Below are positions 1-64,000 of a stretch of 64,000 bases of DNA, piece by piece. The stretch lies in contig JAVTVY010016164.1 in the NCBI GenBank assembly GCA_036873755.1, positions 1 through 64,000 on the forward strand, in the 5' to 3' direction. The notes below the pieces were generated by a model. The model searched no databases, was not told the DNA's origin, and was given only the letters and a program-made list of their open reading frames with translations. The stretch comes from Hanleya hanleyi (Eukaryota; Mollusca; Polyplacophora; Lepidopleurida; Hanleyidae). The translations under genes were made by a program, and so were the position numbers. Position 1 is the first letter of the stretch, and every line of letters starts with the position of its first letter.

Positions 1-255
1 TCACCCTAATTCAACCTTCCACCCAGTCCATTAGATAGCCCTTCAACCTTATCAAAAGTATCACGTACCAATGAATATCTAGCAGAAAAAAATTTTTGGC
101 TATCCCCAGCTCCAAAAAGGCTATTTTTATACCCCTTCACTGCCGCGCATGCGCAGAAGGGTGATAGTTCAATCCCATACCCAGTGCATCAGATGCCCCT
201 TCACCTAAGCTTCAATTTGATACCTCACTCGACCCCATTGGCCCATTAGGGGCTT
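1..255. repeat. Copy of the CGCATGCGCA / ACCTCACTCGACCCCATTGG repeat family
   Basis: This stretch has the same module order as the units at 5404-6840: a CAAAAAGGCTATTTT block, a CGCATGCGCAGAA box, a CACCCAGT..ATCAGATGC block, a CCTTCACCT box and TGATACCTCACTCGACCCCA. It lies in the orientation of the left arm of that palindrome. I see no gene in it. The copy appears to start outside the window. Confidence 0.75.
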
Positions 256-262
256 CCCTAGA

Positions 263-510
263 TTGGCTGTTCCATCAACCTTCCCTCCTCCCGACCCCGC
301 CCCCTTTTTCCCTGCCTTGTTTTCAATATTTAATTGTTAAAAAAACATATAAAATGAAAAAGATTTTTTTTGGCGCCATGAATCTTTTTTTCCTTGTTTT
401 TAAAATAAAAAAAAAATTTTGGCTGTTCCATCAACCTTCCCTCCCCCCTTGTCCCCCCCTTCTAATTCCCCTTTTTCCGTTTTTTCAATATTTAATTGTT
501 AAAAAATTGA
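263..510. repeat. Two-copy tandem duplication, period about 156 bp
   Basis: TTGGCTGTTCCATCAACCTT begins at 263 and again at 419, and both copies run through a C-rich stretch into TCAATATTTAATTGTTAAAA. The rest is AT-rich filler and short open frames without coding character. Confidence 0.75.
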
Positions 511-578
511 AAAAATTGAATTTTTTTTCTTTGGGCATAACAATGATGGGGTCTGATGTTAATTTTTGTGCAAAGTTA

Positions 579-621
579 GAAGTTCCTCTTCCGGGGAAGA
601 TGGTTGGCCCTCAAAAGGGCC
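579..621 (-). terminator. Histone-type 3' end (stem-loop plus HDE-like block) of the RING gene at 646-1251
   Basis: Read on the minus strand, 621-606 is GGCCCTTTTGAGGGCC, a perfect 6-bp stem with a 4-nt loop, preceded by CTAAC and followed by AACCA. This matches the metazoan histone mRNA 3' stem-loop geometry (GGYYYU, 4-nt loop, ARRRCC, then an ACC-rich flank). It begins 24 nt after the TAA stop. About 10 nt past the stem is CCGGAAGAGGAACTTCT (595-579), a purine-rich block placed like a histone downstream element, the U7 snRNA pairing site. The same block recurs at 2484-2500 plus and 2884-2869 minus. The loop ends in G where C is usual. Use of the histone pathway is inferred. Confidence 0.75.
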
Positions 622-645
622 GTTAGTGTTACTCCACCACCACAC

Positions 646-1251
646 TTACGCACGGTAGATTTTCTTTATCCCTCCTACATGTTTCCGGCAAATTGGACAT
701 TTTATTTTCAGATGGTTCTCGCCGGCCTCAGTGCAATGGCACATGTCTCCTACACACGTCAGTGTCACCCAACAACCCGCACATAGGCATAAATGACCGC
801 ATGGTAAAACAGCAAACTGCCTTTCGGCATCTGTACATATGCTACAGCGTGATATTTTCTGCTCTTTATCCAGTTGTCTTTGATTCTCCTCGTCCATTTT
901 AATCAGGTCTTCTTTCAGTCCATTAATCAAGTTGTTCAGGCGAGTTATCTCGGCTTCACATCCACAGCATTGTTGTGGTGGAGTTTCGGCGGTAGTTGAA
1001 ATTTTCTGCGTCATATGCATCCTTAGTCTTTCCAATTGGTCATTTTCTTCAACAGTTCGCCGGAGTTGTTCTAATTCTTCTGTACTGCGTGTTAAGATGG
1101 TTGTTTCGTCTTCCAATTCCCTTTGAAAACTGGTGGTTACCCTCATTCCATCATTTTCCTGAACGCTAACCAGCTCTCTGTGTTCTGTAGCAGCATTGCT
1201 CGGGACCCTAGCGGGGTGTTGTGTAAACAGCGCACGTCTTGTTGAATTCAT
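646..1251 (-). CDS. RING-finger protein A (virus-like cluster), probable E3 ubiquitin ligase
   Basis: The gene encodes 201 residues. The N-terminal 40 or so are polar, residues about 45-135 are rich in Glu, Gln, Leu and Arg and look coiled-coil, and a C-terminal RING finger spans 136-188. The zinc ligands are C136, C139, C151, H153, C157, C160, C185 and C188, with the IAP-like LPCGH core and a CPIC final pair. RING domains of this kind recruit E2 enzymes; an E3 role is inferred. The start is fixed by a TATAAATA box on the minus strand at 1294-1287, which puts the ATG at 1251 just inside the transcript. The gene is divergent from RING protein B, whose RING has almost the same ligand spacing, so the two are probably paralogs. 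It ends in a histone-type stem-loop. It is intact; the family beyond RING is not recognised. Confidence 0.85.
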   Translation of the reverse strand: MNSTRRALFTQHPARVPSNAATEHRELVSVQENDGMRVTTSFQRELEDETTILTRSTEELEQLRRTVEENDQLERLRMHMTQKISTTAETPPQQCCGCEAEITRLNNLINGLKEDLIKMDEENQRQLDKEQKISRCSICTDAERQFAVLPCGHLCLCAGCWVTLTCVGDMCHCTEAGENHLKIKCPICRKHVGGIKKIYRA

Positions 1252-1286
1252 GATTGTATGGGTGAATAAATGTCACAATATACACG

Positions 1287-1472
1287 TATTTATACTTTTA
1301 GTGGTCTGTGGGAGGTGGGTACAAGATGGCCGCCATGTGGGAGGTGGGTACAAAATGGCCGCCATGTGGGAGGTGGGACAAGATGGCCGCCATGTGGGAG
1401 GTGGGTACAAAATGGCCGCCATGTGGGAGGTGGGTACAAGATGGCCGCCAAGCGTGTCTTACACTATAAATA
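1287..1472. promoter_or_regulatory. Bidirectional promoter between the two RING genes
   Basis: A TATAAATA box on the minus strand (1294-1287) serves RING A (ATG at 1251). A second TATAAATA on the plus strand (1465-1472) serves RING B (ATG at 1516). Five 29-bp repeats lie exactly between them. The distances from TATA to ATG are about 36 and 44 nt. The symmetric arrangement indicates one shared upstream activating array driving two genes. Confidence 0.75.
1308..1451 (+). repeat. 29-bp promoter repeat array, five copies
   Basis: Five head-to-tail units begin at 1308, 1337, 1366, 1394 and 1423; the third is 28 bp. Each has a G-rich half (GTGGGAGGTGGG) and a half reading TACAAGATGGCCGCCAT or the AAAATGG variant. 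The second half resembles the YY1 site AAGATGGCGGC. The same unit occurs 15 times upstream of the DNA polymerase at 11490-11998, oriented the same way relative to that gene. Confidence 0.9.
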
Positions 1473-1515
1473 CCACATTTTTTTAATTATTCACAATTAA
1501 TCTGAGTGCCCAGTC

Positions 1516-2430
1516 ATGGATTCACCCTTGGTTCAACTCATGGATATTGACAACACATCAGATTTGTTCACAAATCATTATAATCAAGTACAACGCCTCA
1601 ACAGTATCATGAATTTGGTACGCGATGAATCCCGATTAGATGCTATAATCAACCACTTATTCTCACCTTTACCTGAACCCCAGAACTACCCTGCACCAAC
1701 TCATTGTGAACATCCTCCAGAAACATCGCCGCTGGATAATTTCTTCGCCTTGACAACAACCACACCGGATGTTACTCCAGATGTATACCAAAGTTTTGAT
1801 GATATAGACGAGATGTTACAAACCATGTTAAAACCCCCAGAACCAGAGACGACAGAAGATGGAACCGATTCAAATGCCTCCTATCATTCCGGAGACGAGC
1901 AACAACAAGCACCAGATGAAATTGATTATATAGACGAGATGTTACAATTTTCCTATGATTCCGGACAAGAACAACAACAACAAAAGAAAAAAGATTTAAG
2001 AAGGCTGAGGCCAGACGCCGGAGAAAAGAGAAAAGATACCAGATTGAGGAGAAATAGACCACATCAAGACAGGAAAAACAGAAAAGATGTGAGAACAAAG
2101 AGGCTAAGAGACAGGAAAATAAACCCAGAAAAACAAATCCAAGACGAAATCAATTATGTATGGACATTAACAACAACAACAACAGTCGGACGGACCACAG
2201 AACGGCAAAGAGATTTGTATATCCATTGTGTAGAATGCGCGAATGCATTTTCGAAGTTCGCTATATTTCCTTGTGGACACCAGGGAATGTGTGAAAGCTG
2301 CATCAATCACCACGCTAAGATACCATCGTGTGCAGAGGCGAATAAACCGATAGTTTGTCAATTGCTTCCTTTGACGTGTCCTGTGTGCGCTCAGAGAAGA
2401 AGACAACAGATCTTGTCAACAACGATGTAA
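1516..2430 (+). CDS. RING-finger protein B with acidic N-terminus and basic middle (virus-like cluster)
   Basis: The gene encodes 304 residues. About the first 155 are acidic and rich in Asp, Glu, Gln and Pro, and contain the motif IDEMLQ twice, each in an acidic context. Residues about 160-215 are strongly Lys/Arg-rich and could be a nuclear-localisation or nucleic-acid-binding segment. The C-terminal RING uses C238, C241, C253, H255, C259, C262, C288 and C291. The spacing is almost that of RING A (11 residues between pairs one and two, 25 versus 24 before the last pair), which suggests paralogy. The start is the first ATG after the TATAAATA at 1465-1472. The acidic-basic-RING layout suggests a nuclear regulatory E3 ligase, which is inference. 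The gene ends in a canonical histone-type stem-loop. It is intact. Confidence 0.85.
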   Translation: MDSPLVQLMDIDNTSDLFTNHYNQVQRLNSIMNLVRDESRLDAIINHLFSPLPEPQNYPAPTHCEHPPETSPLDNFFALTTTTPDVTPDVYQSFDDIDEMLQTMLKPPEPETTEDGTDSNASYHSGDEQQQAPDEIDYIDEMLQFSYDSGQEQQQQKKKDLRRLRPDAGEKRKDTRLRRNRPHQDRKNRKDVRTKRLRDRKINPEKQIQDEINYVWTLTTTTTVGRTTERQRDLYIHCVECANAFSKFAIFPCGHQGMCESCINHHAKIPSCAEANKPIVCQLLPLTCPVCAQRRRQQILSTTM

Positions 2431-2456
2431 TATGGCTATATTACATATATTCCAAC

Positions 2457-2500
2457 GGTTTTTTTAAAAACCACCCAGCTGTTCCGAGAGGGTGACTTCT
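2457..2500 (+). terminator. Histone-type 3' end (stem-loop plus HDE-like block) of RING protein B gene
   Basis: GGTTTTTTTAAAAACC at 2457-2472 forms a 6-bp stem with loop TTTA. It is preceded by CCAAC and followed directly by ACCCA, the textbook histone stem-loop flank. It begins 27 nt after the stop codon. CCGAGAGGGTGACTTCT at 2484-2500 sits where the U7-binding element of histone genes sits and resembles the blocks at 579-595 and 2869-2884. An AATAAA at 2580-2585 further downstream could be a back-up polyadenylation signal. Confidence 0.8.
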
Positions 2501-2868
2501 AGCAAAGCACAAAAATAATTTAACACGAGAATCACACCCCTGTGTTCATCACGAGAATCACACCCCTGTGTTCGTTCAAAATAAATGCCCCACTCTTATC
2601 AAAATAAATTCCCCTTGCATACCGGGATCGTTATCTTGGCACTGTGTAATATAAAGTGCATTATACCCTTGCACTGTCATATTAAATTAATTAATTAATG
2701 AATGGGGAAAAAACAAAATAAATTCTGTGTGTGTGTATATAGAGAGATTTGTCCTCATAAGGACATTTGATATTTGGCCAGGGATTGTTTATTTGGATGA
2801 ATGCAGTTTTAAAAAAAGAGAGGAAAATGTGGGACAATCTGTGCTTTCAAATTCATGTGCTAGTATTT
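2501..2868. other. Spacer between convergent 3' ends; short direct repeat
   Basis: No gene is seen. A 25-bp direct repeat containing GAGAATCACACCCCTGTGTT occurs twice at about 2522-2572. AATAAA signals lie at 2580 and near 2604. The remainder is AT-rich with a short GT run. Confidence 0.6.
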
Positions 2869-2932
2869 AGAAGTTCTCTTTCGGAGAAATTTATATTTTT
2901 ACGTGTTGGTTTCACGTGCCCTAAAAAGGGCA
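2869..2932 (-). terminator. Histone-type 3' end (stem-loop plus HDE-like block) of the gene at 2972-3505
   Basis: On the minus strand 2932-2917 is TGCCCTTTTTAGGGCA, a 6-bp stem with loop TTTT, preceded by TCAAC. It begins 39 nt after the stop codon. The first stem pair is T-A instead of the usual G-C. CCGAAAGAGAACTTCT (2884-2869) follows 32 nt downstream, a wider gap than in histone genes. An AATAAA on the same strand (2958-2953) lies between the stop and the stem-loop, so polyadenylation is an alternative. Confidence 0.65.
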
Positions 2933-2971
2933 GTTGATTATTTTAACGTGTTTTTATTCACGGGGAGTAGC

Positions 2972-3505
2972 TTACATCCCATCTGTCACGGCCGGGAAAT
3001 ATCCATACGGGGTCCGCGTACCTACATACACGATATCTACATCCTCAAAATTGGATAAGTTGTTAAGAAAATTAGCCGCCGCTATGGTGTTCGTCGATGG
3101 TGGTGGTGGTGGTGAGGGTAGGTTGACTGGAATATCCTCAAGGGGAAACGGTTTCTCTCCCTCCTCCCCCCCTTCCTCCTGTAACTTGGGTGGCGGTGAC
3201 GGCGTTTTGGCTAAGGGTGTTGTTAACGCCGCCGGAGCAAGAGGGGTGGAGTTGACCCCTTCCCCCATCACCTGGCTGAGTGTTTCAAACCAATTGGACT
3301 CATTCATCGTGGAATGCGCCTCTGCCAACACAGCTCTCACATTCTGGGACATCCTTCGTTCCCGCCTGGTCTGTTGGAGTATTCCATCACCCATCCTCAA
3401 TGCTTCTACCCAGCTGCTCAATTCTCGTGCCCAAAATACTTTGACCGCTTTCAACATTTCCGCTCTTTGTCGCCTGGAGATATGTTTCCGTGCACCGCCG
3501 CTCAT
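2972..3505 (-). CDS. Unknown 177-residue protein of the virus-like cluster
   Basis: I do not recognise the family. The start chosen (ATG at 3505, protein beginning MSGG) lies about 66 nt downstream of a TATATA box on the minus strand at 3579-3571; an in-frame upstream ATG at 3631 would precede that box. The N-terminal half is basic and probably helical (many Arg, Glu and Trp, including an RRQRAEM segment). The middle is rich in Pro and Glu with a PSPPPPPS run. The last 35 or so residues include an acidic hydrophobic stretch (FEDVDIVYVG) that may be a short conserved tail. No membrane segment or zinc motif is visible. The frame is open and the antisense open frame at the same place is a shadow. 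The histone-like 3' end matches its two neighbours, which supports membership of the same element. Confidence 0.65.
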   Translation of the reverse strand: MSGGARKHISRRQRAEMLKAVKVFWARELSSWVEALRMGDGILQQTRRERRMSQNVRAVLAEAHSTMNESNWFETLSQVMGEGVNSTPLAPAALTTPLAKTPSPPPKLQEEGGEEGEKPFPLEDIPVNLPSPPPPPSTNTIAAANFLNNLSNFEDVDIVYVGTRTPYGYFPAVTDGM

Positions 3506-3570
3506 TTTTTCGCTCTCTGTCTTTGTCGGGTTGAAAAATATTTTGTGATAGAGCATTGGCAGGGGATGGC

Positions 3571-3579
3571 AGTATATAT
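3571..3579 (-). promoter_or_regulatory. TATA box for the gene at 2972-3505
   Basis: The minus strand reads CATATATACT here. Initiation about 30 nt downstream would fall near 3545, leaving a leader of about 40 nt before the ATG at 3505. Confidence 0.5.
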
Positions 3580-3639
3580 GTACTTGGCGCGGACCTCGGC
3601 GAAATCGTTCATGCAGAAACTTAAAAAACATTTTGGCGT

Positions 3640-5403
3640 GTGTTTCTTGGAATTTTATAAAAGGTGTATCATTTTACAATCAGCATTAGTCCCCGTAGAA
3701 TTTTAGTTCGAATTCATCTCACATAAATCAAGCACTCGTATTAAAAATTTCAGCCGTATAGTCCCTTGTTTACGTCATAATTTTTAATTTTTAGTGGGTT
3801 TTCGAGCCGTCACGAAAATACAGAAAACTCCACCCATTAAAAAATAATTAATTTTCTTCGTTAAAAATAGAGCAAGTCGATCCCATATTATTCGATACGA
3901 ATACCCTGAAAATTGCAGTTCGTTTCGTTCATGAGAACTATAGAAAAATTAACAAAACACAGCCTTTATTGACGATGAAAAAACACAAGCCATACCGTTT
4001 TTCCAAAGTCACGCGCTGTATAAGAACAGCTCTACTCGATGCGTATTTTTAATACTAGACAACGCTACAAAAGCGCGGACTGCATGCAGAGCAGTCTAAA
4101 GCTAATCTATAAGTTTCGTAGGAAATCATTTCGTTGAAAACACCGTTTGTCACTGCAGAGTTTTGCCCCCTTATTCCATTAGGGAACCAAGAGTTATCCT
4201 TTTATTTGACTATTTTTATGGCATTATTGTTGTTTTGTGACACTGTGGAACTGTAAAAATTCCATGAATGGAAAAGAATGCCTATCAAACCTACGAGTAT
4301 TGAACTGATCCAAATCAACAATGGCTGACGCCAATATTTAACCCAGAGAATGACACCCAAAACAGAAAATGTTTCAAACAGATAGTTCTACAGAATGTTG
4401 TTTGCTAATATTTTGAATGAATACTATAGTAATTGCATTTTACCAGTGACATAAGTTTCAGAACACAACAATATATATTTCTCAAAAAATCAAACAAAAC
4501 GTTCTCAATAGATTAGTTGGGACACACAACTAATTTATGCCACGGTATCTATTTTTACAGCTGTCAACTGTTATGGTTTGGTCACTATGTTGCGATTCAA
4601 CGCAAGTATAGTACTAGCTTACCTGATAAAAGAAGTTTAGTCCAGATGTATACCATATCTCCCATACTCCCGGATGTATAATGCATATCTGTGGCTGTTT
4701 TTTTCCTAGGTGGGATATAACACACCATGCATTTGTATGCTAATCGAAATTCACATATTTCCTTCGGTATATAAACCGGCGCATACGAGAGATATCAGCT
4801 GAGCTAACGGCCTCAATTGTCTGTCAGCTCTGTTGTTGTTGTTTCAGCGCACACGGTGAGCAAAAGTTTCAAGAAATTGATTTCAGTTCCCGCATAACGT
4901 CTTCTTCAAGTCCATTTTGAAGAGTCGAGCGTATGAATCGAGTCAAAATAACATGCTGAGCTGTTTGGCTTGCATTCACCGTACACACTCCGCGCGAGAC
5001 GAAATTAGTTTAATATTTTTCCCCCCGCCTCGCGGTTCAGCCAATGAACTATTAGAAAAGCATATGTGTGTGCATATTAATAAAACCACGGGCGCCTAAA
5101 AAATGAACACATTTCATTACACTGTAGCGAATTGTTGCCATTGCACGTGTGAGTCAGTACGTTTTCATATCCACCTCAAATTGACACGGAGAATTTCATT
5201 GCCAGTAAAATTGTAAGTTCATTGCGGAAAGAATTGATATTCCATAAATTCCTGCGGGAAATAGGAAGTACACATATATAAAGAATATTGTCTTCACGTA
5301 AAAGTTTGTACATTTCAAAAAAAAAATTTTCAAAACAAAACAAAAAATGTGAAGTAAAACCCGTCCTTCGGATGGGAAAGTTGTTTTGAACTGTAAACAA
5401 AAA
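3640..5403. other. No gene recognised
   Basis: The stretch is AT-rich and has no open frame with coding character on either strand. A TATAAAAGG at about 3656 on the plus strand has no reading frame behind it. The only promoter-like site is at 4768. Confidence 0.5.
4768..4855 (+). promoter_or_regulatory. Possible core promoter and short non-coding first exon
   Basis: TATATAAACCGGCGC at 4768 resembles the TATATAACC..CCGGCG box of light chain gene 2 (35335). About 85 nt downstream is a good 5' splice site, CACACG|gtgagc, at 4855/4856. This could be a first untranslated exon of an unidentified plus-strand gene. There is no direct support for transcription. Confidence 0.25.
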
Positions 5404-6282
5404 TTTTATTTTGAGGTAGAGGGTCGAGTGAGGTATCATATTGAAGCTGACGTGAAATGCTTCACATTGATACCTCACTCGACCCCATTGCACCACTAGG
5501 GGCGCCTCTAACCCCAAAAAAAGATATTTTGAAGATTACGCATGCGCAGAATGCTGATAGTTCAACCCACACCCAGTCTATCAGATGCGCCTTCACGTCA
5601 CCTTCAATTTGATACCTCACTCGACCCCATTGGACCATTAGGGACGCCTCTAACCTCAAAAAGGCTATTTTGATGTTTTGATGTTTTTCATATTATCTTC
5701 GCGCATGCGCAGAATTACCCTAATTCAAGCCCACACCCAGTCTATCAGATGCTCCTTCACGTCACCTTCAATTTAATACCTCACTCGACCCCATTGGACC
5801 ATTAGGGACGCCTCTAACCTCAAAAAGCTATTTTGATGTTTTGATGTTTGAGATGAGATCATCAAAACATCAAAATAGCCTTTTTGAGGTTAGAGGCGTC
5901 CCTAATGTCCAATGGTACTATAGAATGAGAGGCTGACAGAAAGGCATCGTGAGCTGGGTGTGGAGATCAGGCGCCTGCGCATGCGCGAAGATAATATGAA
6001 AAATATCAAAACATCAAAATAGCCTTTTTGAGGTTAGAGGCGTCCCTAATGGTCCAATGGGGTTGAGTGAGGTATCAAATTGAAGGTGACGTGAAGGCGC
6101 ATCTGATAGACTGGGTGTGGGTTGAACTATCAGCATTCTGCGCATGCGTAATCTTCAAAATATCCTTTTTGGGTTAGAGGCGCCCCTAGTGGTGCAATGG
6201 GGTCGAGTGAGGTATCAGTGTGAAGCATTTCACGTCAGCTTCAATATGATACCTCACTCGACCCACTACCTCTAAAATAAAA
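5404..6282. repeat. Large near-palindrome (foldback) of the CGCATGCGCA / ACTCGACCCCATTGG family
   Basis: The arms mirror each other around about 5853. The outer edge TTTTATTTTGAGGTAG at 5404 pairs with CTACCTCTAAAATAAAA ending at 6282, and the inner edge is CTATTTTGATGTTTTGATG against CATCAAAACATCAAAATAG with a 13-nt centre. Each arm is about 430 bp and holds two to three units of about 150-190 bp. The best-preserved units carry an NRF-1-like CGCATGCGC box. The right arm has a rearranged section at about 5915-5970. It has no coding capacity. Confidence 0.9.
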
Positions 6283-6840
6283 AAAATCTTCGTACACCAG
6301 ATTTTGATGTTTATCTTAAAAATAGCCTTTTTGGCGTTAGGGGCGCCCCTAGTGGCCCGATGGAGCCGAGTAAGGTGTCAATGTGAAGGTGAGATGAAGG
6401 GCCATCTGATGGACTGGTGTGGGTTGAACTATCAGCATTCTGCGCATGCGCGGTGGCCCGAGGGTATGAAAATAGCCGTTTTGGAGCTAGCGAAGCCAAT
6501 AATGGTCCAATGGGGTCGAGTGAGGTATCAAAGTGAAGGTGACGGGAAGGAGCATCTGATAGACTGGACTAGCGGATTTGAAATAGCGTCATTCTGCGCA
6601 TGCGCGGTGGCCCAAGGGTATGGAAATAGCCGTGTTGGGAGCTAGGGGAGTTACTACTGGTGCAATGAGATCGAGTGAGGTATCAAAGTGAAGCTTAGGT
6701 GAAGGGGCATCTGCCTGGACTAGCGGATTTGAAATAGCGTCATTCTGCGCATACGCGGTGGCCGAAGGGTATGAAAGTTTATTGAAGCTAGTGAGGTATC
6801 CATGTGAAGCCTAGGTGAGGGAGTTACACTAGGGTGTCGT
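6283..6840. repeat. Direct repeats of the same family, right-arm orientation
   Basis: Three to four further units follow, with TGCGCATGCGCGGTGG boxes near 6440 and 6596 and a degenerate one near 6748. GGGGTCGAGTGAGGTATCAA-type and GTGAAGGGGCATCTG-type modules recur. The unit length is about 130-170 bp, and identity falls toward 6840. Confidence 0.8.
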
Positions 6841-7110
6841 ATCCATTCTGTTGCGCAGGTCACGTGGGGTTGTGACGTCACTTCCGGGTTTTTCACTGAA
6901 ATTACCTCCAAACATAGAAGAGTTCCTAATGTTTCCCCTTACACATCCGTATGTTCAACCTCCGGCACCTTTTCCCGCCCTGCCCCGCCCCGGCCGCAGC
7001 GCGCGCGCGCGTTCTCCGGAAGTGCGCGTCATTCCCGGTAGTGTGCGCGCGCGCGCGCGGACGCGGGTCAAAAGGTCAAAGGGTGACCTCCAGGTCAGAC
7101 GGTCCAATGT
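6841..7110. promoter_or_regulatory. GC-rich cluster of transcription-factor-like sites
   Basis: In 270 bp there is an E-box CACGTG (6861), a full CRE TGACGTCA (6873), an ETS-type CTTCCGG (6881), two (GC)n tracts (about 6999-7011 and 7043-7059) and a nuclear-receptor-like AGGTCAAAGGGTGACC (7073). The composition is unlike the AT-rich neighbours. I see no gene start that it clearly serves. Confidence 0.35.
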
Positions 7111-7171
7111 CCAATGGGACAATGAAAATGATGATGAAAAAACACAATGATGGGTTTTGACTTTCTTTTTT

Positions 7172-7177
7172 TTTATT
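7172..7177 (-). terminator. AATAAA polyadenylation signal downstream of polymerase and tRNA
   Basis: The minus strand reads TTAAATAAAAAAAAAG. It is about 255 nt after the polymerase stop and beyond the tRNA-Leu, so it would serve the polymerase only if the transcript runs through the tRNA. Confidence 0.35.
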
Positions 7178-7298
7178 TAAGTCAACAAGCAAGGATATAT
7201 ACAAATATAGAATACAGGGTACAAATAGTAGAGGTATGTACACACATAGAATAGTAGTAGTATATACAAAAAAAAAAAAACAAAAAAAAAAAAGTTTT

Positions 7299-7382
7299 GT
7301 CAGGAGTAGGATTTGAACCTACGCAGGGTATCACCCCACCGGCACTTAATACCGGCGCCTTAGACCACTCGGCCATCCTGAC
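7299..7382 (-). tRNA. tRNA-Leu (anticodon UAA)
   Basis: The 84-nt gene folds as a class II tRNA. The acceptor stem is GTCAGGA/TCCTGAC, the D arm is GCC..GGC, and the anticodon stem CCGGT/GCCGG carries the loop ATTAAGT with anticodon TAA. The long variable arm (GGG-TGATA-CCC) is diagnostic of Leu or Ser, and the T arm is GTAGG-TTCAAAT-CCTAC. Both internal promoter boxes are intact. A long T run on the minus strand just past the 3' end is a Pol III terminator. It is on the same strand as, and 50 nt downstream of, the DNA polymerase stop codon. An open frame spanning it is only its translation shadow. Confidence 0.96.
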
Positions 7383-7432
7383 TTTTACAGTTTTTATAAC
7401 TCGTGACTCCACAGTTATTAGTGTTCCACATT

Positions 7433-10400
7433 TTACAAGTCCAAGTAGGTAGTGCTCACACCGTCGGCCAATACTTTCCGTTTCGGATACAAGAAAGTAA
7501 AGGCGTCTCGTTGCTGGATATAGGTCCGCATCTGGTGGTCCACCATCCGGAATCCTCGGTTGGTCCCACTGGCACTGGCCTGGCTCTGCAATACGCCCAG
7601 GTAGAGAGCTTTGTCGATGGCAGGGTCACGTCGGTTGACGCCTTTACAACTAAACTTGTTGTTTCCATCTCCTCCGTAACAATAGTAGGTCTTGGACGAC
7701 AGGGCGATCATGGCATCTCCGCTCCACTCCAGCTTGAAGAGCCCCGGCGTCCGCTTGTCGTAGGTGTAGTGGTCGCGTCGAGGTAGCCACAGGTCCCGAT
7801 CCGCTTCATATTGTTCCCGTAACTCGGGTTTCACCAGGGACTCCCAATCGGCGTTGGAGACGGCCATGTAGGCCGAATCTGTGTCCATCTCCATCAACTG
7901 CCAGTCTGAGGGATTAAAATAGACACCCATGAAGTCGTAGAGAAACTGCAACATCCTCAGCTTGGCCACCTGATAGACCATACATCCAATCTGCAGGGGT
8001 AAATTATACCGGATAGTCTTCTTGGCTGAAGTGACTTCATAGGTGTCGTCATCGATGACCTCCACGGACCGAAACAGTGGAGAATTGACTTTTTTGCGGG
8101 CTTGGGTAGTCGTGCAAATGTTCACATTGACGTGCTTATCCTGATTGGTTACCGTTTTTCCATAATAACCATTGCCAGTGAGTTTCCAACATTCAGCCAT
8201 GATGGCCTGACTCGGGTATTCATCACCTTGACGACGGGCCGCCGTGACGAGCTCGGCATTCTCCGCAAAACAAGCCTCGGGGACGTACTGTATCACTTGA
8301 TAGATTTGAGTAATTTCCAAACCGTGCTTCATGTACCACTGCAGTAAGGGGGTGCCCAGCAATATTTTGTGCGCCCACATACTTCCAATCAACATGCGGC
8401 GTGGTTGAGGTAAACACTCGTGTTGCTCTGCGTAGGTGCGCATGGTCTCCCCAATATCATCCCGACCCACCAGCGTATTCTTGAAGATAGGCGGACACTG
8501 GGCGAAGAGGGGCTTGAGAGTGTCGGGAACATGCAGGTCGCATTCTACAAAGCCGTAGAGCTGCCCCGAACGAATGGCGTCCAACATCTGTGGCAGACTC
8601 AGCAGTCGCCGACGACTCAACGGGTACTCACGCTCTTTTAGGAACCGTTGTAAATGGGGGCGGGCCTGGCACATGGTGTGAAATTCACACTCCCACATTT
8701 CAATCAAATGGTATCCTCGCTCTTTCACATAATCTCCGTTGGCCACTACTTCCTCCCGTAATTCTAATGGTGTTTTCCCGCGTCGCTCATTAAAACGACC
8801 CGCGCTGAAATGACATTCGTGGCCGTGCCAGTAACAGCCATAAAACTGGAAAACAGTGGGTGTTCCTTGTACATGGGCAAACCCATCGACGGGGAGACGC
8901 CGATCGCCTATCCGCTTCTCAGTGGCGTTGGTCTGGTGTCGTATATAAATACCCCGTCGATAGGCTTCCCACTCCAACCACTGGTCGGCAAGATGTTTGT
9001 GAGGCAACCGTTGGGGTGTAAAATGACGCCCTTCCGCCAACCAACGTGTATAATGACCACTGGGCATAGGTTGGGCCAACGACCACAGGTACAGAGCATT
9101 GGCATCGAATCCAATGATTTTGGCAACGGGTTTTCCACTGGGGAGAGTAGTGACATCCTTCTCGTGGTAGCGGTGAAAAATAAGACTGGGCCCGCCCACA
9201 ATGTTATCTTTTAGACAATTATGCATGTCCGCATCTTTCTGTTGTACCAGCGAGAAGTAAGTGGAACACTCTTGAAACAAATGGCGAAGGGCCAGCCCCG
9301 GTAAACTTAAGCACTCTTTAAAGATGTCCACGTGCATTTGGCGTTGAAAAAGTTGCACCATTTTCTCGGCCGCCTCCAGGAAAGGAACCACATCTAGGTT
9401 GTTGTACCATATGAGGAAATCTTCCAAGGTCTGCATATGTTCATCGTTCCATACCTGCTGTAGTTCACGGTACGTGTCTTCCGGACATTCCACTTGCTTC
9501 AAATCATCAAAGAAGGCGTGCCGAGATGGCAACTGTGTTTCCTGCAAACGGTCGAGCGATGATATATACGTGTAAGGGAACCTCCCTTTGGTTTGTGCAC
9601 AGTTATAGGCCTTGACCCACTGATCATAGCTACAATTAGGAGCTAGGTAGTTGCGCACGTCCAGGAAATGCAGTGACGTAGTAGTGAGGGCCATGTGGTT
9701 GTTGATCTTCTTGATCACCGACTTGAGGGTATTCGCCTGGGCCAAGTAAGGGTAGAGAAATTCCTTCACCATGTTCAGATCGTAACGGCCCGAGTTGAAG
9801 CCGAGCACCGGTAACTGACCTAGGTATTGTAGGAAGCGGGCTTTCAATTTCTCCGCATACGGTTTCGGTAGGGATACATCCTGCGACTGCAGAGGCTGCG
9901 ACTGCAGGGACTCGGACTCGGACTCGGACTCGGACTCGGACTCTTCATCATCGCTGAACGCTACACCGGGTACAGGAATGCGGTCGTCCAGTTGGTCCAG
10001 TACGTCATGGAACTTGGCCACCAACAATTCCGTACTAGCCGCACTCACTTGCTCTAAATACTCCATCATGCGGGTAATCAACTCATGGGAGTCCCCCGTG
10101 GACACGAAACACACCGGAGCAGCGTCATAGCCAGGTACGTTGCTGGAAATACTGACACTCAGAGGAATATGGCGCTGCGTCCACTGCGTTTTGGCTGAAA
10201 ACATGTCCATGGGCTCCAACAGGGCCTCGAAATCATAACACGCCCGGTAGGGAAAATAACGGTCCTCTTCCGGTATGATGAGTCCCTCATCGGCCAGTTC
10301 CTGGAAAATAGTAGGTGCATTATGATACACGCCACCCGGATAGACTCGCTTGACACTGTTGTCACAGATTTTCTCGTGGCGATGTAAGTCGGTGGAGCGA

Positions 10401-11350
10401 TGAAACACCCGATGGCATTGGGCACAACTGAAAGACTGAGCGTACTGGCTCATATTGTGGATCAGCGAAAAATGACTCACGCCATTGTCGTCGAACACAT
10501 TCACTTTCATCGTAGCAGCATACCGTTCTGTGGATCGCCGAACCAATTCAGCCACAAATGTATCGTCATCCTCCCGTCGTAATCGATAGACAAAGATATT
10601 AATATGAAACAGGGACTCCACGTCATCCAAATGCTTGAAGGGGACACCTCGGAAGTGCCGCTTATCCATGTCTTGCTGCTCTAAATATTCTTCCCAATAG
10701 CCATCGGCCACTGTGTCACAACTCCGGGAGTAACACTCGTCCACATGCACGGCCAAACACCGAAACAGACATTTGCGGTCTTTGTAGGGCCCCTTCGCCC
10801 CTACTGTTAATGGATACAGGCCGTGTCGATGAAGCAACCACGGAGGAAGTAGTACAGGAGCACCGATCGGATGATCTCTCATTTTCGTGACGAAAAATGT
10901 GACGTTAGTCACCATTTGCACCAACCATTGTGTATTGGGGCGTTGCAGGCGGGCCCACTCCAACGGGTCTAATGTAGTGAGTTGCTCGACCACCGGCTCC
11001 AGAGAAATGGCATCCGTGATGGTGAATGGCTGGTCAAACACATACGAATTATTACTCGGATAGAAATACCGCAGCTGGTCCGTCTTTTTGTGCCGTAAGA
11101 TATACCCAAATGTCACATTCAATTTGAAGGCAGTGACCTGATCTTTAAAAATGTTCTCGGCGTAAATAGGAAGATACGTGAGGTCCTCCAACCGAAAATT
11201 ATACAAGTCCAATAGACGACGGTCACGGTGGAAACAATGGCGTATGGTAGCCCAGTGACGTTGATAAATGTCCCTGACACGCTCATCTTCAGGCAAGACT
11301 TCAACCGGAGGTACTGCTGGGTCAAAGGGAAAATCTTCTCCACGTCTCAT
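7433..11350 (-). CDS. Protein-primed-type family-B DNA polymerase, Polinton/adintovirus-like, endogenous
   Basis: The gene encodes 1305 residues from the ATG at 11350, the first Met after the TATA box at 11468. Residues about 188-295 resemble an OTU-like domain (D191..C194 in DRKCLFR, H293 in VSHFSLI), as seen near the N-terminus of some Polinton polymerases. A C2H2 zinc finger follows at about 309-328. The 3'-5' exonuclease has motif I D373/E375 (YDFEALL) and motif II FNSGRYDLN near 521. An acidic Ser-Glu repeat (about 465-480) sits inside the exonuclease half. Polymerase motifs are A (D749 in GFDANALYLW), B (KLTGNGYYGK, 1056-1065) and C (D1156-T-D1158), with a Lys-Thr-Tyr motif near 1217. 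Between A and B lies the VDGF..FYGCYWHGH segment (about 817-845) usual in this group. No stop or frameshift is present, so the gene is recent or maintained. It would replicate linear DNA. No partner capsid or integrase gene is in the window. Confidence 0.93.
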   Translation of the reverse strand: MRRGEDFPFDPAVPPVEVLPEDERVRDIYQRHWATIRHCFHRDRRLLDLYNFRLEDLTYLPIYAENIFKDQVTAFKLNVTFGYILRHKKTDQLRYFYPSNNSYVFDQPFTITDAISLEPVVEQLTTLDPLEWARLQRPNTQWLVQMVTNVTFFVTKMRDHPIGAPVLLPPWLLHRHGLYPLTVGAKGPYKDRKCLFRCLAVHVDECYSRSCDTVADGYWEEYLEQQDMDKRHFRGVPFKHLDDVESLFHINIFVYRLRREDDDTFVAELVRRSTERYAATMKVNVFDDNGVSHFSLIHNMSQYAQSFSCAQCHRVFHRSTDLHRHEKICDNSVKRVYPGGVYHNAPTIFQELADEGLIIPEEDRYFPYRACYDFEALLEPMDMFSAKTQWTQRHIPLSVSISSNVPGYDAAPVCFVSTGDSHELITRMMEYLEQVSAASTELLVAKFHDVLDQLDDRIPVPGVAFSDDEESESESESESESLQSQPLQSQDVSLPKPYAEKLKARFLQYLGQLPVLGFNSGRYDLNMVKEFLYPYLAQANTLKSVIKKINNHMALTTTSLHFLDVRNYLAPNCSYDQWVKAYNCAQTKGRFPYTYISSLDRLQETQLPSRHAFFDDLKQVECPEDTYRELQQVWNDEHMQTLEDFLIWYNNLDVVPFLEAAEKMVQLFQRQMHVDIFKECLSLPGLALRHLFQECSTYFSLVQQKDADMHNCLKDNIVGGPSLIFHRYHEKDVTTLPSGKPVAKIIGFDANALYLWSLAQPMPSGHYTRWLAEGRHFTPQRLPHKHLADQWLEWEAYRRGIYIRHQTNATEKRIGDRRLPVDGFAHVQGTPTVFQFYGCYWHGHECHFSAGRFNERRGKTPLELREEVVANGDYVKERGYHLIEMWECEFHTMCQARPHLQRFLKEREYPLSRRRLLSLPQMLDAIRSGQLYGFVECDLHVPDTLKPLFAQCPPIFKNTLVGRDDIGETMRTYAEQHECLPQPRRMLIGSMWAHKILLGTPLLQWYMKHGLEITQIYQVIQYVPEACFAENAELVTAARRQGDEYPSQAIMAECWKLTGNGYYGKTVTNQDKHVNVNICTTTQARKKVNSPLFRSVEVIDDDTYEVTSAKKTIRYNLPLQIGCMVYQVAKLRMLQFLYDFMGVYFNPSDWQLMEMDTDSAYMAVSNADWESLVKPELREQYEADRDLWLPRRDHYTYDKRTPGLFKLEWSGDAMIALSSKTYYCYGGDGNNKFSCKGVNRRDPAIDKALYLGVLQSQASASGTNRGFRMVDHQMRTYIQQRDAFTFLYPKRKVLADGVSTTYLDL

Positions 11351-11467
11351 GCTTTTAGTCTCATACAAGCGGATAGGCAGGCAGGAGGACTGGCTGGCGG
11401 GCTGGCTGGCTGATGAAGTCAGGTCAGGTAAGTCAGATTGAATACACCCTTTCCCTAAAAATAAACT

Positions 11468-11476
11468 CCTTTTATA
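11468..11476 (-). promoter_or_regulatory. TATA box of the DNA polymerase gene
   Basis: The minus strand reads TGTATAAAAGGAG at 11477-11466, giving a leader of roughly 90 nt to the ATG at 11350. A second copy of the same TATA segment with its flank lies at about 11575-11600, produced by a local duplication within the repeat array. Confidence 0.7.
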
Positions 11477-11489
11477 CATTTTACTACTC

Positions 11490-11998
11490 GCGGCCATCTT
11501 GTACCCACCTCCCACATCATGACACTGGCGGCCATCTTGTACCCACCTCCCACATCTTCCACTGGCGGCCAAAACTCCTTTTATACATTTTACTACTCGC
11601 GGCCATCTTGTACCCACCTCCCACATGGCGGCCATCTTGTACCCACCTCCCACATCTTCCACTGGCGGCCATCTTGTACCCACCTCCCACATGGCGGCCA
11701 TCTTGTACCCACCTCCCACATCTTCCACTGGCGGCCATCTTGTACCCACCTCCCACATCTTCCACTGGCGGTCATCTTGTACCCACCTCCCACATGGCGG
11801 CCATCTTGTACCCACCTCCCACATGGCGGCCATCTTGTACCCACCTCCCACATGGCGGCCATCTTGTACCCACCTTCCACATGGCGGCCATCTTGTACCC
11901 ACCTCCCACATGGCGGCCATCTTGTACCCACCTCCCACATGGCGGCCATCTTGTACCCACCTCCCACATGGCGGCCATCTTGTACCCACCTCCCACAC
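11490..11998 (-). repeat. 29-bp promoter repeat array upstream of DNA polymerase, 15 copies
   Basis: Fifteen copies of the same 29-bp unit as at 1308-1451 are present, here on the minus strand, so they point toward the polymerase start. Some units carry an extra insert reading ATCTTCCACTGG on the plus strand. Because 29 is not a multiple of three and no frame has a stop, the array is open in all three minus frames. This falsely extends the polymerase frame upstream by 231 codons. Confidence 0.95.
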
Positions 11999-12003
11999 AT
12001 CAC

Positions 12004-12076
12004 GCATGCGCACACCGCCCCAATACTGCCCCATTTTACACACTTATGACGTCACACAAGGTTCTGCGCATGCGCA
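12004..12076. promoter_or_regulatory. NRF-1-like / CRE / NRF-1-like cluster upstream of the polymerase array
   Basis: GCATGCGC at 12004-12011, a full CRE TGACGTCA at 12047-12054 and a perfect TGCGCATGCGCA at 12065-12076 lie immediately upstream of the repeat array in the direction of polymerase transcription. Together with the YY1-like array and TATA box this resembles a complete Pol II promoter. Factor binding is inferred from motif match only. Confidence 0.5.
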
Positions 12077-12159
12077 GTGAGGCGCTATTTCGCCAATTTA
12101 CGCCTTGTATACTACTTACCCATTTCTGGATAGCAGTATTTTAGAAGGACCTGTATACA

Positions 12160-12765
12160 GCGTATACATATCTTGACTGGTAGCATTTACTAGATCATGT
12201 GCAGACTGATACGAATTTAATCAACACTACGGAATATTACTGAGGAAACTTGTCAAACAGGGCTATACCATCAAACCAATCTGATTAAAACTCAGACTTA
12301 ATAAACCGCTCCTCTATCGGACATGTCAGCGACATGTCCGATAGAGGAGCGGTTTATTAAGTCTGAGTTTTAATCAGATTGACCACCAAACGTATCCATT
12401 CAAAGCTTCTCAAGCCCCGTACACTGACAGCAAAATGCGGTGCAAGATCGTAACCTGTGTCTCATTCCGCCTAACCCGGAGCTAGGGGTCGTTTGAATAT
12501 CATGTGTTTTACATCTACATGGTGTTCAACTGAACAGTCACAATCAAAGCGTGACTGAGATACATACATGGGAACATCGTTGAAAACTGCTGATCGCTTC
12601 TTTCCTTTAGGAAACCATCTTGTGTTTTTATTACTTTTATTTCATACACATCTGAAATTGGTGCTAACTGCCATACGAAATAAGTCTTTCGGTTATTGAC
12701 GCGGAAATTCTTTTATGGCCGACGGCTGAATATTGAATGGCGGATCGGACGTTTGCTATAGAAGA
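12160..12765 (+). repeat. Interspersed repeat family A, long copy, interrupted by a hairpin
   Basis: It aligns with the copies at 13690, 44640 and 52250. Shared blocks are AGGGCTATACCA, CTTAACCCGGAGCTAGGGG-type, GAACAGTCACAATCAAAGCG, GTTGAAAACTG..GACCGCTTCT and ATTCTTTTATGG..GACGGCTGAATATTGAATG. It has no coding capacity. The 105-nt hairpin at 12277 splits it. Confidence 0.8.
12277..12381. repeat. Perfect 105-nt hairpin (51-bp arms, AGC loop), MITE-like insertion
   Basis: The arm from CAATCTGATTAAAACTCAG to CGGACATGTC is mirrored without a mismatch around AGC at 12328-12330. It interrupts a copy of repeat family A, so it entered after that copy. The perfect identity suggests recent insertion or ongoing arm conversion. 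Confidence 0.93.
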
Positions 12766-12837
12766 AAGTCTCGTATGAGATTGTTTCTACGGAAGCATTG
12801 ATAGGACATGAGTGAAAATTATTTTTTTCGCGCACGA

Positions 12838-13052
12838 AATTTTCTCCGACCCGGAGATACTTTTCTCCGGATATTTTTGTCCGATCGGAGATACTTTTCT
12901 CCGACCCGGAGATACATCTCCGACCCGGAGAAACTTATCTCCGACCCCGAGATACATTTCCGACCCGGAGAAACTTATCTCCGACTCCGAGATACATCTC
13001 CGACCCGAAGAAACTTATCTCAGACCCCGAGATACATCTCCGACCCAGAGAT
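12838..13052. repeat. Minisatellite, 20-bp unit with internal dyad
   Basis: About ten units of TCTCCGACCCGGAGATACA type are present. The core CTCCGACCCGGAG is itself an imperfect palindrome, and alternate units give a 40-bp higher-order period in the middle. Open frames across it are repeat translations. Confidence 0.85.
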
Positions 13053-13054
13053 AC

Positions 13055-13689
13055 ATCAATTGACCAATGACAGTCGAGTTCACAAAGACCGAGCGTACGT
13101 GACTTTTGATACCCCACACATACAAAAATGGCTCGTACCTCTCGTTTGTGAATAAATAAATACTGAGCAAATGACTGGAATCTCAATTGAAAAAAAAAAT
13201 ACAGCGAAAATGTACTGGAAAAATCTTTTCAGCCAACGTGTTGACGTTTTTCGTTTAAATGGGCTTTTTTTGATTGGATTGGAGCACATTATTCGTTTCT
13301 CCGAGAAAGTCACACGAGGTCTTTGAGCCTGATATCGCCAATCTGTTGCTTTGTTCACTGACCGATTGAAATCTTATTCTAGTCCTACTGGTAAGCATTG
13401 TTGATGATAAATAATTTACTTCGCCTGTTTTATGCAACAATTGATAAAATATGTGACAAGATAAACATTAACTTCTCTGCTGTGTTTGCTTTCTGTTTCT
13501 TTCTTTCCATTTTTTTTTTGTTTTTGCCGGCCGTCAAAATTTTGGAGGACTCAAGCCCCTCCAAGGCCCCCTTGTCTACGCCCTTGAGTGTTTTTAAATA
13601 TGCACGTTGAATATTGGCATGCGGGGTCATGTGATTTCATGTCAGTACCTCGGCACCTTTTCTCACCACCTATATATTTTGCTTTTAAA
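13055..13689. other. No gene recognised
   Basis: AT-rich unique sequence without coding or repeat structure that I can support. Confidence 0.4.
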
Positions 13690-13985
13690 CACAAGATCTA
13701 TATGGCGTTACGTTTTGTAACTTGTGTCTAATTCCACTAAACCCGGGGCTAGGGGCCGTATGAACCCATGTACTTCAAGATCCTCATGGTGTTCATATGA
13801 ACAGTCACAGTCAAAGCGTGCCTGAGATAACGACTTTACAACGTTAATCATATGGATTAAGAATACTGATACGGATTTGATGTTTTTGTAACATCATGAT
13901 GTCTTGCCGGCATCGTTGAAAACTGTTGACCGCTTCTCTCTGGCAGAAAACTAGCCTATGTTTATGCATATTGTGATGTGATTTG
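13690..13985 (+). repeat. Interspersed repeat family A, partial copy
   Basis: It carries the GGGGCTAGGGGCCGTATGAA, GAACAGTCACAGTCAAAGCG and GTTGAAAACTGTTGACCGCT blocks in family order, most like the copy at 52470-52740. The 3' ATTCTTTTATGG block is missing. Confidence 0.75.
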
Positions 13986-14081
13986 TGATGTAATTTTGTT
14001 GCTAGATATTTGATCTTAGATAGGGATTTATGCTGTTTGTCGCTATTTAGCTGTCATGTTGCTGAAGGCGACTTTCTATAA

Positions 14082-14084
<3 letters not shown>

Positions 14085-14120
<36 letters not shown>
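14085..14120. repeat. (TC)18 microsatellite
   Basis: A continuous TC dinucleotide run of 36 nt. Confidence 0.95.
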
Positions 14121-14123
<3 letters not shown>

Positions 14124-14159
14124 CTCAGGTTAATTAAATTTGATAAGCTAGGTTCAACG

Positions 14160-14405
14160 TACACATGCGCATCACCTCGTCGTATCACGTTGGGCACACC
14201 GGTTCTCGTCAGATCACCGAAGTTAAGCAACGTTGAGCTCGCTGATTACTTGGATGGGTCACCGAGTGCTGAACTGGCTGGGTTGATCAGTGTCCAGGAT
14301 AATAGGAACTGTGGACACTCTAGTGTTCTGGCACATGTATGCAAGGTCGTGATATGACTGAAAAAATGTTGAAAACGACGTTAAATCCTACTCAGTCACT
14401 CACCC
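14160..14405 (+). mobile_element. 5S rRNA-derived SINE with molluscan-type 3' tail
   Basis: From about 14171 the sequence follows 5S rRNA: CACCGGTTCTCGTC, then GATCACCGAAGTTAAGCAAC (box A region) and ACTTGGATGGGTCACC (box C region). Internal Pol III control elements are therefore largely kept. After about 14280 it departs from 5S and ends in TGACTGAAAAAATGTTGAAA, then ACGACGTTAAATCC and an ACTCAGTCACTCACC tail, the 3' end shared by many molluscan SINEs. The mismatched 5S 3' half and the appended tail show a retroposon rather than a working 5S gene. Confidence 0.8.
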
Positions 14406-15081
14406 CGCACCTCCAGTATTATTATCCATTGATAGGGCCCATTACATGTAAAGCATGCGATGTTAAGTTTGTAGTTATTTGTATATCAATGTTTATATGT
14501 ATACTTTATATGGGCTTTTAGTATATCTTTTTGCTTCTGTATATCAGAAGTGTGGCGCACTGTACGTTACCGGTACCGGTAGTTAATTATTTATTATCCT
14601 ACCAGTAATTTCAGGCATTTATTTCAAGAGCAAACTCAAGATTAAGTTTTTGACATGGACAATTCTTTATTTAAGGCATTTCGCACGTCATTCACATTCT
14701 AAGAATTCGTCTGTCAGGACAAAAAATAGCGAAAAATGGATTTCAAACGCAACTTCCTGACGACCCCATCATGGCCACCATTTTGAATTTACTCATGCGC
14801 ATTTGCACTTGTAGGATTCTACAAATAGACTCAGAATGTATGATATGCTATAAAGTCAGATAGTGTTAACTCTTTATTTTTGTGTGTCTGTTCGTGCCCC
14901 AGGAAGTGATACCGATTAAACAACTTACAGCCTAGCGGATTAAATACTATAGTGTAGTCATGTCAATACTCCCATGCATTTGATAATTAAGGCGTATACG
15001 GACTCGTCGCGATAACACTAAGCTTTCAAGAATACAGGTTTAAACTCGATAAACACACCATCCACACACAAACACTTACAG
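14406..15081. other. No gene recognised; upstream flank of light chain gene 1
   Basis: Unique, AT-rich sequence with no supported feature. It includes the distal promoter region of the gene that starts at 15204. Confidence 0.4.
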
Positions 15082-15203
15082 TATATATCGCATTCTTCCT
15101 TATAACACCATATCTGAATTTCGGTATAAGAATTCTAAATAAGCAAAATTTTGGGAGATTTTTTCAAAGTAATTTCCCGGAGAAGACTTCGGTTTCACCC
15201 AAA
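15082..15203 (+). promoter_or_regulatory. Probable core promoter and leader of light chain gene 1
   Basis: TATATAT at 15082-15088 lies 122 nt upstream of the ATG, close to the 115 nt between TATA and ATG in light chain gene 2. Both leaders contain CATTCTT shortly after the TATA box. Start site not shown. Confidence 0.4.
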
Positions 15204-15237
15204 ATGTCTGCCAAGACAAGCGATTCGGAGTTGAAAG
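15204..15237 (+). CDS. Light chain gene 1, coding exon 1
   Basis: ATG plus ten further codons and one base (phase 1), ending AAAG|gtaag. It encodes the divergent N-terminal arm. Confidence 0.85.
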
Positions 15238-18200
15238 GTAAGAAAACCCACTAAATTAAAATAGATGAGATCGATTATTTTCCGAAGAAACGTATATAGT
15301 ATCCACTTTGAAAATAATTATCACCCCCCCCCCCTCTCTGACCAAACGTTCTATCCTATCTCCGGAACGACACAAGATTGAGTACGTGACTTTGTAGCTT
15401 ATCATATTGCGGTCATTTTGAGCCCATATGCTCCTTGGAGCAGAGGCTCATGAGCAAATTCAAACTAAAATTTAAAAAGCTATGTTTTCGTCATTTTGCT
15501 TCAAAATGTTTGCTTTTCTGCAGATGATAGTGGGCAAAAGCATTTCCCCCCCACATTGGATTATTATTTACTAAACTGTCATGCAGGTTTTGCGAAGAAA
15601 ATCAAAATAAATTTAAATGTCGAAAATTGTGACTAAATGTATATATATATCCAGCATGAAAATAATTATGCTCCCCCAAAAAAGGAATTTTGGTCCGCCT
15701 GCTATCTATTAACCCAGCTAAGGAATGTTTTATTACCACTCAAGATCTTAGGAATTGTATGAATGTTTTTTTAGCGATAATCTGTCCGGCGACACGTGAC
15801 TACATTTACTGTACAACTGGGTGGGATTTCTTTCACATATATGTATTCCAAGTTATAATCGGCATCGGTATTTCAGATAAATATGCATGTAGACAATGGA
15901 TCTGTTTTATTATCTTTTATCTTGCTTGTATGTCCGTTAAAATGTATGGGATACATGTACTTGGGCACTCCATCGCATCTATATGTTTACATGTATCATC
16001 CCCGAGGGCCTTAGAGAAGAAGAGTCTCAAACACTGTCAAAAAGGGTGCTGAAATTTTAAAGTGAAAAATGCTGACAAAATGAGTACCAGTGTATTCAGT
16101 ATATTTTTACAGGATACGCCGATCTGTATTTGTACAGCGTTTGGCACAACAATGATGGTATTGCATATTAGAACAAAAATGCCGTTAAATCAACATGAAT
16201 ATCTGTACAACTCCATGTTCAGCAGAAATCCCATTGGTCTGTATGTAGTATTCAAAGGAATCAAGTTTCCCCAGTGTCTCTTTTTCGAGAGAGTAGAGAA
16301 CTTCCCAGAACATAATGGTTCAGCACCATCGATAAGTTGGCAGGCAAACTCAATTATCCCTCCTTGCCCATTTAGATAATTTGCACTTTAAGTATACTGC
16401 GTATTATAGATAAAAACGATCTGGAAAGGTATACGAAATACACCTCGATAATAATTTAACGATATTTCTACTGAATATAGATATACATTAATAATCTTAC
16501 TGTAATTTTACAGTCGAATAATGTAACAATACAACGTTGTTGCCCTTTACTCCAATTTTATACTGTAGTTTATCCAAAGATGCAAACCTATACACTGGTT
16601 GTCTGTATTGCTACATCTATGAACTGTAAAATAGCAGTTGAAACTGATGCTTCTACAATACTTCCTGCTCTAACTTTACAAACATTTTTTACAGTAAACG
16701 TAACTGACTGTGTGGCCCTCAGACGATGAAATTATTTTTATTATTATATTCCATATTCGGCATCTTCATATCACGACGGGAGGTAATTATTCGCGACGTT
16801 TTCGACGATGATGTTTAGATCGACTCAAAGCAATTTGTATTTGAAATGTTTTTGAGAGAAGGAATACGTCGTTATATAATCTTTGATTTTATGTAATTGC
16901 AGAACTTCAGGAAGTCTTTGATCTGTTCGATTTCTGGGACGGTCGCGACGAGCTGATTGACGCTGTTAAGGTCGGGGATCTGCTGCGCTGTGTCGGATTA
17001 AATCCAACAAATGAACTCGTTCACAAATATGGCGGAACCTTGGAATTTGGTGAGTTGATCAATCAGGAGCGACAGATCCGACAACTGTCGCCTATGTAGT
17101 GAGTTCCGAGTGAACAGTCCAAAGACCTCGTTTCTATGACTCTGTTGACGTTACGTTACGTTATCATGATACGTGCCAAGTAGAGATTAGTGTCCCCCCG
17201 CCCAACTCTATTGCAATTAGCCCGAAAACATCGGCTAAGGAGTCTATTTTTTTTATTTTTTTTGGTTGTTGTTGCTGACCCCTTAGCCCGAATCACTTAT
17301 ACAGACCGAAAAGGAAAAAAATAAATAAGACGTCAGTCGCTCGAGATCTTTAATTGAGACAGAGGCACAAAAAGCATTTTATCGAATAAATAATATGATT
17401 TGGCATCTCCAGCACTATGACAACCACCTAATGACTCCTTTAATTAGATGGAATCTGCCATCAAACACGGATTTTGTCAACAAAACCGTTGTGTTTCTTT
17501 CTCCATAGTTTACAGGGACATGCGCAGAATGGGGTTGACCTTTTGACTCATCGTCATCAAGAACCAATAGCGACGTGTGTTTATTCACGTGATCAGAAAG
17601 GTCACGAGATCAAAATAGCGAAGGTCATATTCTCACAAGATGTCAGAAAGGCGCGAAAACGTTAAAATCAATGGAAGTTTTTTCTCACACATTTGATCAC
17701 ATTTTGTCAGCATCAAAACAGTCATGAGAGATGGTACATGGTTAAAGAAGCTCAGGTCGGTCAAACTGTATCAAATTGGCATATTTTTTCTCTCCCGTTT
17801 CGTTATTTTCGTCAGCGAAAAGCCGCTTTTCGCGCATAAATTTTTATCGCTAAAATTTAACCTAGGCGCGCTCTGGGCTGTGAAAGGAATGCCACGCCCC
17901 CTTATCTATATTCACCTATCACAGCCAGAGTTTCTGGGTTATATTGCAATGTACAACGCCAGTATAAATACTGGTTACGAACAAGCGTATTGATCAGGGA
18001 AGTGTTTTATCACCTACCTTATTTAATATTGCTATAAATGACCTACCCGACTGTCTTGATAACAAAGTTAAGTGCTCCTTGTTTGCCGATGATAAAGCTA
18101 TATGGTTTTCTCATCGAAACTTCAACTTATGTGTTGAAAAAATTCAACAGGCTTTAGATGATATTTTGAAATGGGGGAAAACTTGGGGTTTTAAATTTTC

Positions 18201-21200
18201 TCCCATTAAATCTGAGGCGTTCTTTTTACAAAAAATTTTTTGCCTGAGCCACTAGTGTTATTTTACAATGGTGCCAGGTTAAAATGTTCTGATTCATTTA
18301 AATATTTGGGGGTTACATTTGATAAATATCTAACATGGCAGGCCCATATTGATATATTGATTAAGAAATGTCAGAAAACTCTCAATCTTATGCGCTGTGT
18401 ATCTAAACATAGTTGGGGTGCTGACAAAAAAACCTTATTAATGATGTATCGGAGTCTAATAAGATCCCGCCTAGATTACTGTTGCGAGGCATACGACTCT
18501 GCGTGTGTCTCATTAAAAAACAAACTAGATTCTATACAGTGTCAGGCTCTCCGCATATGTACTGGAGCATTACGTTCAACACCTTTGCATGCTTTACAGG
18601 TTGCTTGTGCGGAAATACCACTATCCATCAGAAGACAAATGAGAACCCTCAAATATTTTATGAAAATTAAACAGTCAATAAATCATCCAACTAGTGATAT
18701 TCTAGAACCTTCATGGTATGATGGTTTATTTTGGGATAGTAACGTTAAGCGTTACTTCCCATTTAATATTAGAGCAAACATCTTGTATGAACAAACAAAT
18801 GCTGATGTTTTCTCTATCCAGAATTGTTTTATGCAGAGTTACCCACCCTGGCTGTTGACTACACCAAACATATATATGGGATTACATACACAAATTAAAA
18901 AATCTGACCCACCCCATATTATTACTGGATATACAAAAGAATATATTAAATCTAATTGGAGTGAATACATGCAAGTGTTTACAGATGCCTCCAAGTGTCC
19001 AGATACCGGCAGGGTGGGTGCTGCATTTTGCATACCTGAAATAAAATATTCTAAATCCTTTAGAATTAATAATCATGTGAGTGTTTATACAGCTGAGCTG
19101 ACAGCTATTTTAATGGCACTCAATTTTATTAGAGATACTGGTATATCTAGAGCTGTAATTTTTACAGACTCTCTTAGTTCTTTACAAGCAATGCTTAACT
19201 TCTCTTGGAGCCGGTCTTCAAGTATTTTATATGAAATATTATATTTTGTCACTACGATGACTTATGAAAATATAGTAATTTATTTCGATTGGGTCCCGGG
19301 CCATTCTGGTATATATGGGAATGAGCTTGCGGACTCTCTTGCTAAGCACGCATCCGCACTTCCAGATATTAATATACATATGGGATTGACCATAAATGAA
19401 GCCATGGCTTGTTTATATCCTTATTTTAAATCTAAATGGCAGGAATGCTGGGACAATTCAGAGAAGGGGCGTTTTTATTATCAATTTCAGCCTTCAGTTA
19501 CAGACGCCTCTTTGAATTTACCAAATCGCCACGCTGAAGTACTTGTTTTTAGACTTCTTGTCGGGCATATTCCCCTGAATTCATATCTGTTTAGATGTAA
19601 TTTACATCCCACTGGAGTGTGTGATGCGTGTGATGTAGAAGAAGGCATCAGTCACTATTTATTATCGTGTACACGATTTAATAATCAGAGATTAAACTTT
19701 TTTAATGAACTTATATGTGCTGGTGTCTTCAATCATACCATGGAATCCATTTTAAAGCCTAGAAAAAAACGTGATAAAGTTTTTTGGGCTATTTATAGAT
19801 ATATACTGCACACACGCAGATTCTAATGTATATTGATTTTATTATTTTGTTCTACATTTCACATCTAGTCTTGGGGAGGGTACAACTGTTACCTCCCCTT
19901 CCATCCTGTGGAATAATTTATAATAGTTTTATTGGTTAATTAATAGTACATGCATATTACAAGTTGATGAATAATAAAATTCTAGAATAGTTTAATATAT
20001 ATTTTCTTACCTGTGGTTAAGAAATTATACCAATATTTCTACTCTGAGAAAGAGTTTTGTTTTAAATGGTATCCTTGCTTTTTCTGATTGGACATTTGTG
20101 TCTGATGATACCATGAGGTCATCATTCACGGTGTTCATCGGGACAGGCATAGATATTACATCAAATCTCGTTTTTATTCACCACTCTGTTTAATATACAT
20201 TTTCTTACATTTGCTTAAGGGAGGGGGTTGGGGTAAACAGTTTTATTTTAAATAATGTCTTTACTTGTTCTGGTTGGACATTGGTGTCTGATGATACCAC
20301 GAGGTCATCATTCACTGTCTTCATCAGGATGAGTATAGATATTACATCTAATCTCGATTTTTCTCACATTGTCAAATCTAAATCTATATGATGAGTTTAA
20401 TTTTTGTTTAAACAAAATATGCATGTGCTATATTAGCCTTTTTAGTTCAGTTTTATATATATTTATTTTTTAGAAAGGGTCGTTAGGATTTTATTATTAT
20501 TAAATTAATTGTGTTGGTCCATACATGCTCCCTTCCTTTTATGTCTCTAACATCACCATGACATTAAATAACGCATTTGGAGTTTGATTTTTCTACATAT
20601 TTTTTATTCCATTACAAATCCGTATAGTTGGATATTTTAAATCAATATATATGTTGTACATCAAACTCAATGCAACGACCTGGCGCGCATAATTTTATTA
20701 AATTGAAAGCGCCATTCAAATTAAACTAGTAGTAGTAGTAGCGTATTGATTAGTCGCTTCCTTTTAAGCTGACATTGACCTTGTGGTGTCATTGGCAAAA
20801 CAGAAATACAATGACTCTGAATGAAACTGATCTGGAAACAATTGGACTGATCATGACAGGAAAATTATCTATAACGATAAATCTCTAACCCTCTAGTATC
20901 AGCCAGACAATCTGTCAGAAATTATCCGTCGTCATGGCTGAAGAGGAAACTTGGACAAAAGCTACTATAGTAAGTTACCAATTGCTAGGCTGTAACAGAG
21001 TGTACCGGAAGTTCTGTTTTTGTAATACAAGAGGAATCTCTGTTAATATGGGCCCATGCAAATACCGTGCAACCTCGAGGGCGTTATGAATATGGACACA
21101 GATTGAATTCTCACCCTGATGGTCTTCGATATGCAAAACCAATACTTGGTTTCTATAGTTGATTGCCGTGATACAACGACCTATTTTTCAAATGATATGG

Positions 21201-24200
21201 CGCTCTTCACATTCGGGTCCTTTTTCGTGAATTTGACTAAAAATTTACCTAGTTGGGAAGGTATGTTTGAAAAATCGATAAATTTAAATTCACAGCAGAT
21301 CCTTTCTAATCTTCCCTCAGAATAACGAGTGGACCATGTGTTCTGAGGCAGTCACGTAGAGATAAAGTTAAAAGGGAATACTAAAGAGGTCAATACCATA
21401 CTCGGTTTCTAGACAGGTCCCAGCCAAGAAAAAACTAACATTTTTTGGGGTCAAAGTTTTCTCAGTGGTTCCGTCATCCTTAACTTATGCCCTTTCAATT
21501 TCGCTGAGGGGCCACCCTGGATTTGGCCTCAAATCCAATATGGCGGCCAAAATCCAAAATGGCCGCCAATACCCATAGAAGCTCACAATTTCCTGCTCGA
21601 AAATAATTTTCTAACCACAAACTAGGTTTGTTTCTGGTCCTACGTAGGGTATAAATGATTAGTTAATTTTGGAATGATTTGTAATTGGTCTGAAAATTCA
21701 ATATGGCCGCCAAAATCCAAAATGGCAGCCAATGTCCATTGAATCACACATTTTCCTGCCCTAATATGTAGAGATGGACCATCCTTGGTCCGAATGCGTC
21801 CTGTGGGGTGTCATCTTGTAGCTCTCGGGGTGTAGACCCCGATTTGAGGGGTATCCATATCATCTGTGACGTCATCGGTGACGTTATCAGTACAAGTAGT
21901 AGCGAAAGCGGGCATTTTGGGGGTGCGTGTGGATGTGTTTGGGGTAAAGATGGACTATCCTTGATCCGAATGTGTCGTGTGGGGTGTCATGTTGTAGCTC
22001 TCGGGGTGTAGCCACGACTTGAGGTTCTTCCATGTCATCTGTGACGCCATCGGTGGCGTAATCAGTACGAGTAGTAGAGAAAGCGGGAGTTTCGGAGGTG
22101 CAATGGAGTGCGTTTGAAGTAGATGACGGCTTTTTTTCCATCCAGCTACCCGATAGAGTTACCTGTGATTGTATGCGCGCGTGTGTGTGAGTGAGTGAGA
22201 CTGGTCTAATGTATCGTCTGTTTTCATCATTTTGCACATGCGCAGTCTGGTCGTAGTATAGAAAGTAGGCATTTTGGGAATTCGTGGAGGTTTGTTGAGT
22301 GATTGAGGGACCATCCCTGGTCAAATGGACCGTGTGGGGTATCAGTGTGAAGCTCTCGTGGGTCAGACTGGCTTGTTTTCATTGGAAGTCGCGCCAATCT
22401 GCGCATGCGCAGTTGGGGTGTAGTAAGTAAAGTGGTCATTTTGGGAGGTGTGTGGGGGTCTGTTGAGTGGCGAGGGACCATTCTTGGTCCGAATGCCTCG
22501 TGTGAGGTGTCAAAGTGAAGCTTTCGTGGTGTAGACCATGACTTGAGGGGTGTCCCTGTCATCTGTGTCGTCATTCTTGACGTCATCAGTAGGAGTAGTA
22601 GCCAAAGTGGGAATTTTGGGGGTGTGAAGTAAGGTGTTTGGGGTAGAGAGAGAGAGGTTTGGTCCAAATGGCTTGGTTGGGATGTCCTAGTGAAGATTTC
22701 GTGGGATAGAGTCAGACTGGCAAGTTTTTTATTGAAAGAAGATGTCTGAATGCCAATCTGAACATGCGCAGTTGTGGTGTAGTAAGTAAAGTGGTCATTC
22801 CGGAGGTGCGTGGGGATCTGTTTGAGCGATTGAGGAACATTCTTGGTACGAATGCCTCGTGTGAGGTGTCAAAGCAAAGCTTTCATGGTGTGGACCACGA
22901 CTTGAAGGATATCCGGGTCATCTGTGACGTCATTACTGACTTACTTGTAGCCAAAGTGGATATTTTTGGGGTGTGAAGGATGGTGTTTGGGTAGAAATGG
23001 ACCATCCGTGGTCCGAATGCGTCGTGTGAGGTGCCATCTTGTAGCAACACCCACCAACGACAAGCTCAATGCTTCCACACCCTGGTGAATTAGCCCTGAA
23101 GTCCTGCGCGCATATACGTACGGGTGTAGTCCGTAATAAGTACTATTCTGATTAGTTAGTTCAAAAGTAGAACAACAACAACATCAAAGATTACAGGTCA
23201 ATCATTTCATTATCCCCTCCATCACAGCACATCCACGCTAAGGGAACCACTATGGGCGTGTTTACAATTAACTTATGCTATTGTCTGTGTATTCAGAAGT
23301 TCATTGTTCTGATCTCAGAATGATGAGGGACACGAGTTAACCACCACACATCACTATTACCACCACCACGCACCAGTTCTATCACCACCACACACTACCA
23401 CACACCACAGGCGTCAGGCGTCAACGCCCGGTGGTGGTGATAGCTCCCATGTGGCAGAGTTCTTGGATCGGAGCTCTTGGAGCTCAAAGCTTGTGGAGCT
23501 CAGAGCTCGGAAGTGATGTCATCGCACGCATGTGCACGTACCTGTGGTGCACCCTGTACACTATAGCCATTAGAGAATAGGGTACACCAGGGTGCGGGTG
23601 TGGTGTGGTGTGGTGTGTGGTGTCTGTACATATTAGGATTAACTCGTGTCCCTCATCATTCTGAGATCAAAACAATGAACATCTGAATACACGGGAAATA
23701 GCATAAGTGAATTGTAAACACACCCATAGTGGTTCCCTTAGCGTGGATGTGCTGTGATGGAGGGGATAATAAAAGGATTAACCTGTAATATTTGATGATG
23801 TTGTTGTTGTTGCTCTACTTTTAGACTAACCATGAATCAGAATAGCACTTATCACGGACTACAACCGTAGAGCTACGTATAGGCGCGCAGGGCTTCAGGG
23901 CTAATTCATCAGGGCGTTGAAGCATTGAGCTTGTCGTTGGTGGGTGCTGCTACAAGATGACACCTCACACGACGCATTCGGACCACGGATGGTCCATTTC
24001 TACCCCGAACACCTTCCCTCACACCGCCAAAATATCCAATTTGGCTACAACTCCTACTGAGGACGTCAGCAATGACGTCACAGATGACCCGCATATCCCT
24101 CAAATCGTGTTCCACACCACGAAAGCTTTGATTCGACACACCACACGACGCATTCGGACCAAGAATGGTCCCTCAATCGCTCAAACACATCCGCACGCAC

Positions 24201-27200
24201 CTTCAGAATGACCACTTACTACCCCACAACTGCGCATGTTCAGATTGGCGGGACTTTCAATAAAAAGACATGCCAGTCTGACTCTATCCCACGAAAGCTT
24301 CACTAGGACACCTCAATCGGGCCATTCGGACCAAACATGGTCCATCTCTACCCCAAACACCTTACTTCACACCCCCAAAATTCCCACTTTGGCTACTACT
24401 CCTACTGATGACGTCAAGAATGACGTCACAGATGACAGGGAGACCCCTCAAGTCATGGTCTACACCAGGAAAGCTTCACTTTGACATCTCACACGAGACA
24501 TTCGGACCAAGAATGGTCCCTCATCACTCAACAGGCCCCCACGCACCTCCCAAAATGATAACTTTACTTATTACACCCCAACTGCCCATGCGCAGATTGG
24601 CGCGACTTTCAATGAAAACAAACCAGTCTTACCCACGAGAGCTTCATGCGGATACCCCACACGGTCCATTTGACCAGGAATGGTCCCTCAATCTCTCAAC
24701 AAACCTCCACGAATACCCAAAATGCCTGCTTTCTATACTACAGCCAGACTGCGCATGCGCAAAATGATAAAAACGGACGATACATTAGTAAAGTCGGATC
24801 CCACTCAATCACTCACTCACTCACTCACACGCGCGCATAGACTCACACTCACATGTAACAGCATGGGGGAAAAAGGCCGTCATCTACTCCAAACGCAATC
24901 CATTGCACCTCCGAAATGCCCGCTTTCGCTACTACTCGTACTGACGACGTCACCGATGACGTCACAGATGACATGGGTATCCCTCAAATCGGGGTCTACA
25001 CCCCGAGAGCTACAAGATGATACCCCACAGGACGCATTCGGACCAAGGATGGTCTATCTCTACATATTGGGGCAGGAAAATGTGTGATTCAATGGACATT
25101 GGCCGCCATTTTGGATTTTGGCGGCCATATTGAATTTTCAGACGAATTACAAATCATTCCAAAATTAACTAATTATTCATACCCTACGTAGGACTAGAAA
25201 AAAAACCTAGTTTGTGGTTAGAAAATTGATTTTCGAGCAGGAAATTGTGAGCTTCTATGGGTATTGGCGGCCATTTTGGATTTTGGCCGCCATATTGGAT
25301 TTGAGGCCAAATCCAGGGTGACCCCTCAGCGAAATTGAAAGGGCATAAGTTAAGGATGACGGAACCACTGAGAAAACTTTGACCCCAAAAAATGTTAGTT
25401 TTTTCTTGGCTGGGACCTGTCTATTCAACACTGCACGGTCAATTTCATCTTCGCTAGCTTTGAGGTGTAGTGGATTTGGCTAGCAAAGATGAGTCAATTT
25501 CTGCTTTCGCATTTTACAGGAGAGAAACAGTTCACCTTTGAAGATTTCCTGCCAATCTACAAAGCGATAAAAGCCTTGAAGCCAGAAGAGATGGGTACAT
25601 TTGCTGAATTTCAAGAAGGTTTCAGGTCTTTTGACCGCGAGGGTCAGGGTTACATCTCGGCAGCCTCCCTTCGGCATGTTCTGACATCTTACGGTAAGTA
25701 TAGGGTGGGGCGACAGCAAATCTTAAGAAACATTGTAAACTAGCCTCTTTAGCTCTACTCGACTCCCGAGTGAGTCTGTGATGGAGCAATAAGTTTTGAG
25801 CAGATTTCACGTCGTTTTCAGCGAGTCATATCTCAAAGAATGACGACCCGATTCCGTAGAGGGCTTGGCTAGATCGGGTTCATATTACTTAGCCAGGCAG
25901 GACAAAGTCTCATAGGTTAGTAACTGAAGGATTTTACTTCAAAACCTGAGGAACATCCCCGTTATGTAACAACAATTGGCCAATGGGATCAACTGTTGGT
26001 CGCCCCATAATAAACTATAGGTCTACATGTACATTGTACTACAGTCAGTCCGTACATTTCAATGTTCCCGGGTTGTGACAAATTCGACTGTTTCACAGAC
26101 GTAGGCGGTGCATGACACACTGTCCACAGAGAGGATCATCTGAGTGAGCCATTCTCGCGAGCCACTGTATCGATCGATCTGTTAGGATCGATACACTGGC
26201 TTGGTTAGCTATCCATACGAGTTCTGGCTATAGATAGACCTAGAGGTTTCCTCTAAGTCAAACCAATCGGTGAAAGCGCTAAGCTAGCTGATTAGGCCAA
26301 TCGCATGCGAGATATGAGATGTGACAGGTTTGAATTTCATCGCGGGCCAAACTGCTTTGATGCCAGGCGGAAATCGACGTCGGAAGCCAAAGGAAAAACC
26401 ACAGGCTTGGGATACCGACATGCTAATTCAAAACAAGCGCAGGGGATGAAATGTACGAGATTGAAAAATAGAGGCATCGACTCAAGAACTCATTCGAATC
26501 ACCAAAAATGTCCAGGTAACCCTCTGTGAGGATTTCGGATTTACCTGGACTTGTGAAGATGGTATAGTGAGCATGTTGAGGCGATGCGATTATTTTGTCA
26601 CACGTCCACGTCCAGGTGTCTAACTAACTTGCTGTATTTTGTTCTGATAGGTGAAAGATTAACTGACGAAGAAGTAGACGAGATAATGAAATACACGGAC
26701 CTGAGAGCAAACTTGGATGGAAATGTGAAATATGAAGGTATGTATAATAATACCAAATAAGCTGCACTAAAACACACTGGAATGCATTAAATTACTAAGC
26801 TTATAAGCTTCGCAAAGGCTTGAGATTTAACTCTCTCTGTACCGGTAGTTTTGACAGTTCCAAACTAGTATCAACACTGTCATGAACTCCCATGAAGCGA
26901 GGATATACTTTTCATCGTTTTCGTAATTTCAAAGTTGATATTCCGAGCTTTCCAACAAGATGTAATATGAAGAGAATATTTGTCTAGAAGTTCATTATTT
27001 TCGTATGCCAATGACAGGAATTGTTGAACTTTTTTTCTATCGATACTATTGTACCGATACAGTACAGAGAGGGTTAAGAGACGACAATCTTAATTTGCTT
27101 ACGACAAACCTGTGCTCATGCGTGCTCACGATATACGTTCATTAGTATGATTATTACGCCGTATAGGGATGCCTATCCCTGTTGCTGTCCAACGTTGGCC

Positions 27201-29243
27201 CGACAATTGGTATCCAACGCCGACCACGCCAACCAAAAACCAACGTTGGGCCAACAAATCGCATATATCCAGATACCGGTTCCTTATAAAATTCTATGGG
27301 TTACCACCAATTTGGGAACAAAGGTTCGGGAAACACTGCAACTGGTAACTCGCACTACGAAATATTCAAGACAGACCCCACGTTCTCGGGACTGCAATAC
27401 CAAAGAAAACGACTTAGATATCAGGCAAGAATATGGCAAGAGTGACTTGATGATAGGGACATGCATCATCCCCTGCCCCCTGCCACTTCTATCTCCCAAG
27501 AAACTTTATTGATTTATTGTTTGCTTGCTTGGAACTCATTTTGTCTTAGGAATAAGGTTTATCGATCACGGCCGCGGAAGCCCTTCATGGACAACGGCTG
27601 GTTCAACCACCTTGCTGGGGGTCTAATGATACCCCAGCCACTATTCAGATTTTTGGACATGATTCCCGGCCGCGCGCGCATCGCCGGAAGTAACATCATG
27701 GTGAAATAGATGTTTGCCGAACATTTCGATTACTTTTCAAATGTGCATAATACCTCTGTTAACTTGGCGTTAAAAAGAATTATCTGGAGATTATTTTCCC
27801 TGTTTATCTGGACAGAGCATAAGAAAAGTAGTTCGCTCATGCGCAAAACTGAAGGAGTTGTTCGGCCGGATTCAAACTGAACCGTGCGTACGTGGGTTTT
27901 CCCCTATACGCCATAGTAAGGTAGTAAAGGTCAACTTCCGCTATTGGAGGCAGGGATGTTAATGAGCCTGTGAAGTGAAGCATGCGCTGTAGGGAGTATG
28001 CGGCTGGTTACTGAATTTTGGATTTGACGAATGTATTCGCTTCGACTTGTCCACCTTGTTGTCTGTTATGAATGTTATAAACTTATGTTTGTATTATATC
28101 ATAAACATTAATGACTCTCTCCTTAGACGGATAGTAACATGTCTGCCATGACAAGCTGAAGCCATTCAACGCGATCATCAAGATTGTATCGACATACTCG
28201 ATGCTCCATTGGCCATCGATATTGTGCATTTGTGTTGCAAGGGATGTCTCCCTATTAATTCGCCTTTGAATCTAAATTCGAAAACCGACTATTTTGGTCA
28301 ACAATGATTAGAAAATTCATTTCCATATTGCTTTTGTTACACTGCCGAAAACGCAAGATCATGTCTTGACAGCCAACACACATGGTAATATTGTGTGTGA
28401 TTTGAGCGATGTATGCTCACCGAAAACCTTTTTTCGAAAAACGTGAGCACCTATCGCAATTTCGGTCAAAATTACACTCCGCCTCTCCATCCTCCTTTCA
28501 GCCTTGGGTGAAACATTTTTAACATTATATAAGCATACACCCAGCGTTATATATATTTTGATTGACTCATTGGTCCGGTCTCTTTGTGGGGATCGCGAGT
28601 GATGTTGAATGCTTTCTCTTTCCAAATGCATCATAGTAAATTTAAAACGTTTTTTTTATTTTTTATTTTTTTTATATTTTTATATTTTTATTCCATAAAT
28701 ATATATACAAATCCTCGTATGTCCTCTATCATATATTGGCAAACGGCCCAATACTAAAGTCCCATAAGCTCTTTATCAAAGTATATACACAAGAACAAAT
28801 TAAATAATTATAATCACTCAACTCCGAAGGCGATCAGCGGTCTCCAGACACTTTTTAAACAGAATCCATATTTTGTCGGTTTTTGATTCATTATGTTGGA
28901 TGTGCGCATTGTATTTTATCAGAGAATAGTGCTTCTTAAATATGTTCAAAAGGGCTATAAACTGAGGCTTTGTTTTTTCTAAATTTGCATTGATAAATAT
29001 ATTGTTTTGTGAGCATAGAAATGTAAATGTAAATTTAAAACTGATTGTTTGAATAACCACAGCTCATATGTTCAAAGTGTCCAAAACAGTATGCACTTCT
29101 TTCATCTGCGCATGCGTAATTTACAGTTTTAGAACTCTAATATATTATGTACATGTTTTTAAAAAATATTCAATGAACATTTCATTTCTCGTATATTTTC
29201 AGAATTTATCAGGAAGGTTATCAAAGGACCCGTTGGCTGTTGA
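15204..29243 (+). CDS. Myosin essential light chain, paralog 1 (five coding exons)
   Basis: The coding exons are 15204-15237, 16903-17049, 25520-25693, 26651-26737 and 29203-29243. Together they make 483 nt, or 160 residues plus a TGA stop, close to the 156-157 of scallop essential light chain. All introns are GT-AG and all are phase 1. The protein has the specific molluscan first EF-hand, [12 protein letters not shown] (about residues 19-30), the site that triggers Ca2+ regulation of molluscan myosin when the heavy and regulatory chains are in place. The second half has [20 protein letters not shown] and a final NVKYEEF helix. It would bind an IQ motif of the myosin lever arm. It differs from the usual protein in the N-terminus (MSAKTSDSE), in the linker before FGEKQF and in the C-terminal GPVGC. 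Introns 1 to 4 are 1.7, 8.5, 1.0 and 2.5 kb. An AATAAA follows at 29358. Confidence 0.93.
15238..16902. other. Intron 1 of light chain gene 1
   Basis: AT-rich, with a C-run at 15324-15334. Open frames at 15690-16379 have no recognisable domains and read as intron noise. Confidence 0.6.
16903..17049 (+). CDS. Light chain gene 1, coding exon 2 (EF-hand I)
   Basis: 147 nt, ttgcag|AACTTCAGG to GAATTTG|gtgagt. It encodes the first EF-hand and the [14 protein letters not shown] helix. The exon has exactly the length of gene 2 exon 3. Confidence 0.95.
17050..17984. other. Intron 2 of light chain gene 1, proximal part
   Basis: No feature is recognised before the LINE insertion. The ATATTGCAATGTAC..CAAGCGTATTGAT context at the end is the LINE target. 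Confidence 0.5.
17985..20750 (+). mobile_element. 5'-truncated non-LTR retrotransposon with RNase H, flanked by target-site duplication
   Basis: AGCGTATTGAT occurs at 17984-17994 and again at 20740-20750, a perfect 11-bp target-site duplication. The element begins inside the reverse transcriptase at CAGGGAAGT (17995) and ends in a TAGTAGTAGTAG tail. The 3' UTR contains a tandem duplication of about 195 bp (about 20068 and 20263), each copy with GTGTCTGATGATACCA and GAGGTCATCATTCAC. The insertion is in the sense orientation within intron 2 of light chain gene 1. Confidence 0.9.
17998..19826 (+). pseudogene. LINE reverse transcriptase (C-terminal part) and RNase H, frameshifted
   Basis: Frame 1 (17998 to about 18235) gives [16 protein letters not shown] and the catalytic FADDKA of RT motif C. 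A length change in the A/T homopolymer at about 18229-18241 shifts the frame, and the rest runs open from 18240 to 19826. It covers the RT thumb ([15 protein letters not shown]), a linker, an RNase H domain with the expected acidic residues ([32 protein letters not shown]) and a C-terminal Cys/His-rich segment ([17 protein letters not shown]). RT with a downstream RNase H and a simple-repeat tail fits the I group (I, Nimb and relatives). The copy lacks its ORF1, endonuclease and most of RT, so it is dead. Confidence 0.88.
20751..21409. other. Intron 2 of light chain gene 1, between LINE and palindrome
   Basis: No gene or clear repeat is seen. A short open frame at 21119 has no recognisable features. 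Confidence 0.4.
21410..25423. repeat. 4-kb near-palindrome (arms about 1.9 and 1.8 kb, spacer about 300 bp)
   Basis: The outer edge TAGACAGGTCCCAGCCAAG at 21410 pairs with CTTGGCTGGGACCTGTCTA ending at 25423. The inner edge CGAGTTAA ends near 23341 and is mirrored at 23639. From outside inward the arms hold a block of TTTTGGATTTTGGCGGCCAT modules, then four to five tandem units of about 200-330 bp with TGACGTCA and CGCATGCGC sites, and an inner block with ACAACAACAACATCA. The spacer is CCACCA/GGTGGT-rich. TTC flanks both outer ends and could be a 3-bp target duplication, which is weak evidence. The open frames in both arms mirror each other and are non-coding. Confidence 0.92.
25520..25693 (+). 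CDS. Light chain gene 1, coding exon 3
   Basis: 174 nt, ttacag|GAGAGAAACAG to TCTTACG|gtaagt. It encodes [13 protein letters not shown] and [10 protein letters not shown]. It is two codons longer than the matching exon of gene 2. It begins only about 100 bp after the edge of the palindrome. Confidence 0.95.
26160..26545 (-). repeat. Diverged copy of the internal region of the TIR element at 48104-50012
   Basis: In reverse orientation it matches 49130-49530: GTTTGAATTTCATCG.., the TGCCAGGCGGAAATCGAC region, TTGGGATACCGACATGCT, CAAGAACTCATTCGAATC and AAAATGTCCAGGTAA. The terminal inverted repeats are not present here, so this is an internal fragment or a related element. Confidence 0.7.
26651..26737 (+). 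CDS. Light chain gene 1, coding exon 4
   Basis: 87 nt, gatag|GTGAAAG to TATGAAG|gtatgt. It encodes [17 protein letters not shown] and the start of the fourth EF-hand region (DGNVKYE). Confidence 0.93.
26738..29202. other. Intron 4 of light chain gene 1
   Basis: No gene is seen. At 28139 ATGTCTGCCATGACAAGC matches the start of exon 1 (17 of 18 bases) but hits a stop at once. A T-rich tract lies at about 28645-28690. The open frame at 28818-29060 (minus) is not recognised. Confidence 0.5.
29203..29243 (+). CDS. Light chain gene 1, terminal coding exon
   Basis: ttttcag|AATTTATCAGG encodes [13 protein letters not shown] and a TGA stop. The exon completes the EEF motif of the last EF-hand. A 3' UTR follows to an AATAAA at 29358-29363. 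Confidence 0.9.
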
Positions 29244-29357
29244 ACATCAAACTTTATCATTATCATCAATGGGTTTGGGATATCATAGAATTTATTTGCT
29301 CTGCAACTTACAACAGTTAATATTCAGATGTATTCATATTATTAGTCATAACTTCGA

Positions 29358-29363
29358 AATAAA
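29358..29363 (+). terminator. Polyadenylation signal of light chain gene 1
   Basis: AATAAA, 115 nt after the stop codon. Confidence 0.6.
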
Positions 29364-30044
29364 ATGTTTCAAGCAAGCGGTTCTTATGATTTTGTACGAT
29401 GGTGTTCTTGCCTGTTAATTGCAGTAATGTGTCTCTCCCGACAAGCTCGAAGGACTGGGGGTCACAAGGATAAATGACATAGTAATGTTCGGCATAACGG
29501 CCACGTCATATGATGGCGGCAGTGGTTGCGTGAGTGTTGGAAATGTAACACCTGTCAGAAATCGGCGATAAAAAAATAGCACTTGATTTGGCGGTTGTTG
29601 TTTTTAACTGATAAGTATACGTGCATATCATTTAAACCAAACTCTTATATTTAAATAAATGAGCCTATAATGTTTTAATATATATAGGAATCTAGACATG
29701 AGGTGAAGTCGGGCAGATTACGGGAAGTATTTACAGTGTAGTTCTCAAACGACAATCAGCTTCGAAAAGAGACCTATATTCTGCAGCTGCTTTGCCATCT
29801 GATCTTCCAATGTAGGTTCATGATGTCTGATCAGCTTTGTAGAAGAATCGATAACGTTTGAGCGTTCCAACAAACATTAGGTCGACTAGCCATGTCCTGA
29901 AAACTGACGTAACACTACCACGGACTAAGCACTATAGGTCTTTGAAATGGTAAACTGTATAATTCTAGCTTACTGCTAGGTATTTTAGCCATTCGTATGA
30001 AGTTCTAGACTAATAGCCACAAAATAGCCAGTGCTCTTGGTATT
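29364..30044. other. Intergenic, no gene recognised
   Basis: Unique AT-rich sequence between the first light chain gene and the minisatellite. I see nothing I can support. Confidence 0.4.
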
Positions 30045-32710
30045 ATGGTGTCCCATATCACCTATCCAACATATGGTACCAGTATTATTGTATCCCATAT
30101 CAACTAAATAACAGATGATTCCAGTATTATAGTGTCCTTCATGTATATCAACCATTCAACAGATGGTACCAGGGAGAGAGACAGAGAGAATTAAGGTTTA
30201 ACGTCGTAAATATTCAGCAATATTTTAGCTTTCAGGGATGGTACCAATCTTATGTTGCCCTATATCACATATTCAACAGATGGTACCAGTATTATGGTGT
30301 CCTATATCACCTGTTCAACAGATGGTACCAGTATTATGGTGTCCCATATCAACTAAATAACAATTCGTCCCGGTATTATGGTGTCCTATATCAACCATTC
30401 AACAGATGGTACCAGGGAGAGAGAGAGAAAATTAAGGTATAACGTTGCGTTCAGCAATATTTCAGCTATACAGCGAAGGGATGGTACCAGTAATATGGTG
30501 TCCCATATCACCTATTCAAGAGATGGTACCAGTATTTTGGTGTCCTATATCACTTATTCAGCAGATGGTGCCAGTATTTTGGTGTTCTAAATCACTTATT
30601 GAATAGATGGCTTCGGTATCATGGTGTCCGATATCAACTAATTAACAGATGGCTCCGGTATTATGATGTCCAACTAAATAACAAATGGTTCCGGTATCAT
30701 GGGATCTTATATTACCTACTCAACAGATGGTTCCGGTATTATGGTGTCCTATATGACTTATACAAAAGATGGCTTCGGTATTATGGTGTCCCATATCAAC
30801 TAATTAACAGATGGCTCCGGTATCATGGTATCGCACATCAACTAAATAGCGGATGGTTAGGGTATTATGGTGTCCCATATCAACTAGTTAACAGATGGTA
30901 CCAGTATTATGGTGTCCTGTGTCACCTATTCAACAGATGTTTCCGGTATTATGGTCTCCTATATCACTTATTCAACAGATGGCTCAGGTATTATGGTGTC
31001 CCATATCAACTAATTAATAGATGGTACCAGTATTATGGTCTCCTATATCACATCCAGCAGATGGTACCAGTATTATGGTGTCCAAAATTTCCTATTCAAC
31101 AGATGGTTCCGGTATTATGGGGTCCTATATCACCTATCCAACAGATGGTTCCGGTATTATGGGGTCCTATATCACCTATCCAACAGATGGTTCCGGTATT
31201 ATGGTGTCCTATATCTCCTATTCAAAAGATGGTTCCGGCATTATGGTGTCATATATCACCTATTCAACAGATGGTTCCGGTATTATGGTGTCATATATCT
31301 CCTATTTAACAGATGGTTCCGGTATTATGGTGTCATATATCACCTATCCATCAGATGGTTCCGGTATTATGGTGTCCTATATCTCCTATTCAAAAGATGG
31401 TTCCGGTATTATGGTGTCATATATCTCCTATTCAACAGATGGTTCCGGTATTATGGTGCCATATATCACCTATCCGACAGATGGTTCCGGTATTATGGTG
31501 TCCTATATCTCCTATTCAACAGATGGTTCCGGTATTATGGTGTCATATATCTCCTATTCAACAGATGGTTCCGGTATTATGGTGTCATATATCTCCTATT
31601 CAACAGATGGTTCCGGTATTATGGTGCCGTATATCACCTATCCGACAGATGGTTCCGGTATTATGGTGTCCTATATCTCCTATTCAACAGATGATTCCGG
31701 TATTATGGTGTCATATATCTCCTATTCAACAGATGGTTCCGGTATTATGGTGTCCTATATCTCCTATTCAACAGATGATTCCGGTATTATGGTGTCATAT
31801 ATCTCCTATTCAACAGATGGTTCCGGTATTATGGTGTCATATATCTCCTATTCAACAGATGGTTCCGGTATTATGGTGCCATATATCTCCTATCCGACAG
31901 ATGGTTCCGGTATTATGGTGTCCTATATCTCCTATTCAACAGATGGTTCCGGTATTATGGTGCCATATATCTCCTATCCGACAGATGGTTCCGGTATTAT
32001 GGTGTCCTATATCTCCTATTCAACAGATGGTTCCGGTATTATGGTGTCATATATCTCCTATTCAACAGATGGTTCCGGTATTATGGTGCCGTATATCACC
32101 TATCCGACAGATGGTTCCGGTATTATGGTGTCCTATATCTCCTATTCAACAGATGATTCCGGTATTATGGTGTCATATATCTCCTATTCAACAGATGGTT
32201 CCGGTATTATGGTGTCCTATATCTCCTATTCAACAGATGGTTCCGGTATTATGGTGTCATATATCACCTATCCAACAGATGGTTCCGATAGTATGGTGTC
32301 CAATGTCAGCTAACCAGCAGATGGCTCCGGTAGTTTGGTGTCCTATAACTGCAACAGATGATTCCGGTATTATGGTGTCCAATATCAACTAATTAACAGA
32401 CGGTTTCGTTATAATGGTGTCCTATATCACCTATCCAATAGATGGGTTCCGGTATTATGGTGACCTATATCACCTATTCAACAGATGGTACCGGTATTAT
32501 GGTGTCCAATATCTGCGATCCAACAGATGGTTCCAGTATTACCTCACCTATTCAACAGATGGTTCCGTATTTTGATGTCCTATATCACCTACAACAGATG
32601 CTACCATTATTATGTTATCCTATATCACCTCTAATATATGGGTTCCGATATTATGGTGTCCTATATCACCTATTCAATAAATGCTAGTGATATGGTGTGC
32701 CATATCATCG
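30045..32710 (+). repeat. 2.7-kb minisatellite, 42-bp unit
   Basis: The unit has the parts TTCAACAGATGGTTCCGGTA and TTATGGTGTCATATATCTCC. The flanks (to about 31080 and after 32290) are degenerate and variable in spacing; the core (about 31090-32290) is an exact 42-bp ladder. The segment ATGGTGCCGTATATCACC recurs at 31621 and 32083, exactly 462 bp or 11 units apart, so blocks have been amplified as higher-order repeats. As 42 is divisible by three, all plus frames stay open for over 650 nt. It is probably non-coding. Confidence 0.95.
30190..30235 (-). mobile_element. SINE 3'-tail fragment inside the minisatellite
   Basis: On the minus strand it reads GCTAAAATATTGCTGAATAT then TTACGACGTTAAACC, the molluscan SINE tail, next to a (GA)n run. 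A second, more diverged fragment lies at about 30424-30475. Confidence 0.55.
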
Positions 32711-32929
32711 TTTAGAAACGTGGTACCGGTAATGGTTTACTGGTACCGTATTATCTATTTACCGGTATGGTGTATCATTTGCAAAAGATGGTGTACTAGA
32801 AGGTGTTATGGTACTTGTATGCTATATTACTGATTCAATAGTCTTTACACATCGGAAGCACCATTTTTCACACAAACTTTGTATGGGTTTATAATATTGG
32901 ATATGCTAAACTCCAAAAAAAGATGGGTG

Positions 32930-33627
32930 GGAGGCCATTATGACATCATCGTGACTCTATTGGAGAAAAATAGCCATATAATTCCTGATTCTTCTTAAAT
33001 ATTTTCGTTTTCCTAGGGCCAGGAAGCTGAAAATGTACACACGATTTTTTTAGTCAAGTTCTGCATGGAAATGAAAAAAACCTTTACAAGGGCTGCTCAT
33101 ATGACGTCACATTGACGTGTTTCCAAAAAAGAGAAACAGTTGGCCGAATGTTTTGACAGTTATTTTTATTATTTTTTTCCTGCTTTTTTTACTTTTTCTT
33201 TACAATTTTGTAAATTACGAAGAATCCCCCAGATGCGGTAGCAATGATTTTTCTAACTGTATTAGAGACTCACGCGCTGCAATATGAACTGTAATATGAA
33301 CTACAACTGTTGTTTATCGTGGATATAAGTCCTTGTACTTATTGCATATGAACATATATAGTATAAATAGAAGAAAACATGTATCGCCTACACCATCTTT
33401 ATATGATGAAGATAACCGAATACACAGGTTTTTGGACAAAAGCAGCCATTGTAATTTCGTTTACAGTTTCTGATATAATTAGACATAAAGATTCAGCTTC
33501 CTAGTCTGAAGTATAACCAAAATATTCAGGTTGTTTCGGTGGAATCAGGAATTATACGGCTATTCTAGGACAATGACGGCATAATGACGTCATACTGACC
33601 TCATGATGACGTACATACTGGCCTCCT
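32930..33627. repeat. Inverted-repeat (foldback) element with about 100-140-bp arms
   Basis: GGAGGCCATTATGACATCAT at 32930 pairs with the reverse complement ending at 33627 (GCATAATGACGTCAT..GGCCTCC). TAGCCATATAATTCCTGATT pairs with AATCAGGAATTATACGGCTA, and CTAGG..CAGGAAGCTGAA with TTCAGCTTCCTAG. Arms are diverged. Confidence 0.7.
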
Positions 33628-33639
33628 TCTAATGTGAGA

Positions 33640-35330
33640 TTTTTTGATGCTCAGGATTTTCCGAGTCCTGATACTAAAAATTAATCGGTGATTTTTTTAC
33701 CCTATTCCAAACTGAAAGATGAGTGATAATATTTTCACAGCTAAAGGCATATTTTCCAGTTTTAAAACTTGATGACGTCATGATGGGGACCACGTAGGGA
33801 CCACCCAGACCAACTTGACGGAGATTTCCAGCAGTTTTTAGTATAAAAATTCCCCTATTTTCCCGGAAAATACTTTTGCATCCGCCCAGTCACGTGACTG
33901 GAGTAACCTTTGACCTCACACCGGATGTGACTTTTGACCCGCACGTGACATCATCCGTGACGTCATCCCCGGGAGCCCCACGACCCTCCACATTCCCCAC
34001 CACCGACGCCCCACAATACTAAGAGATGTGCACTTTTTCTACTACTAAAGTGGGATTCTACTTTTAGTACTGCAAATTGCACTTCTCTTCTCACCGTGAT
34101 ATTGTATATGGGAATGTGTGATATATCTCCAGACTACATATGGAATATTCAGTTTTATATTAGGTTTCATATGCGCGTTTCGTCTGTGTCGGACAACGCC
34201 AGATTCATCGAAAACGGTTATGGGAGTCGGTCATTTTTAATACAAGAAAGAAATTGGCTAGTAACGAAATTTTGAGTTTAAATATCATCAGACGAAGAGT
34301 ACCGTACACATACTTGACAAGGGCACAATGAACCATGCGCGGTAAACACATAATTTACAGTTTGACACAAACATGTTTACCACCTACAAAGACATAGAAC
34401 TGAACTTTGAGCGCAGATTTACGACGTACGCGTTATAAATGGTTGCGTTCTTCAAGAACACCCTTGATATGCAGGTCGACTATGCAGTTTGACCAAGAAC
34501 TTCCTCAATGCTTCGTGGTTAACTTTCTTGAAACGGCGGGGGAGGTTGAAAACCCCACACTGGCAGTGATGTGTGTTTGATTAACTAAAAGCACTGACGC
34601 GCAGACCTAATTCTCTTAGCAGCATATAACTGTTCGTTCTGGTTGAGAGTCGTAATCTCATGGTTTGTAAGACGTATCGGGTTTTAGCCGTCTGCCATGT
34701 TTGGTGGGGGGAGTGACATTCTCCAAGGGGTGGATTCGTGCTTTCTCGCACACGCTACATATCATTATGTACCAAATATGTACATCCTTCTTTCTACCAT
34801 TTACCAAGATTCTCCTTCACGGAAGTTTAAATAATAAAATAATCGTAGAATTTTAAAGACGCTAAACGTCTCGGAAGATGGTAGACTTTCTTCGCGAACT
34901 CGTCTGCCTGAGTTTTTCGACCTAGAGCTGATTGTTTTTTGTCAGCAGTCGTTCTTTTGCTTCAGGTCGAATCCGCTTTGGCATGATCGCCGGGGATGCT
35001 TCACCCCTGCAAAAGTTATTCTTGGATTAGAACAGATCAGGTTGCAACTGCGCAGAAACCGCAGAACTGCGCTGTACACATATACCCTGCAGTGACGTAA
35101 TATCCGGTTTATTGGACTTTTGTCTGGAGTGTAAGAGGAGACCAGATTTCACTAGCGTGGGGAAGTTTCCATGAAATCCGACGACAAGCGATAGTTCTCC
35201 TTTAATTTATCTTGATTACCTAATTCTAATTAACTCAAAGCTCCATCTTGGAATATTCCACTTCGGCTGTATTGTGTTACAAGAAGAGTCCCAAACCTAA
35301 CCACTCACCCCTAATTTCTCCCGTGGACTG
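33640..35330. other. Upstream flank of light chain gene 2
   Basis: No gene is seen. TGACGTCAT and CACGTGAC boxes cluster at about 33770-33970. A short dyad at about 34020-34090 has AAGAGATGTGCACTTTTTCT mirrored by AAATTGCACTTCTCTT. The remainder is unique. Confidence 0.4.
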
Positions 35331-35334
35331 GTCC

Positions 35335-35342
35335 TATATAAC
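35335..35342 (+). promoter_or_regulatory. TATA box of light chain gene 2
   Basis: TATATAAC within GGTCCTATATAACCAAGCC lies 115 nt upstream of the ATG, implying a start site near 35365. An MCAT/TEAD-like CATTCC follows at about 35381, and GGAATATTCC lies about 80 nt upstream. Such sites are frequent in muscle genes, but function is not shown. Confidence 0.6.
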
Positions 35343-35449
35343 CAAGCCGGCGTTTTGAAGCGGTTCTCCAACATTCTTACCATTCCGTGACGAACGTAGC
35401 AAACACTCTTCTCTGTTTGAAAGGCTGCAGGTCCCTTTAGATCAGAAAA

Positions 35450-35452
35450 ATG
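35450..35452 (+). CDS. Light chain gene 2, exon 1 (ATG only)
   Basis: CAGAAAA|ATG|gtaagt. The exon contributes only the start codon; the 5' UTR extends back toward the TATA box. Confidence 0.8.
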
Positions 35453-38400
35453 GTAAGTTTTGCAGAAATCATTCTTCCATGATAGCCATTTTATTTTTAA
35501 TTTTTCTAATCTTCAATATGTAATAAGTTCGACTGGATTGAAAAGAAAATATCAGTGTTTCTTGGATATGGAATAGTTACAGCCATAGCCAAGCCAGTGA
35601 AGATTATACTATTTTGACATTCTTTTCTTTATTTTTTGCAGGCAGGACTTTCTAGAGAAGAAATAGAAGGTAGGCTTTTAGTTTCCTATAGTTCTCATAA
35701 ATTTTGACCCTTTTTGTTTGACGATTTTTGCTTGTTCTTTCCGTTTGCAAATGTATGAAACACGATCCAACATGGCGGCACGAAAGGGATTTCGATGTAT
35801 TTCATCTGCACCCCGATCATTATACTGAGCATGTTTTGCGACCACCTTTCGTTTTAATGCACAGAACGAAAACAGCAGATAGTTCACTGTAGTACAGAAA
35901 ATTATTCCAATTAGTGAAGCATATTTTTAAACTTTACACACTAGTTTACGTCTCTTGAGTGCTGAGTTTCGAAAGATCCTTCCAGCCGGAATGGATGACA
36001 TCTGGCTGCAATCAGATACTAGATACGATCACGGCATGCATATGCAGCTGTTGGGATTTAACCAGTTTAATTTCAGCAAACAAATCTTTATCTGGCATTC
36101 AAGCAGTTGGATTTTTACTCAGTCTTCGGGGATTTACGTTGTTACGGACGAAGTGTATTGCTGTCTGCACCGTGGATGCGCAAATATATACTCCCACTCG
36201 AATTTTGTGGAATGAAAAACCATTAAAGTGAAATCTCATCTGTTTATCTTGCAAATAAATGACAGCCAGAGAAACCTAAACCGCTGGCGCCGTCAAGGAT
36301 CAATTGTTTGCGATTTGTCGAACTATGGCAAAAATCAGCTGGTTTCCTTTAGAACCATTTCTGATCTGCTCGTTACGTAGCGTAGACAGCAGATTGCCAG
36401 GTAGGGTAAACCGGTATACCTTTGTCTGGTACTACTAATGGGGTACAAAACTGACTGTTTATATTAGGCCTTTATATCATCTAGGTTCTATATATGATAT
36501 CTCTACTCCCCCGTTTTGCCAATTTCCACGAAACAGCTGAGTTACCGAGGCTTGAATGGGGCAAGAATACGCGTACAGGATATAAAAGGGCAGGGGTGAA
36601 ACTGGGTGCTATCCGAGACCAGCATAACGAGGGTTGGAGTATGGTTTTACTCCAGTCATAGAATGACGTTGTTCACTGGATATTTTCACACATGTATTCG
36701 CTAGCAATCAGATGAGTCTACCGGCCGGCATGTTCGCATTCCTCTGTACTGCAGTATACCGGTACTCTGACAGTTAACCCGGTGATTTATAAATACATTT
36801 CGCACATGTGACGTCTAATCGAGAATCCATCCTCATATACTGTCAGACTATAATTTCAATTTCTTCCACTGAAAAATCCTTTCCACCAGGAACTATAATT
36901 TAGCTTACTCATTTAGTCTGAATAAGTAAAGTAAATTAATAGACTCAGTTTTCTTCAAAATTTCGAAATATAATTACCATCAAGATTGGGAAATTACCCC
37001 CCCTCCTCGCCTCCTCTGTGTATTCACCACACACACGCACGCGCGTGCATTCAATGTTCACCAAAGATCTCGCCGTAACTCTGAAACAGATTGTGAGGTA
37101 AATCTCATTGACATCATAGCTTATCATATTGGGTTCATTTTTACGTGAATGTTTCATAATTGTACGTATAAGATATTAAATTCTGTTGGCGGCTATGGTT
37201 CCTATAGAAAGGTTTCCATTTTCGCCCTTTTCTTGTTAATGAATTACATCATAGCTTATCATATTGGGTTCATTTTTACCTGAATGTTTCATAATTGTAA
37301 GTATAAGATATCAAATTCTCTTGGCGGCTATGGTCCCTATAGAAAGTTTTCCATTTTCGCCCTTTTCTTGTTAGTGAATTACACTAATTTCTTGGTTTAT
37401 TGACACAAGATTTTTCATCACATTTATCCAAATATCCAGTGTGGGGAGTTTCAGCTCTCTCCTAGCCAGGGTGTGGTGAAATATATATAGCAGAGATCTG
37501 CAATCCAACATATCTGTGTATTAACTCCCAGAATTTCCCTTAGAGAGAATAATAACAGTGCATAATATTTTTTTGTGGAACCTTGAAAGATATTCAAACA
37601 AAAAATAAGACAGTAGTATATCCAAATCTGTATTACACTGGTCATTGATTTATATGTTGGTATTACTTTGGAACACACTTTTCAGAAACAATGTTTTACT
37701 ACATAAAACATACAAAGGATATGTTACGTTTATATTCGAAAAACGCCTTTGTGTGTGACGGTAATAAAGCCGTTTTTTCAACTCCAAAACCTGCCAAATA
37801 ACATTTTTCTTGAAGACAACACACTGAAATATCCCCTTCGAAAAAACTGAGATGTTCAGTTGCATAAAAATTGAGATATGATTGATCAAAATGTGCCCCC
37901 CCCCCCCCCGGGCTTATTTTGGTATTTTTGAAGCACTTTCATGGAGAATTTTCTTTTGTAACAAACATATGACACTTCAAACCAAAACCATTCGTGGTTC
38001 TTTCCAATAAACAAACTTCCTAATATATTGTGTGACAAAATTATTTAGTTTGAGGTGTCATATTTTTGCTATAAGAGAAAATCCTCACTGTATATACCTC
38101 AAAAATAACATATCGGTCCAGGGAACACATTTTGATCAATCGTATCTCCATTTTTATATAACGGAGCATCACTTTTGTTCGAGGCTGATATTTCAGTATG
38201 TAAACTTGAAGAAAAATCTGATTTGGCAGGTTTTTGATTGAAAAAAAAATTCAGCTTGATTACTATCACACACAAGGGAGTTTTTCCCCGTATTGTTGGA
38301 ACATATCCTTTGTCTGCCTAATTTTGGTAGGGAGGGGGTGTAGGCCTATATTATTTTATAAGAATAATGGTCAAATGCCCGTATATATTATAAAGTGCCA

Positions 38401-41400
38401 AATAGTTTTGAATTATTGTAGTTTAAGTTGGAACCAAATAAGGGCTACTACAAACTAGGATCATGATGTAAGCAGCTTTTTCACAGCATGAGGGACCGCC
38501 TCTGCTATATGCATGGCATCGTCTTTGACTGTATAATCATGTCTGTATACTTAACTAACTACCAATTGAAAATGTTTATCGGTTGTCTCCGGTCTCAGAT
38601 AGACATTGAAATTCTGAAGAAACTGGCGTTTTATTTCGTGGAATTTTCAAAACGGTTGCCAAGGTATGGCAGACCAAAGGCCAAATTTCCCCTAAAGTCC
38701 CACTTATGACTTCCACCTATATAAACTCGTTGTAGATAAACCAAAAATCAGTTATCATAGAAAAATAGAAAATAAAAATAGAAAAATGATTCCAAATTCA
38801 GTCTCCATGACAGGGATGTTTTAATTTCTCATGATTTAATTTATTTCCCTTGGGCAGTAAAAAACTCCTGTTAAAAAAAAAATCACCCTGTCATGTACAT
38901 TTAATTTACAGCCATAGCCATCTATAGGCATTAATATCATGGCTATCACCAAAAAGTTTACTTAATATTTCTGGCACAATAAAGAGTGAACATAAAATAT
39001 CAACACCTTCGGATTATTAGAAGTAATTATGCCAAAGATAAATTTCTCAATCTAATTGAGGATTCCACCTATAAAATCACTGGTTTCAGTTGATGATCTC
39101 TGATGATATATTACTGACGTGCATTTGTACAACGCAAAATATATTCAATGCCATAGAATTCATCACCTTTCTTCTTCATAACTGTCATAGATAACTATAT
39201 ATTTTATCATCTCACACCAATATCATCACCTGTTTATTCATATACTTATTGTATATTATGGGATAGTACAAACCCCCTGTGATTTTTTTCCGCCAGTCAC
39301 TTACCTCAGTGATATATGATTTCTCTCATTATGCATGTGTGTTACTTTAGATTGGTGAATAAACTCAAATCAATTCAATTCAATTCATTTTGCATTTTGA
39401 ATTTCTCCATAAGCTGTCACGCTTTCCAACAATATGCAATACGATAACACAAGTGTCATAGTCACTTTGTTGAAAACTCTGCCCCCCCCCCATAAAAAAA
39501 AACATTAAAAAACACATAAACTTAGGAGTAAATATTAAAATTATTTGAAATAAACTTATTGAATTGCTACATTTGAAGACGAATATTGAGATTGCTTGAA
39601 ACAGAACCCGGTAAATCGTTCCATTCTAAGAAACTTAGAAGTGTTCCGGACAAATTTCAATAACACTGCTGAAATGAGCTACGATGCTCATCTGCGAGGG
39701 GTTAACGGTGTGTTAGAAATAGCTGCTGGTAGACTAGCAGTACACCGGTAAACCGGTAGGCCTATATAGCATTTGTGAAGATGTTTAATATAGTTTGCTG
39801 TGCGTTCTGCAACTGCTATCAGCCCGTGTAAGCTGCATGTGTTACACGATATCCTGGGTTTGGGCCACAGAAAAATCTTCCAAACTCCAGGAATATTATT
39901 CTCGAAGTCAAGCTGCGCTGAGGGATCTATCACAGATGTTTCTAGGTTAATCAGGCTGTCTTCTGGTGGTTAGGATAATGCCGAGAAGACCCGAGAATGA
40001 TAAATTGACGTCTGTGGAGTGTGGAGATACGAAGGTGCAGGGTAAACGATACGTGCCTTGCACTAAGCATCAGGCTACACAGCATTATGGTAGCCCGTGC
40101 ACTTCTAGTTTCTGCGCGTTTGCTGCCTTGAACCAAAACCGGCGGAAGAAATATGCGTTTCTTCTTTTATCTTATGCTTCTGGCGTTCCTGTTTATTTTT
40201 CTAAGTACGTCTAACTGCCGATGTCATAAATAACTCAGCCACGGGAGTTTTCTTCCCTGTCTATTTTACTAGTCAGTTATGCTTTTCATCAAACGGTTTG
40301 TTCTCATGTTAAAGCAGTTAGCTCTTATCTCGTTTTTACGGCCGTGTTACGTGTAGTACATATACACTAATGCATATATTCTGACAGGGGCAACTATTGT
40401 TTGTTTTAAAAGAAACATGCAATGATGCTGTCAATTTATCATAATGGCTCTTGACTTGTTGCTTCTTATACTTTGCGTATGAACCCGTAAAAGATAAAAA
40501 TAGTCTTAACCAATCTGGGCACCGAAATTACACCGAAAGACTTTTACTGGAATAATTTTACATTTTAACAAAAATATGATACCTCAAGCCCAAACCAAAT
40601 AAAGTTTGATTATATGTGTATATAAATTTGGTTAGATTGAAAACTCATCATTATTACGATTTCAAACTACTTTAGGAATTTTATTTTTTTTATTTTTTCG
40701 AGTATATGTTTCCATGATCTAGCACGGCTAGCATCGGTGTACTCTGATTATCAAATCGTAAAACTGTGTGAATGTCCCAGGAAACGATGTCCCTTTTCTT
40801 CGGTTTCAAAATAAGTCTTATCATATGAGTTGTAAATCAGGCAAAACTGTCCTAGGTAGGTTATCCGACAAGAGCCGGACATTTTTTTTTAACTACCGGA
40901 CATTCTTCCCTCTTACACCGGAAATAATCCTAATCACCGATTTTCTCGAACTTGCCGTAACACACATTACTGTATACATGTACGTATCAATTTTTTTTGT
41001 CAGTGAGATTATTTCTCTTATTTGAAATTCCAAATTCCAGTTGCCTGATTTGAGTGTAATTGCCCCGCTACGGTGGCTTATTGGTGCCATATTATAAAAC
41101 GTATAATTTTCTATATGAAACGTCGTATTATCTGTGTGTTCATAGAGATAACACGACGTTTCATATAGAAAATTAAACGTTTTATAATATGGCACTATCA
41201 AGCCTTCTATTTTGCAAGGGTTCCTGCAATTATTTTAAATAATAGATTGAGAACTGTTCTAGAATATTTGATTGCAAATCTGTTTTATAAAGAGAAATAT
41301 CTGTATATATTTCATATATATGAACATATAGCTTCTGTATACTCCATGTAGGTAATATTCGTTAATTAATAACTTAAATTGCGAGGGCCATTGGGTACTT

Positions 41401-44400
41401 ACCCAAAGTTTCCTGCATCATTACACCTCTAGTGGAATGAAGGAGATAAAACCCCTTCGCTTCATCTGTGGGATTTGGATGGGGGTGGTCTACTCTACGT
41501 CAGCACTCTGTGCCCCCCCCCCCCCGGTTCCCCCATGGCAAGTTCTTCTCTCAAGAACTATTCATCTCGTAGATTAGAAATTCGGCATCATTGTTTTATT
41601 CCAGCCGGTCGAGGCAGAGTGAAAAATGCTGCCTCAGCTGTCCAAATTATGTCGTTGTTCATGGTTTGACCCTGTCATTTTATCTAGCCTAGTTCGATTG
41701 AGAAGAAGTAGGCCTACTAATGCGCAGCATCGAAAACATCTAGAATTTTCGAAAAAAAGTCAAGTTGTCATGGCATAGTTCTTATCCGCCCGGAATATGG
41801 CAATATTCCAACGTAATTACCAGATGGTAACGTAAACGTGCCGTTTGTCATGTAGTAAATCTGTCCAATTTTCAATCTAACCGTACGATTACCGAGGATG
41901 GAAAGTCGTTTGCTCGATTCGAAGAAGATAATTAGAAGATATATATCTAACCGACTCTCTCTAAAATATGAAAATCTGACAAATTTCTTTGGGGTGTAAC
42001 TGAATCCAACAGAAATCTATCCCCTATCCGAAAGGATCAACCACTTATACTAGGGCCTTGGATAAAGTAAACATTTTGGAATTGTGTCACAGCTGCATAG
42101 GCTGTTTATGACAGCTATATGTTGTGTGTGGGGGGGGGGATAGTGGGAGAGATAACGATCATCCACTTTGTATTCCTCTCCTGTCTATGTCTACAGCATT
42201 GGGAATCCTTTTATTTCTATTGATAACTGTTGTAAATATAGAAAGTAGGCATCAAATTATCCTAAATATATTGCTTACAGTGATAACAATTTTGGTAATT
42301 TTTAAGTCAAAAATAGTCCAGTTATCACTGATTGAAAGCAGTTCCCATATTGTAGACATGGGAGGGGTGAGGGAAAGTATGACCCACAAATTTACACCGG
42401 GAGTCAGGCGTCAATGCACCCGTGAGTGCACAGGGACATACCTTAAATACAAGCTCCACTATACCTGCAATATATGTATAAACTCTCACTCTATATATAT
42501 ATGCATGTACTACATAGTGCTTCATTTTTTTCTGCAATATGTAATTCATGTAATTAGTTTGCTAGTGCCTTAAGATATATCAGATACAGAAACGTGGAAC
42601 CACAACACTCAGTGTGTCTTTTGAGTTTGCCCAATTGCTACGACGAATATATGTGGCTGAGACAATTTGACATATTACTAGTTTTTTTTATACGCCCACC
42701 CAAAAGGTGGACGTATTATGAGATGGCGATTTCCGTCAGTCCGTCTTTCAGGTCTTTATCTGGGACAGTTTTCTATGTAGGCTTACAGTTCCAATTTTTT
42801 TGTGAGTGAATACCCTAGGGGGAAACGCTGTGTCGTGTACCAAAATCACAAAAATCACAAAAATCATGAAATCATTGAACCGAGCGTGTTCGGTCTATGT
42901 CTTTGACAGTTGCATTTTTGTGAGTGGATGCACTAGGCGAAAACGATGTCGCGTATAAACATTGAGGTCAAGGTCAATTGTCAAAGGTCAGTATGACTTA
43001 AAACTCATGAGGTCATTGAAAATTGTGTTAGTCGATACAATATGGGGAGACGATATGTCACATACCAAGATAATATTGAAGACAATTTTTACTCTTGTTT
43101 ATATTTACTGGACATAAGGGTCCCTTTATAAGCTGTGTAAATCCAAATCACGTCAGGATGTAACCCTTCTTCAGATCATGGCGTTTGTGAGATGGTGAAA
43201 CTATCTTTTCTTTAACTCTATCGATTGACAATCAAAGCTCGATTTAGATTTCGAACAAACCCCGAAATTACAAGCGTCTAATCCGTCATTCATAATCCAG
43301 CCGTCGTCCATTAGAGAATATCCGCGTCCATAATCCAAAGACCTATTCCATTTTCCATATAACAGTATTAGCACCAAATTCAAAAAGACAATCATAGTAT
43401 ACATAAACATAGGCTTGTTTCCTGCAAGAGAGAAGCGGTCAACAGTTTTCAATGATGCCGGCAAGACTTGACTACAAATGATTCGAATAACAATGATAAA
43501 GTAGGAGATACCCTCACCATACTATCTCCACAATCATTGGAATTTGACCTATTTCCACATTTTCACAGGTGGAGCGGTATAGGCATGGCTTTGGTCCATG
43601 GATAAAGGAACCGATAAACACTGCCGCCTATACATGTGAGATTGAGCTTGGTCTTTGTGACCAACCAATTGTGTTTCAATTCGCCATACTTTAGGAGAGT
43701 GATCATGTGCGGGATCAGTGGGTGCAAACTGAAAGAGAGGCTTTACAGTTATTATCCTCGCCCATATGCATTTATATCCTTCGGTGGTAACTGGCATTGG
43801 AATATGTGGCCGACATGCGCAGCCGTGTAAGTCTGCCCACCAGTCCCGGTACATGTACGTCATATATGTAGCATCCATAAACGTCCAGTGCTCGTAACCA
43901 TTTCCGCTTCATATCATATCTGTAATTTTCAATGTATATGCTGACCAAATTAGCACCACTCCTACCTCTGGTCACGACCCATACATGCGACAATTTTCCA
44001 GGTCACCAGGTCAAATTATATTATCGTCTATATTGTACTTCTCCACTACACACTTGATGATTTCGCTAACGGATATCTTTGATAGGCTTGAACTATCCAG
44101 AAATGGGTCCCAAGACCTCAACCACACCGTCCCGAGCTGTACAAAGAAAACAAAATCATACTCGAGGTGTTGGGTCGATAAAGGCATGTGGAAGAACTAT
44201 ATATGCATGTAGGGTCATGCTCTTCCACAAAGTTTGCATACACCATTATATCATCAATATTGGCTTCAAAGTGAGAATGAGGGGTAGGGATACCACGATA
44301 TACTTACTGCGTGAAATACACAGAAGGATAATACAAACCTCCATTATATGTCTTACCGGTATCGTGTATAAACTGTCTACAAGGGTTCACAGATATTTTC

Positions 44401-47400
44401 CGGAGTACGACATCTTTCACCTTTCTGTCGCTTCAAATAATTTGATTAGATTCGTCTCATCAGATTTACTCTTTTGATGGCATTCGCATTGTTATCTTGT
44501 TCTGTGAGATATGCGCTTTCTCTCCTTTCAGTCTGGTGACTCAAAACGATTTTATAAAATGGAATAGATATTAAATCATTATATTCATATTCCGCGCTAT
44601 ATAAGACCATCTCCAATTCTTGTGATAAATATTGTACACTGACGGCAAAATACGATCGTAGCGTGTAAGATCTCTGGCGCTACGTTTCAAAACTTCTGTG
44701 TAATTCCTCTTAACCCGAAGCTAGGGGCTTTTTGATTATCACGTGTTTATATCTCTATGATATTTAAATGAACAATCACAATCTGATATGACTGATATAC
44801 ATACTCTATGGTCAATGATTAAGATTTTATGTAAAGAACATCCTCGTGTCTTTTATGGACTACGGCTTAATTTTGAATGCCCGATCGGACGTTTGCTGTG
44901 GCATCACTCAGTATAGTTAGCGATATATGTTGTTTGAGTAACATATCTGATTTAGATCGAGAAGTACCGTTTAACACCTGTCATTGAAATAGATAGTCCG
45001 ACCCAGCATACTATTTAACATATACACTTGTACTATCATATTATCTTCGTTTACACTGGATTGTACACAGTTTAACCATATAGTAAGTTTGTGTACCGCT
45101 GAAAGAATGTCTGCTAGGAAAAATGGCAGGCTCCTATCTAATAAGTCCTGTCTAGCTAGGACATACTTGGAAGCCTATCAGAATGGACAGTATTTCTTGG
45201 GACTTGATTTACAGCATTATTCATGTTCTTGATATGGGGGTGATTTAGGTTACAACGCATATAAGGGAAGTGGGAAGAGGTGCCGACATACTGACAGAGC
45301 CACATGACTTCACAGTATAGTCTTCTGGTTAACCTATTCTACAGCACATACACAGCACGCTTTTATTGTACCTGTTCATGTGGCAACTTGGATGACATGA
45401 CCACACGGCCCCTAGCACCGGCATAAGCGGTGTTAGATACAAATCTAGAGAGCTGTGATGAAAATGCTCTGACAACTCGTATATTGGAAATTGGTGAGCT
45501 GTATCGCTGTGACAACTCGTACAAAGGGGGATTGGCGGGTTTTATCGTCGTCAGATGAAAATGACGGCATTTAACACAGAAGACTGTAAGGCCCGATGTC
45601 AACCCAGCATCAACTTTCGCCTTTCTCAACTTTTGCCTTTCTCAACTTTTCATTACAATTTCAAGCTATTACCGAAGCTCAGTAAATAAATAAGGCCTAT
45701 CCCGAATTCCCGGATAACCCACTTCTATATCCTTTTCATCCATCTTATATTATACTGTGGAATTTCCGTGTTAACTGTTTGCGAATAAAACAATACAATC
45801 AGGTCTTGGGACATTATATTTGAAGTATAATGGAATTGCTCATTCGCAATAAAGAAGCGGTTGTGCACTACTGTATTTTTCAACTACCGATAATTTCTTA
45901 CGTTTGTGCCATAGTCTAGTTGTTGCACTGTACCAGACAGGAATCATATGCCAATAGAATGTAACATTCTTTGAGTGTTACTGAATCATTGCTCCGATAT
46001 ACTGACAGGGAATGTTTATTGGAAGTCGTTTATACCATCAGTAGACTCGTCGTCTCAGGTAAGTGAGAATGTAGGTAGTATCTGCATAGCTGACTCATCT
46101 GCTGGCTGGTGTATGTAATCGGAAGCAGACACACGTTACCAGGTCGTGTAGGTTTGCTATCTCAACTACCATTCTACCTCCAGTCTCACTGAAGCTTTTT
46201 GTTTCTTCATACCACTATTAGCCTATCAGCCAAATCAGGCTGGCATAGGCAACGGTTAAAGGAATTGACGTTGAAATAACCTGGGGAACAGTTATCGTGA
46301 ATGACACTTCGCAGAAAAGCAGAACAGTTCCACGATTTGATACTCAGAGTAACGCCCCTGTTTCGACGTGCGATCTTCATTAGAAAATTGAAATTACGAA
46401 AGTAACATGCTGCTTATTTGAGTAAGCTGAGACTATCACAACCCCTCTCCATTCATTTCTCTTTTCTTTGCCTTTCCTTTCACCAAACCGATAGAAATTG
46501 AGACATCACATTCCAACAACAGAACCCAACAGAAGAGTTCAATGGTGCATCCGACTCTGTCAGAAAATTATATTGTTTCAGAAGTCCTGGTCCTGGTACG
46601 AGTTGTCACAGCGAAACAGCTCACCAATTATACCAGTATACGAGTTGTCAGAGCATTTCCATCATAGCTCTCTAGATTTGTATCTAATACCACTTATGCC
46701 GGTGCTAGGGGCCGTGTGGTCATATCATCCATGTTGCCACATGAACAGGTACAATAAAAGCGTACCTGAGATACAACACATATCACGAATCCTTAGATTC
46801 TTGGTATGTGCTTTAGAATAACTTAACCAGAAGGCTATTCTGTGATGTCATGTGACGCAGTCAGTATGTCGGCACCTCTTCCCACTTCCCTTATATGTGT
46901 TGTAATGTACCTGACTCGGTGTCAGAATGTTATGGTTTCAAAAATCAAAGATATGAGGAAGGTTTGTAGAAAAGGCAGACTAGCAATGTGTCCATGTAAG
47001 TTTAATGTCTTTCTTGAGACCCAATGACACAATGACCCAGAGGTGAATAGACCAGTCTGACTGGTTTTCGACTGGATTCGGTTCTATGACCACATGCATG
47101 TGTGGAGTAAGTGTGGTGCCCTTATGCGTAGCAAATTTGCAGATATGATGATAGCAAGTAAATGGTGACATTTGACACAAGTTTGGCACATTGAATGAAT
47201 TGAATTGTTGCATTGTAGGTTTAAGGGGATTGCCAATCATTATGAAACCTACTATACTAGTTACAGGTCTGTCAGGTATGACTGATTTCTACTGTTGCAC
47301 TTTATTCTTACTCTGATCAATACAGCTCCTATGTAAGAAATTATCCACATGATCTGATTGAGAAGGTAATTTATAGGACACTTACCTAATCTCAACTCAC

Positions 47401-50400
47401 CACCTGGTTGTAGATGTCCTTTCGAAATATACTGAAGTGAATTGCATAAAATTGATGAACTATTGAAATAGCAAGGTTGGACATTCAATATTTAGTTGTC
47501 GTCCATAAAAAGAAAATTCCGCGTCATGATGAAAATGTCTATTTCGTACGACAGCTCCAATTTCAAATGTGTATGAAGTAAAAATGAATATCACTAATAA
47601 TGCCTGCGTAACATTGATGATCTGGACACAGTGTAACAATCACGCCCCAAGAGCCCGGTAACCGTTAATAGTAAGTGCCATTCTGACCTCACTGAGTAAA
47701 TGAACTGTAAACTCCTCATAAATCCCAGAAGACGCTCAATGTTTGGCTATTTCGGCTACATGAAGTTTTTTTTGTAGATCTGCCATTTTGTACAGTTTGT
47801 ACTACAGAAATACCGACCTCCACCGGACAGAACATGATCTAAGGTTGAAAGGAGCATCGATTTAAGATAACAATCAAAAGAATTGTTATATTTCTGTATT
47901 TTAATTGAATGATCATTTGGATATGAATGTGGGATGGTTTCAATTAACACACATATTGATGCAGCTTGGAGCTGGTAAAAGAAAAAAAATTGTTGCGGCA
48001 GCTGGAGAGTGGAATGCAGTGGAAACGTACTTAGATCTGTCGTTAGGTTTTTCCAACAACTTTCTTAGCTTTATTTATAGAGATTCCAAGGAACTGGGAG
48101 TTGTGGTCCGTGTAACCTTGCACAATTCAATTTTCGTTTTTTTGCTTTTGGTTTCTCAAAATCAAAAATTGAAATTTGACCGTCAATTTTCAATTTTCGT
48201 TTTTCGTTTTCTGTTTCTCAAAATCAAAAATTGAAATTTGACATTCAATTTTCGATTTTCGTTTTTCGTTTTACTTCGCGCAAAAATGAAAATATAATAT
48301 TGAAAATTGCCTCGATTTGTCCGTTTTTCGTTTTTTGATTTTAACTTTGACGCGTCAGTGTTAACTGCGCACGAACAAGGCTTATGATGTCACTTTCGGT
48401 CCGCGGAGTAGTATGGAAAGCGCAAATCGGATTGTATAGGCAGGTGTGGAGCATAATATGGAAAACCAGTAGGGGGAAAGATTTGGGAGTTTCATTACAC
48501 TATAGATCCCTGGAGCCAGGCATTCGACCTAGATTATAATGGGCCAACTGCACATGTGCAGAAGCGAGTAGGCATTCGTGCAGCAGGTGTGATGCATTAT
48601 ATGGAGAACAACGGAGGTGATACACACGGTAGTTTCACTAAAGTATGATAGTATAATAAATACGTGGATACCTTAATCATAACCCCCAAAGGAACTACCC
48701 GCTTCGATGCGTTTGACATCCGCACTTAAAGCGTTGAAGCGTTTTTGACGCTGAACGTTGACGGGCATCTGAACGCTCCAACGATCCAGGTCCCAAAAAT
48801 AGAGAATGGAGATTGGACCTGAAGCGTTGAAGCATTCAGACGTCTGGCATCAAACGTGGCGATTGTGTGCTTGTTTGAAATGGTGGTTTACGGGGCCGCT
48901 TATGCGGATTTCGCGTCCCATCACCGCGATGCTTACTCTTATTGGTATTACATCTTTGTTGGTATCTTTGTAAATACTATATTTCAAATCAATAACAAAT
49001 AGCGGTTGTGTGCAGAATGCTGTTCGCTTTTGTAGCGCTCTAAACATCTATTTTTAGAAATGAGAAAATCTAAGACTGCGTCAATGCCAATAACCAATGA
49101 GAACAGCGGAATGCCACCTATCCAGACCTGTCTGGTGCATCTTCAGGTAAATCGTGAATCCTCGCACAGGGTTTACCTGGACATTTTTGATGATTCGAGT
49201 GAGTTCTTGAGTCGTTGCCTCAATCTCGAACATTTCATCCCCAGAGGTTATTTTGAATCAGCATGTCGGCATCCCAAGCCGGCGGTTTTTGCTTTGACTC
49301 ACTATGTCGATTTCAGCCTGACATCAAAGTTATGTCAGCGATGTCACATCTCAAACAGTGCAGCTAGCGGATTGTCGTAATGAGCTAGCTGAGCCTGTTC
49401 AAGAATTGGTTTGATTTAGAGGATACCCCTTGATCTTTTTTTTATCCAGAACTACCGTGAGCAACTAACCAAGGCAATGTATAGATACCCTAACAAAACG
49501 ATCAGTACACTGGCTTCCGAGGATGGCCTGGTGGGCCACATGCCTCTCACGCTCCACACCTCTAAAACGACACGATTCATGTTTTCTATTCTACTCGGCG
49601 TACCGGAAGTGACATCATAACCCGTCCACGGGCGAACTTAACATTGATACGTCAAAGTTAAAATCAAAAAACGAAAACGGAGGCAATTTTCAATATTTGA
49701 TTTTCATTTTTGCGTCAAGCAAAACGAAAAACGAAAATTGAAAATTGACTGTCAAATATCAATTTTCGTTTTTTGTTTTTGCAATCCCAGGATCAAAAAT
49801 TGAAAATTGACGGTCAAATTTCAATTTTTGATTCTATGATCACAAAAACAAAAAACGAAAATTGAAAATTGACGGCCAAATTTCAATTTTTGATTTTGAG
49901 ATTAAAGAAACAAAAAACGAAAATTGAAAATTGACCGTCAAATTTCAATTTTTGATTTTGAGAAACCAGAAACGAAAAACGAAAATTGAATTGTGCAAGG
50001 TTACACGGACCAGTTGTTGACCGCTTCTCTCTTGTGGAAAACCGCCTTGTGCTTTTACTACTTTTACTTCATGGAATTGGTGCTAAATGTCATACTTAAG
50101 GATGTCCGCAGCTGGTAAATCAAAGTAATTAACTTTTTGAATAATGTGTGTTGTTGCATTCATAATTGTGTAATATGAGGTAAAAACGAAGAAAAAAATA
50201 TGGATTGGTGTGCATTTTTTATCTGTAGGCAACGTTAAGTGATAACCCAGAAATCATAGGAAATAGCCCTACTTTTGAAGCATAGTCATGAGAAAATCAT
50301 ATAAATAGTGTTTAACATTTTCTTATTTTCTAACTGTTTGCAGATAATCACAATGTCTATCAAAATTTATCAAATTGGGTGGATGTTGCTGTGCAAAATT

Positions 50401-53400
50401 CTCAGCTAGAACGCTTTTAAAGGAAATCCCTATTTCTTAACCTAGGAAAGGGAGATAACTCAATAGGAAAACAGGCAAAATGGCCGCCAAAGCCAAAAAT
50501 CACCAGCGGATATCCTCAAGAGGTATTATTGACGCGGGAATTCTTTTATGGACGACGGCTGAATATTGAATGTCGGACCTGAGGCCTGCTATTTACCGGA
50601 GGACAGTTCTATCAGTGTCTCGTAGGGTGTGCTTGTTATGAAATGGTAATTTCTAACTTTTCAAGATTGTCAATATAACTCATGAACGTTAACAGCAATC
50701 CCAATTTATGTCTTTTACCTCGGTATATTCTTACCTTACAGTGTGAATCATTTCATTTGATCCAAAACGGGGCATATGTCTTTGAGGATCATTGAGCAAT
50801 CTAGCCTGTCTATACAGGTAGAAAACAATTTCACCGATTGCCTTGTGTTTTTTGATATGGGGAATTTCAACAACATACTTATATCATACTAAATTGTACA
50901 TACTGTCGGATTATCATCGGCGAAACTGCGTGTATCTCCAATTAATTAATTTCTATGCTGGTGTCAGTACCATTTTGAATCTTTTTAAACTGCTGGTACT
51001 GACATTGTTAAGAAGATACAATATTTATGCGTCAACTCTGATAGAAAAATCACGTAGTAAAGGTTTACAGATGATAAAAGTAGATAGCGAAACGAAAGTT
51101 GAACGTCATTGGATTGTGTCGATACAGATTAATGTAGGTCAAAATCAGACGATTTATTACGCTAAAGAAATTAGTTAAATTGTCTGAATAACAGACCAAA
51201 GCTTAGTAGCTAACTTATTATATGTATTTCATTATATCTATTCACCCTGCACCTTCAACGACATATAACTGGCTAACACATTACCGTTTCATAGATGATA
51301 ACCAGGCTACATTTAGCTTTCATAAAACAAATGATGTGGGTGAAAATTTTCGCCTCAAATGTCATTATCTCTTCCTCTGATCAAAATAGACTCACTCAAG
51401 AGGCACTGAACCGACAGCTCTAGATATATTATTGCTGTATACTAATTCCTCAAACCACGTTACATGGATGTCATCTGGCAGGGAAAGCGTAGAATATCCG
51501 ATGTTGGAATATTGTTGTTACAATAAACAGGAGGTCGGGGAAGGTCGGGGGAGGTCGGGGAAGGTCGTATCCACCTCGTGTGGACGTATCGTCATTATTT
51601 CTGATGCCTTAAGGGAAGGGACAAATTGTCTAAAAATGACCGGACAGCTCGTATTAGCATCTGGTTATATAACTGGCATATGAACCACAGCAGTGTGATG
51701 TACACACACAATCACATCTTGACGTAGTCTACATTGAGTGACAGTCCTGCAGACTGTGGATGTACAAATGTAGCGCAGATTGTTTGTACCTGCCTGTTAA
51801 CAATATTTTTGCTGGACTCGGCATTGAAACTTACTTAGGCCAGCGATACATGTTGAAGCCCACCACATTTTGCCTCAAGATCTGTCCGCTCACTACAAGA
51901 GATTATATTCCCAATTCGTTTTAGATGATGCTTCGTATATACATAACAGCAGTTGAGTACATAACGGTTCGCATTTGTTTCTCCTTGAACCACCACTCAT
52001 TCCTCCGCAGGAATTGGTTTAGAAGTTTCATGTTTCGAACGAGTGTCTCAATTCCAACCAAATTCGCAGATTTATGCAACCTACATGGGATGATCATTGT
52101 AAACGAAACCTTCTGTAAGACTGGATTTACAGTTCAGATAGAAGCTGTACCATCCGTTTGCTTGGACCACTGTCTCTAAAGAAATGAAGCATGCCTTCTG
52201 TCTCGTTGTCTTTGCTACAAGACAGATGATTACAATTTCGACATCATAAACTCGCTCATCCTGGGCAGTGATATTCCAGTGGGACCTACATAGCTGGCCT
52301 AGTAGCATCTGCTAGATCCTGTGTAAAATGTGACGATTTTAATCAACGTCACAAAACATTATTGCAGACAATTATAAACCAGGGCTATACCACCAAGCGC
52401 ATCCTCTCAAATTGTCTCAGATTTGGCGATACATATCGCATGCTGATAGCAAACTACGATCGTAGAGTGCAAGATGTGCGGTGTTTCGTAACTTGTACTT
52501 AATTCTGCTTAACCCGGGGCTAGAGTCCGTATGAACCCATGTACTTCAAGATTCTTATGGTGTTATAATGAACAGTCACACCCAAAGCATGACTGAGATA
52601 CATCATTCTAGGTAACGACTTTACAACGAAAATCATATGAATTCAGAATGATGATCAACGATACGGATTTGAACATCATGATGTCTTGCCGGCATCATTG
52701 AAAACTGTTGACCACTTCTCTCTTACAGGAACTAGTCTATGTTTATTATTTTTATTCATTTTTTTATTTATTTATTGAATTTGGTGCTGATGTTGTATAT
52801 GGATGAGGTCTTTGGATTATAAACGCGGAAATTCTTTTATGGACGACGGTTGAATATTTAATGACGGACGAGACGCTTATATTATATTTCTTGCACATAC
52901 CATGTCACACCGTTTCTCGGTCAGGGATATTAGAAGTTATATTTGATCCTGAGGAGATTACATAAATCAAACTCAGACGAAGACAATCCTGTGTTGCGTA
53001 AAGGAAAGCTATTTTTTTCTTTACGCCTTGATACCCAATATAAACATTACTTCTTACAGTGACTATGCACATGTAAAGTCTATTGCACTGTAAAGTCTAT
53101 TGCACTGTTTTCAGACATCAATACATGGCGTTATAGTCATTATTACGAGCACTTGTCTTTGATATCTCGACTCATTAAGGCAGTTTGCAACTGCAAGACC
53201 TTCAAGAGTCAAATCGTTACATGAAAATTAAAAATGCACTTGTAAGTATTTTGTCAGATAGCGATGGTACATAATTAACCCCCCCCCCCCCGCCCCTCCC
53301 ATCTCAACCCCACTCACCCACTCACACAGACCCGATAGGGTTGATGGATGCATCCTCGTTTCACAGACCAGTGCTTAAAACTGACTTTGCTGTCATTTTG

Positions 53401-56400
53401 AAATTGATTATTTTAATTATATTGACATATTCAAATATATGTTAGTATCATCATCCCATTGAGCTTTGCCAACAGTTACTGACGTCACCCATCTATCAGA
53501 GCTTTTCTATGTAGGTTATGCGTTACACTATGCAATGTACCGGTATGCCTTGTATTGGTACTTATAACATAGAAAACGATGAGATGGTTTATCAAAATAG
53601 ACACGGGAATATTTTATGAAAGATAGCTGACGATACATGTACATGTACAGTCTCCAATGACTTCTATGGTCTGTCGTATATATATCAGTAAGATAGAAAA
53701 CAATAATTTGGAATATGACTAGCTACTGAATGTCATATCTGAGGCCTATATTTAGCTATCCGGATCATTTAACGTACATCCTCAGCAAGCGTGTACAATC
53801 CCCATGCAGCCTATATACGGCTACAGACGTGTGTGCCCGCGTCGTGTGCGCTTTCTCAGCTAGAAAAACTCTCCACTGACCCACCTCCAGAAAAGAAGTA
53901 TGTGTAACCATGGAGATAACGGAGACGGACTGTATGCATGTATAATAGTGATACAAAGACAAAAGTCTAAACTTTTCCATTGAATGATGTAGTTTCCATA
54001 GCAACAGGAGTAGCCGAAAAGGACTAAATATTGTGTGATTGTTTATATATAGCATTATTTATAGCAATAGAGATCCGCAAATTTCGACTGTTATCTGCAA
54101 ATATATATTCTTCATTGTTATATTTTCTTTCCACATCCTGCCATTTGAAGTGAGACAACTTAAGCAGCAGTTATGCACTGTTACGAGAAAAGGCGCAAAG
54201 TTTGGGATGATGACTTTGCAGATTAATGACGTACAGATGCAGACGTGCAGGCGTCAGATTCGATATTCATTATTCAGCCGTCGTCCATAAAAGAATTTCC
54301 GCGTCAATAATCGAAATACCTATTTCTTATCACAGTTAGAACAAATGTGAATGAAATAAAATTAAAAAAAACACAGGAACACAAGACAGTTTACTACAAG
54401 AGAGAATCGATCAACAGTTGTCAATGATGTCAGCAAGACATGATGATAATCTTTACATAAAATCGTAATCAGTGACCATTATTTTGTATTGTTAAGTCGT
54501 TTTCTAGAGAATGTATCTCAGTCACTCATCAAAATCCGTTTAAAACGGAAACCCCCGAAGGGGTTCGTCGGATATTCAACCGTTACAAAGTGTATGTTCT
54601 TGGTCAAATAGCAATGCAAAAATTTTCTCGGATCTGGTTAATTTTGTTGTCATGGTAACCATCTCAATTCATAGAAATAGCATAGAAATGAATAGAAAAC
54701 TGCATTCACGGAGAAACGGGAATTCCACGAAATTATACTTCGAAGTTTAATAGCAGAAGAAATCCCTGAATCATTCTTAGAAAGGCGTGTTCAATAAATA
54801 TGCGAGAGACGTCTTGTTGAAAACTAAAGGGCTATACAGTAGCTATACAGTAGCCATTTGTTAAGGTTTCCGCACCTGGCATACTTGCATGTTCGCGTGT
54901 ACTACCAGTTCCTTGGCAGTCAGTGTACCCTGAAGAAACGGTGTTTATGAAACCTAAGCCGACTTGGCGAGTGCTGCTTCGGATAAAAATAACGCCTAAC
55001 CAGCTGCCGTGGTTTGCCTTAAATGGCAGCGGGGTCCTTTCACATGTACACGGTGTCGACAGAAAGAGATCTGTATCTGAGGGGTAATGCATGGGGCAGG
55101 GTCCCAAGGCGTTAATTACTTTCGGCTGTAAGTCATCAACACAGATCGTTTCAATTTAATATAATTACATCTGTTCGAACCTTGCCTTTGAATCTTATAC
55201 ATATAAATATCTTAAGGTACCAGGTATTACTATATACTACGAACTAAGTTTAACATGTGCAGGATAGCGGTGTTTGTCTCTGACAAAATGGCAATCAGAC
55301 AGAATAACCAAATTACATTTTGATTAACTAAGAAATGCTATATTTAGAACTAAATCTATTGACTGTTTGATAGCCTGTTGTGATTGTCGCATAAAATAGT
55401 GAAAAATAGCAGGAAGCTATTCGAAGTCCTGTTCTGACCTCGCACATTACATTGAAGGATGTGTGTCCGCTCACATAGCCCTCGTTGTATTTCTCCCTTA
55501 TCAGGAGATACAATATATTTCTAAATGAATTGAATATTCTCTTGCTTCTGCCACACAAAGATCTCATCTAATCGGAGGTGTTTGTCCTGGCTTTTCATCT
55601 CAAGCCGATCTTCATAGCAACGGAAATCTTACAGCTGACATGCGCTGCTGGAAGTGTCGGCGTGATGCTGATGTGCTTGAGGGGATGCCAATATGGTGTA
55701 CTACCAGTGTGGGGCGAGTCACCTTATCTTAGGTTATAGTACGAGACATGCCCAGTGATGTAACACATGCTTCTATGCCGTTGAATACCTTGACGATTTT
55801 TGGTATGACCTCGCCATGCGTAGTGATAGGACATTGCTTCTGATAGTATATTAAAGATTGTCCCAGCTACAGATTATACAATATCCTATCTGTCGTCGTG
55901 GCCATTAGTAAGATGGAACTCGGACTGCCGTCAGTCATCATTTCCCAAGAATACTATATCCGCAGTTCAATCAATGAGATTGAATCTATCTTTTGGTATA
56001 CTTGGAATCAATGACGTTGTTGATGTTGCATGCCTGTATCAAGTTTCCGTTTCAGTTTCCAGTTTCCGTTGCCATTCCTTCAGAGCCATTTTGTCCAGGG
56101 TCAGTTCGTTATGACCTTTTTTGATCGTGGCATATAAAATATGATCAATTTAAAATAAATCGTTATGTTTTTCCTCACTAATTTATTATTTGGGACAAAC
56201 TAAGCATAGCTCGAGAGCCCATCTCCACACAACATATATAGATTCGGCTCAAGTTTTCATTTGTTACCATTCATCTCCCATACACTTCGGTGTATTTGTT
56301 CATCCTTTATCCTTTGATGGAAGACCCTGCTTGTTTTACCCCTCGTAAATTTTGCCACAAGGGCAATCTGCCCACTGTCTGTCCATCTGCCCATCTTCCA

Positions 56401-59400
56401 TGTGGACATGATATCACAAAAACGATTATAATCAGGCATTGTAAATTCATACCACATATGCAGCTAGTGATGGGACAGAACCGACCTTAACTTATTTTAT
56501 CAATGTCAAATTCTTGTGTTTGCAACATTTTTTGAAGGACTGAACCTAGGGTCTCCAAATTCATATTACATTTGTAACTGGTGATTGACTATAGAAGCCT
56601 ATCCCAGTTGACTGACCTTGACCTATTTTTTTCAAGGTCTTACTGTTTATTATGATATGACTTGAAAAAAATGTAGCTAGGCTTTCCAAATTGAAGTGAA
56701 TTGAAGATGACTGGATTTGACCTATTTTATCCAGGTCAGATTCTATTTGATGGATTATATCTATAAATTGTCCAGATTTATACCATGTTTTATGCAACCG
56801 ATGATGGATATGACATCTAATGAATACGATTGAATTTGACCTATTTTCTAAAGGTCAAATTTTATACGTTTGTCTAAGATCTCCGAATTCATGTTGCAAA
56901 TGCAGTTAAGTGAGATTATATCAGACGATTCACCTTGATCGAGTTTCCAGTTTGAAGAGCTATATATAAGAATATATTTAGAGCTAGAAATTCGGTCATG
57001 CTCTACCAGAACCTCAGCGCGAAAATTTGCCCATCAATAAAAGCCTTGGCAACAGCTGACATAACATAACATTCTATGTGTTTCTTGTATGAGAGAACTA
57101 CACTCAAATCTACTAGATCACATTTTTGTTGACCCAGTTGTCAAAGTTCTAAAAATACATCTTATACAATGCATGTTTGCTGAATATATGTAATAACTTA
57201 TATCCGAGGGGTATTGGGGCCCAATGGGTTATTTTTATGTGTCTACGCATTCATCACTAAAGGAGGTTGTATGACATACTATGATATATCATTGCCGTAA
57301 ATCAGGTCTCTTCCAGAATAAAAGAAACCCCACAAAACAAAAATAGCTGCTCCATCACAGCACCAAGTTTTTCGAAGATTTTTTAAAAAAAAATTGCCTT
57401 ACAATTTATCTTCGATTAAAATTGATGTCATCGATTATGTTACTCGTGTTACTAGTCTGGATGAATAAAATAACCTGGTATAATTAGTCTGTAAAATAGC
57501 AGTGCCAGTAGGCCTATATATTTCTAGTTTATACCTCCTCGGATTTGAGTGCTGCGAGTAGTGTGGCGGTATTTCGAATACGTATTCTGAGTCGTTATTC
57601 TGGCATGTCCCAGTAACTGATTTAGACATGTATCGTAATTTCTGGAAACACACGAATGTAATTAGGCCTACCAAACGTGTGTATGAAAACCGATACAAGA
57701 TAGTTGTTGAGCTACCCTTGTGTTCAGCTGTAAATCGACGAGGCTGTTGATAATTCGATAAAGAGGGCCGTATTTTTTAAGAGAAGAAAAGGTCAAGAGA
57801 AATAACATGACGAGTCTAAGAAGGCAAAACCTGGTAGACATGTGTGCTCTCTTATCAGGGGTATCTCTTGTGTTAGAATGAAGTGAACACCGGTGCACTA
57901 TAAAGTGAGTGGAGAATAAATGTTTGAGCTCGTGTTTCCACCCACGTCGTTTCAGATACAAGGCCGAGCTGTTCGGATATTTCTAGCTTAAACTAGGACT
58001 ATGCGGGAATAGACTGAAGAAAATATGTACACGCAGTAGCCATATGTCTTAGAATACATGTTTAATTAGTGTTTGCTGACGTCTAACTTTAGTGTTCGCC
58101 GATATTCTACGAGATCCCATAATAAGCCAATCACGACAGTTTATGCCTCTTCACTTTGAAAATGATTGATGTTAAGTTCACGGATTTCAAAACCTTCGCA
58201 CGGCGCGATCTTCTAATAATTTCTATCGCCTAACGAAGCCAGAATATCAGCCGGGAGTAAACCCTTTGATGTTTACGTTACCACGTACACTGTCTGGAAA
58301 TAATGCCATATTTGGACAGTTTACTATAATGGTCCACGTGTTACCGTGTGTAATTACTGTGGGCGTGATTTTGATATTGCTTCACTGAGCTAGATACCTG
58401 ATTGGCTAACAAATGTAGTTTGAAATTCGCACAGGATTTATATAGCGCTGAAGTCAATTATATCTGAGTTTACTGAGATGGTGTTCCACATTTATGAAAA
58501 CTTCCCAGTATTTCTCCGTATTAACCTTAGTTGCTCAGGCGAGCGGCCGTCTTTGACTTGGCTTTGTCCTTGGCAATTACATCATTTGCTCTAAGGTGGT
58601 GGGTTAAGCTCCTATGCACTCCTAAACTGCTACATTGAGTTACATTGAATTGAACACCCGCAGTTTTACTCGGGGCGTGCACAGAACTTATTTTTTAGGG
58701 TCCTGTATGGTCCCGGGGTTGTGGACTGACCATAATAAAACAGTACAGCTTGATATCATAGTCACTATCATATTACATGCAGAGTACTGTAGACATGGTT
58801 GGGGTAATTCAACTTTGTATATCCGTGGCGGGCTCATAGGCATCGAATAACAATGATAAAATATCTCCTCTCATCGAAGTTATACACAGTTTTTCATACG
58901 AGGAATAGATATAAAGTTCTTGACATCGGAATGGCTATGATGCAGCCTTGGCCCATATAGCGGGCAATTTCTCCTCTAATAGCTTACGGGTCTTGGCAAT
59001 CAAATTAAAGTTAAATCCTATCTTCTCCCCCATTTGGATATGCCGATTGTAGGATCTAACCGGCTTGCAGTAACGCGAGTGTCAACCAATCCCGAGAACA
59101 TTATGGTAGGGGCTTTTTGGCTGGCTCATCCGAATCAGACGCCTATAGCGACACAAAACTTTGAGGAGCATTGATAGGATATTAATTCATTAAGATTGGT
59201 TTTCTGGACCAGTTATTTTCTAAGGAAATACTTACGCGAAAGAAGTAACATTACCAGGGTGACTGGCTGTTTATTAAGAAAGGAGTCCCAAGTCTTTCAG
59301 CTATACATACCTCATTGTCTCCTTTACACATGCATTTGCATTTCAATATCAATACGACGGACCATCCTTATATTGCTGCAATCTTAGGTGTTTTGTCGGT

Positions 59401-62400
59401 GGATAAGAGGATGACATAACACCCGGACTATCAAGAACCTTCTCCCAGTAAACATAGTTTCCAGACAAAAATAATTAAGGCCGGCGTATCACATGTTAAC
59501 ATGGAGTTCCATTTTTTCCAGACTTTGTATTCACATAAACGTATGACTACTATCTCCTCAACTCAACCCTCTAACGTGTAATATCACCAGGTTGGTGCAG
59601 CATATGGCCTGGGTCATTCGCTTGGTTCATTCAGCATGTTCTGTAGCATGAAACTGCATGATGCGATCATAGTTGTCTGGCTTTATGGGATATTTGATGG
59701 TAGATGCCTACGTATATTTCCAATAAATTATGAAAATTAATGTATATAATATTTTTTTTAATTTTCTCTCGTCTTTGACACAAATGAAGTCATTCCCATT
59801 GATGTTAAGCCGAGTTACCGTACTACAGTTTTAAAATTTTCTATCATACCTTAATTGACCTCTATGATATATGAAGCAACTGTAGTAATTCGGGTTTTGT
59901 TCGGCTTGGCATCCAAGGGGCTGACTTTATTTGAGTCAAAGATGAGAGAAAATTGTATATGAAACATTCAATTTGAAAAATAAAATTACTATGTTTATTG
60001 AAAATATACGTAAGCAACTACGGTACCATCAAATATCCAACAAGCCAGGCAACTGTGCTTGTCATCGGAAATGTTCATTATGGTTACATGATCATATTAT
60101 CCAGTGTAATTCTTGTCACCAGATATAAAACGAGGTAATGAAGCTGCAATCGAAAAAAAGGAATTGCTATTCCTAAACCCTGTTCTGAACTAGTCCAGAC
60201 CCTGGACACAGAATGCTATAGAGCAAATGAACAGTCAATTCTATACTGCAAATAACGTACTCATTTATATTGCGGTCAGATGATAAATGCCATGACGTAT
60301 ACGCTGAGGAAGCGTCAATGTCTAACCTAGTTGAATATACTTGATCATGCAGAGCATGATCAAATTAAGGTTGACTCAACACCAACATTGCCCTACGTTG
60401 CAGATCACATACAAATGATGCTTGCCTTGGCCAATATACCAGCGAAGGCACGAAGCTTATCACCCACTGTTTGCTGGAAAGACCAGCATGCTGACCGAAG
60501 TAATCTCGAATCAACTTAATTTTGTTTTTACATTTTTCGTTTGTGTGTTTCCCTCGTTAACATTTGTCGTCTGCTCTCTTTCAGATGTGCGGGACGTGTT
60601 CGACTTGTTCGATTTCTGGGACGGCAGAGACGGCATGGTAGACGCACACAAAGTAGGGGATCTCCTCAGATGTATTGGAATTAACCCAACGCAAGCAGTC
60701 TGTTATAAACATGGAATGACGAAAAAGATGGGTAAGTATTTAGTCTCCAGAGGTGCTGGACAGCTCTGAAAATATATTCCGTAACCCAGAACCGGAACCT
60801 GTCCATCAAGACTGGAACAATATTGGTAATATCTGGAGGGCGGATAACTTTATCAATATCAGAAATCTCCTGATGGTATGTCCAACGATGTTACAACGGA
60901 CAACATTTCTTTACAAACTTCCTGTTACCTAGAACGCTGCAGTGCGCATGCGCAACCGGACGTGGAAATCTCTATCGTGAAGGACAAAGATTGAGACTGC
61001 AGGATTAACCGAAAGATAATCATGGACCCATGCATGCCCAATAGGTCGATTTCGGTTGACTGCGCATCCGTAACCGGAAGTAAAACTCCATACCGAGGAT
61101 GACTAAGTTAGGGACACCGGAGACGCCTTGATCCAGCACTTGCAATAGTGCATTGTGTGTCGATTGCTCATATTTAACCAGAAGTTGAACTCTCTACTGA
61201 GATCGATGGTTTAGGGACTCCGGAATTTCACCCAAGGATGTAACGGGAGGCACTTGTACCAGTACTTGTGCTAGCTTACAGTTTGTAGAGCGCTGGTGTT
61301 GGCAAGTAAGGGGACCCCGGATCGCACATCGATAGCGCCTGAAATTGTTTGACACGGCATTGTGCCTCGACTACTCATGCGCAATCGAAAGTGAAACTCA
61401 CTACAGAAAACGACAGGGTCAGAGACCTCGGAGTGTCACTACAGGATACGCCTGGACCCAGTCATGTGCAATAGTGTGGAAATGGATTAGAGGCATAGGG
61501 TTCTACCAACGAAGACATCTGCAACCGGAAGTTTAGTGTTTGGTTTTGCTTTCAAATTCCGACAGATTTAGTCATTCGGTACTAAGTACTTGTGCTAGCT
61601 TACAGTTCGTAGAGCGCTGGTGTGGCAAGTAAGGGGACCCCGGATCGCATATCGATAGCGTCTAAAATTGTTTGACACGGCATTGTGCCTCGACTAATCA
61701 TGCGCAACCGAAAGTGAAACTCACTGCAGAGAACGACAGGGTCAGAGACCTCGGAGTGTCACTACAGCATACGCCTGGACCCAGTCATGTGCAATAGGGT
61801 GGAAATGGATTAGAGGGGTTTACCAACGGGCACATCTGCAACCGGAAGTTCAGTGTTTGGTTTTGCTTTCAAATTCCGACAGATTTAGTCATTAGCTTTT
61901 CAGAAACGTCCTAGATTTCTTAGACTAGAACCTGTTAATATTTCACGAAATTTTATGTATTTTTTGTTTTCTTTTAGCACAATTTGCATATGTTTTGAAA
62001 CCAAGCGCATCATATGTTTGATTGCCTATACTAGGAGTTGTTTCTTCCCCAGCAAAATAAGGCCCATCCGAAACCCCCTCGCCAATTTGCAGCTCTTCTA
62101 GATCAAAATATTCAGAAGCTGGACCGACAAATATTCTGATACGCCTTAATCATGGCTGGCTCCTTAAGTAATAATCATGGCGTTTCAGATTATTTGCCGG
62201 TCCTGACCAGATTATTTCACACTGGAGCTCTTCTCGCTATTTTATTGAACACAAATATAACATGATACCTTTTCTTTCTTTTCAGATGAAGCACAATACA
62301 AATTCGAAGAATTCCTGCCAATTTACCAAGAAGTCAGCAATAATAAAGATACCGGAACACATGCAGACTTTATGGAAGCTTTCAAAACCTTTGACAGAGA

Positions 62401-62453
62401 AGGGCAGGGTTACATTTCATCGGCAGAATTACGTCACGTGCTCACGGCGCTCG
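35450..62453 (+). CDS. Myosin essential light chain, paralog 2 (muscle-type; 3' end outside the window)
   Basis: Coding exons in the window are 35450-35452 (ATG alone), 35642-35669, 60585-60731 and 62286-62453, and the last part of the protein lies beyond 64000. The first intron falls directly after ATG (phase 0) and the others are phase 1. The N-terminus ([10 protein letters not shown], then [17 protein letters not shown]) is close to canonical molluscan muscle essential light chain, including the first EF-hand D-x-x-D-G-x-D-G. KKMG ends exon 3, and FEEFLPIY and [10 protein letters not shown] with the [10 protein letters not shown] helix follow in exon 4. Exon 3 has the same 147-nt length as exon 2 of gene 1, 20 kb upstream on the same strand, so the genes arose by tandem duplication. 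The intron of about 25 kb before exon 3 is packed with repeats. As the more canonical copy it probably supplies the main muscle protein; that is inference. Confidence 0.92.
35642..35669 (+). CDS. Light chain gene 2, coding exon 2
   Basis: ttgcag|GCAGGACTTTC to ATAGAAG|gtaggc, 28 nt, encoding AGLSREEIE plus one base. The match to the LS-E-I start of molluscan light chains supports this micro-exon. Confidence 0.87.
35670..37110. other. Intron 2 of light chain gene 2, proximal part
   Basis: No gene or defined repeat is recognised. Open frames near 35955 lack any motif. Confidence 0.4.
37111..37385. repeat. Tandem duplication, period 135 bp
   Basis: ACATCATAGCTTATCATATT begins at 37111 and 37246. 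Both copies continue through TTGGCGGCTATGG and TTTTCGCCCTTTTCTTGTTA with few differences, so the duplication is fairly recent. Confidence 0.9.
37714..38311. repeat. Foldback element with about 185-bp diverged arms
   Basis: AAAGGATATGTTACG at 37714 pairs with AACATATCCTTT ending at 38311. GATCAAAATGTG at 37884-37895 pairs with CACATTTTGATC at 38126. The left arm ends at a run of 14 C (37896-37909). Confidence 0.75.
38312..39299. other. Intron sequence, no gene recognised
   Basis: AT-rich; a possible 3' UTR of the retroelement end at 39300-39400, but no reverse transcriptase motif is visible. Confidence 0.35.
39300..39400 (+). mobile_element. Possible LINE 3' end with (AATTC)n tail
   Basis: The sequence GATTGGTGAATAAACTCAAA runs into AATTCAATTCAATTCA. 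A polyadenylation-like AATAAA followed by a short pentamer tail is typical of non-LTR 3' ends. There is no coding part, so the call is weak. Confidence 0.3.
39401..41083. other. Intron sequence, no gene recognised
   Basis: C-run at 39482-39491. Otherwise unique AT-rich sequence. Confidence 0.4.
41084..41195. repeat. 112-nt hairpin (50-bp arms, 48 of 50 matching), MITE-like
   Basis: GTGCCATATTATAAAACG at 41084 and its reverse complement ending at 41195 frame a 12-nt loop (GTGTGTTCATAG). The arms include TTTTCTATATGAAACGTCGT on the left and the complement on the right. Confidence 0.92.
41196..42689. other. Intron sequence, no gene recognised
   Basis: C-run at 41513-41525 and G-run near 42130. 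No supported feature. Confidence 0.4.
42690..43110 (+). repeat. Repeat with GGTGGACGTATTATGAGATGGCG start
   Basis: The start TACGCCCACC..GGTGGACGTATTATG followed by GTCAGTCCGTC resembles a widespread molluscan interspersed repeat known from general experience. Within it AGTTGCATTTTTGTGAGTG and CAGTTCCAATTTTTTTGTGA recur about 130 bp apart, as do GGGGAAACG/GGCGAAAACG, so it is also internally tandem. Confidence 0.45.
43200..43480 (-). repeat. Interspersed repeat family A, minus orientation
   Basis: The reverse complement contains TGCCGGCATCATTGAAAACT, GTTGACCGCTTCTCTCTTGC, and TGGACGACGGCTGGATTATG in family order. Confidence 0.75.
44640..44910 (+). repeat. Interspersed repeat family A, plus orientation
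   Basis: Starts at ACTGACGGCAAAATACGATC, then CTTAACCCGAAGCTAGGGGC, and ends GACTACGGCTTAATTTTGAA and CGATCGGACGTTTGCTGTGG. The middle is shortened. Confidence 0.75.
45250..46905. repeat. Foldback element with about 400-bp arms
   Basis: TTACAACGCATATAAGGGAA at 45250 pairs with TTCCCTTATATGTGTTGTAA ending at 46905. TATTGTACCTGTTCATGTGG pairs with the copy near 46740, and AGAGAGCTGTGATGAAAATG with the copy near 46660. The arms contain the GGGGCC / GTACAATAAAAGCGTACCTG part of repeat family A. The spacer (about 45660-46490) is unique. Confidence 0.8.
47480..47580 (-). repeat. Short family A fragment
   Basis: The reverse complement has TTATGGACGACAACTAAATA and AATTCTTTTTATGG-like sequence, the 3' block of the family only. 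Confidence 0.5.
48104..50012. mobile_element. Non-autonomous DNA transposon-like element with long terminal inverted repeats
   Basis: TGGTCCGTGTAACCTTGCAC at 48104 is repeated exactly in reverse at 49993-50012. The inverted repeats are about 310 bp (left) and 430 bp (right). They contain subrepeats of about 66 bp built from CAAAATCAAAAATTGAAATT and GTCAATTTTCAATTTTCG, two on the left and four to five on the right. GTTG flanks both ends (48100-48103 and 50013-50016), a possible 4-bp target duplication. The inside has no transposase frame. Confidence 0.88.
50013..50610 (+). repeat. Family A fragment interrupted by a nested TIR element
   Basis: GTTGACCGCTTCTCTCTTGT at 50016 and ATTGACGCGGGAATTCTTTT with GACGACGGCTGAATATTGAA at 50527 onward are the family blocks. 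The insert at 50098-50515 splits them. Confidence 0.75.
50098..50515. mobile_element. Nested MITE-like insertion of about 418 bp
   Basis: AAGGATGTCCGCAGCTGGT at the left and ACCAGCGGATATCCT at the right are short inverted ends. The interruption lies exactly where intact family A copies (12690-12700) are continuous. The inside is non-coding and includes AAAATGGCCGCCAAAGCC. Confidence 0.65.
50611..52249. other. Intron sequence, no gene recognised
   Basis: A short GAGGTCGGGGAAGGTCGGGG-type tandem lies at about 51529-51569. The open frame at 50843-51178 has no motif. Confidence 0.4.
52250..52880 (+). repeat. Interspersed repeat family A, longest uninterrupted copy
   Basis: It runs from CTAGTAGCATCTGCTAGATC and CCAGGGCTATACCACCAAGC through CTTAACCCGGGGCTAGAGTC, GAACAGTCACACCCAAAGC and TGAAAACTGTTGACCACTTC to ATTCTTTTATGGACGACGG. 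It gives the full module order of the family. No coding frame. Confidence 0.8.
52881..54254. other. Intron sequence, no gene recognised
   Basis: C-run at 53279-53291; a direct TAAAGTCTATTGCACTGT duplication at about 53075-53108. Confidence 0.4.
54255..54520 (-). repeat. Interspersed repeat family A, minus orientation
   Basis: The reverse complement has GACTGAGATACATTCT, GTTGACCGATTCTCTCTTGT-like sequence, GACGCGGAAATTCTTTTATG and GACGACGGCTGAATAATGAA. Confidence 0.75.
54521..56559. other. Intron sequence, no gene recognised
   Basis: Unique AT-rich sequence with no supported feature. Confidence 0.4.
56560..56960. repeat. Diverged tandem repeat, unit about 100-110 bp
   Basis: TTGACCTATTTT followed by AAGGTC or CAGGTCA recurs near 56618, 56706 and 56834, with TTCCAAATT-like segments between. 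Units are strongly diverged. Confidence 0.5.
56961..60584. other. Distal part of the 25-kb intron
   Basis: No gene is recognised. The last 20 nt are a pyrimidine tract and acceptor (CTGCTCTCTTTCAG) for exon 3. Confidence 0.45.
60585..60731 (+). CDS. Light chain gene 2, coding exon 3 (EF-hand I)
   Basis: 147 nt, tttcag|ATGTGCGGG to AAGATGG|gtaagt. It encodes [26 protein letters not shown] and MTKKMG. Confidence 0.96.
60940..61900. repeat. Tandem repeats in intron 3 of light chain gene 2
   Basis: AGTACTTGTGCTAGCTTACA begins at 61261 and 61585, a 324-bp tandem duplication with high identity. Upstream units (about 60940-61260) share the GCGCAACCGGA..GTGAAACTC motif at roughly 100-110-bp spacing, so the 324-bp unit is itself composite. 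Confidence 0.85.
62286..62453 (+). CDS. Light chain gene 2, coding exon 4
   Basis: 168 nt, tttcag|ATGAAGCAC to GCGCTCG|gtaagt. It encodes [30 protein letters not shown] and [10 protein letters not shown]. Confidence 0.96.
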
Positions 62454-64000
62454 GTAAGTTGCTATATTCCCTTTGTAGACTCGTGTGAAAATCAAATTTA
62501 ACAGCTATGTCATTACCAACTTTTCTGCCCACTGCAAACCCAATTATTTATACGACAGTGGGGACGCGTCCGATAACAAGCGCCCAGGACCGATATTCAA
62601 AAGAAAGCCGCCGTCTAAAGAATTTCTTCGTGCATATTAATCAAAAGATGTTTTTTGTGTTACCTATACCCTTCTCGGCTGTCTTTTCCCTCAGTCTTCG
62701 AAAAACCGGGGAAAACCTAGCTCTGTTGACAGCCGTATAATATTCCAGCACGTTCTGCCTGATTAATATTGGAAGTGGCTGTACGGTCTTCGTCACTGAA
62801 AAGAAACACCATGATCAAAATGGTTTTGTCGTCTTGTCAAAATGAAAGGAACCCCTGTTCACGTGCCTTACAGTGGATAGGACTACTACTTGCCCCTATT
62901 TGAAAACCATCGAGTGAAATTCCATTCGAAGGCTGTACTCCTCTGTCAGTTTTGGCCAAAGGGATATTGTTGTCGTCAGGGTCATCCCTCCAGCTGTGTT
63001 ATTGCGATATGTCTTGAAAAATTAGAGCTATGCGCATTCCAAATTCCATACGACGAATGCAACTGGCCATGGATCAGAAGCCTACTGAAAACGGCTGACC
63101 TTGCAATCTGTCCTTTGACTGGCAGATATTAATACAAATTCTATCTATTGATTTTGAAGTCAAAAAGTCAAGGTCACATAAAAACCGATTCTAGATTGCC
63201 CAGACTATATTCTGAGTTTGATTTAGCAAACATCTTGAAACTTCATGTCTGATTATGAAAATCGCTATACATTCTGAGGTCAAAGGTCAAGGTCATTCAA
63301 AAACTGAATCCAGATTTGTCTGGATTGTGTTTTGCATTCGGATTCACTGTACTGTCTAAACAATCCTACAGTATTTAAGTCAAGCGGTCAATTTCAGGTT
63401 TACGTAACTCCTAACTGAATTGAGTCTCGTTCTGTTTAACTTGATAAGTTGATTCAATTCAGTCCAAAGATATTATTGAATTCATATTGGGCAAATCGCT
63501 CTGAGCAGTTCGAAACTCAGAACAATCGACATAGAGGTAAGCTTTTTCCCCTGCCGGAATTATTCACCATCAGACCCTGGTCGGAGAATATAGTGTCTCT
63601 TTGTCTGTGTGTGTGCGTGCGTGTGTCGAAAATTCTTGTTAGCATGATAACTTCCAAATCTTTCGGTCAATCCACTCCAACTTTTCGCTGAATATATATT
63701 GGACAAATAGGTCTATCTATATTGATATTGATGCCAATTTGACAACGGTCAAGGTCACAGCATCCCCGGAAACTGAAAATATATATGGCGGAATATATTA
63801 ATCACCGCCAATTGGGTGTCTTATTTAACAATGAACGTATAAGCATGCTTATGCAGATGGCATGATGTTGTTGGCAGAAAGTGAAACTTATTTACAGACT
63901 ATGCTATCTCTTTGAACCCTAGAGTGTCCACGTCTAGTAACCCCTGACCCTGATCTTCCCGCTAAAATAGAGATAAAAACGACAATTTGGTCAGAAACCT
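62454..64000. other. Intron 4 of light chain gene 2, to window end
   Basis: No further exon is visible. At about 63150-63310 diverged units with GTCAAGGTCA and a GAAAATCGCTAT-type spacer form a short tandem repeat like that at 56560. Confidence 0.5.

Follow-up and report, generated by a model that had tools for sequence, protein, structure and literature searches.

Candidate histone-type 3′ ends on three genes of a virus-like DNA element in Hanleya hanleyi

Genes at the locus

The window, by which is meant the whole stretch of DNA analysed, comprises 64,000 nt from Hanleya hanleyi (GCA_036873755.1, contig JAVTVY010016164.1, positions 1–64,000, forward strand), and further copies were sought in the 2.48 Gb host genome. 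Three small genes, termed g1, g2 and g3, are found alongside a DNA polymerase gene and two sets of tandem repeats:

646–1251, minus strand: g1, 201 aa, single open frame, C-terminal RING (C3HC4)
1307–1450, no strand: tandem repeats of 29 bp (AAGATGGCCGCC core) in the interval separating the divergent genes g1 and g2, a TATAAAT box in each repeat
1516–2430, plus strand: g2, 304 aa, single open frame, C-terminal RING akin to that of g1
2972–3505, minus strand: g3, a novel gene with its probable start at ATG 3505 (the listed ORF reaches 3631)
7433–11350, minus strand: family-B DNA polymerase (DNA_pol_B_2), ATG 11350 assumed (the listed ORF reaches 12034)
11501–12000, no strand: the same 29-bp repeats in tandem, upstream of the polymerase, inverted and 96–99% complementary to the copies at 1307–1450

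The g1 RING scored 31.3 bits against PF13920 (cut-off 27), and its best match among solved structures was the RING of BIRC3 (cIAP; E 7.8e-6). That of g2 gave 21.7 bits with the same Pfam family, which is under the cut-off of 27, and was found to be 32% identical to the g1 RING over 57 aa (E 2e-7 in one comparison). No match to g3 was obtained in Pfam at E 1 or in the protein database at E 0.01, and g1 had no protein-database homologue at the thresholds used. By Pfam none of the three genes encodes a histone, and tblastn of H3 and H4 against the window returned nothing at E 1. The polymerase matches PF03175 (36.2 bits), and 1027 relatives of it were present among the candidates scored. The left end of the element may lie beyond the window start.

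Stem-loops and downstream blocks

Each gene is followed on its own strand by a hairpin, and then by a block of the kind found in the histone downstream element (HDE):

606–621, minus strand: g1 stem-loop GGCCCT-TTTG-AGGGCC, flanks AAC and AACCA, 24 nt past the stop
562–594, minus strand: g1 HDE-type block CCGGAAGAGGAACTTCT (578–594), then GCACAAAAAT (562–571), near to host H3/H1 downstream sequence
2457–2472, plus strand: g2 stem-loop GGTTTT-TTTA-AAAACC, flanks AAC and ACCCA, 26 nt past the stop
2484–2516, plus strand: g2 HDE-type block CCGAGAGGGTGACTTCT (2484–2500), then GCACAAAAAT (2507–2516)
2917–2932, minus strand: g3 stem-loop TGCCCT-TTTT-AGGGCA, 5′ flank AAC, 39 nt past the stop
2869–2884, minus strand: g3 HDE-type block CCGAAAGAGAACTTCT, 32 nt past the stem

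The Histone3 stem-loop (RF00032) is characterized by a 6-bp stem and a 4-nt loop, with an invariant second G–C pair, a top U–A pair, and U at loop positions 1 and 3. The pattern [GT]GYYYTTYYNARRRC[CA] combined with six Watson–Crick pairs has three matches on both strands of the 64 kb, exactly at the g1, g2 and g3 sites, and its mean in 100 dinucleotide shuffles of the window was 0.03. Three own-strand hairpins with 6-bp stems and 4-nt loops, 24–39 nt past the stops, had been proposed in an earlier, sequence-only reading of this DNA and are indeed present; the ACC-type 3′ flank that it gave to the first two, exactly ACCCA in the second, was likewise found, the corresponding flank of g3 being CGTGA and not ACC-type. 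The AAC 5′ flank, which it assigned to two of the genes, occurs in all three. When scored with the covariance model, as that reading had suggested, the hairpins of g2 (32.3 bits, E 2e-5) and g1 (28.5 bits, E 5.5e-4; both for 64 kb × 4227 families) were recognized just under the gathering score of 34 bits, and that of g3 was weak, with 11.6 bits (E 2.2) when 131 bases were searched. Scores above the gathering score, up to approximately 41 bits, were obtained for related element genes in the host genome. The folding energy of the 3′ region was low for g3 (z −3.18) and unremarkable for g1 (z −1.35) and g2 (z −0.95).

The block CCGRRAGRG-N1..3-ACTTCT, described in the sequence-only reading as common to the three genes, was located in the window only behind these three hairpins. 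In replication-dependent histone genes the HDE lies some 10–15 nt behind the stem; the block starts at a distance of 11 nt in g1 and g2, as against 32 nt in the window g3, where a small hairpin is predicted between the stem-loop and the block. When the sequences past the stems were aligned, the g1–g2 and g1–g3 alignments each beat 3000/3000 random window segments, and for g2–g3 445 of 3000 segments were equally good. In other copies the g2 block region has CCGAAAGGGTGAACTTCT. The possibility that the window itself encodes a U7-like RNA was also considered and rejected: allowing up to three mismatches, the reverse-complemented g3 block has no match other than that block.

Likeness to host histone genes

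The 3′ end of host H3 reads AAC-GGCCCTTTTCAGGGCC-AACCA...CCGAAAGGGAACTTCTAACAAAGCAC, which is almost that of g1, and the shared block can therefore be identified as the host HDE. Stem-loop and block were seen in all eight core H3 loci read (seven by script and the last, whose top pair is a wobble, on inspection), and one host H1 gene (PF00538) has the same kind of 3′ end; the block had been assigned to the place where U7 snRNA binds histone pre-mRNA, and it matches the HDE in each of these genes. In closeness to host HDEs, 12/12 element cassettes tested beat all 1500 random window segments, and the window g3, sampled 26 nt further on, was equalled by one segment in 1500. The element genes thus resemble replication-dependent histone genes in stem-loop, flanks, spacing, HDE, the GCAC sequence that follows and their single open frames, but their products are RING proteins and one novel protein, not histones. 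A host-genome search with RF00032, in which 75 of 360,901 candidates were scored, had none of the eight H3 loci among its listed matches, and it gives no ground for saying that element genes make up the majority of Histone3 matches in this genome.

Copies across the host genome

There are 286 matches to g1 in the host genome, 150 of them listed, and 20 of 20 loci read carry the cassette. For g3 there are 156 matches; those listed range from 100% to 35% identity, most without stops, and hairpin and HDE were found together in 40/40 copies read, which were chosen by protein similarity and span 35–100% protein identity. The g3 block lies much closer to the stem in distant copies, the GAAAGAG motif being 12–14 nt away, compared with 34 nt in near copies. 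Across the 46 distinct cassettes of one set of retrieved loci an RRRAGRG block occurs within 34 nt of the stem in 42, the four without it being at loci L011 and L071.

That g1, g2 and g3 make up families of host genes, whether domesticated or without any mobile past, is unlikely. The many copies with open frames would fit such families, as would the lack of a protein-database homologue for g1 and g3 at the thresholds used and the fact that no capsid or integrase gene was seen. Inspection of window positions 1–14,000 by eye, covering ORFs of 80 aa or longer, and Pfam on four ORFs gave no double-jelly-roll capsid, ATPase, protease or integrase. Against this, the listed g1 matches include 12 other full-length copies at 95–100% identity on different contigs, and the distance between g1 and g3 is held at 2.3–3.2 kb in 29 of 30 linked places. 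The polymerase was found at its predicted distance in three of four other copies sampled, with 99.5–99.7% DNA identity over 601 bases each, and the genes therefore travel as a unit. That g1, g2 and g3 belong to a multi-copy, virus-like DNA element with its own family-B polymerase, and that their messages are processed in the histone manner, is as a joint reading very probable.

Proposed 3′ processing

In histone pre-mRNA the stem-loop is bound by SLBP and the HDE base-pairs with the U7 snRNP, whose endonuclease cuts approximately 5 nt past the stem. Since the element genes have a 3′ stem-loop and tag as in host histone genes, their transcripts are probably cleaved in the same manner. Each g1, g2 or g3 pre-mRNA would end in a version of the host replication-dependent histone 3′ cassette; host SLBP would bind the stem-loop, host U7 snRNP would pair with the HDE-type block, and its endonuclease would cut approximately 5 nt past the stem. 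The resulting mRNA would lack a poly(A) tail, and its synthesis, translation and subsequent destruction would follow S phase; a likely benefit is that early regulators (the RING proteins) are expressed just when the host replicates its DNA. From the cassettes we infer binding by SLBP and U7, cleavage, a lack of poly(A) and S-phase coupling, and we consider it highly likely that element transcripts become such messages through host SLBP and U7 snRNP. Pairing with host U7 is suggested by the likeness of the blocks to host histone HDEs; a search for the host U7 snRNA gave no find. Human U7 was used as a stand-in for the host RNA; pairing of its 5′ end was at background level for g1 (1510 of 4000 segments equally good) and g3 (756 of 3000), and weak at best for g2 (223 of 4000).

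A quite unlikely alternative is that the messages are polyadenylated, with the stem-loop bound by SLBP only as a tag that acts in stability, export or translation, or that both forms coexist, as they do in some histone genes. Signals of the AATAAA/ATTAAA type do lie 14–179 nt past the three stops: ATTAAA at 150 nt in g1, AATAAA at 150 and 173 nt in g2, and AATAAA at 14 nt (5′ of the hairpin) and 179 nt in g3. Human H2AC18 is reported to yield both message forms (PMC9756948). For a mere SLBP tag the HDE would be dispensable; its retention with the stem-loop in every g3 copy read, down to 35% protein identity, counts against this explanation.

Covariation of the stems

Support for cassettes maintained as histone-type signals comes from 31 aligned stems, out of 37 distinct ones. 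All cells (100%) are paired, which is partly built in because the filter asked for pairing and the best-pairing hairpin of each flank was picked in one set of copies. Cells changed on both sides numbered 32, compared with 10.5 in shuffles (0/500 as high), and the covariation score was 0.48, compared with 0.18 in shuffles (0/500) and at most 0.14 when slid. Two further measures were weak, with four pairs changed on both sides versus 2.8 (12/500 shuffles reach four) and seven pair types versus 7.4 (457/500). The second G–C pair, the top U–A pair and loop U1 and U3 are invariant in 31/31 distinct stems, the search pattern having already required all of these except U3. The element stems vary by compensatory changes whilst the histone-defining positions are fixed. 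Capture of a histone 3′ end on one occasion would give the likeness to host H3, but that the cassettes are its functionless relics is very improbable, given both-side changes in four stem pairs with the histone-specific positions invariant, and a cassette that none of the g1 and g3 copies read has lost, despite divergence over much of the g3 flank. Hairpins of a bacterial-type terminator or a MITE were rejected as an explanation because the positions typical of histone stem-loops are retained, as is the host HDE.

Relatives and wider meaning

The polymerase of contig L001, from another host, is akin to that of the window (41% within the best-matching segment, the match covering query residues 1–1274). 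Other proteins encoded by L001 are a chromodomain integrase and two that resemble an ATPase (Adeno_IVa2 22.0 bits, cut-off 21) and a protease (Peptidase_C5 19.6 bits, under the cut-off of 21.3); from this gene set we take L001 to belong to the Polintons/Mavericks and adintoviruses. The window element shares with these a related family-B polymerase, but the integrase, ATPase-like and protease-like genes of L001 were not seen here; the label Polinton-type, used in the sequence-only reading, agrees with the polymerase and has that gene as its sole basis. The expectation that related elements carry the same signals held for copies within this genome but not in L001/L002, the single relative from a different host whose DNA was examined, which had no Histone3 match and no strict hairpin.

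No relatives of the polymerase, g1, g2 or g3 were found in IMG/VR. Among histone-like hairpins sought there, one pattern had no matches and another had five, of which two were full hairpins; on inspection, both lack an HDE behind them, and one resembles a bacterial terminator. A sequence of the RNA virus SARS-CoV-2, inside the nsp3 coding region, is reported to match RF00032 at 14.7 bits (PMC7786107). In contrast, the element hairpins reach 28.5–32.3 bits (g1 and g2) and approximately 41 bits in copies, lie past stop codons and are followed by the host HDE. No report of histone-type 3′ ends for a DNA virus or transposon was found in the portions of the open-access literature consulted.

On balance, we favour the broader view of a whole lineage of animal DNA viruses or transposons whose early genes give rise to histone-type messages, with expression slaved to S phase by the host histone pathway. 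If so, a mobile element, with gene copies in the hundreds within one genome, would be the source of a class of metazoan stem-loop mRNAs that are not histone messages, the same 3′ ends sitting on several of its unrelated genes. These genes would form a natural non-histone stem-loop set, separating SLBP/U7 requirements from histone biology, and would reveal a novel means by which selfish DNA times its expression to replication of the host DNA and evades poly(A)-dependent control.

Promoter sequences

One further feature lies upstream of g3:

3586–3612, minus strand: g3 promoter element ATGAACGATTTCGCCGAGGTCCGCGCC, then TATA-like ACATATATA

It has three mismatches to an element upstream of the host H1 gene and is the sole match in the 64 kb with up to seven mismatches; ATG 3505 was preferred to the ORF start at 3631 because it better fits this putative promoter. 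The element was absent from the eight H3 loci and six g1 loci checked, and a general histone promoter was dropped as an explanation, since it precedes one H1 gene and 0/8 H3 loci. It appears to be common to the host H1 gene, g3 and some g2 relatives. As regards E2F sites, taken as a sign of S-phase expression, there is one loose match, upstream of g3.

The mobile element and its genes in the window

Within the left 12 kb of the window lie the two RING-finger genes g1 and g2, the novel gene g3 and then a polymerase gene:

646–1251, minus strand, g1
1516–2430, plus strand, g2
2972–about 3505, minus strand, g3
7433–about 11350, minus strand, family-B DNA polymerase gene

Both g1 and g2, each with a TATAAAT box, are transcribed away from a shared 29-bp repeat block that lies between them, and the 29-bp repeat is also present upstream of the polymerase gene. 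No homologue was found in the protein database for g1 (at E 0.001) or for g3 (at E 0.01). Scoring of candidates yielded 1027 relatives of the polymerase; among the 120 listed, those with an organism name come from lancelets, sea stars, sea cucumbers and a sea urchin. The unit is a mobile element, as indicated by the linkage of g1 to g3 and by the recurrence of the polymerase. When 69 g3 places (five of them picked for sharing contigs) were compared with 150 g1 places, the two genes were separated by 2.3–3.2 kb at 29 of the 30 places where they are linked and by 6 kb in the remaining pair. The polymerase was found at its predicted place in three of four other copies, with 99.5–99.7% DNA identity, and was absent from that place in the fourth (C20230).

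A related polymerase is encoded on L001, a contig of a tubeworm-symbiont assembly, which further encodes a chromodomain integrase and ATPase-like and protease-like proteins. No gene of these latter kinds was recognised in the window element. The gene content of L001 and of a second contig, L002, is what we take to be Polinton/adintovirus-like. Both are catalogued under a symbiotic bacterium of the tubeworm Escarpia laminata, and perhaps represent animal-virus sequence inside the symbiont assembly.

Other features were observed in this part of the window. A tRNA-Leu(TAA) gene (7298–7382, minus strand) starts 50 nt past the polymerase stop on the same strand and has a long run of T downstream; it may belong to the element as a tRNA or serve the polymerase message as a 3′-end device. 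Repeats with a unit of about 150 bp occupy 5404–6776 and 103–270; many of the units contain a motif resembling GCGCATGCGC, and they form a head-to-head palindrome with arms at 5514–5712 and 5975–6173 that are 98% complementary. These units are probably not element-specific, because a locus near the H1 gene (L141) has three copies of GCGCATGCGC and, by eye, similar sequence. At 12284–12385, reading revealed a nearly perfect palindrome, each arm roughly 48 nt long, which is possibly a MITE or an element end.

Histone-type 3′ ends in the window

The hairpins and shared block that the sequence-only reading had placed after the three small genes lie where it put them and are not due to chance: three instances of the hairpin pattern were counted in 64 kb against 0.03 expected, and within the window the block is confined to g1, g2 and g3. 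Their histone-type character was supported by covariance-model scoring for two genes, but below threshold: when the whole window was searched against all Rfam families, the histone 3′ stem-loop model (Histone3, RF00032) recognised g2 (32.3 bits) and g1 (28.5 bits), both under the curated cut-off of 34, and g3 reached 11.6 bits in a local search. The post-stem likeness of g1 to g2, and of g1 to g3, was equalled by none of 3000 controls; that of g2 and g3 as a pair was not significant (445 of 3000 controls as good). ACCCA is present in g2, the histone-type signal of g3 is degenerate in the window copy, and there are poly(A) signals nearby.

The shared block is the host histone downstream element

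Host histone genes were taken from the window's own assembly (2.48 Gb, 52,793 contigs), the one host genome covered. An H3 query gave 157 matches, several in tandem, and at all eight loci given the gene ends in a stem-loop and histone downstream element (HDE), seven found by script, with 29–36 nt from the last H3 codon to the stem start, and the eighth, with a wobble top pair, by reading. One such end (L144) reads AAC GGCCCTTTTCAGGGCC AACCATTTAATCCGAAAGGGAACTTCTAACAAAGCACAAATA, for comparison with AAC GGCCCTTTTGAGGGCC AACCATCTTCCCCGGAAGAGGAACTTCTAACTTTGCACAAAAAT at the g1 end, and a linker-histone gene (L009, PF00538) has the same type of 3′ end. Past the stem, all 12 element cassettes tested surpassed each of 1500 random window segments in closeness to host HDEs; for the window g3, with the comparison starting 26 nt further downstream, one of 1500 segments was equally near. 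The shared block is therefore the host HDE. Beside the tandem H3 genes, the assembly contains many scattered single-frame H3-like sequences of about 60–85% identity, some with stops.

Conservation and covariation of the signals

The signals expected in related elements are present in g1 and g3 copies of the same genome, but a search of L001 and L002 for histone-type signals revealed none. Of 286 g1 matches in the genome, 150 were listed; stem-loop and HDE were found at all 20 g1 loci given, window included, with an open frame ending 24–26 nt before the stem in 19. For g3 there are 156 matches, and among those listed identity falls from 100% to 35%, most being without stops. The 3′ flanks of 40 g3 copies, picked by protein identity and match reach and blind to their 3′ ends, all contain an HDE and a histone-type hairpin with six pairs (in one copy including a wobble), 31 cassettes being found by script and nine by eye, where the script had chosen a second hairpin; five HDEs, slight variants of the search pattern, were likewise seen by reading, and as the script keeps the best-pairing hairpin per flank, full pairing is partly built in, but the constant place beside the HDE is not. 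In near copies the HDE, measured from GAAAGAG, is 34 nt from the stem with a small hairpin in between, and in distant copies the spacing is 12–14 nt. A second hairpin lies 3′ of the g3 HDE in 38 of the 40 copies, with a conserved block alongside (TGTCCT-TATG-AGGACA at window 2750–2765, minus strand; AGTCCT-TGTG-AGGACT in distant copies).

An alignment of 31 of 37 distinct stems showed pairing in every cell, two-sided changes at four of six stem pairs, and the same invariant positions as histone stem-loops. Three of five covariation measures exceeded all 500 shuffles; the remaining two were unremarkable (reached by 12 and 457 of 500).

Other genes with the cassette

A Histone3 search of the genome listed 74 matches, 72 over the cut-off (75 of 360,901 candidates scored). 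Of these, 63 were read, as a sample and not a census, 11 on already-sampled contigs being left out. The gene in front is a histone (H1) gene in one case, g1-like in 29 and g2-like in nine, the last including two assigned by reading (L089 and L090) whose stems have one mismatch and score below the cut-off. A further 23 belong to a third gene family encoding proteins of about 106 aa; in 14 of them a frame ends at the cassette, and nine were assigned from the cassette alone. No Pfam match was obtained for the one member tested. Members with stem-loop and HDE include L053 (580–900, minus strand), L055, L063 and L069, and by eye the protein is a coiled coil. The last match follows a PIF/Harbinger-type transposase (L071, DDE_Tnp_4) and lacks an HDE: at 1091–1535, the transposase frame has AAC-GGCCCTTTTCAGGGCC-ACCA 33 nt downstream of it, and a histone-like hairpin is present on the opposite strand of the locus too.

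Predicted 3′ processing and promoter sharing

CPSF73 is the histone pre-mRNA endonuclease in the usual account (PMC7026596). Another study makes a case for an additional enzyme, MBLAC1, and places cleavage 5 and 7 nt downstream of the stem, the former corresponding to ACCCA (PMC6303110). Going beyond the sequence signals themselves, we infer that element transcripts would very probably be cut just past the stem by the host SLBP/U7 machinery, and that this cleavage would yield histone-like mRNAs restricted to S phase. A promoter element of g3 and the H1 gene was found at none of eight H3 loci and none of six g1 loci checked; besides the H1 gene, it is shared by all ten g3 loci given, among them that of the window, by two loci of the g2 family and by L088, which hints at common transcriptional control with H1.
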